IMG/VR virus record: IMGVR_UViG_3300028041_000003
Location: 1-39,713 of that record
DNA from: a virus
Direction: 5' to 3' (one strand)
DNA length: 39,713 bases
Shown here: positions 1 through 39,713 of the stretch, piece after piece
How the letters are laid out: each line of letters opens with the position of its first letter
How positions within the stretch are numbered: the stretch's first letter is position 1
The notes under the pieces: generated by a model
Databases searched by the model: none
Seen by the model: the letters and a program-made list of their open reading frames with translations, nothing else
Told to the model about the DNA's origin: nothing
Position numbers and translations under genes: made by a program

Positions 1-421
1 CGGCGGCCCCAGCGGCGGCCCTAGCGGCGATAACTCTCCGCCAGTCCTCGTCCGTCATGCGGTCGAGATGCAGCCAGAATGCCAGAATGATATGGGCTTG
101 ATCGCCGAGTATCTTTTCAGGGTTGGTCAGGACAATCGAAGGCGCGCCATCAGCCTTGTCATTGATCGAGCGCAGCAGGATCGCGTGGGCAATGCTGATG
201 TTGAGCAGCTTCGCGGTTTCGCGGTCGGCGTCGTCCTGATCGGTATTGCGGAGCTTGTCTGGTCCCCAGCCAGCGAGCAGGTGAAGCACTTGGCCCTGAG
301 CGCACATGCAGCCGATGTTGGTGGGGTCGGCCTCGTAGGCAGACCAGTCAATCAGGCTGCCCTTGTAAGGCTTGCCCTCTCCGCTGTCCCAGCGTTCGAT
401 GATTTCGGCAATGTCGGCCAT
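1..421 (-). CDS. Leftward early phage protein, partial (runs off the left edge)
   Basis: The reading frame opens at an ATG (complement of 419-421) and stays open for 140 codons to the window edge, so the C-terminus is missing. The start is fixed by a strong GAAGGA ribosome-binding site in a leader that is repeated before two module B genes. The protein begins MADIAEIIERWDSG and is mixed acidic/hydrophobic without a signal peptide. I do not recognise a family. It is the first gene of module A's leftward transcript, downstream of a TATAAT promoter overlapped by operators, so repressor control is likely. The equivalent gene in module B (35586-35819) shares the MAD start and leader but not the body. 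Confidence 0.8.
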   Translation of the reverse strand, partial: MADIAEIIERWDSGEGKPYKGSLIDWSAYEADPTNIGCMCAQGQVLHLLAGWGPDKLRNTDQDDADRETAKLLNISIAHAILLRSINDKADGAPSIVLTNPEKILGDQAHIILAFWLHLDRMTDEDWRRVIAARAAAGAA

Positions 422-451
422 CGCAGGTTCCTTCGCTCAGTGCGTGGAACC
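412..451 (-). repeat. Leader/RBS repeat, copy 1 (40 bp)
   Basis: These 40 bp are identical to 35810-35849, and 28 bp of them also occur at 35553-35580. On the minus strand the element holds GGTTCC, an inner CGC-ACTGA-GCG mini-hairpin, the ribosome-binding site AAGGAACC, and the ATG plus the first codons of the gene. GGTTCC can pair with GGAACC and would occlude the ribosome-binding site. Confidence 0.85.
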
Positions 452-455
452 CTTG

Positions 456-503
456 TCACACATTGTGATTATACGGTCAAGCCTCTATTTTCACAGAATG
501 TGG
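456..503 (-). promoter_or_regulatory. Module A leftward promoter with two operators
   Basis: On the minus strand there is a perfect TATAAT -10 box (complement of 468-473). Seventeen bases upstream lies a weak -35, CTGTGA (complement of 491-496). A palindrome TCACACATTGTGA (456-468) covers the start-site side, and a near copy TCACAGAATGTGG (491-503) covers the -35. The two copies start 35 bp apart, the same spacing as the pair before the Cro-like gene. The second copy overlaps the stop codon of the upstream glycosyltransferase gene. Assignment to the module A repressor is inference from position. Confidence 0.65.
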
Positions 504-1624
504 GCTTGCCTCTTGCGGATTATGGTGGCGACGCCAATGCCCGCGGCCATGAACAGGAACGGCATAACAAGATAGCGATGGCGCTCGGCGAACTCGAACC
601 ACACATTGACGGTGGCGAACTGGATTAGGCCTGCCAGCAGCAGTAATTTCAGCTCACGTGGTGCGGATCGAAAACCCCAAGCCGAGGCGAGGACAAGCGC
701 GACCCAGAAGCCCTGTAGCAGCGGCACGAACGACGCCATCGACCGCCCCGGCCAAGGTGCCTGTGCAAACACCGCTGGCACATAGCCCTCAAGCGCAAAC
801 GCCCGAACGGCGGACCCGGCGCGATGGATCAGCACGGGCACGGGATTGTCAGCGAACAGCCTTAGCGCCTCGCGCAATGCGGCCTTGGAGCCCTCCAGCT
901 CACCCATCGCCAGAAACGGCTTCATGGGGGCGTAATAGCCGGTCACGCTCACGAGAAGGTTAAAGCCGCTCGAGGTTGTCAGCGGCACGAAGGCGTCGAA
1001 CAGTATCCAGTTGCGGACCCACCAGGGAAGCATGACGGCAGCTGCCACTAGAGCAGCGTAGCCAAGTCGCCAGTCACGACAGAGTATCAGCGCGGCGATC
1101 GGCACGAACGTAACGAAAGCGGGCTGGGTCAGAGCCAGCAGGCCCGCGGAAATGCCGAGCTTCGCGGCCTCGATCGTCCTCCATTGTGCCCGCAAGCGCA
1201 GCAATGACAGGGCGATCAAACTGACCAGCAGTATCGCCAGCGTGTCTTTCTGAGGCGTCGCCGTGAAAAGCCAGGCAACCGGCCACAGCAGGTAGAAGCT
1301 CGCTGCGATCAGGCCGGCATCCCGATTGCCCAAGCCATCCCCAAGACGAACGAGCGTCCAGGCGATGGCCAGGTCAATCAACGGGTTGAGCAGAGGCCCG
1401 AGGGCGGCGAACAGGACCGGGTAAAGTGGTGGATAGACCGCTCGGAATACGCCCCACCCGGAGATGGCAACAAGGCCCTTTCCGGCAAGCAAGTTCGAGG
1501 CGATCTGACCGTAGGCCCCTGCGTCGGTGCTGAAGGGGTATGCGACCCCCGCGAGCGCAACCCCGACGATCGCCCGCAACCCAAGGCCGACGAATACGAC
1601 AGCCCAGAAAAGTCGTTCGCTAAT
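491..1624 (-). CDS. Polytopic membrane protein, ArnT/GT39-like glycosyltransferase; probable lysogenic-conversion gene
   Basis: About 377 residues with many hydrophobic segments. After the first membrane segment comes a luminal-type acidic motif, STDAGAYGQ (Asp about residue 34), then PPLYPVLFA. This pattern resembles lipid-linked-sugar-dependent glycosyltransferases of the GT39/ArnT type. In such families the first-loop Asp is catalytic; the transfer reaction here is inferred. The frame stays open into the repressor gene, but no ATG, GTG or TTG lies at the expected N-terminus. I placed the start at an ATT (complement of 1622-1624), which overlaps the repressor TAG as ATTAG, mimicking an ATGA coupling. 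A TTG further upstream, inside the repressor gene, is the alternative. Lying behind the repressor on the same strand, it should be expressed in the lysogen and could modify surface glycans. Confidence 0.6.
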   Translation of the reverse strand: MSERLFWAVVFVGLGLRAIVGVALAGVAYPFSTDAGAYGQIASNLLAGKGLVAISGWGVFRAVYPPLYPVLFAALGPLLNPLIDLAIAWTLVRLGDGLGNRDAGLIAASFYLLWPVAWLFTATPQKDTLAILLVSLIALSLLRLRAQWRTIEAAKLGISAGLLALTQPAFVTFVPIAALILCRDWRLGYAALVAAAVMLPWWVRNWILFDAFVPLTTSSGFNLLVSVTGYYAPMKPFLAMGELEGSKAALREALRLFADNPVPVLIHRAGSAVRAFALEGYVPAVFAQAPWPGRSMASFVPLLQGFWVALVLASAWGFRSAPRELKLLLLAGLIQFATVNVWFEFAERHRYLVMPFLFMAAGIGVATIIRKRQAHIL

Positions 1625-1946
1625 CGTTGGTGCCGGTCCGCAGGATCGTTCGGGCGATATCGGATATCTGTCGCCGTTCTCGGGTCCCGGCGTGCGCCCA
1701 GATTTCGATGATGTCGCTGTCAAGTTGGTGCGGATCGTGCTCGAGCAGCAGCCCTGGTGTCGTGTCGAGGGCCGGCGCGAGGCGACGTAGCCATTTGGCA
1801 GAAAGTCCGCGCTCTCCCGTTTCAAGGTATTGGATCATGTTGGCGCTGGTGTTGACCGCCTCCGCGAGCTGTTCCTGGGTCATCTGACGGTAGAGCCGCC
1901 ACGCCCTGAGGAAGTTCGGGCCGCCGTTCTTGTTGTCAGGCTCCAT
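1620..1946 (-). CDS. Module A repressor, HTH (Cro/CI family), no peptidase domain
   Basis: The 108-residue protein begins MEPDNKNGG. It contains an HTH_3-type domain: RQMTQEQLAEAVNTSANMIQ, then YLETGERGLS, with the recognition helix around residues 29-38. The C-terminal half is acidic and lacks the Ser/Lys peptidase domain of CI/LexA repressors, so RecA-stimulated self-cleavage is not expected. I chose ATG 1946 over the longer frame because the domain begins right after it and the upstream stretch is operator DNA. It diverges from the Cro-like gene across an operator-bearing region and appears coupled to the glycosyltransferase gene. The repressor role is inferred from layout. Confidence 0.75.
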   Translation of the reverse strand: MEPDNKNGGPNFLRAWRLYRQMTQEQLAEAVNTSANMIQYLETGERGLSAKWLRRLAPALDTTPGLLLEHDPHQLDSDIIEIWAHAGTRERRQISDIARTILRTGTND

Positions 1947-1956
1947 GTCCAGATTA

Positions 1957-2030
1957 TCACAGATTGCTAGGGTGATTTCCCCGCACAGACTGTGAAAATC
2001 AGGACTTGCGCCTCCACCCACAATATGTGA
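1957..2030. promoter_or_regulatory. Module A right operator region
   Basis: Between the divergent repressor and Cro-like genes are two imperfect copies of the TCACA-N3-TGTGA palindrome: GCACAGACTGTGA (1983-1995) and CCACAATATGTGA (2018-2030). They start 35 bp apart, as in the left operator pair. A half-site TCACAGATTG lies at 1957-1966, next to the repressor start. I could not place a convincing -10/-35 pair for the rightward transcript. Confidence 0.6.
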
Positions 2031-2040
2031 CAAACAGGGT

Positions 2041-2265
2041 ATGGAAACACCCTCGGCAAAAGCGCTGTGCGAGGCGACCGGCATCAGCCCGTCCTACGCC
2101 AGCATGATCTTGAGCGGTGATCGCACCCCACCGCGTTCGCTTGCCATCGCTATTCTGCGGAAAACCCAGTGGCGGCACCCCAGCATTAGCAGCCTCACCG
2201 CTGAGCAAGTGGATGTGCTTGAGCAAGTCGATCCCTGGACACCGCCGAAAGAGCGCGCGGCATGA
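2041..2265 (+). CDS. Cro-like / YdaS-type HTH regulator of module A
   Basis: The 74-residue protein has a compact HTH: AKALCEATGISPSYASMILS, then GDRTPPRSLAIAI (residues about 6-38). Its ATG lies 11 bp after the second right operator, with only a weak AGGG in front. It opens the rightward early operon opposite the repressor, the position of Cro in lambdoid phages. Binding the same operators is inferred. The next gene overlaps it by an ATGA junction. Confidence 0.75.
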   Translation: METPSAKALCEATGISPSYASMILSGDRTPPRSLAIAILRKTQWRHPSISSLTAEQVDVLEQVDPWTPPKERAA

Positions 2266-2417
2266 CGCGCCCTCTCAGCCGCACCGATCGCTTCGCCGAG
2301 CATCTGGCCAACGGGCTCAGTGTTCCGGAAGCAGCCGCGCGCGTCGGCGCCACCTCCGCCTACGGCAACGCGATGCTCCAGCGCATCCGCCGGCGCCTCG
2401 GACCGCAGGCGGTCTAA
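2262..2417 (+). CDS. Small HTH-like early protein
   Basis: This 51-residue frame (MTRPLSRTDRFAEHLANG...) starts in an ATGA overlap with the Cro-like gene. It has an alanine-rich helix-turn-helix appearance (SVPEAAARVGATSAYGNAML) and a basic C-terminus, like short phage HTH proteins that count on a partner. The function is unknown. The tight coupling and clean codon use support expression. Confidence 0.6.
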   Translation: MTRPLSRTDRFAEHLANGLSVPEAAARVGATSAYGNAMLQRIRRRLGPQAV

Positions 2418-2480
2418 ATGACGCCGCGCGCCATTAACTTGGGTGAAACCGAGCCTCATTCTCAAGGTGTTATCGCATGA
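2418..2480 (+). CDS. 20-residue linking ORF
   Basis: A 20-codon frame (MTPRAINLGETEPHSQGVIA) begins directly after the preceding stop and ends in an ATGA overlap with the next gene. It fills the only gap in the otherwise overlapping early operon. It may serve mainly to carry ribosomes to the next start rather than make a functional peptide. No ribosome-binding site of its own is evident. Confidence 0.35.
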   Translation: MTPRAINLGETEPHSQGVIA

Positions 2481-2779
2481 GCGCGTCCGCAATCACGGAC
2501 AAGTCGTGCGCCGACATTCAGGCCGCGATGGCGCTGTCCCTGCTCCAGCTCAAGACGGTCCACGGCCTGACCTATGAAAAGATCGGCCGCGTCATCGAGC
2601 GCGAGAAGCAATCGGTCCACCAATACATCTGCGACACGACGGATATGCCCGCCGCTTGCTGGATCAAGCTGGTCGCCTGCTGGCCTGAGCTGGCCGACCG
2701 GCTGGAGCACAATCTCGACGAGGCCGAGAAGGCGTTTCGCGCCCGCCAGCGCACCCTCAAACTGGAGAGCGTGGCATGA
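2477..2779 (+). CDS. HTH early protein, paralogue of 36890-37195
   Basis: One hundred residues. The central segment (ALSLLQLKTVHGLTYEKIGR..IEREKQSVHQYI) reads as an HTH with a recognition helix near EKQSVHQY. It is followed by PAACWIKLVACWPELADRLEH. The module B gene at 36890 has the same arrangement (ALLQVKNARHLTLDDIGAVLG..RESVANYI, then WFRAVEAWPELVQKI), so both modules keep it in the same slot after the Cro-like gene. This suggests a conserved but unassigned regulatory role. Confidence 0.7.
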   Translation: MSASAITDKSCADIQAAMALSLLQLKTVHGLTYEKIGRVIEREKQSVHQYICDTTDMPAACWIKLVACWPELADRLEHNLDEAEKAFRARQRTLKLESVA

Positions 2780-2964
2780 ACCTCCTCGCCTTCCTCACCC
2801 GCAAGCAGCCGGAAACCCCGGAACAGCGCCTACAGTGCGCGGCAAGCGAGCTTGGGCGGCAGGGTGGCCTCGCGCGCCATGCCCGTGAGCGCGAGCCTAT
2901 CCGCGCAATGGCCCGCCAGCTTTGCGCCGAGATCGGCAAGCCTGTGCCCGAGGCGCTGCGGTGA
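2776..2964 (+). CDS. Small conserved early protein (TRKQPETPEQR family), module A copy
   Basis: The 62-residue protein begins MNLLAFLTRKQPETPEQR and continues with basic, Ala/Arg-rich sequence (GLARHAREREPIRAMARQL). Its counterpart at 37192-37356 shares TRKQPETPEQR and the REPIRAMARQL-like helix, in the same slot before the methyltransferase-like gene. It is joined to both neighbours by 4-bp overlaps. No function is known to me. A 35-bp stretch is identical at DNA level to the module B copy. Confidence 0.7.
   Translation: MNLLAFLTRKQPETPEQRLQCAASELGRQGGLARHAREREPIRAMARQLCAEIGKPVPEALR
2795..2829 (+). repeat. 35-bp perfect direct repeat, copy 1
   Basis: This 35-bp stretch is identical to 37205-37239, which lies 34,410 bp away inside the paralogous small gene. 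It encodes TRKQPETPEQR in both copies. It is long enough to be a recombination target between the two modules. Confidence 0.9.
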
Positions 2965-3572
2965 GGGTGCTTGTCGCCTGTGAGTTCAGCGGCACGGTTC
3001 GGCGGGCGTTCGCGCTGCGCGGCCATGACGCCATGTCATGCGATCTGCTGCCAACTGAGTTGTCGGGCCCGCACTACCAAGGGGATGTCCGCGACATTCT
3101 TGGCAAGTGGCAGTTTGACCTGCTCATTGCCCATCCGCCCTGCACCCATCTCGCCGTCAGCGGCGCCAGACACTTCGCAGCCAAGCAGGCAAGCGGCGTT
3201 CAGGAAGAGGCGCTTCAATTCGTCCGCGCCCTTCTGAACGCGCCAATCCCGATGATCGCGCTGGAAAACCCTATCAGCATCATCAGCTCGCGCATCCGCA
3301 AGCCCGACCAGATCATCCAGCCCTGGCAGTTCGGCCACGGTGAAACCAAGGCAACGTGCTTGTGGCTCAAGAACCTGCCCAAACTGGTGCCGACACACAG
3401 CGAAAAGCCAGACCTGTTCGCGGCCGAAGCACCCAAGGAACGTGACCCGCGCGTGTGGCGACTGCCGCCGAGCCCTGACCGCTGGAAAGAGCGCAGCCGC
3501 ACCTTCACCGGCATTGCCGAGGCCATGGCCAACCAGTGGGGCGCGCTCGACGTGCAGCAGGTGGCAGCATGA
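2961..3572 (+). CDS. DNA cytosine methyltransferase-like protein, module A copy
   Basis: The 203-residue protein starts at a GTG overlapping the previous stop (GTGA). The N-terminus VRVLVACEFSGTVRRAF resembles the SAM-binding motif I of C5-cytosine methyltransferases. HPPCTH (about 58-63) places a Pro-Cys motif where the catalytic loop would be, and ENP (102-104) sits where ENV is usual. A conserved block QPWQFGHGETKATCLWLKNL follows. It is much shorter than a typical Dcm enzyme and has no obvious target-recognition domain. This family is common in phage early regions and is usually annotated as methyltransferase without proof. The module B paralogue is at 37353. Confidence 0.7.
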   Translation: MRVLVACEFSGTVRRAFALRGHDAMSCDLLPTELSGPHYQGDVRDILGKWQFDLLIAHPPCTHLAVSGARHFAAKQASGVQEEALQFVRALLNAPIPMIALENPISIISSRIRKPDQIIQPWQFGHGETKATCLWLKNLPKLVPTHSEKPDLFAAEAPKERDPRVWRLPPSPDRWKERSRTFTGIAEAMANQWGALDVQQVAA

Positions 3573-4021
3573 AGCCCCCCGCACTCAGCGAAGCCTATCC
3601 GGTGGAGCCCATTTGCTTCCGCGTCCCCGGCGTTCCTGTGCCCAAGGGCCGCGCCCGCATCACAACCCGTGGCGGTAAGGTGCGCTCGTTCACCCCGCCC
3701 AAAACGGTAGCGTTCGAGGGCCTGGTCGCGCTTGCCGCTAAACAGGCGATGGCCGGCAACGAGCCGCTGAGCGGCCCCGTCAGCCTGTCGCTGTTCGTCG
3801 AGCTGCCGATCCCGCAATCGTGGCCGCTCAAGAAGAAGCGGGCGGCGCTGAGCGGCGAGCGCCAGCCGTGCGGCCGTCCCGACCTCGACAATTTCTGCAA
3901 GGCGATCGCGGACGGCGGCAACGGCATTCTCTGGAACGATGACGCCCAGATCACCCTGCTGAGTGCCACCAAGCGTTACGCCGAAGTGCCTGGCGTCTGT
4001 GTCGAAGTGGAGGCGCTTTAA
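3569..4021 (+). CDS. rusA: RusA-family Holliday junction resolvase
   Basis: 150 residues. VPVPKGRARITTRGGKV (22-38) near the N-terminus, then GRPDLDNFCKAIAD (102-115) and LWNDDAQ (121-127), give the acidic residues that bind metal in RusA (here Asp105, Asp107 and Asp124/125). RusA dimers cut four-way junctions, resolving branched phage DNA. The start is an ATGA overlap with the methyltransferase-like gene, so the longer upstream frame is ignored. A divergent RusA sits in the same slot in module B (37925). Confidence 0.9.
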   Translation: MKPPALSEAYPVEPICFRVPGVPVPKGRARITTRGGKVRSFTPPKTVAFEGLVALAAKQAMAGNEPLSGPVSLSLFVELPIPQSWPLKKKRAALSGERQPCGRPDLDNFCKAIADGGNGILWNDDAQITLLSATKRYAEVPGVCVEVEAL

Positions 4022-4404
4022 TGGTTCGCCGTAGTAGCAAGCTCGGGCAGTTTGAAGTCACCCGCGACGAGATATTCCGGCTCTGCTCCTATGTCAGCAG
4101 CGATGCCAGCGTGGCCGCCTATTTCGGCATCCCCGTCGAACGGGTGACGAAACTGCGCGCGGCAATGCCTAAGCCCGTCGATCGCCGATTCCTGGCGAGC
4201 CGTAACGAACCTGAAGCACAATCCAGCGGACAGGGCGAGGCTATCCGCTTTCGCTACAGGGCTGAGGAAGGAAGCACCCAACTTCGGGATGCAATCCAAG
4301 CCTTGTTCGCCCGCTGGGAAGCACAGCACGGGTTCAAGCCCGGTGCGGGCGAATTGCTGCTGCCGGCAGGCTGGAACGAACAGCGCAAGGGGCGGGTGGC
4401 ATGA
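4021..4404 (+). CDS. Hypothetical early protein, possible DNA-binding
   Basis: 127 residues, beginning in a TAATG overlap with the RusA gene. The first 55 residues (EVTRDEIFRLCSYVSSDASVAAYFGIPVERVTKLRAAM) look like an HTH in which SVAAYFGIPVERVTKLR is the turn and recognition helix. The C-terminal half is amphipathic and ends GWNEQRKGRVA. I do not recognise the family. The position between RusA and a zinc-knuckle protein suggests a nucleic-acid-related role. Confidence 0.6.
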   Translation: MVRRSSKLGQFEVTRDEIFRLCSYVSSDASVAAYFGIPVERVTKLRAAMPKPVDRRFLASRNEPEAQSSGQGEAIRFRYRAEEGSTQLRDAIQALFARWEAQHGFKPGAGELLLPAGWNEQRKGRVA

Positions 4405-4583
4405 GAACCAAGCCTATCCCCATCACGCTAGGCGTCCGAGCGACGTTTATTCCGCACAGTGGCAGGGCCAAGCTCCCCGCTGACTGGCACATGATCCGCG
4501 CCGAGAAGCCGGATCGGGCACCATGCCCACGCTGCGGGGTGCGCGGGGATGTCGGATGCAAGCACAGCAGGGGTGGGCGGTGA
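4401..4583 (+). CDS. Small zinc-knuckle protein, paralogue of 38266-38496
   Basis: 60 residues. The C-terminus carries CPRCGVRGDVGCKH, a CxxC...CxH metal-binding motif. The module B protein at 38266 has CPRCGVRRDFGCRH in the same terminal position but a different N-terminus. It overlaps the previous gene by ATGA and the HNH gene by GTGA. The zinc motif is seen directly; any function is unassigned. Confidence 0.65.
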   Translation: MRTKPIPITLGVRATFIPHSGRAKLPADWHMIRAEKPDRAPCPRCGVRGDVGCKHSRGGR

Positions 4584-5377
4584 GCAAGCGTAAACCGATC
4601 AGCAAGCGCGTCCGTTTTGAGGTGTTCAAGCGGGACAGTTTCACCTGCCAGCATTGCGGTCAGTCCGCGCCGGATGTTGTCCTGCATCTCGATCACATCA
4701 ACCCTGTGGCGGGTGGCGGCGACAATGACCTGATGAACCTCGTCACCTCCTGCGAGCCTTGCAACGCTGGCAAGGGTGCGCGGGCGCTCGACGACAACAG
4801 CGTGATTGCCAGACAAAAAGCACAGCTCGACGAACTGAATGAGCGACGCGAGCAGCTGGAAATGATGCTCCAATGGCGCGAAGCTCTCGCGGACCTTGAT
4901 GCTGAATACGCCGCTGCGCTTGAGCAACGCTTCTCCGACGAAACAGGGTCAAGTCTTACGGATGTCGGGAAGGCAAAGGTTAGGCAGTGGTTAAAGCGTT
5001 ACCCGCTGTCCGATCTGTTGAGTGCCCTAGATGACGCCCTAGGCACTTATTTCAAGGGTGGCGATCCGGAGAACGGCGAGCGCAACAATGAGTTGGCCGG
5101 CAAGGCTTTCGGGATGGTGCCCCGCATCATCAACGCGAGGAGGCGGAACGCCGACAAGCCGTGGATGAAAGACCTGTTCTACGTCCGCGCGATCGTTCGC
5201 AACCGACACTACTGCAACGAGCGCGTCGCCATCGACCTGATTGAGCAGGCTTACCACGCGGGCGCTCACATAGAAGAACTGAAGGATTGGGCGAAACGCT
5301 CACGCAGCTGGACCAACTGGCGCGACGAGATGGAAGCCTGGATCGAACATTTGGGGGAGCCAGATGAGCAGGATTAG
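4580..5377 (+). CDS. HNH endonuclease-domain protein
   Basis: 265 residues from a GTG that overlaps the previous stop (GTGA). Residues about 10-60 form a classical HNH with zinc cysteines: FKRDSFTCQHCGQ, HLDHINPVAGGGDNDLMNL, TSCEPCNAGKG. A charged helical linker follows, then a second region with KVRQWLKRYPLSDLLSALDD and a C-terminal WTNWRDEMEAWIEHL. HNH domains cut or nick DNA with a single metal. Just upstream of the replication gene, a recombination or replication role is more likely than homing. It overlaps the replication gene by 14 bp. Confidence 0.8.
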   Translation: MSKRKPISKRVRFEVFKRDSFTCQHCGQSAPDVVLHLDHINPVAGGGDNDLMNLVTSCEPCNAGKGARALDDNSVIARQKAQLDELNERREQLEMMLQWREALADLDAEYAAALEQRFSDETGSSLTDVGKAKVRQWLKRYPLSDLLSALDDALGTYFKGGDPENGERNNELAGKAFGMVPRIINARRRNADKPWMKDLFYVRAIVRNRHYCNERVAIDLIEQAYHAGAHIEELKDWAKRSRSWTNWRDEMEAWIEHLGEPDEQD

Positions 5378-6134
5378 ATCGGTTCACCCAGGTGTGTGGA
5401 CCGATGAGCGGTTCGTGACGGTCACGCCGATGGCGCGCTTGTTCTTCATGGGCATCTGGAATGAGTGCGACGACTTCGGCTCTTTCGAGTGGTCGCCGCT
5501 CAAGCTCAAGATGCGGCTGCTCCCGGCCGACGCTGTGGACGCGGCGGCGCTGCTTGCCGAACTAGAAGATGCCGGGAGCGTCCTGCGCTATGAGGTAGCC
5601 GGCAAAGCTTACGGGGCGGTTCGGAACTTCTGCCAGTATCAGCGCCCCAAGAAGCCGAACGCAGTGCATCCTCAGACCGATGAAGTTCGGAACTGGGTGA
5701 ACACTGAAGCCCGTTCAACACGGGACGGTGGGGAAGAGGTTCCGAACGAGTCCGGAACTGGTGGGGAAAAGTCCCGCCAGATGAAGGAGGAAGGAGGAAG
5801 GAAAGAAAGTAAGGGAGAGCATAAATGCTCTCATGGCAACGGCGCTGCCGTTCCCGAGCCTGAACTGACTCCTGAGGATGTAGTCGAAGCCTGGAACGAG
5901 ATGGCTGCGCGCATTGGCCGCCCCATCATCCGGAAGATGACGGATACCAGGCGGCGGCAACTGAAAGCCCGCATCAAGCAGAACGGCTTGGATGACTTTA
6001 AAGCGGCGTTCGACGCAATCGAACGATCCCCATTTCTGAGAGGAGAAACCGGCAACTGGCCCGGTGCCACCTTCGACTTTCTGCTCCAGCCAGGGAGCTT
6101 CGTGAAAATGGTGGAGGGCGCATATGACCAATAA
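5364..6134 (+). CDS. Phage replication protein (O-like / helicase-loader type)
   Basis: 256 residues. The N-terminal domain (MSRIRSVHPGVWTDERFVTV..ARLFFMGIWNECDDFGSFEW..KLKMRL, 1-95) matches the widespread phage replication-protein family. A charged, low-complexity linker (about 115-160) follows. The C-terminal part (AWNEMAARIGRPIIRKMTDTRR..AFDAIERSPFLRGETGNW..FDFLLQPGSFVKMVEGAYD) resembles DnaT/DnaD-like helicase-recruiting tails. No helicase follows, so the host DnaB is presumably recruited. Iteron-like repeats and a purine tract lie inside the gene, as the lambda origin lies inside O. Confidence 0.75.
   Translation: MSRIRSVHPGVWTDERFVTVTPMARLFFMGIWNECDDFGSFEWSPLKLKMRLLPADAVDAAALLAELEDAGSVLRYEVAGKAYGAVRNFCQYQRPKKPNAVHPQTDEVRNWVNTEARSTRDGGEEVPNESGTGGEKSRQMKEEGGRKESKGEHKCSHGNGAAVPEPELTPEDVVEAWNEMAARIGRPIIRKMTDTRRRQLKARIKQNGLDDFKAAFDAIERSPFLRGETGNWPGATFDFLLQPGSFVKMVEGAYDQ
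5619..5830. other. Candidate replication origin inside the replication gene
   Basis: GTTCGGAAC occurs at 5619-5627 and 5685-5693 and as its inverse GTTCCGAAC at 5739-5747. A one-mismatch half copy TCCGGAAC follows at 5751-5758. Next comes a purine-only tract broken by one T (5783-5819) and the palindrome GAGCATAAATGCTC (5817-5830). Repeats followed by a strand-biased tract inside an O-type gene match the lambda origin layout. This is inferred; coding constraint could produce part of it. Confidence 0.4.
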
Positions 6135-6324
6135 GCTGATAGCCGACCGCAAGCGCACTGGCGAACGCTCCCCCAAAGACCCCCACGTCTGCTGCATCTG
6201 GGCGAACGAGCGGCTGCATCCCGATCTCGTCGGCAAGGCCGAGTGGGTGGTGAACACCGGCCCCAACCGCGACCAGTTCCCCATCGTCCTTGAGGACATC
6301 GCCAGCGGAAGGCGTAGCCGGTGA
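6124..6324 (+). CDS. Hypothetical early protein
   Basis: 66 residues, overlapping the replication gene by 11 bp. Basic N-terminus (MTNKLIADRKRTGERS) and a central CCIWANERLHPDLVGKAEW. No domain is recognised. It joins the next frame by a GTGA overlap, consistent with translation in the operon. Confidence 0.55.
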   Translation: MTNKLIADRKRTGERSPKDPHVCCIWANERLHPDLVGKAEWVVNTGPNRDQFPIVLEDIASGRRSR

Positions 6325-6461
6325 AGCCCCGCACCGTCGCCATCTGCGGAGCCTTCGCCCGCATATCCGGCATCTGCTTTGGCATTGCCTTCTTCGCTGT
6401 CGGCATTGGCGAGGCGATCAACGGTTATCTGTGCTGCCGGTTTTCGGAGGGGAATGACTGA
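6321..6461 (+). CDS. Small membrane protein
   Basis: 46 residues from a GTG overlapping the previous stop. It is mostly one hydrophobic segment (VAICGAFARISGICFGIAFF) with short polar ends, hence a probable single-pass or hairpin membrane protein. It connects to the next gene through TGATG. Function unknown. Confidence 0.5.
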   Translation: MKPRTVAICGAFARISGICFGIAFFAVGIGEAINGYLCCRFSEGND

Positions 6462-7009
6462 TGGCCACCAGGGCAAGGCGCAGCATGAAGCTCAAGGCGG
6501 CACGGCGCGATCCAGTGGCGGCCCTGGCGCGCAGCATCGATATGCCCGAAGCACAGATCTCGAAGGGCGGGCTGGTGGCGGTCGATGTGCAGAACCACAG
6601 CGACGACGACCAGCGGGCGATGGTGCGCTCGACGCAGACCCAGACGGTTCGCCGGCTGACGAAGCTGGAGAAGCTCTACGCCCGCCAAGTCGTCGATATG
6701 CGCGAGCTGAAAGCCTGCGAGTGGTATCGGGGAGCCCATGAAGCCCGCTATGACACGCTCGGCGTCACCGCGCAGTGGGGCAGTGCTGGCGGCGGCGGCA
6801 CGGGCTTGCGGGATCACCTTCCCAAGACCAAGGAACAGCAGGCCGCGTTTGCCGACTTCGACTTCGCCCGTGCTGGTATTAGCCCGACGATCCGCCCGCT
6901 ATTTGAGCGCGTGGTGCTGCAAGGCCGACCGCTGGGCAAGCTGCGGTTGACGTTCCGCCTAGCCGTGCGGCAACTGCTGGAGCGCATCGAGGGGAGAGTG
7001 CAACTCTAA
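6461..7009 (+). CDS. Hypothetical protein at the early/late boundary
   Basis: 182 residues. A basic N-terminus (MATRARRSMKLKAARRD) is followed by a charged middle (TVRRLTKLEKLYARQVVDMRELKACEWYRGAHEARYD), a Gly-rich turn, and a helical C-terminus ending in RPLGKLRLTFRLAVRQLLER, which could be an HTH. As the last gene before the terminase region, it is placed where late-gene activators or antiterminators usually sit. That role is positional inference only. Confidence 0.55.
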   Translation: MATRARRSMKLKAARRDPVAALARSIDMPEAQISKGGLVAVDVQNHSDDDQRAMVRSTQTQTVRRLTKLEKLYARQVVDMRELKACEWYRGAHEARYDTLGVTAQWGSAGGGGTGLRDHLPKTKEQQAAFADFDFARAGISPTIRPLFERVVLQGRPLGKLRLTFRLAVRQLLERIEGRVQL

Positions 7010-7026
7010 ATAGTGGGAGAGAACAA

Positions 7027-7245
7027 GTGTCTAACGTTAAGACTCTGGACGACGTGAAGGCTGATATGAGCGACCTATACGAACAAGTTAAGTGCGGCCA
7101 GACTGACCTGAAGATGGCAGGGGAGCTTGCAAACATCACCGGAAAATACCTGAAGGCGGTTCAGTTGGAACTGGCGCAGGAAATATTTATGGCGAACAAC
7201 CCAGATCGTCGGCTGCTGACAGGTTCGGGCGATGTCATACGCTGA
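7027..7245 (+). CDS. Hypothetical small helical protein
   Basis: 72 residues from GTG 7027, preceded by a good GGGAGAG ribosome-binding site. Amphipathic helices (TLDDVKADMSDLYEQVKCGQ; MAGELANITGKYLKAVQLELAQEIF) suggest a small dimeric all-alpha protein. Similar small proteins often sit before terminases, but I do not recognise this one. Confidence 0.6.
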   Translation: MSNVKTLDDVKADMSDLYEQVKCGQTDLKMAGELANITGKYLKAVQLELAQEIFMANNPDRRLLTGSGDVIR

Positions 7246-7705
7246 TCCGCAGAAGGCACGCGAAGCCAAGAAGCGTTACGCCATAGAACACCCTGAACGG
7301 ATGCGAGAGGCGAGCAGGCGATCTAGAGAGAAACGGAGGGGCTATTGTCTGCTTCCCGGAAAGGCCAGCGACGAAGAAAAACGCGCCCATCGTCGTGTGC
7401 AGCAGCGACTGTGGCGGCTTAATAACCCTGAGAAGTGTGCTCAATACAATGAGCGCCACAAGGAGCAACAGCGAACTCGGCGCGCACAATGTCCCGAACA
7501 GGTGCGTTCGGTAGAACGCGAATACCGACTCAAGAACCCCGACGTGGTGCGCATCAAGGCAGCAAAATGCCACGTCGCCAGAAGTGTGGGCGTCAGAGCG
7601 AGGCAAGTCCCCCGGAATGTGGCAGAGGCTTGGATACTGGTAAACAAGGTGAGAGCTGCGACTAAAGATGCGCGAACCTTGACTTTGGAACGAAAATGTG
7701 CCTAG
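7232..7705 (+). CDS. Basic repeat-containing protein, possibly a degenerate HNH/homing-type protein
   Basis: 157 residues, very rich in Arg/Lys. Loosely repeating units (KKRYAIEHPERMREASRR, LWRLNNPEKCAQYNERHKEQ, EREYRLKNPDVVRIKAAK) resemble the linker repeats of phage HNH endonucleases. The catalytic HNH itself is absent and the C-terminus is unlike one. Overlapping the previous gene by 14 bp and less GC-biased than its neighbours, it may be the remnant of a transferred endonuclease. Confidence 0.5.
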   Translation: MSYADPQKAREAKKRYAIEHPERMREASRRSREKRRGYCLLPGKASDEEKRAHRRVQQRLWRLNNPEKCAQYNERHKEQQRTRRAQCPEQVRSVEREYRLKNPDVVRIKAAKCHVARSVGVRARQVPRNVAEAWILVNKVRAATKDARTLTLERKCA

Positions 7706-7878
7706 ATTCCGACATTGGGTTTTTGCGCCCTCTCCCCACCAGCTTGTCGTCGCGTTGAGTCTCCCCCTCTCGCGCTTCGACCGCCCCGCACCGATCATCC
7801 GACGCATCGTAACAGGCACACCGTGCAGCTCGCGGTCGGCATCTGTTCGTGTGCGGGGCAAACATTCGGAGAAGGCCA

Positions 7879-8025
7879 ATGACTATCGCCACCCTGCTGC
7901 TGATCATCGCGCTGATCCTGTTCGTCTGTGCCGCGTTCGGCGTCGGCGCCCGCTTCAACCTCACGGCTGCCGGCCTGGCATCGCTGACGCTGTCGCTGCT
8001 GATCGCAGGTGGAGCGCTTGCCTAG
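7879..8025 (+). CDS. Small two-segment membrane protein
   Basis: 48 residues beginning MTIATLLLIIALILFV, with a second hydrophobic stretch (LASLTLSLLIAGGALA). A clear GAGAAGG ribosome-binding site precedes the ATG. The 173-bp stretch before it (7706-7878) holds no gene I can support and may carry the late promoter. Function unknown. Confidence 0.55.
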   Translation: MTIATLLLIIALILFVCAAFGVGARFNLTAAGLASLTLSLLIAGGALA

Positions 8026-8170
8026 CTACCGCCCCAAGGTTCCTGATCGTCGCCAGACGGTCACGGACATGGTGCTTCACCAGCAGCGCATCATCGCAGC
8101 GCGCCGGTTCATGTTCGAAGCATGGATCAGCGATGTCGTGAACGGACGGGCGAGAATAGGCGATGGCTGA
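8009..8170 (+). CDS. Small basic protein preceding the terminase
   Basis: 53 residues from GTG 8009, overlapping the membrane-protein gene by 17 bp and the terminase small-subunit gene by 8 bp. The sequence VPDRRQTVTDMVLHQQRIIA is followed by ARRFMFEAWISDVVNG, an amphipathic helical body. No family is recognised. The overlaps on both sides support translation. Confidence 0.45.
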   Translation: MERLPSYRPKVPDRRQTVTDMVLHQQRIIAARRFMFEAWISDVVNGRARIGDG

Positions 8171-8561
8171 TTCAACACCGGCAAAACACCTCGAGCCCTA
8201 CAAGTGGCAGCCCGGCACATCTCCGAACCCCGCCGGCCGCCCGAAGGGTTCCCGCAACAAGCTCGGCGAAGCATTCCTGCAAGCCCTGCATGAGAGCTTC
8301 CTCGAGCAAGGTCCGGCCGCGATCCAGCGGGTCATCGAGGAAAAGCCCGACCAGTATCTGAAGGTGATCGCCAGCGTGGTTCCCAAGGAGTTCACGCTGA
8401 ACCTGGGGGACGACTACAGCGAGATGTCCGATGACGAGCTTGTCGAGCGAATGCATCGACTCCAGGCGGCGATTGCTCCTTTCCTCGCTGGCGGAACTGG
8501 AGACGCTGAAGGCGGCGATGGAACGGAGGCAGGCACGCAACAGCCTGCTCAGCTTCACTAG
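8163..8561 (+). CDS. terS: DUF5681-type protein, probable terminase small subunit
   Basis: 132 residues. The N-terminus PYKWQPGTSPNPAGRPKGSRNKL (residues 12-34) is the hallmark of DUF5681 proteins, which lie directly upstream of large terminases and are thought to recognise packaging DNA. A helical middle (LGEAFLQALHESF, RVIEEKPDQYLKVIASVVPKE) and an acidic tail follow. It overlaps the large-terminase frame by 131 bp if that gene starts at 8431. Confidence 0.8.
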   Translation: MADSTPAKHLEPYKWQPGTSPNPAGRPKGSRNKLGEAFLQALHESFLEQGPAAIQRVIEEKPDQYLKVIASVVPKEFTLNLGDDYSEMSDDELVERMHRLQAAIAPFLAGGTGDAEGGDGTEAGTQQPAQLH

Positions 8562-9906
8562 CTACACGAACGGGCAATATCGCCCTGCGCCTCATCACAA
8601 GCTCATCTGTGACCGATTGGAAGCGGTCGAGCGTGGCGAGCTTGACCGCCTGATGATCTTCATGCCGCCGAGGCATGGCAAGTCGGAGCTGGCTTCCAAG
8701 CGGTTTCCAGCATGGTGTTTGGGGCGCAAGCCGACGCGGCAGATCATCGCGGCGTCCTACAATTCGGACCTGGCTGACGACTTCGGCCGCCACGTCCGCA
8801 ACATCATCAACGAGCCGGAGTTCGGCGAGGTTTTCCCCGGCGTCACGCTGGCACCGGACAGCCATGCGGCCAAGCGGATGAATACCAACCATGGCGGCTC
8901 TTATGTCGCGGCGGGTGTTGGCACGGCGGTGACGGGCCGGGGCGCCGACATTGCGCTGATCGATGACCCGTTCAAGGACCGCGAGGAAGCGGACAGCGAA
9001 CGGCGGCGTGAACTGGTTTGGGACTGGTATCGCTCGACGTTCTACACTCGCCTGATGCCTGGCGCGGCCATAGTGGCGATACAAACTCGCTGGCACGAAG
9101 ACGACCTTGCCGGGCGCTTGCTCGATCAGCAGGGACGGGTTGAAGACGGCGGCGAATGGACTGTCCTCGAAATGCCGGCGATCAACGCTGCCGGGGAAGC
9201 CTTGTGGTCTGAATGGTATGACCTCGAGGCGCTGGAGCGGATCAAGGCGAGCATCGGGCAGCGGGAATGGTCGGCGCTCTACCAGCAGCAGCCGCAGCCC
9301 GACGAAGGCACGTTCTTTCAGCGCGACTGGTTCAAGTTCTGGCACGAGCTGCCGCGGCTGAGGATTTACGGGACAAGCGACTACGCGGTCACCGATGGCG
9401 GCGGCGACTGGACGGTTCACCGGGTCTGGGGCGTCGACGCTGCCGAGAATATCTATCGGATTGCGGGCTGGCGGGGTCAGACGCCGGCCGATCAGTGGAT
9501 CGACGCCAAGCTCGACCTCATTGAAAAGCACAAGCCTCATGCGTGGTTCGGCGAGGCGGGGGTTATTCAAAAGGCGGTCGAGCCGATGCTGATGAAGCGG
9601 ATGCGCGAGCGCAAGGTGCGCTGCCGGATGGAATGGGTGCCGTCGATCCATGACAAGGCGACGCGGGCGCGGGGCTTTCAGGCGCGAGCATCGATGGGCA
9701 GCGTGTTCTTCGAGCCGAGCGCGGACTTGAGCGAGTTCCTGGTGTTCCCGGCCGGCAAGCACGACGACGAGGTGGACGCGGCGAGCCTGATGGGGCGGGT
9801 GCTGGACCAGGTTCACCCCGCGATCGTGGCGGCTTCGGATCAGGCGAAGCCACGCGATATGTGGGCAACGCCGGATCGAGAAGTCGCGGATTGGAGGGCA
9901 GCATGA
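8431..9906 (+). CDS. terL: Terminase large subunit
   Basis: 491 residues. Walker A is MPPRHGKSE (78-86) and Walker B is IALIDDPF (174-181). The C-terminal RNase H-like nuclease has IYGTSDYAV and a terminal HDDEVDA acidic cluster. It cuts concatemers and pumps DNA into the prohead through the portal. ATG 8431 lies deep inside the small-subunit gene. A start near MERRQARNSLLSF (8518) would shorten the overlap but remove conserved-looking helical sequence, so the exact N-terminus is uncertain. Confidence 0.92.
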   Translation: MTSLSSECIDSRRRLLLSSLAELETLKAAMERRQARNSLLSFTSYTNGQYRPAPHHKLICDRLEAVERGELDRLMIFMPPRHGKSELASKRFPAWCLGRKPTRQIIAASYNSDLADDFGRHVRNIINEPEFGEVFPGVTLAPDSHAAKRMNTNHGGSYVAAGVGTAVTGRGADIALIDDPFKDREEADSERRRELVWDWYRSTFYTRLMPGAAIVAIQTRWHEDDLAGRLLDQQGRVEDGGEWTVLEMPAINAAGEALWSEWYDLEALERIKASIGQREWSALYQQQPQPDEGTFFQRDWFKFWHELPRLRIYGTSDYAVTDGGGDWTVHRVWGVDAAENIYRIAGWRGQTPADQWIDAKLDLIEKHKPHAWFGEAGVIQKAVEPMLMKRMRERKVRCRMEWVPSIHDKATRARGFQARASMGSVFFEPSADLSEFLVFPAGKHDDEVDAASLMGRVLDQVHPAIVAASDQAKPRDMWATPDREVADWRAA

Positions 9907-10127
9907 CATCAGCCTACCGCCGCGACCACATCACGGACCCTGCCAATGACGAGTTCGAGCGGCTGACTTCGGCGGCCCGGCTGGACATCGTGGCGGCGAT
10001 TACGGCGTTCAACTCGCTTTATCCCACGCCGTCGCCTTCCTCTGGCGAACGCAGGGCGCTGGAGCGGGCGTTTGCGCGGTTCCTGATCGACAGCGGCAAG
10101 GCTTCGGCCTCGGGAGTGCTGACCTGA
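9903..10127 (+). CDS. Small protein between terminase and portal
   Basis: 74 residues beginning MTSAYRRDHITDP, in an ATGA overlap with the terminase; the portal gene then starts in a TGATG overlap. Helical (ERLTSAARLDIVAAITAFNS) with a polar loop (YPTPSPSSGE). Unassigned head-completion or regulatory protein. Confidence 0.65.
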   Translation: MTSAYRRDHITDPANDEFERLTSAARLDIVAAITAFNSLYPTPSPSSGERRALERAFARFLIDSGKASASGVLT

Positions 10128-11938
10128 TGGCAACCGCGCCCGAGACAGTCATGGAAGCGCCGGCCGTCACCTTCGACCTGGCGCAGCTCAAGAAGCTGTA
10201 TCAGGAAGCCCGCGACAATACCGACGGGGCGCGGCGCGAAGCCGAGCTGGCGCAGGACTATTACGATAACAAGCAGTGGTCGTCGGCCGCGATCAAGGCG
10301 CTTCGCAAGCGCAAGCAGCCGGAAATCTGGGTCAACCGCATCGCCCCGGCGGTGAACGGCATTCTCGGCGTGATCGAGCAGGGGCAGGCCGACCCCCGCG
10401 CCTTCCCGCGCAATGCCGAGGACCAGGATGCGAGCGAGGTTGCCACGGATGCGCTGCGCTATGCGGCCGACAACGCCCGCTGGCCGCGCACCAAGCTCCA
10501 GGCGGCAAGAACCTATCTGGTCGGCGGCATCGGCGCTGTCATCGTCGAGGTTGATGATGAGGGCGATCCCTGGCCGAGGGTCATTCGCCAGGGCGAGTTC
10601 CTGTATGATCCGCACAGCCGCGACCATGACTTCGAGGATGCCCGGTTCATGGGGGTTGCGAAGTGGATGTATGTCGACGCGGTGAAGGCGCTCTATCCCG
10701 ACGCGGATATTGATGCCGATGCGATTGCCCCGCAGTCGGTTAGCTTCGACGACGAGGACAAGCCGCAAACGGGCTGGACCGATCCGAAGCGCAACCGCGT
10801 GCTGGTGGTCGAGCTCTACATCGACAAGGGCGGCTGGAAGCGGGTTGTGTTCTACGGCGGCGGGGTGCTGAGCGCGGAAGCCAGCCCCTACGTTGACGAG
10901 AAGGGCCGCCCGACCAATCCGATCGTCGCGCAGTCGTGCTTCGTCGACCGCGACAATGGGCGATATGGCATCGTCAAGGCGATGGTGCCGATCCAGGACG
11001 AGATCAACATGAGCCGCAGCAAGATGCTGCATATGCTCAACTCGCGCCGGGTTCGGATTACCGAGTTGAACGGGCCGGACGTGGATGCGAACACGATCCG
11101 CGAGGAAGCGGCCCGCCCTGATGGGATTATCCCGTTCGGAGTTCAGCCCGCCGACAATGGCGATCTTGCCGTCGGGCAGGTCCAGCGAATGCAGGAGGCC
11201 AAGGCCGAGCTTGAGCGCATGGGGCCGAACCCGGCGGTGCTTGGGCGGGATGGCGCCAGCGCCTCGGGCCGCTCGCATCTGGTGCGGCAGCAGGCGGGAT
11301 TGACCGAGCTGACCCCGGCGCTGGGCGGGCTCGAGGACATGGAGCTGCGCGTGTTCCGCCAGATGTGGATGCGGATCAAGCAGTTCAAAACCGAGCCGTG
11401 GTGGATTCGCGTCACGGATGATGTCGGCGCGGCCAAGTTTATGATGCTCAACGAGCCGGTGGTCGAGGAAGTCCCGGCGATCGTGCCCGGTCCTGACGGG
11501 CAGCCGACGGTCGGCACTCAGCAGGTGGTGGTCGAGGTCAAGAACCGCCCCGCCGAGATGGACATGGACATCATCATCGACGCCATGCCCGATACGGCGA
11601 ATATCCAGGCCGAGCAGTTCGCCGAGCTGGTGAAGCTGGCTGGCATCTACGGACCGCAGGAAGTTCCTTTCGACGACTTGCTTGAGGCGTCCAACCTGCC
11701 GAAGAAGCGCGAGCTGATGGAGAAGCGGCAGGCGCGGCAGCAGGAGATGCAGCAGGCACAGCCGCCCGTTGATCCACGGGTTGAGGCCGATGTCGCGGTC
11801 AAGCAGTCGCAGGCTGCGGTGAATGCCGCGAAGGCCGATGGCATGGCGCTCCGCAACCAGATGGACGCGATCGGCGCGGCGCAGATCGTCAATGCCGACC
11901 CTGCGATAGATAACAACGTGATTGCCAACGCGGGCTGA
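10127..11938 (+). CDS. Portal protein (P22-like)
   Basis: 603 residues. The N-terminal signature of P22-type portals is clear: ELAQDYYDNKQWSSAAIKALRKRKQP, VNRIAPAVNGILGVIEQGQADPRAFPRN, then TYLVGGIGAVIVEV and a stem region with DEINMSRSKMLHMLNSRRV. The C-terminus is Gln/Ala-rich helical, as in P22-like barrels. It forms the dodecameric ring through which DNA enters and leaves. Size and position after terminase fit. Confidence 0.9.
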   Translation: MATAPETVMEAPAVTFDLAQLKKLYQEARDNTDGARREAELAQDYYDNKQWSSAAIKALRKRKQPEIWVNRIAPAVNGILGVIEQGQADPRAFPRNAEDQDASEVATDALRYAADNARWPRTKLQAARTYLVGGIGAVIVEVDDEGDPWPRVIRQGEFLYDPHSRDHDFEDARFMGVAKWMYVDAVKALYPDADIDADAIAPQSVSFDDEDKPQTGWTDPKRNRVLVVELYIDKGGWKRVVFYGGGVLSAEASPYVDEKGRPTNPIVAQSCFVDRDNGRYGIVKAMVPIQDEINMSRSKMLHMLNSRRVRITELNGPDVDANTIREEAARPDGIIPFGVQPADNGDLAVGQVQRMQEAKAELERMGPNPAVLGRDGASASGRSHLVRQQAGLTELTPALGGLEDMELRVFRQMWMRIKQFKTEPWWIRVTDDVGAAKFMMLNEPVVEEVPAIVPGPDGQPTVGTQQVVVEVKNRPAEMDMDIIIDAMPDTANIQAEQFAELVKLAGIYGPQEVPFDDLLEASNLPKKRELMEKRQARQQEMQQAQPPVDPRVEADVAVKQSQAAVNAAKADGMALRNQMDAIGAAQIVNADPAIDNNVIANAG

Positions 11939-12072
11939 CCGCGAAGGCCAATAGGGGCCGCCTCCCTCAAAGGGCGCATCGTCATCTGTTGGACGCAAGC
12001 AACGGACCTGGCCGCCGAGGGACGGGCGCATCGTGGACGCCGCGACGAGACAGCGCGCGATAGGGAAACATC
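11939..12072 (+). other. Portal-scaffold intergenic region with an 11-bp direct repeat
   Basis: This 134-bp gap is the longest within the head operon. GGGCGCATCGT occurs at 11972-11982 and 12024-12034, each preceded at a similar distance by GGCCGCC. No open frame or terminator hairpin with a T-tract is evident. It may be untranslated leader for the scaffold gene. Confidence 0.35.
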
Positions 12073-12879
12073 ATGGAAGACGACGAGGACTTTCTGGCGG
12101 CCGTCGAGGCCGACAATGCGAGCAATGCCGAGGACGCAAAGACGCTAAAGGTCGAAGCGGACAAGGTTGAAGTCGTTGAGCAGGCGCCGGCGGAAACGCC
12201 CCAGCCTGAGCAGCCCGGGGGCGAACCAGCAACGGAAGCGCCCAAGGACGAACTTTTGCTCGACACGCCTGTGGAAGCGCCCAAGCAGCCGGAGCCGGGT
12301 TTTGTCCCGATCGCCGCGATGCTTGATGCGCGCGACCGCGCCAAGGCGGCTGAGGAACGGCTGCGCCAGCTCGAGGAGCAGGCACGGCAAGCCCAGCAGC
12401 AAGTCCCGATGCCCGATCCGTATGAAGACCCGGAAGGGTTTGCGGCAGCGCAACAGGCGCAAGTCGGGCAGGCGCTCTACCAGACCAACCTTCGTTGGTC
12501 GGAGCGCATTGCCTCTATCCAGCACGGCGCGGATACCGTCGCAAAGGCCAAGGAATGGGGTTTCGCCAAGTGCGATTCCGACCCCTATTTCAACGCCCGC
12601 GTCGCCGCGTCTGATGATCCCATTGGCTTCGTGGTCGAGCAGTGGAAGCGCGAGGAACTGGTTTCGCAGGTTCAGCCTGACGAGTTCGAGCAGTTCCGCG
12701 CGTGGAAGGCCGCCCAAGCCCAGCTCCAGACGCAACCGCCCGCGCAAGCGGGACAACCCAACACGGCCTCCAAGATACCGCCTCGCAGCCTGGCATCGGC
12801 ACCATCGGCAGGAAGCATCCTGATCGAGCCGGAGCCGAGCGACGAGGACATATTCAAGGAGGTCATCGGTAAAAGGTAA
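12073..12879 (+). CDS. Scaffolding protein
   Basis: 268 residues, strongly acidic N-terminus (MEDDEDFLAAVEADNASNAED). A Pro/Glu-rich linker, a long coiled-coil (about 85-115, ARDRAKAAEERLRQLEEQAR) and a Gln/Pro-rich tail follow. No enzyme motif. This composition and its place between portal and coat are typical of scaffolds that assemble the prohead and exit or are recycled. The basic C-terminal residues EVIGKR are probably too few to form a P22-type coat-binding HTH. Confidence 0.75.
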   Translation: MEDDEDFLAAVEADNASNAEDAKTLKVEADKVEVVEQAPAETPQPEQPGGEPATEAPKDELLLDTPVEAPKQPEPGFVPIAAMLDARDRAKAAEERLRQLEEQARQAQQQVPMPDPYEDPEGFAAAQQAQVGQALYQTNLRWSERIASIQHGADTVAKAKEWGFAKCDSDPYFNARVAASDDPIGFVVEQWKREELVSQVQPDEFEQFRAWKAAQAQLQTQPPAQAGQPNTASKIPPRSLASAPSAGSILIEPEPSDEDIFKEVIGKR

Positions 12880-12885
12880 AATCCG

Positions 12886-13968
12886 ATGGCAGAGACTGTC
12901 CTGAACAGCGGCCTGACTATCAGCCGCTGGCGGAGGAACTACTTCCGCGAATACACCCGCGCGTCGCGCTTCGCGCCCTACATGGGCCGGGGTAACGACA
13001 ACATCATCGTCACCATGTATGAGCTCCAGACTGAGGCGGGCAAGACGATCATCGTCCCGTTCGTCGGCCGTCTGACCGGCTCTGGCGTGTCTGGCTCCCA
13101 GGTTCTGGAGGGCAACGAGGAAGACCTTGGCAGCGGCTCGATGCCGGTTGCCGTCGACTTCCGCCGTAATGCGGTGATCGTTCCCAAGTCGGAGCAGTTC
13201 AAGACCGACATCGACCTGCTCGATGCCGCCCGGCCCGCGCTGCGGGACTGGGAATCCGAGCTGCTGCGTGCCGACATCCTGCGCGAGTTCGGGGCTATTG
13301 CCCTGACGGACGCAGCGGCGACGACCGTTCCGTATGCCTCGGCGACGGCGGCACAGCGCAACGAGTTCCTGACCCGCAACACGGATCGCATCCTGTTCGG
13401 ACGGGACCGTTCCAACACGGTGGCGGGCAACTTCGCCGCGTCGCTGGCGAACGTCGACAACACGGACGACCGCGCGAACTATGCGCTTGTCACCAAGCTG
13501 AAGCGGATTGCGAAGGCGGCCAAGATCACGCCGTATCAGTCCGACCAGGCGGCCGGGCAGGAGTGGTTCGTGCTGTTCGTCGGCTCGCGGGCGTTCCGCG
13601 ATCTGGAGAACGATCCGACCATCGTTCAGATTGACCGCGACGCGCGTGTTCGTGGCACTGAGAACAACCCGCTGTTCCAGGGCGGCGACCTTCTGGTGCG
13701 CGGCGTCATCATCCGTGAGGAGCCGGAGATCGGCGTCCTGGCGGGCGTCGGCAATGCCGGTGCGGATGTGGAGCCGATGTATCTGGCGGGTGCGGGCGCG
13801 GTTGCGATCGCATGGGGCCAGATGCCGCAGACGAAGACGCGGCTTGCCGATTACGACTTCCGCAAGGGCGTCGGCATCGAGGAGCTGCTGGGCGTCAAGA
13901 AAATCCACCAGAACGGCGTTCAGCGCAGCCTGGTGTCGGCCTTCGTCGCTGCTCCGCAGGACGCCTAA
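12886..13968 (+). CDS. Major capsid protein (N4-gp56 / HK97-fold family)
   Basis: 360 residues. The N-terminal pattern (W..NYFREYTRASRFAPYMGRGNDNIIVTMYELQTEAGKTIIVPFVGRLTGSGVSG) matches N4-gp56 family coat proteins. The axial region ends in ALAWG-like GAVAIAWGQMPQTKTRLADYDFRKGVGIEELLGVKK. It builds the icosahedral shell. It begins 6 bp after the scaffold stop with a weak ribosome-binding site, suggesting partly coupled translation. Confidence 0.85.
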   Translation: MAETVLNSGLTISRWRRNYFREYTRASRFAPYMGRGNDNIIVTMYELQTEAGKTIIVPFVGRLTGSGVSGSQVLEGNEEDLGSGSMPVAVDFRRNAVIVPKSEQFKTDIDLLDAARPALRDWESELLRADILREFGAIALTDAAATTVPYASATAAQRNEFLTRNTDRILFGRDRSNTVAGNFAASLANVDNTDDRANYALVTKLKRIAKAAKITPYQSDQAAGQEWFVLFVGSRAFRDLENDPTIVQIDRDARVRGTENNPLFQGGDLLVRGVIIREEPEIGVLAGVGNAGADVEPMYLAGAGAVAIAWGQMPQTKTRLADYDFRKGVGIEELLGVKKIHQNGVQRSLVSAFVAAPQDA

Positions 13969-13993
13969 CCCCCTGATCTGAAAGGAAACTGAC

Positions 13994-14428
13994 ATGCCTA
14001 CTTTTCGCAGCCGGCAGGTCACGGAGCGGATGCCGATCCATAGCCATGGTGACGCATCCTCGATCAAGGCGGCGCATTTCCAGATTGAACTGGGTGCGAC
14101 CGCTGCGGCCGACGTGATCGAGCTGGGGTATCTCCCCGACTACGCCGTCCCGGTCGATGTCACGGTGCACCACACCGCTGGCATCACCGGCCTTAGCGTT
14201 GGCACTGCGGCGGCTCCGGCTGGCCTCATGGCCAACGCTGCCGTGACGGCCAACGTGCCGCTTCGCACGGCCAGCGGCCCGCAGTTGTTCCGCAACACCG
14301 GGCTCGGCAAGCGCCTTGTCACGGCGACGGTCGGCACGGGTGGCGGTTCTGCCGGAACGCTCAACGTCATGGTCGAATATCTCGTTGAGGACCAAGGCGT
14401 CGGCTATCCGTTCACCGCAGCCGCATAA
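13994..14428 (+). CDS. Putative head-decoration/structural protein
   Basis: 144 residues with a good GAAAGGA ribosome-binding site. The protein is beta-rich and Ala/Gly/Val-rich (HFQIELGATAAADVIELGYLPDYAVPVDVTVHHTAG), ending in a repeating strand pattern. No close family is recalled. Directly after the coat gene, this fold style is usual for head-decoration or minor capsid proteins; that is inference. Confidence 0.6.
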   Translation: MPTFRSRQVTERMPIHSHGDASSIKAAHFQIELGATAAADVIELGYLPDYAVPVDVTVHHTAGITGLSVGTAAAPAGLMANAAVTANVPLRTASGPQLFRNTGLGKRLVTATVGTGGGSAGTLNVMVEYLVEDQGVGYPFTAAA

Positions 14429-14440
14429 GGAGGGCTGAGC

Positions 14441-14629
14441 ATGAAAGCCAAGTATATCGGCGATCCCAACCTCCCCGAAAAGGAGCGGGACATTCCCGAC
14501 GAGCAGGAAGCGTTCGGCATCACCTTCGAGAAAGGCAAGTTTGCCGACATCGAAGACCCGGCCGTGTTCCGCACTCTGGAGGGCAACCCCTACTTTGAGA
14601 CCCAGGGCAAGGCCCCGGAGGAGAAGTAA
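14441..14629 (+). CDS. Small acidic structural-region protein
   Basis: 62 residues with a strong AAGGAGG ribosome-binding site. Begins MKAKYIGDPN; charged (PEKERDIPDEQEAFGITFEKGKFADIEDP) and soluble. Short proteins with a yIGdp start are common after phage coat genes, but no role is established. A hairpin follows immediately. Confidence 0.65.
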   Translation: MKAKYIGDPNLPEKERDIPDEQEAFGITFEKGKFADIEDPAVFRTLEGNPYFETQGKAPEEK

Positions 14630-14633
14630 CGAC

Positions 14634-14663
14634 AAGGGCCGGGGCTTAACCGCCTCGGCCCTT
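14634..14663 (+). terminator. Strong hairpin, terminator-like
   Basis: A 12-bp stem (AAGGGCCGGGGC pairing with GCCTCGGCCCTT, one G-T pair) closes a TTAACC loop just after the 14441 gene. The following CTCGTTCG is a poor T-tract, so it may attenuate rather than stop transcription between the head genes and the tail genes. Confidence 0.6.
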
Positions 14664-14688
14664 CTCGTTCGTATGGAGGGGACTGCTG

Positions 14689-15330
14689 ATGCCCGACAGT
14701 TTCATCCACGCGGACGTCGGCCCGGACGGGCATCGCCAGCGGCTGGACTCCGACGAAGTGACGGTCGGTCCCATCAAGGTCCAGCGCCAGCGGGTTATCG
14801 CCACCAACCTTGACCGCCTGGCAACGGGGGTCAACCCGGACGGCAGCGACTTTTCGCTCCAGACGCACGGCGCTGAGGAGCGCGCAGTCCAGCGCCAGCG
14901 GTCGTTCGCAACCAGCACTGGACGGCTGACGCTTACGGTAGCGGGCAACATCCGCGCCCTGTTTCGGAACCCCGCAGGTTCGGACCGAACCGCTTATCTG
15001 GCGCACATCGCCAGCTTTTCGTCGGCGACCGGCTTTGCCACGTTCCTGCTCAATCCGACCACTGGTCTGCCCTCGGCGGTTCGTCCCCGGCTCAACTCGG
15101 TGGTCAACTCCACGAACACGTCAGCGATCGAGTTCTTTTCCGACACCAGCGCCACAACGCCTCTGAGCGGCGGCACCGATACCGGGCTGGTGTTCGGCTT
15201 GCCGCCCAATGCGCGGACCAAGCTCGACTTTCCGCCGCTGGTGTTTCCGCCCGGATTTGCGCTCGGCATCAACGTCCCGTTTGCGGGTGCGGCCGATGCC
15301 ACCATGTCGTTCTACTGGTGGGAGGTCTAG
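14689..15330 (+). CDS. Structural protein, unassigned
   Basis: 213 residues behind a GGAGGGG ribosome-binding site. Beta-rich with repeated Ser/Thr/Asn-Gly motifs (SSATGFATFLLNPTTGLPSA, NSTNTSAIEFFSD), ending MSFYWWEV. It resembles minor virion proteins with an Ig-like or jelly-roll fold, without an identifiable motif. The position between coat and tail accessory genes supports a head or neck role. Confidence 0.6.
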   Translation: MPDSFIHADVGPDGHRQRLDSDEVTVGPIKVQRQRVIATNLDRLATGVNPDGSDFSLQTHGAEERAVQRQRSFATSTGRLTLTVAGNIRALFRNPAGSDRTAYLAHIASFSSATGFATFLLNPTTGLPSAVRPRLNSVVNSTNTSAIEFFSDTSATTPLSGGTDTGLVFGLPPNARTKLDFPPLVFPPGFALGINVPFAGAADATMSFYWWEV

Positions 15331-15332
15331 GC

Positions 15333-15509
15333 ATGGATGTTCCCGCTAATCCGACTGCGGAACAGTTGCGGCAGATGGCCGACCAGGCGGATGCCAATGC
15401 CTTCGCAGCACTGCGATCGGCTGAGGCCGGGCCGACTTGGCTGGAGGCGACGCACTACTGGCTGAGCGTGGCTGACGCACTGCGCTCTCGCGCCGCCCAG
15501 ATCAACTGA
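15333..15509 (+). CDS. Small helical protein
   Basis: 58 residues from ATG 15333, which follows a GGGAGG ribosome-binding site; the in-frame ATG 15 bp upstream lies within the previous gene. Two helices (TAEQLRQMADQADANAFAAL; WLEATHYWLSVADALRSRAA). Unassigned; retains the ribosome-binding site and codon style of its neighbours. Confidence 0.6.
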   Translation: MDVPANPTAEQLRQMADQADANAFAALRSAEAGPTWLEATHYWLSVADALRSRAAQIN

Positions 15510-15525
15510 ACCGCGGAGTTTCCCG

Positions 15526-16083
15526 ATGCCGACTTGCCGCGACATCATCACCCGCGCGCTTCGCAAGGCTCGCGTCTATGCGGCGGGAGAGGAACCATCC
15601 GCCGAGGACATGGCTGATGGGCTCGACGAGTTGCAGAACCTCTATGAGCAATGGGGTTCGGGCGGGATGTTTGGTCGTCTGTCGGACGTTCACACGAACG
15701 CCGACTATGAGGCATCGCCCGGCGAGCGAGTTGTGTTGACCGAGGACGCGACAGTCACGATCCCCGAAACCATTTATGACGACGGCTCGGATTATCCGCC
15801 CTATGACCTGTCGTTCATTGAGGTCATCGCGCCGGACAGCGTAACCCGTTACCTCTATTCGGGCGGCCGCTGGGTTGAGATCGGCGCGCTCGGACTGGAT
15901 GACGAGGCGCCCCTTGCCAACCGAGGCCGGGGTGGCCTCGCGGCGTGCCTGGCGCTGGCCTATGCCGAGGAGTTCGGAGCCGAGGTCGGGCCGGGCGTTG
16001 CGCGCCAGGCGGCGGCATTCAAGACGGCCCTGTCGCTCAAGATGGGGTCGGATGCGGCCCGCACGGCGCCGGATTATTTCTGA
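15526..16083 (+). CDS. Tail accessory factor, P22 gp4-like (head completion)
   Basis: 185 residues. The N-terminus CRDIITRALRKARVYAAGEEPSAEDMADGLDELQNLYEQWGSGG is the characteristic start of gp4-like packaged-DNA stabilisation/tail accessory proteins, with ANRGRGGLAACLALAYAEEFG later. In P22, gp4 binds the portal ring and bridges it to gp10. Here it is separated from the gp10-like gene by an inserted antisense endonuclease gene. Confidence 0.8.
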   Translation: MPTCRDIITRALRKARVYAAGEEPSAEDMADGLDELQNLYEQWGSGGMFGRLSDVHTNADYEASPGERVVLTEDATVTIPETIYDDGSDYPPYDLSFIEVIAPDSVTRYLYSGGRWVEIGALGLDDEAPLANRGRGGLAACLALAYAEEFGAEVGPGVARQAAAFKTALSLKMGSDAARTAPDYF

Positions 16084-16694
16084 CGGTCACAGGGGCGTGT
16101 AGGAGTATCCATTGCGGCCTCTAGCGACCATTTAAGCTTGGTTAGCCGTTGGCGAACATTTCTTGGCTCTTTCCCAAACCTCTCACACAGTTCTGCGATT
16201 GAACCCGTCACGCCTCTGTAGGTCCACTGTTTAATTCTACGCTGGTTCCGCGCTTGTTGCTTAGCGTCGGCCCAGATGCAGTTCTGCGGGCTGTATTCCT
16301 TGTCGTTATCCAGACGTTCTATGGAGTGCCCGGCGGGGCGGTTGCCCATGTCGGCAAGAAACCTTCTGAATCCACCGTCGCCCGTCCAGCGAGCACAAAC
16401 AGTGATCCCTCGCCCGCCGTATCTTGGGTAGTCTCGGCGGCGCTTGTCGCCGCAGCGGCGGTGCATGGATGCCCAGATGAAATATTCCGGGTGATCAATG
16501 TCTCGATCGGCCTTGCGATAGCGCGTTTCTGCAAATCGGCACCCGCAACTGATCGTTCTACCGTGAACAAGGTCCGGTGGTCGCACCAGCTTCTCATTGC
16601 CGCAATCGCACCGGCAGCGCACCGCCCGTCCGACCTTCTCGGGCAGCACAGTTAGATACCTGTATCGGGACTTTAGCGGGAGGGCTTTGGCCAT
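16074..16694 (-). CDS. Antisense HNH/AP2-type homing endonuclease-like protein
   Basis: 206 residues on the strand opposite all surrounding virion genes. The N-terminus has a zinc-type CRCDCGNEKLVR..HGRTISCGC. The centre has YPRYGGRGITVCARW, FRRFLADMGNRPAGHSIERLDNDKEYSPQNCIWA, the signature of phage HNH endonucleases with DNA-binding extensions. The C-terminus is NUMOD-like (YRGVTGSIAELCERFGKEPRNVRQRL). The frame overlaps the gp4-like gene by 10 bp, and local GC is lower. It looks like a free-standing homing gene inserted between gp4-like and gp10-like genes. Confidence 0.85.
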   Translation of the reverse strand: MAKALPLKSRYRYLTVLPEKVGRAVRCRCDCGNEKLVRPPDLVHGRTISCGCRFAETRYRKADRDIDHPEYFIWASMHRRCGDKRRRDYPRYGGRGITVCARWTGDGGFRRFLADMGNRPAGHSIERLDNDKEYSPQNCIWADAKQQARNQRRIKQWTYRGVTGSIAELCERFGKEPRNVRQRLTKLKWSLEAAMDTPTRPCDRQK

Positions 16695-16722
16695 GTTTTA
16701 CCATAGCCCAGCAGGTCACTAA

Positions 16723-18099
16723 ATGCCAGCAATTCTGTATGGCAAAGGTGCGTATCGGCGCGCCAACGGCAACCTCCCTGAGTTTGTATTAATTAATATG
16801 TTTCTCGAGGCCACGCCGTCTGCCGAGGCTGGCGTTGTGCTGCTGTCCCGCAGCGGACTGGAAAGCCATCGCACCGTCGGCAGCGGGCCGATCCGGGGGC
16901 TGTTCACGCAGGAAGGCACGTTCGGCGGGGATGTTTTCACCGTGTCGGGAAGCGGCCTGTATCGCGGCGTGACGCAAATCGGCACCATCGCGGGAACGGG
17001 AGCGGTTTCGTTCGCGGCGTCGGAAACCGAGCTGCTGGTAACGGCCGGAACGACGCTTTATTCCTACAACGGCACGGACACGGTTGCAGTCGCCTTGCCA
17101 GACAACTTCCATGCGCGGGCGGTGGCGTATCTTTCCGGGCATTTCATCGCCGCGCGCAGCGGCACGCATCAATTCTACTGGAGCGCGCCGATGGACGGGC
17201 GTTCCTGGGATGCGCTGGACTTCGCCTCGGCGGAAAGCGAGCCGGATCATCTGCTCGATGTCCAGGTCATGCGCGGCAACCTGTACCTGATGGGGCAATC
17301 ATCCATCGAGCCGTGGTACTACACTGGCGCGCTCGACCTGCCCTTTTCGCTGATCCAGCAACGGCTTTTGCCACAGGGCGTGATTGCCACCGGCTGCGCG
17401 GTCGAGCTCGACAACACGCTGATGTGGGTCGGCTCGGACGGGTTGGTCTATCGCATGGCCGATGTCGGCGAGCGGATCAGCGACCACGGCATTGAGGAAC
17501 GGGTCGAAAAGTCGGCCAGCGTGTCGGCGTTCGGTTTCGTCCATGAAGGCCACAGCTTCTATTGCCTGAGACTGTCGCAGGGCACGTGGGCCTATGACGC
17601 GGCAACGGGGCAATGGAGCGAATGGCGCACCTACGGCCGGGGCAATTTCGCGGGCCGGAGCGCGACGGTCCAGGGGCAACGGGTGCTTTTGGGCGACGAC
17701 GCGAGCGGCACCATCTGGACGTTCGGCAACGGCTTTTCCGATGGCGGGGCGGAGCTGGTGCGCGAGTTCACCGCGGCCTTTCCGCTGAACGGCGGCACGG
17801 CAACGGTCGACAGCGTGACGGTAGACGCCAACGCGGGTCGAACCGAGCATCTTGAGGGGCTTGGCGTCGAACCCAAGCTGGAGATGGCGGTGTCGCGGGA
17901 TGCCGGGGCGACCTGGGGCGCATGGCGATCGGCAAGGCTGGGTGCCCAAGGGGAATATAGGACGCGGACGCGCTGGAACCGGGTGGGGATGTTCGACGCG
18001 CCCGGCGCGATGTTTCGGTTCCGCGCCAGCGATCCGGTGCCGCTGAGGGTTTCCAACGTGCTAGTGAACGAAGCGGGGGGAGGCCGTAGCCGTGCTTAA
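16723..18099 (+). CDS. Tail hub / packaged-DNA stabilisation protein, P22 gp10-like
   Basis: 458 residues. The beta-propeller-like repeats and DNA-stabilisation gp10 pattern are evident: RSGLESHRTVGSGPIRGLF, YLSGHFIAARSGTHQFYWSAP, ADVGERISDHGIEERVEK, FSLIQQRLLPQGVIATGCAV. In P22, gp10 closes the portal channel beneath gp4 and anchors tailspikes and needle. It sits 28 bp after the endonuclease start on the opposite strand. The next gene overlaps it by 8 bp. Confidence 0.85.
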   Translation: MPAILYGKGAYRRANGNLPEFVLINMFLEATPSAEAGVVLLSRSGLESHRTVGSGPIRGLFTQEGTFGGDVFTVSGSGLYRGVTQIGTIAGTGAVSFAASETELLVTAGTTLYSYNGTDTVAVALPDNFHARAVAYLSGHFIAARSGTHQFYWSAPMDGRSWDALDFASAESEPDHLLDVQVMRGNLYLMGQSSIEPWYYTGALDLPFSLIQQRLLPQGVIATGCAVELDNTLMWVGSDGLVYRMADVGERISDHGIEERVEKSASVSAFGFVHEGHSFYCLRLSQGTWAYDAATGQWSEWRTYGRGNFAGRSATVQGQRVLLGDDASGTIWTFGNGFSDGGAELVREFTAAFPLNGGTATVDSVTVDANAGRTEHLEGLGVEPKLEMAVSRDAGATWGAWRSARLGAQGEYRTRTRWNRVGMFDAPGAMFRFRASDPVPLRVSNVLVNEAGGGRSRA

Positions 18100-18718
18100 G
18101 CTGCCGCGGCTTCCGGCGGGACAGGGAATTGTCGATCGGCAGACGGGCCTCCCGACGCTGGCGTTCACGGTCTATTGGCAGCAGGTTCTGGAGGCACTGG
18201 AGGCTCAAGAAGCCACGCAGGACCAGCTCATTGCGGATCTGGCGGCAGCGGTGCTGAACATTCAGGCGGCGATGGCAGCGGCGCAAGCAGCACAGACCGA
18301 CGCCACCAACGCAGCAAGGGAAACCGCGCGGCTCAACAGCTATCCGAACCCTGGCAACGTGCTGACAGCCACAGATGCCGGAACCGATGCAACGATCACG
18401 ATTGCCAGCCATAAGCGGGTCTATCCGGTGCAAGGTTCGGTAAGCATTCCCAGTGTCACCGTGGCAGCCGGCACCATCACCGGACTGGCGTATTCGACGC
18501 GCTACTTTGTGTTCTATGATGACCTTTCGCTGGCGAATACCACGCCGACGTTCCAGGCCACCACCAACTCGGCAACAGCGCAGGTCGGCGCGGCGGCAGG
18601 GCGTCACTTTGTCGGCTATGTCACTACGCCTGTAGCGGGCGGGAGCGGCACAGGCGGCACAGGCGGCGCACCTCCGGGTGGCGGCGGCGGCGGCACTGGT
18701 GGCAGCGTCGAGCCGTGA
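18092..18718 (+). CDS. Trimeric coiled-coil tail protein, tail-needle-like candidate
   Basis: 208 residues from GTG 18092. The N-terminus (LPRLPAGQGIVDRQTGLPTLAFTVYWQQVLEALE) is followed by an Ala/Gln-rich coiled-coil (about 35-70, AQEATQDQLIADLAAAVLN), a beta-rich middle and a Gly-rich tail (GTGGTGGAPPGGGGGGTGG). Order after gp10 fits the P22 gp26 needle slot. The C-terminus differs, so a fibre or plug are alternatives. Confidence 0.6.
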   Translation: MLKLPRLPAGQGIVDRQTGLPTLAFTVYWQQVLEALEAQEATQDQLIADLAAAVLNIQAAMAAAQAAQTDATNAARETARLNSYPNPGNVLTATDAGTDATITIASHKRVYPVQGSVSIPSVTVAAGTITGLAYSTRYFVFYDDLSLANTTPTFQATTNSATAQVGAAAGRHFVGYVTTPVAGGSGTGGTGGAPPGGGGGGTGGSVEP

Positions 18719-19098
18719 TCCGTTACGCTACGCTTGAGGATGTCGAGCGCATCAACGCCTGGGTGAAACGAGACAGCGGGCAAGAAGTCGATTTCAGCGA
18801 GTTCCTTGCCAACGGAATGAATGTCTGCCTGCTCGAAGGCGAAGGCGGGGCCTTGTTCGCATGGCGCGGGCCGGGGATCTACGAGGCGCACGCCTTTTTC
18901 GCGCAGCGCGGGCGCGCCGTGCTGGACCTGTCGCACCGGATGCTTGCCGAGATGCGCCAGCGGGGCGCGCGGCTGTTCTGGTCGGCGGTCCCGGTCGAGA
19001 ACCGCAAGGCCGTTCTTTATTGCCGCCTGCTTGGGTGGAAGTCGCACGGGGTCGAGAACCTGCCCAACGGGCGCTGCGAAATCTTTGTCGGAGAATGA
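18715..19098 (+). CDS. GNAT-fold acetyltransferase-like protein
   Basis: 127 residues from a GTG in an overlap with the previous stop. The start IRYATLEDVERINAWV, a central FAWRGPGIYEAHAFF, LDLSHRMLAEMRQRGARLFWSAVPVENRKAVLYCRLLGWK and the end GRCEIFVGE follow the GNAT order of strands and helices. The acetyl-CoA pyrophosphate loop (Q/RxxGxG/A) is only weakly present (RGPGIYE). Such genes recur inside podovirus tail operons. The substrate is unknown. Confidence 0.65.
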   Translation: MIRYATLEDVERINAWVKRDSGQEVDFSEFLANGMNVCLLEGEGGALFAWRGPGIYEAHAFFAQRGRAVLDLSHRMLAEMRQRGARLFWSAVPVENRKAVLYCRLLGWKSHGVENLPNGRCEIFVGE

Positions 19099-19099
19099 T

Positions 19100-20083
19100 A
19101 TGCCTCCTCTAGCCGTCGCCGCTGCTTCCGCCGCCGCAACCATTGGAGGCGCGTATCTCAGCGGTAGGGCGCAAAAGAAAGCCGCGAGCAAGTCGGCGGG
19201 CGTGGCGCGCGATACGGCCGCCCAGAACAACGCGCTTCAAGAGCGGATTTACGGGCAGAACCGGGACATTCTGAACCCCTATGTCCAGCGCGGCAACGAG
19301 GCGGGAAGCGCGATCAACGCCTTGCTCGGCATCTCCGGCACGGGGCAGGCTCCCGCAGCTCCGATCACGCAGGGCAGCGGCTGGGGCGGCGCGATGACGG
19401 CGATCGACCAACCTCCGCCTGCCGACTATCCCGGCTTCCCCTATGCCGCGCACATGAGCCTTGCCGGGGAACGCGACGCGGGCGGGCTCGACATGGGACA
19501 GATGCCCATGCAGCGGCCTGCAATGGCGATGTCCTCGCCCACCATGCAGGGCGACGCAACCGTCCAGGGGGCGAGGGTCGCGCCCGTCACCGATCCGAAC
19601 GCGGCATACCAGAATGCCTTTCAGAACTACCTCAACTCGACGGGCTACCAGTTCCAGGTCGACCAGGGGAACCGCGCGATCACCCAGAACCGGGCGGCGG
19701 CGGGAGCGCTCAACAGCGGCGCGACCCTGAAGGCGCTCCAGACCTACGGGCAGAACACCGCGACCGGCTTTTTCAAGGACTATCTCGGGCTACTGGCGGG
19801 GCAGCAGGACACCGGCTTCCGGGGCGCGGCTGCGGTCGCAGGCGTCGGCACGGGCTATGCCGACCGGACGAGCACGAACAACAACAATGCGGCAAATGCC
19901 CAGATGGGGGCGTATCAGCAGCGTGCCGACGCCAACGCAGGCATTTACGGCTCCATAGCGGGCGGGATCAGCGGCGTCGCCAATGCGCTCGGCTCGAGCT
20001 ACGGCAGCAGGGCACCGGCACAGCAACAGCCGATCATCACCAATCTGCCGAGCCAGCTTCCGCAGAACTGGCTACGCCGATGA
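19100..20083 (+). CDS. DNA ejection/internal virion protein (P22 gp7-like position)
   Basis: 327 residues from ATG 19100, two bases after the previous stop. Ala/Gly-rich N-terminus (PPLAVAAASAAATIGGAYLSGRAQKKA) that could insert in membranes. A helical NNALQERIYGQNRDILNPYVQRG region and GYQFQVDQGNRAITQNRAAAG follow, typical of podovirus ejection proteins. Such proteins form the trans-envelope conduit for DNA. The longer frame upstream lies in the acetyltransferase gene and is rejected. Confidence 0.75.
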   Translation: MPPLAVAAASAAATIGGAYLSGRAQKKAASKSAGVARDTAAQNNALQERIYGQNRDILNPYVQRGNEAGSAINALLGISGTGQAPAAPITQGSGWGGAMTAIDQPPPADYPGFPYAAHMSLAGERDAGGLDMGQMPMQRPAMAMSSPTMQGDATVQGARVAPVTDPNAAYQNAFQNYLNSTGYQFQVDQGNRAITQNRAAAGALNSGATLKALQTYGQNTATGFFKDYLGLLAGQQDTGFRGAAAVAGVGTGYADRTSTNNNNAANAQMGAYQQRADANAGIYGSIAGGISGVANALGSSYGSRAPAQQQPIITNLPSQLPQNWLRR

Positions 20084-20289
20084 GCGCCGTAACCCGCATC
20101 GCCGCGCTCGAGGCCAAGCGCAAGGCGCGCGGCGGCAAGCCGGGCATGGTCGCCAATGTCGAAGCGATCGAGCGCGAGATGGCGCGGCTGGAGCCCTACA
20201 CCGGCACCTACCGCGACAAGGCAACGCATCGCTTTGTCAGCCCGGCCTTCGCGCTGGACAATCCCGACACGACTGAGAGGGTAAGATGA
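20080..20289 (+). CDS. Small basic virion-region protein
   Basis: 69 residues in ATGA overlap with the ejection protein, ending in a similar overlap with the next gene. Helical (RIAALEAKRKARGGKPGMVANVEAIEREMARLEPYTG) with the polar tail RFVSPAFALDNPDTTERVR. Unassigned; may be a linker subunit or chaperone for ejection proteins. Confidence 0.6.
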   Translation: MSAVTRIAALEAKRKARGGKPGMVANVEAIEREMARLEPYTGTYRDKATHRFVSPAFALDNPDTTERVR

Positions 20290-20984
20290 GCGGCTTGGGC
20301 GGGTATTGGCAGGCATTCAACGCCGCGAAGGGCAGCATCGACGACGTGTTCGCCGCGCGCAAGCGGAATGCGCTAGAGCAGGCCATGCGCGGCTATGCGA
20401 TGAACCCCGACGATCCGGGGGCTGTGAACGCGCTGGCGCAGGCCGACCCGGCAATGGCGATCCAGGTTCGCCAGCAGCAGGCAACGGCACAACAGGCCCA
20501 GCAGCGCGCACAGCAGGAAAAGCAGCAGCGCGACACGGCGGTTATCGCCGCCCTGGCGCGGGATGCCAAAGACCCGGAGAGCTTCGACGCGGCGGTGGAC
20601 CAAGTCATTGCCATGGGTTATCCCGACGCGGCTCAGTTCAGGGGGCAGTTCAGCCCGGCGCTTCGCAGCGCCTTGATGGCAGCGGGCGGGATCAAGGAGG
20701 ATACGCCGGAGCCGACGACATTCCAGCGTGACGCGATGGCGGCGGGCATCCAGCCGGGAACGCCCGAGTTCGCCGCCGCCTTCAAGTCGCGGCAGCTCCG
20801 CTACGTTACCGACGTAAACGGCAACATCCGGGTTGTCGATCCGACAGCCTTTATCGGCGATGGCGGCCCTCAAGTGGCCAACCCCGCGCCCGGGAAAGGC
20901 ACTGGGCCGCCGCCCGTTCTTACCGACGACGACTGGGGAGACGAAGGAGGTCCGACGCCGCGCGCGTCGGGCGGCTTTCTCTAG
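20286..20984 (+). CDS. Internal virion/ejection protein
   Basis: 232 residues. Begins MSGLGGYWQAFNAAKGSIDDVF; Gln-rich helical centre (AIQVRQQQATAQQAQQRAQQ), then FQRDAMAAGIQPGTPEFAAAFKS. The C-terminus becomes Pro/Gly-rich and acidic (LTDDDWGDEGGPTPRASGGFL). The following transglycosylase frame lies in the +1 phase 10 bp beyond the stop and lacks a ribosome-binding site, so the two may be parts of one protein. Confidence 0.7.
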   Translation: MSGLGGYWQAFNAAKGSIDDVFAARKRNALEQAMRGYAMNPDDPGAVNALAQADPAMAIQVRQQQATAQQAQQRAQQEKQQRDTAVIAALARDAKDPESFDAAVDQVIAMGYPDAAQFRGQFSPALRSALMAAGGIKEDTPEPTTFQRDAMAAGIQPGTPEFAAAFKSRQLRYVTDVNGNIRVVDPTAFIGDGGPQVANPAPGKGTGPPPVLTDDDWGDEGGPTPRASGGFL

Positions 20985-20994
20985 CTCGCAAATC

Positions 20995-21342
20995 ATGCCT
21001 GCGCTGATCCAGCAAGAGAGTGGTGGGCGGCCGGGCATTCTCGGGCCGCAGACGAAATACGGTCAGCCGGTCGGACTGACGCAGATGCTTCCTGAGACTG
21101 CCCGACAGATGGCGTCAAAGCTCGGCTGGCCATGGCGTCCCGACCTGATGCGCGGCACCTCGCAGGAAGCAGCACAATATCAGCGGGCGCTCGGGGAAGC
21201 CTATTTACGCGAGGGATTGAGGGCGACCGGCAACCTCCGCGATGGCCTCCGCTACTACCACGGCGGTCCCAACCGGCGGCTATGGGGTCCGAAAACCGGC
21301 GCCTACGCCGATTCAATCATTCGCCGCCTTGGAGTGCGCTAA
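20995..21342 (+). CDS. Soluble lytic transglycosylase (SLT) domain
   Basis: 115 residues from ATG 20995. It has the SLT catalytic glutamate in IQQESGGRPG (residue about 8) and GLTQMLPETARQMASKLG, then LRDGLRYYHGGPNRRLWG. The domain opens peptidoglycan during DNA entry. The ATG gives only seven residues before the catalytic Glu, fewer than the helix this domain normally has, and there is no ribosome-binding site. The same frame upstream would supply SSSQ. A frameshifted fusion with the 20286 protein is therefore plausible. Confidence 0.7.
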   Translation: MPALIQQESGGRPGILGPQTKYGQPVGLTQMLPETARQMASKLGWPWRPDLMRGTSQEAAQYQRALGEAYLREGLRATGNLRDGLRYYHGGPNRRLWGPKTGAYADSIIRRLGVR

Positions 21343-23993
21343 TGGCCGATATTCCTGAAGGCACTGTTCGCCAGCATCCCAACGGCGGAACCTATATCCG
21401 CCAGGGAGGCGTCTGGGTGCTTCAGGCGTCCATGCCCAGTTCTCCATCTCCCGCCGAGGGCAGCAGGGGTGTTCTGGGAACGATCGCCAGCCCGCCCAAG
21501 ATCGAAAAGCCGGAGGTGCGGCAGGTTGGCAACCAGCTCGGAGTCATAGGGCCGGGGGGCACGTTCACGCCAACCTACACGGCACCTGAAAAGCCGGAGA
21601 AGCCGAACGATGCGTGGAGCGACGTTGACAAGGCGTTCGCGAAGGACTTCGTCGATTGGCGCGCTACAGGCGGTTATGCAGACGTTCGCAAGCAGCTCCA
21701 GCAGCTCAGAGCATCAAGGCGCGCTCTGCAATCCGGCAAGAACCTTACTGGCCCGGTCGTTGGCCGAGTCCCTGACGCTATCAGCGCCTTTGTTAATCCA
21801 GAGGCTGTTTCGACGAGGGAGTCAGTCGAGGAAGTCGTTCAGCGGGCGTTGCGGCTAATTCTAGGCGCGCAGTTCACTGAAAAGGAAGGCGAGCGACTAA
21901 TCGCCCGAGCCTACAATCCAGCGCTGGACGAGAAGGAGAACGCCAAGCGTGTCGGCCGGTTGATAAATCAACTTGACACGATGGCGCGAGCCAAGGAAGC
22001 GGCTACCGAGTATTTCGAGAAGAACGGAACCCTTCAGGGATATCAGGGACCATCGTTTAACGTCTCAGACGTTGACCTTGGCGACGGCGCCCAAGATGAT
22101 CCCGACGAAGCCCCCAAGGATGATGTGCGCGGCGAGCTGGAAACCCGCATCAAGCGCGGTGACGATCCCGCTGCGACGATTAGCTGGCTCATCTCTATCG
22201 GCCGCCCGCCATCTGAGGACGAAGCGCGGCGCATCATCGCCAATGCTGGCAATCGCAATCCGGAGGTGCGCCCCCCTGCCGACGCTGGCTTGCTCGGCGA
22301 GTTCGGCAGGTCAGTGGCAAATATCGGCGCTGGTGCCGTTGAGGGGCTGGCCATGCTGCCTGATATGGCGGCGAACACCGTTGGCGACATTCTGGCCATC
22401 CCGGCTGAGGCTGCCGGCCTCACGAACGTCGCGCGCGGCTTGCGCGATCCGATTACGGTGGGTGGGCTGGTGCGTAGCATCGTGCCGGAGCCCACGGATG
22501 CGCTCGGCAAGGTCAACCGCTTCGGCGCTCAGATGATGGGCGGAATTGCAGGCTTTCCGCAGCGGGCAGCGCAAGCGGTAACAAACCGCCTTGTGGGGGC
22601 TGTTCCGGAGGCCCCCAAGGCATTCAACGCACTTCGTGGCCCCGATGTAGCTGCTGCGGCCCAAAGGCAAGGCGTAAGCCTGCTTCCCGCCGACGTGGGG
22701 GGAGATGCCGTCAAGTCGTTCACCAGCGCGGCCGCGCAAGCGCCAATGTCGCGTGGATCAATCGTGGCGACTTCCCGCAGAGCGGCCGATCAGATGCAGA
22801 GTGCTGCCCAGAGGGCGGGTACCCAGGCGGGCCGCGTTTTGCCGGAGGACGAGGCCGGCGAAGCGGTGCGCCGGGGCGGCAACGAGTTCATTCGGCGCAC
22901 TCGCGAACGGGCCTCGCGCTTCTATGATCGCGCGCACGAGCTCGCCGATGGCATCAAGATTATGCCGACCAAGGCGATCCAGGCGATCGACGATCACATC
23001 GCCCGGATAACGCAGGCCGGCGAAATGTCTGATGACATCGTAGGCGAACTAGAGAAGGTGAAGCGCTCGCTTGGCCAAGAGGGTGGGATCACCGCTGTCG
23101 GCTTGCGCGAGGCCCGTTCGCTGCTCGGCCCAATGGCCCGTAGCGACAAGCTGCGTGGCACGGATGCCGGGCGCATCTTCGGCGAGGTGCTGGACGCGGC
23201 CTCGGACGATATGGGGACGACCTTGGCGGCTCAGGGCAAACCGGAAGCCGCCCGCCTCTTCTCCCGCGCAGATCGGCTGTGGAAGGAGCGCATCGCCGAA
23301 ATCGACCAGGTGCTTGAGCCCGTCATCGGCAAGGGTAAAAGCGGCGAGGACATCGTGGCGGCGGTGGAGGGCATGGCAAAAGGCACCCGGGGCGGCGTCG
23401 TGCGGCTCCAGCGTATGCTTGCCACCCTTCCGCCGGATGAAAAGGGAGACGTGGCGGCAACGATAATTGATCGCATGGGTCGCGCGAAAGCCAGCGCCCA
23501 GGACGAAGCCGGCAGCGTGTTTTCGCCCGAGACCTTCCTGACGAACTGGAACCGGATGTCTGGCAAGGGCAAGGCGGCTCTGTTCGGTTCAGGCGAAGTG
23601 CGCCGCAATCTGGACGATATCGCCAAGCTCGCCGCCGCTCGCCGAGATACGGCTGCGCTTGGATCGAAGTCGAACACGCCGGTCGGTTTGGGAGCCAATC
23701 TCGGCGTGTGGGCTGTGGGCTCGTATGCCCATCCGGTCCTCGGGATCATGGCAGCCACCGCGCAATACGGCGGCGGCAAGCTGCTGGCATCAAAGACCTT
23801 CACCAAGTGGCTGGCGCGGACCCCTCGGAACGATCGGGCGCTCAAGCCCCATATCGCACGGCTTTCCACGATCGCCCAGAGCAATCCAGCGATTGCGGAC
23901 GACGTGCTGGGGCTTCAGCGGCGGTTGGCGGAAAGTCTAGGGCAGCCAGGGCGGCTGGCCGCCGAAGATGATGTATCCGAGGTTCGGCCATAG
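21342..23993 (+). CDS. Large DNA ejection/internal virion protein (P22 gp16-like position)
   Basis: 883 residues from ATG 21342 in a TAATG overlap with the SLT frame. N-terminal beta repeat (IPEGTVRQHPNGGTYIRQGGVWVLQ), a long helical body with an acidic patch, a hydrophobic Gly/Ala section (LLGEFGRSVANIGAGAVEGLAMLPDMAANTVGDILAIPAEAAGL, about 316-360), then RRAADQMQSAAQRAG and long helices. Size, lack of enzyme motifs and position match the largest ejection protein, which lines the periplasmic/inner-membrane conduit. Confidence 0.75.
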   Translation: MADIPEGTVRQHPNGGTYIRQGGVWVLQASMPSSPSPAEGSRGVLGTIASPPKIEKPEVRQVGNQLGVIGPGGTFTPTYTAPEKPEKPNDAWSDVDKAFAKDFVDWRATGGYADVRKQLQQLRASRRALQSGKNLTGPVVGRVPDAISAFVNPEAVSTRESVEEVVQRALRLILGAQFTEKEGERLIARAYNPALDEKENAKRVGRLINQLDTMARAKEAATEYFEKNGTLQGYQGPSFNVSDVDLGDGAQDDPDEAPKDDVRGELETRIKRGDDPAATISWLISIGRPPSEDEARRIIANAGNRNPEVRPPADAGLLGEFGRSVANIGAGAVEGLAMLPDMAANTVGDILAIPAEAAGLTNVARGLRDPITVGGLVRSIVPEPTDALGKVNRFGAQMMGGIAGFPQRAAQAVTNRLVGAVPEAPKAFNALRGPDVAAAAQRQGVSLLPADVGGDAVKSFTSAAAQAPMSRGSIVATSRRAADQMQSAAQRAGTQAGRVLPEDEAGEAVRRGGNEFIRRTRERASRFYDRAHELADGIKIMPTKAIQAIDDHIARITQAGEMSDDIVGELEKVKRSLGQEGGITAVGLREARSLLGPMARSDKLRGTDAGRIFGEVLDAASDDMGTTLAAQGKPEAARLFSRADRLWKERIAEIDQVLEPVIGKGKSGEDIVAAVEGMAKGTRGGVVRLQRMLATLPPDEKGDVAATIIDRMGRAKASAQDEAGSVFSPETFLTNWNRMSGKGKAALFGSGEVRRNLDDIAKLAAARRDTAALGSKSNTPVGLGANLGVWAVGSYAHPVLGIMAATAQYGGGKLLASKTFTKWLARTPRNDRALKPHIARLSTIAQSNPAIADDVLGLQRRLAESLGQPGRLAAEDDVSEVRP

Positions 23994-24050
23994 CCACCAA
24001 AGCAGGACAAGGCACAGCCAAAACCGCTTCTGGCGTAGCGTCGTCATCAT
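23937..24050 (-). CDS. Tiny antisense membrane protein 2
   Basis: 37 residues beginning MMTTLRQKRF, then a strongly hydrophobic aromatic segment (FWLCLVLLWWLWPNLGYIIF) and GGQPPWLP. It overlaps the end of the large ejection gene by 57 bp on the other strand. Its start overlaps the stop of the neighbouring antisense ORF (ATGA), an arrangement unlikely in shadow sequence. Expression is inferred only. Confidence 0.4.
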   Translation of the reverse strand: MMTTLRQKRFWLCLVLLWWLWPNLGYIIFGGQPPWLP

Positions 24051-24157
24051 CGGGGCGGCTTCCTTAGAAGCTCAAGAATGTCGGCAAGGCGCGTTGCAAC
24101 AACGCTGAAGCCGAGGATCAGGATCGCGGCAAGGGCGGCAAACTGGAAGTCGCTCAC
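24047..24157 (-). CDS. Tiny antisense membrane protein 1
   Basis: 36 residues from GTG (complement of 24155-24157), with the hydrophobic segment FAALAAILILGFSVVATRLA. It precedes the other tiny ORF and ends in a 4-bp overlap with it. The pair lies opposite the gap between the ejection and tail-fibre genes. No ribosome-binding site is strong. Could be a lysogeny-expressed pair, or chance. Confidence 0.4.
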   Translation of the reverse strand: MSDFQFAALAAILILGFSVVATRLADILELLRKPPR

Positions 24158-24190
24158 CCGCCAATTCTACCACCCCATCGCCATCACACC

Positions 24191-24216
24191 AAGGGCCTCC
24201 TTCGCGGGGCCCTTTT
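24191..24216 (+). terminator. Rho-independent terminator between ejection and tail-fibre genes
   Basis: AAGGGCC pairs with GGCCCTT around a short loop, extended by two further pairs, followed by TTTT. Because AAGG precedes the stem it also has some symmetry on the minus strand, so it could insulate the antisense pair. Confidence 0.65.
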
Positions 24217-24231
24217 CCATGGAGCGCCCGC

Positions 24232-25659
24232 ATGGCAGCAGCCCCTTTTTCCTTGCCTTTCTCGGTGGCGTTCAAAGCGAACGGGACGCCAGCAGCCGGG
24301 GCGAGGCTGCATTTTTACCAGTCGGGCACGCTCACGCCTGTGGATGTCTTCACAACCGCCGCGATGGATGTTGCTCATCCCAACCCTGTCACTGCCAACG
24401 GAGCGGGTCAATTCCCGCCGATCTACGTCGACAGCGCGCGTTCCTACCGGGTCATTGTCAGGGACGTTCTGGGCGGGGCGCTTGAGGATATCGACCCGCT
24501 GCCCACCAGCCCGGCCGAGGGACTGGCGACGGGCCTGCTCAAGTTCGCGGCCGGGAACGGCACGGCCAACGACGCCGCGGCAGTCCAGGCGGCGTTCAGC
24601 GCCCACCGTAGCCTGTTCGCGCCGATTGGAACCTACAAGCTCGACGCGGACGTAACCGCGCCCGGCAACCTGTCATGGCGCAAGCACCCCGACGCGAGCT
24701 TTACGGGAACGGGCAAAATCCTCACGCCCGAACTGCCGGGCGTCAATCATACCGCCGACATCGGCAAAATCCAGCTTGTCGAGGCGGCGGGAACGGCGGC
24801 GGCCCCGATCACGCATCACCAGCCTGTCGCGCTATTTTCCAAGCATATCAACTTCGCCGACGACGCAACCGGCAAGCAGCCCGCTGCGGTCGTCATGCAG
24901 GCGTATAAGTGGAACGCCGGGGCTGACGCGCATATCCAGGCTTTGTTCGTTGAGGCAATCGACAAGAGTGGCGGGGCCACGGCTTTTGTCGAGGGCTTGA
25001 GGGCGCATGGCGTCGCCCATCAGGGCGCAAGCGCCTATGGCGTCCTTGGCTATGCCGAGATCAGCGGCAGCGGCAAACACGCCATTGCAATCGAAGCTGA
25101 GACGCGGCGCTATGATGGCGTCGATAACCCAAACCCGAACCAATACGACGGGGCTGTCCACCAACTCGACGTTGCGTTCCTCGCCACCTTCCGCGGCGGC
25201 AAGAAGGCGATGGCCGGGTTCATGTTCAACCCGCACAGCGAGAGCCAGGCGCATTGCGGCTTCCTCGTGGGCAACAGCCTCAAGGCGCAGGGGGTCAATC
25301 GCAACCTTGTCACGCACTCAGCTTTTGCGACCATCGAGGCTGGCGTGCCCCACGCCTTCTACGCCCGCAATGCGACCTTTTCTCTGATGAGCGGGCCGAA
25401 TGACCTGCCGATCCGAATGCAGGCAACGTCTGGAGCGGAGCTAGATGTTCTCCGCCTGCTCCCCGACAGCACCGTGGCGGTTGGCACCGAGAGCGTGGCG
25501 ATCAGGCTGCCCAAGCCGGTGATTATGACGCCGGGCAACTCGATCAACCCCGACGTAGCGGGTCAACTCGTCATCCAGACCACGTCCGATACCGTGCTGA
25601 CCTTCAAATATCAGGGCAGCGATAACGTCGTGCGCTCAGCCGCATTGACGCTGGCTTAG
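24232..25659 (+). CDS. Tail fibre/tailspike protein
   Basis: 475 residues. The N-terminal domain (FSLPFSVAFKANGTPAAGARLHFYQSGTLTPVDVFTTAAMD, NPVTANGAGQFPPIYVD, YRVIVRDVLGG) resembles the virion-attachment segment of P22-type spikes and fibres. The central part (KFAAGNGTANDAAAVQAAFSAH..FAPIGTYKL) is the pectate-lyase-like beta-helix entry. The distal part is Gly/Ala-rich and ends LVIQTTSDTVLTFKYQG, a likely trimer tip. It binds, and may degrade, host surface polysaccharide. The start uses ATG 24232, downstream of the terminator. Confidence 0.8.
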   Translation: MAAAPFSLPFSVAFKANGTPAAGARLHFYQSGTLTPVDVFTTAAMDVAHPNPVTANGAGQFPPIYVDSARSYRVIVRDVLGGALEDIDPLPTSPAEGLATGLLKFAAGNGTANDAAAVQAAFSAHRSLFAPIGTYKLDADVTAPGNLSWRKHPDASFTGTGKILTPELPGVNHTADIGKIQLVEAAGTAAAPITHHQPVALFSKHINFADDATGKQPAAVVMQAYKWNAGADAHIQALFVEAIDKSGGATAFVEGLRAHGVAHQGASAYGVLGYAEISGSGKHAIAIEAETRRYDGVDNPNPNQYDGAVHQLDVAFLATFRGGKKAMAGFMFNPHSESQAHCGFLVGNSLKAQGVNRNLVTHSAFATIEAGVPHAFYARNATFSLMSGPNDLPIRMQATSGAELDVLRLLPDSTVAVGTESVAIRLPKPVIMTPGNSINPDVAGQLVIQTTSDTVLTFKYQGSDNVVRSAALTLA

Positions 25660-25662
25660 GCC

Positions 25663-25983
25663 ATGCGAATCGACTTCTCCGCTCCGATCGCCAACCTCGA
25701 CGGCTCGCCCGTCATGGAAGGCGACCGCCCGATGACCTTGGGCAACCTCGCCATCAACGCCTTGGTCGCCACGCTTCAAGGCCCGGACGGCCAGCCAGAA
25801 CATCTCGACGGCATTGGCAAGGTCCGCAATGCCCTGCTCGCCGAAACCATCTTCAAGGCGTCCGAACCGCTCGACCTCAAGGCCGAGGACATTGCCTTGC
25901 TCAAGGAGCGGATTGGCCGCGCCTATAGCCCGCTTGCGGTGATGCGCGCGTGGGCCTTGCTCGATGGAGATGCCCATGTCTGA
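25663..25983 (+). CDS. Small phage protein downstream of the tail fibre
   Basis: 106 residues beginning MRIDFSAPIANLDGSPVMEGDRPMTLGNLAINAL, then KVRNALLAETIFKASEPLDLKAEDIALLKERIG. This pattern occurs in many phages as a conserved unknown after tail genes, often called an assembly-chaperone-like protein. The next gene overlaps it by 8 bp. Role not established. Confidence 0.65.
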   Translation: MRIDFSAPIANLDGSPVMEGDRPMTLGNLAINALVATLQGPDGQPEHLDGIGKVRNALLAETIFKASEPLDLKAEDIALLKERIGRAYSPLAVMRAWALLDGDAHV

Positions 25984-26116
25984 TTATGAAAAGCTGCTCG
26001 CCTGCTACCTGTCGGGGCAGGTGCCCGAGGCGGCGTGGCAGGAACACCTCGCAGCCGATCCCGAGTTCGCGCGCTGGGTCGCGGAACGCATGGCCGAGCG
26101 CCGAGCCGACGCCTGA
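25976..26116 (+). CDS. Small acidic helical protein
   Basis: 46 residues (MSDYEKLLACYLSGQVPEAAWQEHLAADPEFARWVAERMAERRADA). Helical, no motif. It overlaps the previous gene and the following short frame (TGATG), placing it in the lysis cassette transcript. Function unknown. Confidence 0.55.
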   Translation: MSDYEKLLACYLSGQVPEAAWQEHLAADPEFARWVAERMAERRADA

Positions 26117-26169
26117 TGGAAAACCTTGACCTCCGCTGGGTCACGGCGCTGATGGTGCGGGTGGCCTGA
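26116..26169 (+). CDS. 17-residue linking ORF before the lysis genes
   Basis: MENLDLRWVTALMVRVA, starting and ending in TGATG overlaps. Like the 20-residue ORF at 2418 it bridges two genes without a gap. It could regulate reinitiation at the next gene rather than encode a product. Confidence 0.35.
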   Translation: MENLDLRWVTALMVRVA

Positions 26170-26582
26170 TGCTGGCCGGGCTTGGGATCCATTTCGTGCC
26201 TGACGTGACGGCCGGCAGCGTCACGATCATGCTGATGCTGCTCGGCGGCGCTGCAATCTGGTGGATCAGGGGCGCTCCCGATCGGCGCCGCGCACAGACA
26301 GAGGCCGACGCCAGCCTTCGCACGGACTTGCTGGATGAGGTTCGCAAGCTGCGCGCCGAGGTCACTGAGGAGCGCATCCGCTGCGATGAAAAGCTGGCCG
26401 AACAGGACAAGGTGATTTCCGAGCTTCAGGGGCTGGTGAAGGGCCTTGAGCGGCAGTTGCTCCAGCTCCAGATCAGCAGCGGGCATCCGATCAGCCTCCA
26501 CGCCACGCCGGAAACCGACAAGGCCCGTGAGCGCCTTCGCAACATCATCGGCCCCATCCCCGGATCGGAGGGAAGCAAGTGA
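26169..26582 (+). CDS. Membrane-anchored coiled-coil protein, spanin-like candidate
   Basis: 137 residues. One N-terminal membrane segment (SVTIMLMLLGGAAIWWI, about 17-33) is followed by a long charged coiled-coil (ASLRTDLLDEVRKLRAEVTEERIRCDEKLAEQDKVISELQGL). Topology and position directly upstream of the endolysin suit an inner-membrane spanin or lysis accessory. No outer-membrane lipoprotein partner was found nearby. Confidence 0.55.
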   Translation: MLAGLGIHFVPDVTAGSVTIMLMLLGGAAIWWIRGAPDRRRAQTEADASLRTDLLDEVRKLRAEVTEERIRCDEKLAEQDKVISELQGLVKGLERQLLQLQISSGHPISLHATPETDKARERLRNIIGPIPGSEGSK

Positions 26583-27184
26583 CCTTGCCCAAGCAATACC
26601 AGTGGCTTGCCACGAACACGACGGCGCTGGTTCAGGCTGCGCTGAAAGACCTCGGCACCCTTGAAGGACCGGGCACGGCGAACAATCCGCGGATCATCAA
26701 CTGGGCCGACGAGGTGGCTGCTGCCAATCCCACGCCCTACAACAACTGGGCGGCGGATTGGTATAACAAGGACAGCGTGCCGTGGTGCGGGCTGGCGATG
26801 GCCGTTTGGGCCGTGCGATCGGCCAACGGCAAGGCCGACCGGATGCCGCCGAAGAACTACCTGGCGGCGGCTTCGTGGGCATCGTGGGGCGTTCCCGTCC
26901 AATTCCGTGGCCGCGAGGGGTTGCGGCTGAACGAGATACTGCTGGGCGATGTCGCGGTGTTCTCCCGCTCAGGCGGCAACCATGTGGCGATCATCCTCGG
27001 CGTCACCCACGACGGCAAGTGGCTGCTCTGCCTCGGCGGCAACCAGGATGACGCGGTGAACATCAAGCGGTTCGCCATTTCGCGGCTCTATGCCGTTCGG
27101 CGCCCGCCCTACAAGGTTCGCCCGCAAGGCGCTCGCCATGTGCGCGTGGCTTCGACGGGCGCGATTTCGACGCGGGAGGGCTAG
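26579..27184 (+). CDS. Endolysin, TIGR02594/NlpC-P60-like cysteine amidase/peptidase
   Basis: 201 residues from GTG 26579 in a GTGA overlap. Catalytic Cys70 in VPWCGLAMAVW, His135 in GGNHVAIILGV, and LLGDVAVFSRSGG between, followed by GGNQDDAVNIKRF. This is the TIGR02594 lysin family, a circularly compact NlpC/P60 fold that cleaves peptidoglycan. No signal peptide is visible, so release should depend on a holin. The acceptor bond is unproven. Confidence 0.85.
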   Translation: MTLPKQYQWLATNTTALVQAALKDLGTLEGPGTANNPRIINWADEVAAANPTPYNNWAADWYNKDSVPWCGLAMAVWAVRSANGKADRMPPKNYLAAASWASWGVPVQFRGREGLRLNEILLGDVAVFSRSGGNHVAIILGVTHDGKWLLCLGGNQDDAVNIKRFAISRLYAVRRPPYKVRPQGARHVRVASTGAISTREG

Positions 27185-27433
27185 ATGAGCGAAAGAACCA
27201 CGCTGATCGCGTTCCTTGCGACCTTGGCCGCAATCGTCACGCTGGTGATCTTCGGGGCGCTGGTGGCGCTTCAGGGCAAGAACACCGAGGCGCTGGGCAT
27301 CGGAGCCGCTGTGACCGGCCTGATCGGCGTCATTGGCACGTTTCGGCCGCGGGCTCCTGTGACAAGCAGCTCTGGCAGCGAGGACGGTGCGCTGCATGAC
27401 GGCGACACTGTGCAACTGGAGAAGGGCGAATGA
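27185..27433 (+). CDS. Small two-TM membrane protein, holin candidate
   Basis: 82 residues. Two hydrophobic segments (TTLIAFLATLAAIVTLVIFG; ALGIGAAVTGLIGVIGTF), a polar Ser/Asp-rich tail and a short positively charged loop. Directly after the endolysin. Small size, two segments and position are holin-like, but no family signature is seen. Confidence 0.6.
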   Translation: MSERTTLIAFLATLAAIVTLVIFGALVALQGKNTEALGIGAAVTGLIGVIGTFRPRAPVTSSSGSEDGALHDGDTVQLEKGE

Positions 27434-28248
27434 CCTTCCCCTGGCGCTACACCGGCACAGCTTCACAGATCGCCATGGCGAAGGAAGCGGTGGCACGCAT
27501 CAAATACCCATGGCCGACGCTTGCGCGCATCACATGGCACCCGGAGCTTGGCTGGCGCGACCTGAATAGCCGCTATCTTGAAGGCGAAGCGAGGGCGCAC
27601 GGCAAGTTTGAAGGCGAGGAAGGGCAGCCGGAGCCGCTGAACGGCGAGCTTGAAGGGCGGCGCTTCACCTATGCGGTGTTCTACCCCGGCAGCGGGCGTA
27701 TCTACATCGACTATAGGCTGGAACGCTATCCCGCGCTCGCCCATGCGTCGGTCAGTGCCGAGCTTGCCCACGCGGTTGATGAGTTCCTACCGCTTAGAGA
27801 TGCCCAGCGCGACGAGATTATCCGGCTGCTAGGCGGCACTCCCGGCGTGATGACCTGGTGGGAAAAGCACAGCTATTCGACGGAGTATTGGGGGCTGGCG
27901 GGCGAGATGTTCATGCCGCTGTTCACCAATGCCTACAGCGACATTCCCTTTGGCGATGTCAGCGGCTTCAGCCACGATCCCAACAAGGTGCATCCTGATG
28001 ACCTGATCCGCGTGATTGGCGTTCAGCGCACCGATTGGGTAGCGCCGACGCCGCCTGCTCCCCCGCCGCCACCAGAGCCGATCATTGAGCCTGAAGCCGT
28101 GATTGAGCCGGTGCCAGAACCGCCGCGGTTCCTGCGCTACGGCAAGAGCAAGGTCTATCACTCGCCGGCCCATTATCCGAACAAGAAGAACGGCGTGCCC
28201 GTCGAGACTGTGGATGGGCTGCGGCGCTGCAAAAGGTGCCTGGCATGA
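27430..28248 (+). CDS. Conserved phage protein of unknown function, zincin-like motif remnant
   Basis: 272 residues. Core: MTFPWRYTGTASQIAMAKEAV..IKYPWPTLARITW, then ASVSAELAHAVDEFLPL, WWEKHSYSTEYWGLAGEMFMPLFTNAYSD. A Pro-rich linker (PTPPAPPPPPEPIIEPEAV) and a C-terminal KVYHSPAHYPNKKNGVPVE..CKRC zinc-like end follow. AELAHAVDEF resembles the HExxH helix of metallopeptidases with substitutions, and EYW..AGEMF could be the third-ligand region. Catalysis is unproven. It overlaps the holin candidate by 4 bp. Confidence 0.6.
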   Translation: MTFPWRYTGTASQIAMAKEAVARIKYPWPTLARITWHPELGWRDLNSRYLEGEARAHGKFEGEEGQPEPLNGELEGRRFTYAVFYPGSGRIYIDYRLERYPALAHASVSAELAHAVDEFLPLRDAQRDEIIRLLGGTPGVMTWWEKHSYSTEYWGLAGEMFMPLFTNAYSDIPFGDVSGFSHDPNKVHPDDLIRVIGVQRTDWVAPTPPAPPPPPEPIIEPEAVIEPVPEPPRFLRYGKSKVYHSPAHYPNKKNGVPVETVDGLRRCKRCLA

Positions 28249-28337
28249 CCCATGATGTCATCGCCTGCTTTGCCGGGGCCGGGTTTATGGGCCTCCTGCT
28301 CGGCCTGCTGCTTGGCCTGATTGCGAGGAAGCGGTGA
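28245..28337 (+). CDS. 30-residue membrane protein
   Basis: MTHDVIACFAGAGFMGLLLG with a following LLLGLIARKR tail; one membrane helix and a positive C-terminus. ATGA overlap with the previous gene, GTGA with the next. Possibly a lysis regulator or antiholin; position only. Confidence 0.5.
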   Translation: MTHDVIACFAGAGFMGLLLGLLLGLIARKR

Positions 28338-28663
28338 CCCGCGCCGCCCGTCTGCCGTTCAGCTTCGGCCAGCGGGTCAAGCATCCTGATTGGCGCAACA
28401 TGGACTTCACAGTGCTTTCGCAGGAAATCGACGCGCGGGGCTGCTGGACGATCAGCGTCACGGATCGCCACGGCGGGTTCTGGCGACTGCCGGCGCACGA
28501 ACTGAGCTATGTCGAGCTTCACGACGAACACCGGCGATGGCGGAATGGCTTGGATGCTCGGTCGAACGGATGGAGCGCCACCATGATCGCATCCATGCAT
28601 GGCTTGCCGAGCGGGCGGGTGTGCCCAGCTATTCGCTCAAGGTGGCGCGTGGCGAGCCTCTGA
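28334..28663 (+). CDS. Hypothetical protein
   Basis: 109 residues from GTG 28334. The first two thirds (FSFGQRVKHPDWRNMDFTVL, RGCWTISVTDRHGGFWRLPAHELSYVELHDEHRRW) look like a small beta-barrel. The last third (after about residue 70) lies over the next gene in another phase and has shadow-like composition, so the real protein may end or shift near there. Confidence 0.5.
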   Translation: MTRAARLPFSFGQRVKHPDWRNMDFTVLSQEIDARGCWTISVTDRHGGFWRLPAHELSYVELHDEHRRWRNGLDARSNGWSATMIASMHGLPSGRVCPAIRSRWRVASL

Positions 28664-28779
28664 CTGAGGCTGAGCGCCGAATTGCCGCTGCCGAAGAGGA
28701 CGCGACCCTACAACTCCAGCGATACCTGGTGACGATTGAAAACGAGCTGCTGCTGAGCGACCAACGGAGGGCCGCATGA
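28537..28779 (+). CDS. Hypothetical helical protein
   Basis: 80 residues from ATG 28537 (MAEWLGCSVERMERHHDRIH..., then AGVPSYSLKVARGEPLTEAERRIAAAEEDATLQLQRYLVTIENELLL). Strong coding appearance and amphipathic helices. It overlaps the previous frame by 127 bp, unusually long in this genome, and overlaps the next by ATGA. Confidence 0.55.
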   Translation: MAEWLGCSVERMERHHDRIHAWLAERAGVPSYSLKVARGEPLTEAERRIAAAEEDATLQLQRYLVTIENELLLSDQRRAA

Positions 28780-28901
28780 TCCGCGAACTACTTACTAAGC
28801 TCAAGCGGCGCTGGCGCTGGCGTTCTGCCATCACCGGGCGCTGGATCAGCAAGGCCGAGGCTGAGGCTAATCCTGACACTGCGGTGAAGGAGCGCGGCTA
28901 G
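28776..28901 (+). CDS. Last rightward late gene, small basic protein
   Basis: 41 residues (MIRELLTKLKRRWRWRSAIT..., then GRWISKAEAEANPDTAVKERG). The pattern saITGRwiskaeAeaNPdTaV is common in short phage proteins of unknown role. Its end overlaps the end of the convergent leftward gene by 4 bp. Confidence 0.6.
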   Translation: MIRELLTKLKRRWRWRSAITGRWISKAEAEANPDTAVKERG

Positions 28902-29119
28902 GCTTTCGGCGGAGCAGGCAGCGGCATCCAGTGGGTCGGGCGCGGCCGGACCTCCAACCATTCGCCGTCCCAATCCGGTTGGGTGATGTCCAGAAAATCA
29001 ACCCTGTCACGGCTAGCGGGCAGCACCTCGACGCCGTTCCAAACTAGAAAGATCGGGTCAGGCTCGCCTTGCGCCCAATCCGGCGCTGCGGGTGCCGTCT
29101 CAATCGGCTGCCACTCCAT
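28898..29119 (-). CDS. DUF551-like small phage protein
   Basis: 73 residues beginning MEWQPIETAPAAPDW, with a terminal THWMPLPAPPKA. The WQPIETAP start and the W-P-PPK end are characteristic of DUF551 proteins in phage accessory regions. The ATG (complement of 29117-29119) follows a GGAGG ribosome-binding site inside the previous gene (TGATG overlap). Role unknown. It terminates the long leftward operon. Confidence 0.65.
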   Translation of the reverse strand: MEWQPIETAPAAPDWAQGEPDPIFLVWNGVEVLPASRDRVDFLDITQPDWDGEWLEVRPRPTHWMPLPAPPKA

Positions 29120-29196
29120 CACCCACCTCCTATAGCCAGCGTAAGCACGAACACAGCGACGAACAACGCCGCGCTCCAGGTTGCGATGCGGGTCAT
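29119..29196 (-). CDS. 25-residue membrane protein
   Basis: MTRIATWSAALFVAVFVLTL followed by AIGGG; a single hydrophobic helix. ATGA overlap with the Lar-like gene upstream and TGATG with the DUF551-like gene, consistent with translation in the leftward operon. Confidence 0.45.
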   Translation of the reverse strand: MTRIATWSAALFVAVFVLTLAIGGG

Positions 29197-29828
29197 GCCG
29201 CGCCCCTGCGGAGGCTATCGAGCTGCTGCCAGGCCCGGCAAGTGCAGCAGTTCGCGTCGAAGTCGCGGCAGCGTTCGCCCCAATACTCGGTCACTGCTTC
29301 CACCAGCCCATCCCCCTGTGCTGGGGCTGTCAGGCGGGCTATCTCGGCAGCTTGGCGCTCGATGAGGTCCTTGGCGTCCTCACAATCGCGTCCGAGCTGC
29401 CGCACAGTTGCTCCAACACGGCCACGACACCATTCCGCGTCTACGGCCAACCGCTCCACCAGCTCGGAAGCGTCCCCGTTGGACTGTGGGGGTGATGCGC
29501 GGTGCATGGCTGCGATTGGCGTGTCGCCAGCGAGGGCGCGTGAAGCGAAAGCCTTTATGCGATCAACCGCGTCATCTCCCGGCCATGACGCATGGGCAAT
29601 CTCGTCCAAAGCGCACATCAATTCCTCCGCGCTCGGCTCGGGTGATGGGGATGGACGGGTGTTCCAGAGTTGGATTGCTTCGTTGCCGTTCGCTGAGTCT
29701 GACATTGCACCGCATTGCCGACAGCCGACATAGCACGGCCAAGAGCGTTCCGGCGTTTCGCTGACAAGATCGGCGTCACCACCACAGAACGGGCAAGAAA
29801 GAAGCACAGTCTCTTGCGGTGATGTCAT
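29193..29828 (-). CDS. Lar-like zinc protein (restriction alleviation family N-terminus)
   Basis: 211 residues from ATG 29828, with AGGAA nine bases ahead. The N-terminal 60 residues (LLSCPFCGGDADLV, GCRQCGAMSDSANGNEAIQLWNTR) match the Lar-type CxxCGG...CxxCGA...EAI..WN.R zinc domain. Lar of Rac prophage eases type I restriction. The rest is helical, with the Cys-rich RDFDANCCTCRAWQQL at the end. Restriction modulation is family inference. Confidence 0.65.
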   Translation of the reverse strand: MTSPQETVLLSCPFCGGDADLVSETPERSWPCYVGCRQCGAMSDSANGNEAIQLWNTRPSPSPEPSAEELMCALDEIAHASWPGDDAVDRIKAFASRALAGDTPIAAMHRASPPQSNGDASELVERLAVDAEWCRGRVGATVRQLGRDCEDAKDLIERQAAEIARLTAPAQGDGLVEAVTEYWGERCRDFDANCCTCRAWQQLDSLRRGAA

Positions 29829-30109
29829 GGCTTGGGTTCCTGCTTGGGTAGGCGGGCAAGGAAGTCGCTGGCACGGCGACAGCCCGGCGTATGAGGGCCT
29901 TTGGGACCGTGACATTGAAGGTTGCAGAGGTCGCTGTTGATTTCCTCGATCACGCAGCCAGCTTCCTCCATCATCCCTTGATCGACAGATTGGGCGAGGG
30001 TGAGGAGGGTTCGAAGGTCGCTTCGGCCGGGCGCGGGCGCTCCGTGCCTTCCGCGTTCAAGCCAGTTGGAAACCCGCTCCATCGCCTCCGCTGCTTTGTT
30101 GTCGGTCAT
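29825..30109 (-). CDS. Small accessory protein with Cys/His cluster
   Basis: 94 residues (MTDNKAAEAMERVSNWLERG). Near the C-terminus CNLQCHGPKGPHTPGC may bind metal. ATGA overlaps on both sides. Function unknown. Confidence 0.6.
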   Translation of the reverse strand: MTDNKAAEAMERVSNWLERGRHGAPAPGRSDLRTLLTLAQSVDQGMMEEAGCVIEEINSDLCNLQCHGPKGPHTPGCRRASDFLARLPKQEPKP

Positions 30110-30252
30110 TTGGGTTGCTCCTCACGAAGGGCGGCGATCTCCTTACGGCAGCTTTCCGCTGCACCAGTAAAGCCCCGCTGCTCCATTCTATCGGCGTCTG
30201 CTTCTAGAAGCCGGATGCGATGTTCTAGCCAGCGGTTTCTTTGGTCGGTCAT
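30106..30252 (-). CDS. Small charged helical protein
   Basis: 48 residues (MTDQRNRWLEHRIRLLEADA, then DRMEQRGFTGAAESCRKEIAALREEQPK). Predicted coiled-coil. Flanked by ATGA overlaps. Unassigned. Confidence 0.5.
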   Translation of the reverse strand: MTDQRNRWLEHRIRLLEADADRMEQRGFTGAAESCRKEIAALREEQPK

Positions 30253-30362
30253 TTCGATTGCTCTCCGCGCATTTGCCTATCGAGAATGCGCTTGAAGTAG
30301 CGCCTTGCGTAGCGATCCATGTCTGGATCGGCGTAAAGGCGCTTATGGGTTAAGCTGCTCAT
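30249..30362 (-). CDS. Small basic protein
   Basis: 37 residues (MSSLTHKRLYADPDMDRYAR, then RYFKRILDRQMRGEQSK). Ends EQSK, shared with the neighbouring gene upstream (AQEQSK). ATGA overlaps with both neighbours. Confidence 0.5.
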   Translation of the reverse strand: MSSLTHKRLYADPDMDRYARRYFKRILDRQMRGEQSK

Positions 30363-30631
30363 TTCGATTGCTCCTGTGCTTGGGCGCGGACACGCTCCAT
30401 TTCGCTTAACAGAACCTTGGCGAATGTGCTTCGCACCTCGTAGCTGTCGGCATTAATGCCCTTCATGGCAGCATAGAGCAGTCCTTCATGGCCGATCTCG
30501 CCGCCAGCCGGATCAATCAGCTTCACATCGGAAGGGTTGTCCGCTTCAACCGTGATGATGCCCGCTCGGCGCAGCTTGGATTTGTCGCGTTGGTCAAGAA
30601 CGCCGGGTTTGGTGACGAGGATTTGAGGCAT
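30359..30631 (-). CDS. Hypothetical accessory protein
   Basis: 90 residues (MPQILVTKPGVLDQRDKSKLRRAGIITVEADNPSDVKLI). Beta-alpha-beta look. The C-terminus RAQAQEQSK repeats the end of the 30674 gene (RAQAQEQS), and 23 bp of DNA there are nearly identical. Likely product of local duplication; role unknown. Confidence 0.6.
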   Translation of the reverse strand: MPQILVTKPGVLDQRDKSKLRRAGIITVEADNPSDVKLIDPAGGEIGHEGLLYAAMKGINADSYEVRSTFAKVLLSEMERVRAQAQEQSK

Positions 30632-30681
30632 CAGTCGGTCTCCCGCTCAGCAAGCGCCAGCAGCTCGTCATGGTCAGCCAT
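30631..30681 (-). CDS. 16-residue ORF, possible duplication remnant
   Basis: MADHDELLALAERETD resembles the first residues of the next upstream gene (ELLALAER). It joins neighbours through short overlaps. Could be a truncated copy retained as a coupling ORF. Confidence 0.35.
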   Translation of the reverse strand: MADHDELLALAERETD

Positions 30682-30982
30682 TGCTCTGCTCCTGTGCTTG
30701 GGCGCGGAGCGCGGCGATCACGCGCTCCCATGCCTTTTGCGTCCCTGCGTTCGGCCAGTAGCGCCAGCCACGCGGCGCTTGCTCGGGCTTAATCCCGTTG
30801 AAGGCACAAAGGGCGATCAGCCCTTCCTCGCTTCGGGGGAAGTGGAGTGCCCCAACGTCAAAGCCAGCATCCCGCACCGCCAGCATCTCGCCAGCAACAT
30901 AAGCGATTTCGCCAAACGCCCGCTCAGCAAGCGCCAGCAGCTCGGCTTCATTGTCCTGGGTCATGGGTTCCAAAGTTTTCAC
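30674..30982 (-). CDS. Hypothetical accessory protein
   Basis: 102 residues. I prefer GTG (complement of 30980-30982), eight bases after AGAAGGA, over ATG 30964. Contains ELLALAERAFGEIAYVAGEMLA and ending WYWPNAGTQKAWERVIAALRAQAQEQSNG-like residues. The start codon lies inside an AGTTTTCACG repeat. Unassigned. Confidence 0.6.
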   Translation of the reverse strand: MKTLEPMTQDNEAELLALAERAFGEIAYVAGEMLAVRDAGFDVGALHFPRSEEGLIALCAFNGIKPEQAPRGWRYWPNAGTQKAWERVIAALRAQAQEQSNG

Positions 30983-30983
30983 G
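30974..30983 (+). repeat. AGTTTTCACG repeat, copy 1
   Basis: Ten-bp motif, same orientation as copies at 31509-31518 and 31649-31658. It overlaps the GTG start of the 30674 gene. Confidence 0.6.
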
Positions 30984-30995
30984 CTGCAATTCCTT

Positions 30996-31565
30996 CTAAG
31001 GGTGCGTTGCCCACGGCTTCTTGCCGTGGCGGGCGTCGTCAATCGCCTGGGCCAAGCGGGGCGTCCATTTATACCACTCGCCTCTGATGAGGTCGGCAGC
31101 GAACATAGCGTGCCAGCGATCCTCTTCATGGCCGCGCCCCGTCAGACTGCAAAGGCAGTCCACGGGATCGGGGTTGTTCGTCTGCATATTGACCATGCGG
31201 ACCACAACATCGCGAGCGCGGCCTATCTTCACAGCGTTTCCGCACCTGGCGAAGTAGAGGTAGTCGCCTTGCGCGTCGCCCACGACTACCTCGCTGCGGG
31301 GCGTGAACCTTGGCGGGATGCGCTGCCAGCGTTCTAGGGTAGCCGCCGCTACCGCCGCCGCAAACTCAGGATCACCTAAGTGTGGCAGGCGCAAAAGCTC
31401 GGTCTTGCCGTTGTCATCCTTTAGCCCGCTGTCGAAGTAATAGTAGGTTCGGCCCTTCGCTTTTTTCATCCGAACATGGGCGGGCAGAGACCCATCGGGG
31501 ACCGCCCGAGTTTTCACGGCCCCTGCTAAGTATTTGTTCTGATTAAAGGAGTTTCCAGGTCGCAT
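30996..31565 (-). CDS. Chimera: integrase-type N-terminal domain fused to GIY-YIG-like (T5orf172/Mug113-type) domain
   Basis: 189 residues. Residues 36-74 (AKGRTYYYFDSGLKD..LLRLPH..D..F) align with residues 12-50 of the adjacent integrase (AKGREYFYFDTGLKD..LTKLPH..D..F), its putative arm-site DNA-binding domain. Residues 100-165 (DYLYFARCGNAVKIGRARD, MQTNNP, GHEEDRWHAMF, GEWYKW) match the T5orf172/Mug113 GIY-YIG superfamily: YLY for GIY, KIG for YIG, with Arg122 and Glu147 as likely catalytic residues. ATG 31565 has AAGGA ahead; GTG 31517 (VKTR) is the alternative. A nicking or structure-specific nuclease targeted to integrase arm sites is inference. Confidence 0.7.
   Translation of the reverse strand: MRPGNSFNQNKYLAGAVKTRAVPDGSLPAHVRMKKAKGRTYYYFDSGLKDDNGKTELLRLPHLGDPEFAAAVAAATLERWQRIPPRFTPRSEVVVGDAQGDYLYFARCGNAVKIGRARDVVVRMVNMQTNNPDPVDCLCSLTGRGHEEDRWHAMFAADLIRGEWYKWTPRLAQAIDDARHGKKPWATHP
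31506..31518 (+). repeat. CCGAGTTTTCACG repeat, copy 2
   Basis: Thirteen-bp repeat inside the 5' part of the GIY-YIG-like gene, identical to 31646-31658, 140 bp away. Confidence 0.65.
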
Positions 31566-31645
31566 TTCGGCTAAGTCCTTGAAATGTAACGAAGGGAAGC
31601 TAACGGCGCGATAACATCGGCCCGCGCAAATGCGTCATTTTGCAG

Positions 31646-31658
31646 CCGAGTTTTCACG
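31646..31658 (+). repeat. CCGAGTTTTCACG repeat, copy 3
   Basis: Thirteen-bp repeat spanning the integrase stop codon. With copies 1 and 2 it forms a same-orientation set around the 3' end of the integrase, where arm-type integrase sites and attP are often found. Binding is inferred. Confidence 0.6.
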
Positions 31659-32712
31659 AGTTTGCACGTTCGCGTTTCGTCCGCGCCTTCCTTGCCTCAT
31701 CCAATTTGACGATCGCAGCGCGGCCAATCTGCCGCTGATCGCGCCCGCGGCCGTAATGCTCCACCATCTGCATCGAGTGCGCGGTGATGGCTGAAACCTC
31801 GGCTGGTGTGCACTGGGCCTCCAGCAAGGCTATCACGGCGTTCTTGCGGAGGCCGTGCGGCACCACATGATGGCCACGTGCCTTAGCCCATGCCTGGAGC
31901 CGCTGGCGAACCGCCGACTCGGTAGTGGGCTTGCCTTGCGGGTTGACGAGGATCGTGGTCGCCGGTCGCGGCGCCTCAGCGACAATCTCGGCAAGCTCGG
32001 CAGCCATGCTGATCCACAGCCTGGTCTTCGTCTTTTGCGCGAACACGCGGATGCCCCCCGGTTCGACGTCGTTCCAGCGCATCCTCACTACATCGCCGAT
32101 TCGCTGCCCCGTGAAGTAGAGCAGCGCGACCGGCAGCCTGACTTCCTGGTCGGCTAGCGCTTCCTCGAGCAGATCAAGCGGCCACGGCGGGTGAGGTTCG
32201 GACTTGAACAGCCGTATTTTCGCGGCCGGGTTGCCTGGTGCAAAGCCATGCTCGGGAAGCGATGCCCAGGCGTAGAGGGCACCCAACGCCCGCACCGTCT
32301 GGTTAGCCGCGCCCCGCCTGTCCGCCAGCTTGTCGCGGAGCTGGACGACATGGGAGGGTGTAACCGCCGCGGCTGGCGGGCTGCCGCCCTCGCGCGAGCG
32401 GATCAGCCGGTTGGCTACGGCCAGATAGCGGCTGTAGCTGCGCTGGCTGCTTTCCTCCAGGTCAGCGAACTCGGGCGATAGCTCATACTTGCGGATCAGA
32501 TCATCCAGGGAGAGCAAGCCTTGGGCCTTGGCGTTGGCGCGGTTCGTGCGAGCGGCGAGGGCGCGGGCATAGGCGCCGCCGAACGCCAGGTCGCGCTTGT
32601 GTGGCAGCTTCGTGAGGATCGGCTGCCCGCGCTCATCCTTCAGGCCAGTGTCGAAGTAGAAATACTCCCGGCCCTTGGCAACTTTGCGGCGAAGGTAGCG
32701 CAGATCGCTCAT
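31654..32712 (-). CDS. int: Tyrosine-recombinase phage integrase
   Basis: 352 residues from ATG 32712 in an ATGA overlap with the excisionase-like gene. N-terminal arm-type domain (RYLRRKVAKGREYFYFDTGLKD), SAM-like core-binding domain (about 72-150), then catalytic residues Arg204 (TGQRIGDVV), Lys about 227, His286 and Arg289 (HGLRKN), His312 (AHSMQ) and nucleophile Tyr320 (VEHYGRG). It integrates and excises the prophage. A full set of catalytic residues suggests activity. No core att sequence was identified. Confidence 0.93.
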   Translation of the reverse strand: MSDLRYLRRKVAKGREYFYFDTGLKDERGQPILTKLPHKRDLAFGGAYARALAARTNRANAKAQGLLSLDDLIRKYELSPEFADLEESSQRSYSRYLAVANRLIRSREGGSPPAAAVTPSHVVQLRDKLADRRGAANQTVRALGALYAWASLPEHGFAPGNPAAKIRLFKSEPHPPWPLDLLEEALADQEVRLPVALLYFTGQRIGDVVRMRWNDVEPGGIRVFAQKTKTRLWISMAAELAEIVAEAPRPATTILVNPQGKPTTESAVRQRLQAWAKARGHHVVPHGLRKNAVIALLEAQCTPAEVSAITAHSMQMVEHYGRGRDQRQIGRAAIVKLDEARKARTKRERANS

Positions 32713-32936
32713 GCGGCATCCCCTATCACGATTCCGCCTTCGTCCAGAACCTCGCCAGCCATGATGAGCAGCGCCTTGTCGAGCTGTGCCCGGCACCAAC
32801 GCTCGGAGCGGCCCAACTGGATCGGCGCGGGCAGGCGGCCGGATGCAACCTCCCGCAAGAACTCGGCGTCGGACAAGTCGCAGTAGCGCGCCGCCGTCGC
32901 CCTACGCATGGCAGCGGGGGGATAGGTGGCAGTCAT
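32709..32936 (-). CDS. Excisionase-like (AlpA/MerR-type HTH) protein
   Basis: 75 residues. ATAARYCDLSDAEFLREVAS, then GRLPAPIQLGRSERWCRAQLDKAL is the winged-helix signature of AlpA/excisionase proteins. Position directly ahead of the integrase on the same transcript suggests it directs excision. ATG 32936 opens the domain; the upstream extension is shadow. Confidence 0.8.
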   Translation of the reverse strand: MTATYPPAAMRRATAARYCDLSDAEFLREVASGRLPAPIQLGRSERWCRAQLDKALLIMAGEVLDEGGIVIGDAA

Positions 32937-33082
32937 GCGATCCTCGCCAGATACACCGCCACCAATCCGACAGCGCACAGCAGCAGCCACGCCCAATCGG
33001 GAACGGTGCTGTCCTTTGCCCAACGCGCGTGTGACAGGCGGCGCTCGGCTTGCATCTGCCGAATTGCCTTGCGGGTCGTCAT
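32933..33082 (-). CDS. Small single-TM protein
   Basis: 49 residues (MTTRKAIRQMQAERRLSHAR, then WAKDSTVPDWAWLLLCAVGLVAVYLARIA). Basic N-terminus and one C-terminal membrane helix. ATGA overlaps with the excisionase-like and NinB genes. Role unknown. Confidence 0.55.
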   Translation of the reverse strand: MTTRKAIRQMQAERRLSHARWAKDSTVPDWAWLLLCAVGLVAVYLARIA

Positions 33083-33477
33083 GCAGCCCTCCGCTCATCA
33101 GGCTCCGACCAGGCAACGCCGTGCCGCGCGCCGTATTCGGCAATCACTTCCATCAGATCGCTCATCTGCTGCTTGTTCAGCCGCGACGAACGGAAACCCA
33201 CCGGCACCATGCCGCGCCCATCCAGCGCCATTTCGAAGCGTTGGGCATGGTCGAGGCTGTGCATGAACAGCGCCTTCCACACATCGGGCGTGAGATTGCG
33301 CCCTTCAGGCCGGGCTCGGCTGATATCGCTGAGCATTGCCCACATCCGCGCGTTCTGATCCGGCGTCCGTGATTCCTCGCGGATGTTGACGACGGCGCGC
33401 GGCGGTGCCCGGTCGATCAGCCGCTTGGCAAGCGCCCGCTGCGGATCGCCGGCGAGGATGACGGTCTGGCCTCTCAC
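33079..33477 (-). CDS. ninB: NinB-family recombination protein
   Basis: 132 residues. ESRTPDQNARMWAMLSDISR, LTPDVWKALFMHSLD, and VGFRSSRLNKQQMSDLMEVI..YGARHGVAW are the conserved blocks of lambda NinB (Orf), a single-stranded-DNA-binding mediator that assists phage recombination. Sits with the RecT-like gene, consistent with a joint recombination function. Confidence 0.85.
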   Translation of the reverse strand: MRGQTVILAGDPQRALAKRLIDRAPPRAVVNIREESRTPDQNARMWAMLSDISRARPEGRNLTPDVWKALFMHSLDHAQRFEMALDGRGMVPVGFRSSRLNKQQMSDLMEVIAEYGARHGVAWSEPDERRAA

Positions 33478-34499
33478 GCCGTCACCTCGGCAAGCTGGCG
33501 CATCGCATCCGTCTTGGCATCGGCCAGCGCCGTGATGCGCGCCTGTTCCTCGTCGTCCAGTTCCTCAACATATTTCCAGTTGAGCTTGAACCAGCCGTCG
33601 AGTTCGTTCTTGCTCGTCACCGTCTCCAGCGTTTCGATCAGCATGGAGAGGCTTTCGCTTTCCTCGCCGGTCGCGGGCGCAAGCGTCAGCTCCTCGCGGC
33701 GGCGCTCAATTTCGCCCTTGAGGCCCAAGTCCTCCTCAATGCGCGGGTCGCCGTCGATCAGTGCGGGCCAATCCCGCCGCGCCTGGTTGATCGTGCGCTT
33801 GTGCTCGGATTTCAGCGCATCAAGCTCTGTCAGGCTCTCCGCCTTGCGGACGGCGGCGATAATGTCGTTAACCGCCTTGCGGAGCGCCGTCTTGCTCGTG
33901 TGGGGGCCATCCAGTTTTTCCCGAGCCGCCGGTTCTTGCGGGGCGGGGGTCGGCTGAATGTCGATCATAGGTGTTTCGTTCGCCGGCTGCTCGACCGGCG
34001 CGGGGCGGTTGTCGAAATCCACAACTTCCTCGGGCACATAGAGGCCGCTGGTAGCCATCGGGCAGACGGTGCGGACGCCCTCGCTGATGACGCGTGACCG
34101 CAGCATCTGGCGCGGAAACTTGCGCCAGTTGTCCTTGCCGCCGAGGCCCGCCGCCCTGGCGCGCTCCATCGTCCAGTCGATCGTCGCCGTGCCCCCTGCC
34201 GGGTGCGAGAACTTGGCCTTCACGCAGTCGTCGGTAAGCTCCAGCCATTCGATCTTGCCGCCCGATTGCAGGAAGTCCCGCTGCATCGCCTCGGCCTTCT
34301 TCGCGGGCTTGCCCTGGATGATTGAATAGTCGCGGAAGGCGATCGCCGGGTGCTGCCCCTCGGCTTGCGCGAGAAGGCACAGCGACAGTGCCGCGTTGGG
34401 ATCGGAAACGCCGAACATCCGCGACTGAGCAAAGGCGTGAGCAATGCGCTCGACATCCGAAACCGGCATCGGCGGCGTGACGGTGACTAGGCTGTTCAC
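33474..34499 (-). CDS. RecT-like single-strand annealing recombinase family protein
   Basis: 341 residues. Core (FGVSDPNAALSLCLLAQAEG, PAIAFRDYSIIQGKPAKKAEAMQRDF, GKDNWRKFPRQMLRSRVISEGVRTV, GLYVPEEVVDF) matches a family widespread in phages and placed with RecT-type annealases. An acidic, helical C-terminal tail (about 190-341) ends in a LDGWFKLNWKYVEELDDEEQ helix. Start ATG 34499; overlaps NinB by ATGA. Annealase assignment is family-based. Confidence 0.7.
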   Translation of the reverse strand: MNSLVTVTPPMPVSDVERIAHAFAQSRMFGVSDPNAALSLCLLAQAEGQHPAIAFRDYSIIQGKPAKKAEAMQRDFLQSGGKIEWLELTDDCVKAKFSHPAGGTATIDWTMERARAAGLGGKDNWRKFPRQMLRSRVISEGVRTVCPMATSGLYVPEEVVDFDNRPAPVEQPANETPMIDIQPTPAPQEPAAREKLDGPHTSKTALRKAVNDIIAAVRKAESLTELDALKSEHKRTINQARRDWPALIDGDPRIEEDLGLKGEIERRREELTLAPATGEESESLSMLIETLETVTSKNELDGWFKLNWKYVEELDDEEQARITALADAKTDAMRQLAEVTA

Positions 34500-34687
34500 A
34501 GTGCTTCCCCTTCATCCTTGGCGCGCTGGCGCAGGGCGTCGGCACGGTCGGCAATGTCCTCGATCATCCGCGAATAGGTGCTGTCCAAGGTGCGGACATA
34601 TGCCTGTTCCCAGCTCGCGCGCGGATTACGGTCGAGGTAGTCGCTGACCTCGCGCTCATGGGCGGCGAGCCATTGTTCCTTGCTCAT
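34496..34687 (-). CDS. Small helical protein
   Basis: 63 residues (MSKEQWLAAHEREVSDYLDR, then NPRASWEQAYVRTLDSTYSRM...RQRAKDEGEAL). Acidic helical. ATGA overlap with the RecT-like gene. Possibly a recombinase accessory; unassigned. Confidence 0.6.
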   Translation of the reverse strand: MSKEQWLAAHEREVSDYLDRNPRASWEQAYVRTLDSTYSRMIEDIADRADALRQRAKDEGEAL

Positions 34688-34863
34688 GCTGCTACCTTTC
34701 CCGGTGCGATGTGTTCGACCTCGACGAACTGCTCAGGCTCATCCTCGCGGGCGGGGCGCACATCGTCCTCGCAAGTGCAGCGATGCGCGGGACGGCGCCT
34801 GCCAACCCAGCCGGTGTAGCCACCGCAGCCGGAGCAGAAGTAGCGGTCGGGGATCAGGCTCAC
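34684..34863 (-). CDS. Small zinc-ribbon-like protein
   Basis: 59 residues from GTG (complement of 34861-34863), which overlaps the previous stop as GTGA. CSGCGGYTGWVGRRRPAHRC then CE could bind zinc. Acidic tail (EDEPEQFVEVEHI). The longer frame is rejected because it runs through the upstream gene. Confidence 0.55.
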   Translation of the reverse strand: MSLIPDRYFCSGCGGYTGWVGRRRPAHRCTCEDDVRPAREDEPEQFVEVEHIAPGKVAA

Positions 34864-35123
34864 GACAGCAGCCCCAGCGCCCAAGCAATGCCAAGCCACG
34901 CGAGCGCAGCACCGGCACCAATGATGAGCCAGACGCCCTCCCAGCCGCCGCATTCGCGCTCATCGCGCTCCTGACGCAGCGCCTCTTCGATCTCGTCCCA
35001 CATGGAGGCGTAGTCGGTGTCATCATCGACCCTGGGCGCCTCGGCAGCGATTGCGCCGTAGTCGCCAGTGAGCTTCGCAAGCTCCTCGGGGATGATGAAC
35101 GGGCGGTGGGTGACGGGGCGCAT
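34860..35123 (-). CDS. Small protein with C-terminal membrane helix
   Basis: 87 residues from ATG 35123 in a TAATG overlap with the HNH gene. Acidic helical body (EELAKLTGDYGAIAAEAPRV...MWDEIEEALRQERDE), then VWLIIGAGAALAWLGIAWAL, a tail anchor. Function unknown. Confidence 0.6.
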   Translation of the reverse strand: MRPVTHRPFIIPEELAKLTGDYGAIAAEAPRVDDDTDYASMWDEIEEALRQERDERECGGWEGVWLIIGAGAALAWLGIAWALGLLS

Positions 35124-35557
35124 TAGTCGACCTTTCGCTGAAGGCGGTTTGCTCGGTAGTTCAGCTTGCATTGGCGGCACTGGCGGCGACCGTCCGCTCG
35201 GGGCACGGCGTTGGTCCCGCTAAGCTCGTGGCCGCGGGGGCAGTGCGTCTTGCGGCTGTTCATGTGCCGGCGCTTCCGCACCATATCCTGCGCGTTGTCG
35301 CGTAGCGTTCCCGGCCAAAGGTGGGCGGGGTTCACGCAGTTGGGATTGTCGCAGGAATGGCAGACGCAAGCTGCGGACAGGGGTTTTCCCGCTGCGAGTT
35401 CCCAAGCAACCCGGTGGGCACGGCGAACCTTGCCGCCGAGCATGAAGCGCCCGTATCCTCGCTCGCTGATTGAACCTAGCCAGGGCCAGCACTCGTCTGG
35501 CGACCGCTGATCGACTTTCGACCAGAACCGATCTTCAAGGGGGGCGGCGCTTGCCAT
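35123..35557 (-). CDS. HNH endonuclease (HNH_3 type)
   Basis: 144 residues. FWSKVDQRSPDECWPWLGSI, then GYGRFMLGGKVRRAHRVAWE, CVCHSCDNPNCVNPAHLWPG and TLRDNAQDMVRKRRH give the HNH_3 active site. The C-terminal CPRGHELSG..RQCRQCK zinc motif is usual in this family. It uses the 28-bp version of the leader repeat as ribosome-binding region. As the second gene of the leftward operon it is transcribed early. Confidence 0.85.
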   Translation of the reverse strand: MASAAPLEDRFWSKVDQRSPDECWPWLGSISERGYGRFMLGGKVRRAHRVAWELAAGKPLSAACVCHSCDNPNCVNPAHLWPGTLRDNAQDMVRKRRHMNSRKTHCPRGHELSGTNAVPRADGRRQCRQCKLNYRANRLQRKVD

Positions 35558-35580
35558 CGCAGGTTCCTTCGCTCAGTGCG
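35553..35580 (-). repeat. Leader/RBS repeat, copy 2 (28 bp core)
   Basis: Shares 28 bp with copies 1 and 3, covering the CGC-ACTGA-GCG mini-hairpin, AAGGAACC and the ATG. The outer GGTTCC arm is absent. It supplies the start region of the HNH gene. Confidence 0.8.
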
Positions 35581-35585
35581 GGTTG

Positions 35586-35819
35586 TCAGGCGGCGATTGC
35601 GCGCACGGTGACGCTGGCAACGCGAACGCTGTTGCCCGTCAGCGGGTCTATGAGGTCGCGGCCGACCTTGCGGCGGTCACGCTCTGCGAAGCTCTCGGCG
35701 GTGGCGTGGCTGCGGGTGGTGAAGCGGCGCTCACGGCCGTCCGCATAGACCGTGACGACTTCGTGCGTGTGCCGGGCGGTCAGCGCCTTGGCAATCAGCG
35801 GGTGGGTGGTGTCGGCCAT
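35586..35819 (-). CDS. First gene of module B's leftward operon, hypothetical
   Basis: 77 residues (MADTTHPLIAKALTARHTHE; TVYADGRERRFTTRSHATAES). A beta-hairpin-rich small protein ending RVASVTVRAIAA. Starts from the full leader repeat directly downstream of the leftward promoter. Its short distance to the repressor gene is typical of early accessory genes. Unassigned. Confidence 0.7.
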   Translation of the reverse strand: MADTTHPLIAKALTARHTHEVVTVYADGRERRFTTRSHATAESFAERDRRKVGRDLIDPLTGNSVRVASVTVRAIAA

Positions 35820-35849
35820 CGCAGGTTCCTTCGCTCAGTGCGTGGAACC
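35810..35849 (-). repeat. Leader/RBS repeat, copy 3 (40 bp)
   Basis: Identical to 412-451. It lies immediately downstream of module B's leftward promoter. The predicted transcription start falls at about 35844-35846, within the GGTTCC arm, so the complete hairpin may not form in this transcript. Confidence 0.85.
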
Positions 35850-35850
35850 G

Positions 35851-35891
35851 ACAATACGCGTTGTAGCGAGGGTGTCAATACACCCCGTATT
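35851..35891 (-). promoter_or_regulatory. Module B leftward promoter and operators
   Basis: On the minus strand TTGACA (complement of 35873-35878) and TATTGT (complement of 35851-35856) are 16 bp apart. Operator AATACACCCCGTATT (35877-35891) overlaps the -35 and AATACGCGTTGTAGC (35853-35867) overlaps the -10. The copies are 24 bp apart, matching the rightward pair. Confidence 0.75.
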
Positions 35892-35896
35892 ATTTT

Positions 35897-36571
35897 TTAG
35901 CGGCGCAAGTGGCTTTGATAGGAGCGCACTACAATGCCGATCACCCGCGTCTCGGCGTCGGTGTGGTGGTTTTCGTCCAGCCTGCCGATCACGATGTCTG
36001 TGGCGAACTCAGGCAAGGTGGACTCGGCCCGCAACACCCACTGATCGCCCTGAACGTGGAGCCGCTTGCAGGTCAGCTCCGTCAGATCGTGCGCCGTGCG
36101 CTCGACAATCACCAGGTCGCCGTCCCGCGGGGGAACGCTGGCCAAGGTTTTGATGCACTCAAGAATGGAGCCGGGCGGTAGCGTCTTATCCATTGACCGC
36201 CCGCGGACTTCGACTGCGAAGCGCTCTGCGCCTCCGATGGGAGAGGGCGGCACCTTGATCTTGTATCCGTCAAATTGCTTTGCTTGTTCCTGCCATACGC
36301 CTGCGGCAACAGTGCCGACCACTTCGATTTCCTCTTCGTCTGCGTGGCCGCCGTTTGCCGGTTGGAGGGTATCTAGTGCGAGGAGCCAGCCGGGGTTGAC
36401 CTTGAAGGCGCGTCCATAGCGCTTCGCCGCATCAACATCGAATGACCGGGTTCCGTTTTCGTGGTGACGGTAGGCACCGGCCTGCCAACCGAAGGCGTCG
36501 GCTGCGTCCTGCGCCGTCTTGAACCCGGCCATCTTGCGGGCCTGTTTGAGCCGATCCGCCATCGTTTCCAT
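35897..36571 (-). CDS. Module B CI-like repressor, HTH plus S24 peptidase
   Basis: 224 residues. HTH at about 4-40 (DRLKQARKMAGFKTAQDAADAFGWQAGAYRHHENG), then an S24/LexA-type domain. The Ala90-Gly91 cleavage site is in VGTVAAGVW, the catalytic Ser126 in RGRSMDKTLPPGS and Lys169 in LTCKRL. SOS-activated RecA should trigger self-cleavage and induction. I chose ATG 36571 (METMADRL); MADRL nine bases on is possible. It diverges from the Cro-like gene and is flanked by two operator pairs. Confidence 0.9.
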   Translation of the reverse strand: METMADRLKQARKMAGFKTAQDAADAFGWQAGAYRHHENGTRSFDVDAAKRYGRAFKVNPGWLLALDTLQPANGGHADEEEIEVVGTVAAGVWQEQAKQFDGYKIKVPPSPIGGAERFAVEVRGRSMDKTLPPGSILECIKTLASVPPRDGDLVIVERTAHDLTELTCKRLHVQGDQWVLRAESTLPEFATDIVIGRLDENHHTDAETRVIGIVVRSYQSHLRR

Positions 36572-36595
36572 GACGGAAGGTTTAAAGAAAAAAGC

Positions 36596-36636
36596 GCTAC
36601 GGCGGGTATTGCGCTGCTCAATACGTTGTGTATTAT
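36596..36636 (+). promoter_or_regulatory. Module B rightward promoter and operators
   Basis: TTGCGC (36609-36614) and TATTAT (36631-36636) are 16 bp apart. GCTACGGCGGGTATT (36596-36610) overlaps the -35 and the perfect palindrome AATACGTTGTGTATT (36620-36634) the -10; starts are 24 bp apart. The predicted start site lies just before the Cro-like ATG, so the message may be leaderless. Confidence 0.75.
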
Positions 36637-36644
36637 GTGCCGCT

Positions 36645-36893
36645 ATGGCGAGCATGGACAAAATCTATTCAGCCTGGGGCGGCAACGCCGAGGCGATGGC
36701 CGACGATATTGGCGCGCAAGGCGTAACAGTTCGGCAATGGCGCAACCGCCGCAGCATCCCACCTGAGCACTGGGCCAGCATCATCGGCAAGGCTGCCGAG
36801 CGTGGCGTGGTGCTGACGGTAGCCGACTTCGGGCCGAACAGTGACGTTCTGGCCATCGCCAAGGCCATCAGCGCCGAGCGGGACGCAGCATGA
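36645..36893 (+). CDS. Cro-like/YdaS-type HTH regulator of module B
   Basis: 82 residues. WGGNAEAMADDIGAQGVTVR, then QWRNRRSIPPEHWASIIGKA is a Cro/YdaS-type HTH. ATG 36645 lies about two bases after the predicted transcription start; ATG 36654 (MDKI) is the alternative and would leave a short leader. It faces the S24 repressor and overlaps the next gene by ATGA. Confidence 0.8.
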   Translation: MASMDKIYSAWGGNAEAMADDIGAQGVTVRQWRNRRSIPPEHWASIIGKAAERGVVLTVADFGPNSDVLAIAKAISAERDAA

Positions 36894-37195
36894 CCGTGAG
36901 GGGCGTCAACATGGGTGAATCGGGTCATCATGGGTCTGCGGATACCCCAGGTCGGCGCAAACAATCCCTTGCAAATCGTCCGCAAGCTCAAGTGCTTGGC
37001 GAGGTCGGCGTGGCATTGCTCCAGGTTAAGAACGCCCGCCACCTCACGCTAGACGACATTGGCGCGGTGCTTGGCGTCAGCCGAGAGAGCGTTGCCAACT
37101 ACATCGCCGGTGAAAGCGAGATGGGGGTGCTCAAGTGGTTCCGTGCCGTCGAGGCATGGCCTGAGCTTGTTCAGAAGATCGGCGGTGCCGCATGA
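36890..37195 (+). CDS. HTH early protein, paralogue of 2477-2779
   Basis: 101 residues. HTH in HLTLDDIGAVLGVSRESVAN YI-type sequence, then WFRAVEAWPELVQKI. A longer, polar N-terminus (MTVRGVNMGESGHHGSADTP) distinguishes it from module A's copy. Same slot between the Cro-like and small TRKQP genes. Confidence 0.7.
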   Translation: MTVRGVNMGESGHHGSADTPGRRKQSLANRPQAQVLGEVGVALLQVKNARHLTLDDIGAVLGVSRESVANYIAGESEMGVLKWFRAVEAWPELVQKIGGAA

Positions 37196-37356
37196 TCCGC
37201 TGGTTCACCCGCAAGCAGCCGGAAACCCCGGAACAGCGCAACCCCGCGCGTGAGCTGGCACTGATCGGCGTTCGTCAGCATCGCGAGCGCGTCAAGGCAA
37301 TGGCTCGCCTGATGCGCGAACAATGCGACCTGCCGCCTGATCCGAGGCTGGCGTGA
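37192..37356 (+). CDS. Small conserved early protein, module B copy
   Basis: 54 residues (MIRWFTRKQPETPEQRNPAR, then helical REELALIGVRQH-like and RVKAMARLMREQ). Shares TRKQPETPEQR with 2776-2964 and the same overlaps to its neighbours. Unassigned. Confidence 0.7.
   Translation: MIRWFTRKQPETPEQRNPARELALIGVRQHRERVKAMARLMREQCDLPPDPRLA
37205..37239 (+). repeat. 35-bp perfect direct repeat, copy 2
   Basis: Identical to 2795-2829. The two copies mark equivalent positions of the two early modules. Confidence 0.9.
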
Positions 37357-37928
37357 AGGTGCTCGTGGCCTGCGAGTTCAGCGGCACCGTGCGCGATGCG
37401 TTCATTCGCCGCGGCCACGACGCCATGAGCTGCGACCTCCTGCCCACTGAGGCGCCGGGACCGCACTACCAAGGCGATGTGCGCGATGTGCTGCACTTCC
37501 CCTGGGATTTGATGGTGGCGCATCCCCCATGCACCCATCTCAGCGTTTCGGGCGCAAAGCACTTTGCGGACAAGCGCCTCGACGGGCGCCAGCAGGTAGC
37601 AGCGAGCTTCTTCATGGAGCTTGCCCGCGCACCCATCGCGCGCATCGCCATCGAGAACCCGGTTTGCATCATGTCGAGTCTCTGGCGCAAGCCGGATCAG
37701 ACGGTGCAACCCTGGCAGTTCGGGCACGGTGAAACCAAGGCAACCTGCCTCTGGCTAAAGAACCTGCCGGCGCTCCAGCCCACCAACATCGTCGAGGGAC
37801 GCGAGCAGCGGGTTTTTCGTATGCCGCCGAGCGCCGATCGGTGGAAGGAACGGTCAAAGACCTTCGACGGCATTGCCGAGGCGATGGCCGCCCAATGGGG
37901 TGACCTCCTGATTGCGGAGGCAGCATGA
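37353..37928 (+). CDS. DNA cytosine methyltransferase-like protein, module B copy
   Basis: 191 residues from GTG 37353 (GTGA overlap). Motif-I-like VLVACEFSGTVRDAF, HPPCTH (57-62) and IENPVCIMSS, then QPWQFGHGETKATCLWLKNL and RMPPSADRWKERSKTF. Clearly homologous to the 2961 protein, with patches of DNA-level identity. Short for a functional methyltransferase; activity is unproven. Confidence 0.7.
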   Translation: MKVLVACEFSGTVRDAFIRRGHDAMSCDLLPTEAPGPHYQGDVRDVLHFPWDLMVAHPPCTHLSVSGAKHFADKRLDGRQQVAASFFMELARAPIARIAIENPVCIMSSLWRKPDQTVQPWQFGHGETKATCLWLKNLPALQPTNIVEGREQRVFRMPPSADRWKERSKTFDGIAEAMAAQWGDLLIAEAA

Positions 37929-38269
37929 CCTTCACCCTGCCTTTCCCCCCGCCGGAGATGTCGCCCAACACGCGCAAGCACTGGCGGCGCGTGGCCGATG
38001 TGAAGAAGGCTTACAAGGCCGACTGTGCCTGGACGCTGTTTCAGACGCCCGTGCCCCAGATCGAACCCGGCAAGCGCATCCCGATCATCATCACCATCAC
38101 GCCGCCCGACAACCGGCGCCGGGACCGCGACAACCTCCAGGCGTCCTGCAAATACGCTTTGGACGAGTTCGCCCGCCACCTTGGTGTGGACGATTACCTG
38201 TTCGATCCGACCTATCGCTTTGACGCGCCGGTCAAGGGCGGTCTCCTGTCGATCGAGGTGGGTGCATGA
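37925..38269 (+). CDS. rusA: RusA-family Holliday junction resolvase, module B copy
   Basis: 114 residues. NTRKHWRRVADVKKAYK, PPDNRRRDRDNLQASCKYAL (Asp67, Asp69) and LGVDDYLFDPTYRF (Asp89/90) place the metal-binding acidic residues. Shorter and clearly divergent from the module A resolvase, from which it differs in the NTRKHW start. ATGA overlap with the methyltransferase-like gene. Confidence 0.9.
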   Translation: MTFTLPFPPPEMSPNTRKHWRRVADVKKAYKADCAWTLFQTPVPQIEPGKRIPIIITITPPDNRRRDRDNLQASCKYALDEFARHLGVDDYLFDPTYRFDAPVKGGLLSIEVGA

Positions 38270-38496
38270 ACCGCCGCAAGCAGACCATTGAAAATCGGCG
38301 CGCGTATGACGCCGAGTTTCGCAAGGGTAACTATTCGACAGGCTGGAGAGCAGCCGCTGGTCTCGACAAGCGTGGTCCCGATCCTGTCCCGCCCGGCAGC
38401 GCCGTCGAGCGCGACCCTTGCCCCCGCTGCGGCGTTCGCCGGGACTTTGGATGTCGTCATAGGCAATCCACCCTTCTGTCGGCGTTTTCAGCATGA
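38266..38496 (+). CDS. Zinc-knuckle protein, paralogue of 4401-4583
   Basis: 76 residues. C-terminal CPRCGVRRDFGCRH matches module A's CPRCGVRGDVGCKH. The N-terminus (RRKQTIENRRAYDAEFRKGN) is different and basic. ATGA overlaps with the RusA and DnaA-like genes. Confidence 0.65.
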   Translation: MNRRKQTIENRRAYDAEFRKGNYSTGWRAAAGLDKRGPDPVPPGSAVERDPCPRCGVRRDFGCRHRQSTLLSAFSA

Positions 38497-38828
38497 GCGG
38501 CTGTTATCTTGGCAGGGTCGGCCTCATCAAAAATGCTGTGGCGCAGCACTACGGATTGGCAGCGTCGGAGCTGGTTTCTGACGACCGGTCGCGCCGGGTC
38601 GCGCACCCGCGGCAGGTGGCAATGTTCCTCGCGCGGGAAACCACCGATTTGTCGCTTCCCAACATCGCCAGGAGATTTGGCAGGAAAGACCATACCACCG
38701 TCCTTCACGCTGTGCGCGCAGTCGAGCAGCGGATGCGCGATAGCGAAGCCTACGCCTGTGAGGTCGTCGCGGTACGGCAAATAGTCGCTTGGCATACACC
38801 CTTGCCGGGGCGAGCATTCTCAGCATGA
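38493..38828 (+). CDS. Stand-alone DnaA domain IV (DnaA-box-binding) protein
   Basis: 111 residues. HPRQVAMFLARETTDLSLPN, then IARRFGRKDHTTVLHAVRAV is the DnaA signature of domain IV, which reads DnaA boxes. Domains I-III (including the AAA+ ATPase) are absent. Domain IV-only proteins in phages can bind origin DnaA boxes or compete with host DnaA. A partner initiator is inferred. Confidence 0.85.
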   Translation: MSGCYLGRVGLIKNAVAQHYGLAASELVSDDRSRRVAHPRQVAMFLARETTDLSLPNIARRFGRKDHTTVLHAVRAVEQRMRDSEAYACEVVAVRQIVAWHTPLPGRAFSA

Positions 38829-39013
38829 GCGCGCAAGTCCTCGACATCGCCAGCCCCGAACGGGTGGAAGCGGCATGGGAGCAATACCAGGCGCTCGCGG
38901 TGCAGGTGGGCGATGATCCGCACCTGATTTCTGACCGCGACTTCAACCAACGCATGGCGGTCGCGCATGAGAAATGGCGGCGGCTCTACCTGCGGACAGG
39001 AGCGGCGGCATGA
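38825..39013 (+). CDS. Small helical protein
   Basis: 62 residues (MSAQVLDIASPERVEAAWEQ...). ATGA overlaps on both sides. A charged helix (HEKWRRLYLRTGAAA) ends it. Unassigned, between the DnaA-like and primase genes. Confidence 0.6.
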   Translation: MSAQVLDIASPERVEAAWEQYQALAVQVGDDPHLISDRDFNQRMAVAHEKWRRLYLRTGAAA

Positions 39014-39713
39014 GCGCGACCGCGGCAATTGCAGACTTCATCCGGGCAATGGAGCTTGAAGGCGTCAAGCCGGTCGAGCCGATCGCTCAGAGGCTTACCA
39101 GCGGCGACCTCATCCGCTTTCGTTGCGACGGCGACGGTAAGGGTCGGCAGAACGGCTGGGCCATCCTCTACCTAGACGAGAAGCCTGCCGGCGCATTTGG
39201 CAACTATCGTCTTGGCCTGTCACGCAAGTGGAAGGTCGACAGCGATGTGAGCCTGTCGCCGGAGGAACGGCGTCGGCTTACCGAAGAGTGGGCACAGGCC
39301 AAGCTCCGCCGAGCCGAGGAAAAACAGCGCTGCGAAGCGGAGGCGGCGGCTGAGGCTGCTGAAATGTGGGCAAACGGCGTCCCTGCTGGTGCCGAGCACC
39401 CCTATGTGGTGGCCAAGGCTCTCGATCCCGCGCCTCTTCGCGAGCTTGCCGGCAAGCTGCTGGTGCCGATGTTCGACGGATCAGCCAAGCTGTGGAATCT
39501 CCAGCGCATCGCAGCCGATGGCACCAAGCGCTTCCTGCGCGGAGGTCGCACCGATGGCCTTTTCTGCGTCCTTGGGCGCTTCACAAGAGCTGGCGAAACC
39601 GCCTGCATCGGCGAAGGCTACGCGACAATGGCGGCAGTCCATCGTGCCACCGGCTTCCCCTGCATTGCCGCTTTCTCTGCCAAGAACATCGGCCCGGTCG
39701 CCCGCTTATGGAG
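39010..39713 (+). CDS. Toprim primase (phage primase/helicase N-terminus), partial
   Basis: 234 codons are visible before the window edge. N-terminal region (FIRAMELEGVKPVEPIAQRL) with a charged stretch (RRAEEKQRCEAEAAAEAAE) precedes GKLLVPMFDGSAKLWNLQRI and the Toprim motif GETACIGEGYATMAAVHRAT with the metal-binding Glu, and CIAAFSAKNIGPVARLW. Family: P4-alpha-like primases, often fused to a helicase. It synthesises primers for phage replication. It overlaps the preceding small gene by ATGA. Confidence 0.85.
   Translation, partial: MSATAAIADFIRAMELEGVKPVEPIAQRLTSGDLIRFRCDGDGKGRQNGWAILYLDEKPAGAFGNYRLGLSRKWKVDSDVSLSPEERRRLTEEWAQAKLRRAEEKQRCEAEAAAEAAEMWANGVPAGAEHPYVVAKALDPAPLRELAGKLLVPMFDGSAKLWNLQRIAADGTKRFLRGGRTDGLFCVLGRFTRAGETACIGEGYATMAAVHRATGFPCIAAFSAKNIGPVARLW

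Follow-up and report, generated by a model that had tools for sequence, protein, structure and literature searches.

Odn (gp88), encoded by the Vibrio phage ICP1, is a nuclease in which a RepA-like domain is joined to a T5orf172 domain, and it cuts the replication origins of the PLE satellite (PMC8263062). The principle of combining a borrowed DNA-binding domain with a T5orf172 nuclease is already known from this enzyme. In the available part of a survey of T5orf172/MUG113 genes, 200 of 229 are described with CapR, DUF723 or DUF4397 zinc fingers and some with RepA_N, and that part makes no mention of integrase N-terminal domains (PMC10448857). A different form of phage interference is represented by BstA, a prophage-encoded protein whose locus contains aba, a short DNA element that bears repeats and overlaps the start of the gene (PMC8585504).

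The window analyzed here, a 39.7 kb stretch comprising an entire IMG/VR virus record, encodes a 189-amino-acid protein (30996..31565, minus strand) with an integrase-type N-terminal domain followed by a MUG113/T5orf172 GIY-YIG nuclease domain. As in Odn, whose DNA-binding domain resembles the iteron-recognizing RepA of PLE, a GIY-YIG nuclease of the T5orf172 superfamily in a phage is joined to a borrowed, presumably repeat-recognizing domain, but here this domain is of the tyrosine integrase type and resembles that of the adjacent integrase of the same phage, and the presumed target is attP rather than a satellite origin (PMC8263062). It is likewise a free-standing phage gene of the same nuclease family as the T5orf172/MUG113 homing endonuclease genes, with their variable, shuffled DNA-binding modules, but unlike those described in the available part of the survey it is positioned at the int/attP region of a temperate phage (PMC10448857). 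HNH-AP2 homing endonucleases also combine a nuclease with an AP2-type domain, although the nuclease belongs to another class and the domain order differs. A sequence-only reading of this locus had suggested that the architecture may be undescribed, and the literature searched contained no description of it. As judged from the sequences, the fusion of an integrase N-terminal domain with MUG113 is a real and recurrent architecture.

The fusion gene and the neighboring integrase

The tyrosine integrase (31654..32712, minus strand; 352 amino acids from the ATG at 32712) is matched by PF00589 with an E-value of 7e-15, and inspection of its sequence identifies the motif residues Arg204, His286/Arg289 and Tyr320. 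Among phage integrases, the one from the Pseudanabaena phage Pam1 is closest, with 40% sequence identity, and many of the phage and plasmid matches come from alphaproteobacteria. The start of the integrase gene is overlapped by a 75-amino-acid open reading frame (32712..32936, minus strand), which has no Pfam match and is excisionase-like by position alone.

The fusion gene adjoins the integrase, as the sequence-only reading had it: both are on the same strand, with the integrase first, and 88 bp separate the integrase stop codon from the fusion ATG. A plausible ribosome-binding sequence, AAGGA, is located 10 nt upstream of this ATG, and the codon-position GC content of 63/48/71% is comparable to that of the adjacent genes. 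The protein lacks the tyrosine recombinase catalytic domain (R-H-R-Y), and PF00589 matches only the neighboring gene. We rejected the idea of a broken or truncated integrase, because a conserved MUG113 domain makes up the C-terminal half and the reading frame is open, with codon positions like those of a gene. No close relative turned up when genome and viral contigs were scanned with single sequences, and therefore no sister phage devoid of the gene is available for comparison; sister phages carrying it were not found in these contigs either.

Other features of the window include two more nuclease-like open reading frames, HNH-like by eye (16074-16694 and 35123-35557), and two paralogous ones of a single family (VLVACEFSGTVR..F..RGHDAMSCDLLPTE) near both ends of the record (2922-3572 and 37353-37928). 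An exact 26-bp direct repeat, CCCGCTCAGCAAGCGCCAGCAGCTCG, is present downstream of the fusion gene at 30642-30667 and 30919-30944.

The integrase-type N-terminal domain

Residues 30–82 of the fusion (31320..31478, minus strand) align without gaps to residues 6–58 of the integrase (32539..32697, minus strand) with 26 of 53 residues identical (49%) and an E-value of 1e-12 in a two-sequence BLASTP comparison, so that the repetition of the integrase N-terminal domain originally noticed in the leftward frame holds. The DNA coding for the two domains is identical at 87 of 159 positions, and therefore the domain is not the product of a fresh duplication. The same 65 fusion residues also match the N-termini of many independent integrases, among them those of phage Pam1 (5e-7) and of a Novosphingobium plasmid (1e-5), which places the similarity above chance. 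A profile HMM built from 16 integrase N-terminal domains, with the fusion excluded, recovers the fusion at an E-value of 9.5e-13 among 13,468 open reading frames, where all the higher-ranking matches are integrases. The N-terminal half searched separately matched no Pfam family, and its similarity runs directly to integrases. The PADLOC “homing endonuclease” model also gives a short match to residues 30–51 (E 2e-4).

The AlphaFold model of the fusion, with a mean pLDDT of 83, contains strands at residues 31–36, 39–49 and 55–60 and a helix at 68–82. This intact β-β-β-α topology is the one known from the arm-binding, AP2-like domains of integrases; Foldseek found no significant solved structure in the PDB for either domain of the fusion. 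Both the sequence and the predicted topology liken the domain to the arm-binding N-terminal domains of tyrosine integrases, although in the fusion no core-binding or catalytic domain follows. It is a homolog of the tyrosine integrase N-terminal domain and is predicted to bind arm-type sites.

The MUG113 nuclease domain

The Pfam profile MUG113 (PF13455) matches residues 112–174 of the fusion (31044..31232, minus strand) with 23.4 bits, barely above its cut-off of 22.3, and a scan restricted to the C-terminal half raises this to 25.4 bits; the T5orf172 profile yields 13.7–15.8 bits, under its cut-off of 20. The alignment with other MUG113 proteins shows that Tyr104, the KIG motif (113–115, with Lys113 and Gly115), Arg123, Glu148, His152 and the GEW motif (162–164) are shared and invariant. 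In the AlphaFold model, a separate α/β domain of predicted GIY-YIG-like fold follows the N-terminal domain (residues 102–187; 31005-31262, minus strand). Structural matches in BFVD, a collection of viral predictions, are MUG113/T5orf172/GIY-YIG proteins with E-values down to 1e-7, and two PHROG families of unknown function, 8130 and 8604, match the fusion as well. The profile, the motif residues and the predicted fold together assign the C-terminal half to the MUG113/T5orf172 GIY-YIG superfamily as a predicted nuclease. The proposal that such a domain had replaced the catalytic part of an integrase is thus borne out, as both halves find the partners expected of them, albeit with a Pfam score barely over the cut-off for the nuclease.

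Fusions in other phages

Among approximately 100 MUG113 open reading frames sampled from scans of IMG/VR with MUG113 alignments, two further proteins with tyrosine-recombinase-type N-terminal domains were found, in records L079 and L066. In L079 (3746-4294), the N-terminal domain matches only integrases in the phage collection, and the N-terminal domain of the L079 integrase in turn retrieves this fusion from all the sampled MUG113 frames at an E-value of 6e-10. In L066, residues 56–121 share 54–57% identity (E 2.4e-19) with the N-terminus of a Rhodoplanes plasmid protein that resembles tyrosine recombinases. Only sequence motifs identify this plasmid protein, and its relative in L075, as recombinases, since the plasmid protein matches no Pfam or PHROG profile. 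The L066 frame runs out of a sequence resembling a tRNA 3′ end, at the border with bacterial DNA, which would fit an attachment site.

The three N-terminal domains represent three integrase types. In a small tree, which has few sequences and long branches, the fusion of the window falls in a clade of four that includes its own integrase, and that of L079 is sister to its own integrase with support of 98/94. Of the integrase N-terminal domains sampled, the one nearest to the fusion belongs in both phages to the phage's own integrase. A hybrid of this kind has been formed independently in at least two other phages, which suggests a class of attachment-site-directed nucleases.

An Odn-like weapon without homing, directed at a distinct competitor (a satellite or another prophage) with a similar integrase arm domain, is unlikely to explain these proteins. 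Apart from the precedent of Odn itself, such a role would fit the divergence of the N-terminal domain, since at 49% identity the specificity of the fusion may differ from that of the integrase, and it would fit the L066 phage, whose fusion may have a foreign target because no full-length integrase with a matching N-terminal domain was detected there. However, the analysis turned up no candidate for such a competitor with matching arms, and the N-terminal domain is nearest to that of the phage's own integrase in both the window and L079; this proximity favors att sites of the phage's own type as the putative target over those of an unrelated competitor.

Several other MUG113 genes were encountered in the sample. 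L079 contains a second one past the fusion (4452-4853), and four GTCCCACT repeats are distributed over the end of the fusion gene and the interval that separates the pair. The MUG113 nuclease encoded at 3824-4237 of L080, upstream of the integrase and about where an excisionase usually sits, has an HTH_17 domain of the excisionase type (E 5e-5, just below the cut-off). The nucleases of L064 (4584-5249) and L065 (4461-5246) have N-terminal homing-endonuclease-associated repeats (HNH_repeat). A candidate fusion of a serine resolvase with MUG113 in L060 was not supported, as PF00239 is absent.

MUG113 genes beside integrases

The count of co-occurrence with tyrosine integrases covered 30 integrase-bearing viral records, the window itself excluded. 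In 12 of them, no more than 1.5 kb separates a MUG113 gene from a PF00589 gene, compared to 2.3 expected, and in nine the MUG113 gene is directly downstream of int on the same strand, compared to 0.5 expected. Neither count was attained in any of 20,000 random placements. For comparison, unrelated HNH genes are found within 1.5 kb of int in one of 13 records, a subset of the same set. The MUG113 genes adjoining int mostly have unrelated N-terminal regions with no integrase domain.

This abundance of MUG113 genes beside int, with many unrelated N-terminal regions, could mean that the fusion is a passive accessory gene, in which an int-adjacent MUG113 nuclease captured the N-terminal domain of the integrase beside it by chance recombination and gained a general affinity for DNA with no role at att. 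Phage and prophage ends near attP are general hot spots of accessory genes, which agrees with this explanation and counts against an attP-directed nuclease. We nevertheless regard passive capture as quite improbable: the three fusions carry three types of integrase N-terminal domain, the β-β-β-α fold is intact in the predicted structure, and arm-like repeats are found at the fusion gene.

Candidate arm-type sites and the presumed attP region

The 10-bp sequence AGTTTTCACG occurs at 30974, 31509 and 31649 and its variant AGTTTGCACG at 31659, all on one strand, and these are the sole matches with at most one mismatch in the 39.7 kb. The tandem pair (31649..31668) has a 10-bp spacing and overlaps the integrase stop codon, a further copy (31509..31518) is contained in codons 1–20 of the fusion gene, and the last (30974..30983) is placed directly past its stop codon. 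Only two of 2000 shuffles of this region contained any 10-mer three times. An exact 10-bp tandem at the 3′ end of an integrase gene resembles the P′ arm of phage lambda, and the clustered direct repeats look like arm-type sites, of which they are candidates.

The closest relative of the nuclease domain, with 44% identity, is a MUG113 protein of L052, which has no fused N-terminal domain. There, the integrase is followed by a tandem of CGAATCACT at its 3′ end, a tRNA-like core and, in the opening part of the MUG113 frame, one more copy of CGAATCACT; the contig may span the junction of a prophage with its host. The repeats of L052 and L079 are likewise unlikely by chance (six and 14 of 2000 shuffles, respectively). 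L054, L056 and L092 gave no clear sign of the pattern, which is therefore not general to all int-adjacent MUG113 genes. The attP site is usually located downstream of int, and following the arrangement in L052 its core is presumed to be in the gap between the integrase and the fusion (31566..31648), which contains an imperfect inverted repeat, GCAAATGCGTCATTTTGC, in its integrase-side part. Neither attB nor a tRNA core was found for the window.

Candidate sites both upstream of and within the fusion gene could serve a regulator of the phage's own attP, which would compete with the integrase for the arm sites or repress transcription of the attP region, setting the balance among integration, excision and int expression, with the nuclease secondary or inactive. 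The homing endonuclease I-TevI also serves as a repressor. In two of the three fusions, the N-terminal domain has its nearest counterpart in the integrase of the phage itself, and in L080 an excisionase-like HTH is also joined to MUG113 just upstream of int. On the other hand, loss of catalysis is not indicated, because Tyr104, KIG, Arg123, Glu148 and GEW are all retained, and most int-neighboring MUG113 proteins have unrelated N-terminal regions. We consider regulation as the main function rather unlikely.

Proposed function and implications

With a confidence somewhat short of even, we propose that the fusion is an attP-directed endonuclease of the homing or exclusion type, acting against the attP of related phages. 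Its N-terminal domain would bind the arm-type repeats of the integrase in attP (the AGTTTTCACG family), and the GIY-YIG domain would nick or cut the DNA near the bound repeats. The homology and fold class of the N-terminal domain, the MUG113 domain, the parallel in L052, the recurrence of the fusion and the precedent of Odn speak for this proposal, and the clustered repeats and the tendency of MUG113 genes to occupy the int/attP position support it indirectly. The sequence-only reading, too, had pictured a nuclease sent to integrase arm or att DNA. The target would be attP in those incoming or co-infecting relatives that share the arm sites and do not have the gene, so that their integration would be blocked, the gene would be copied into their attP by repair, or both. 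Recognition of its own attP risks self-cutting, which speaks against such a nuclease. With the fusion gene sitting among the candidate repeats, the target in this phage would be altered or split. BstA belongs to a different protein family, and the logic that the repeat at 31509 would share with BstA/aba is an analogy only (PMC8585504).

It is also possible, though we hold this broader view less firmly, that temperate phages repeatedly take a DNA-binding domain from the machinery of their own integration, join it to MUG113/GIY-YIG and maintain the resulting gene at attP, where it would serve homing or superinfection exclusion when phages compete for the same attachment sites; this would involve the integrase N-terminal domain in three lineages and perhaps the excisionase-type HTH in L080. 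The attP-directed endonuclease predicts that the fusion and the integrase bind identical 10-bp repeats. The characterized case found, Odn, aims at a satellite replication origin. If the proposal is true, the targets of chimeric T5orf172-type nucleases would include the attachment site, which is more contested than any other DNA of a temperate phage, and this would help to account for the clustering of these nuclease genes beside integrases.
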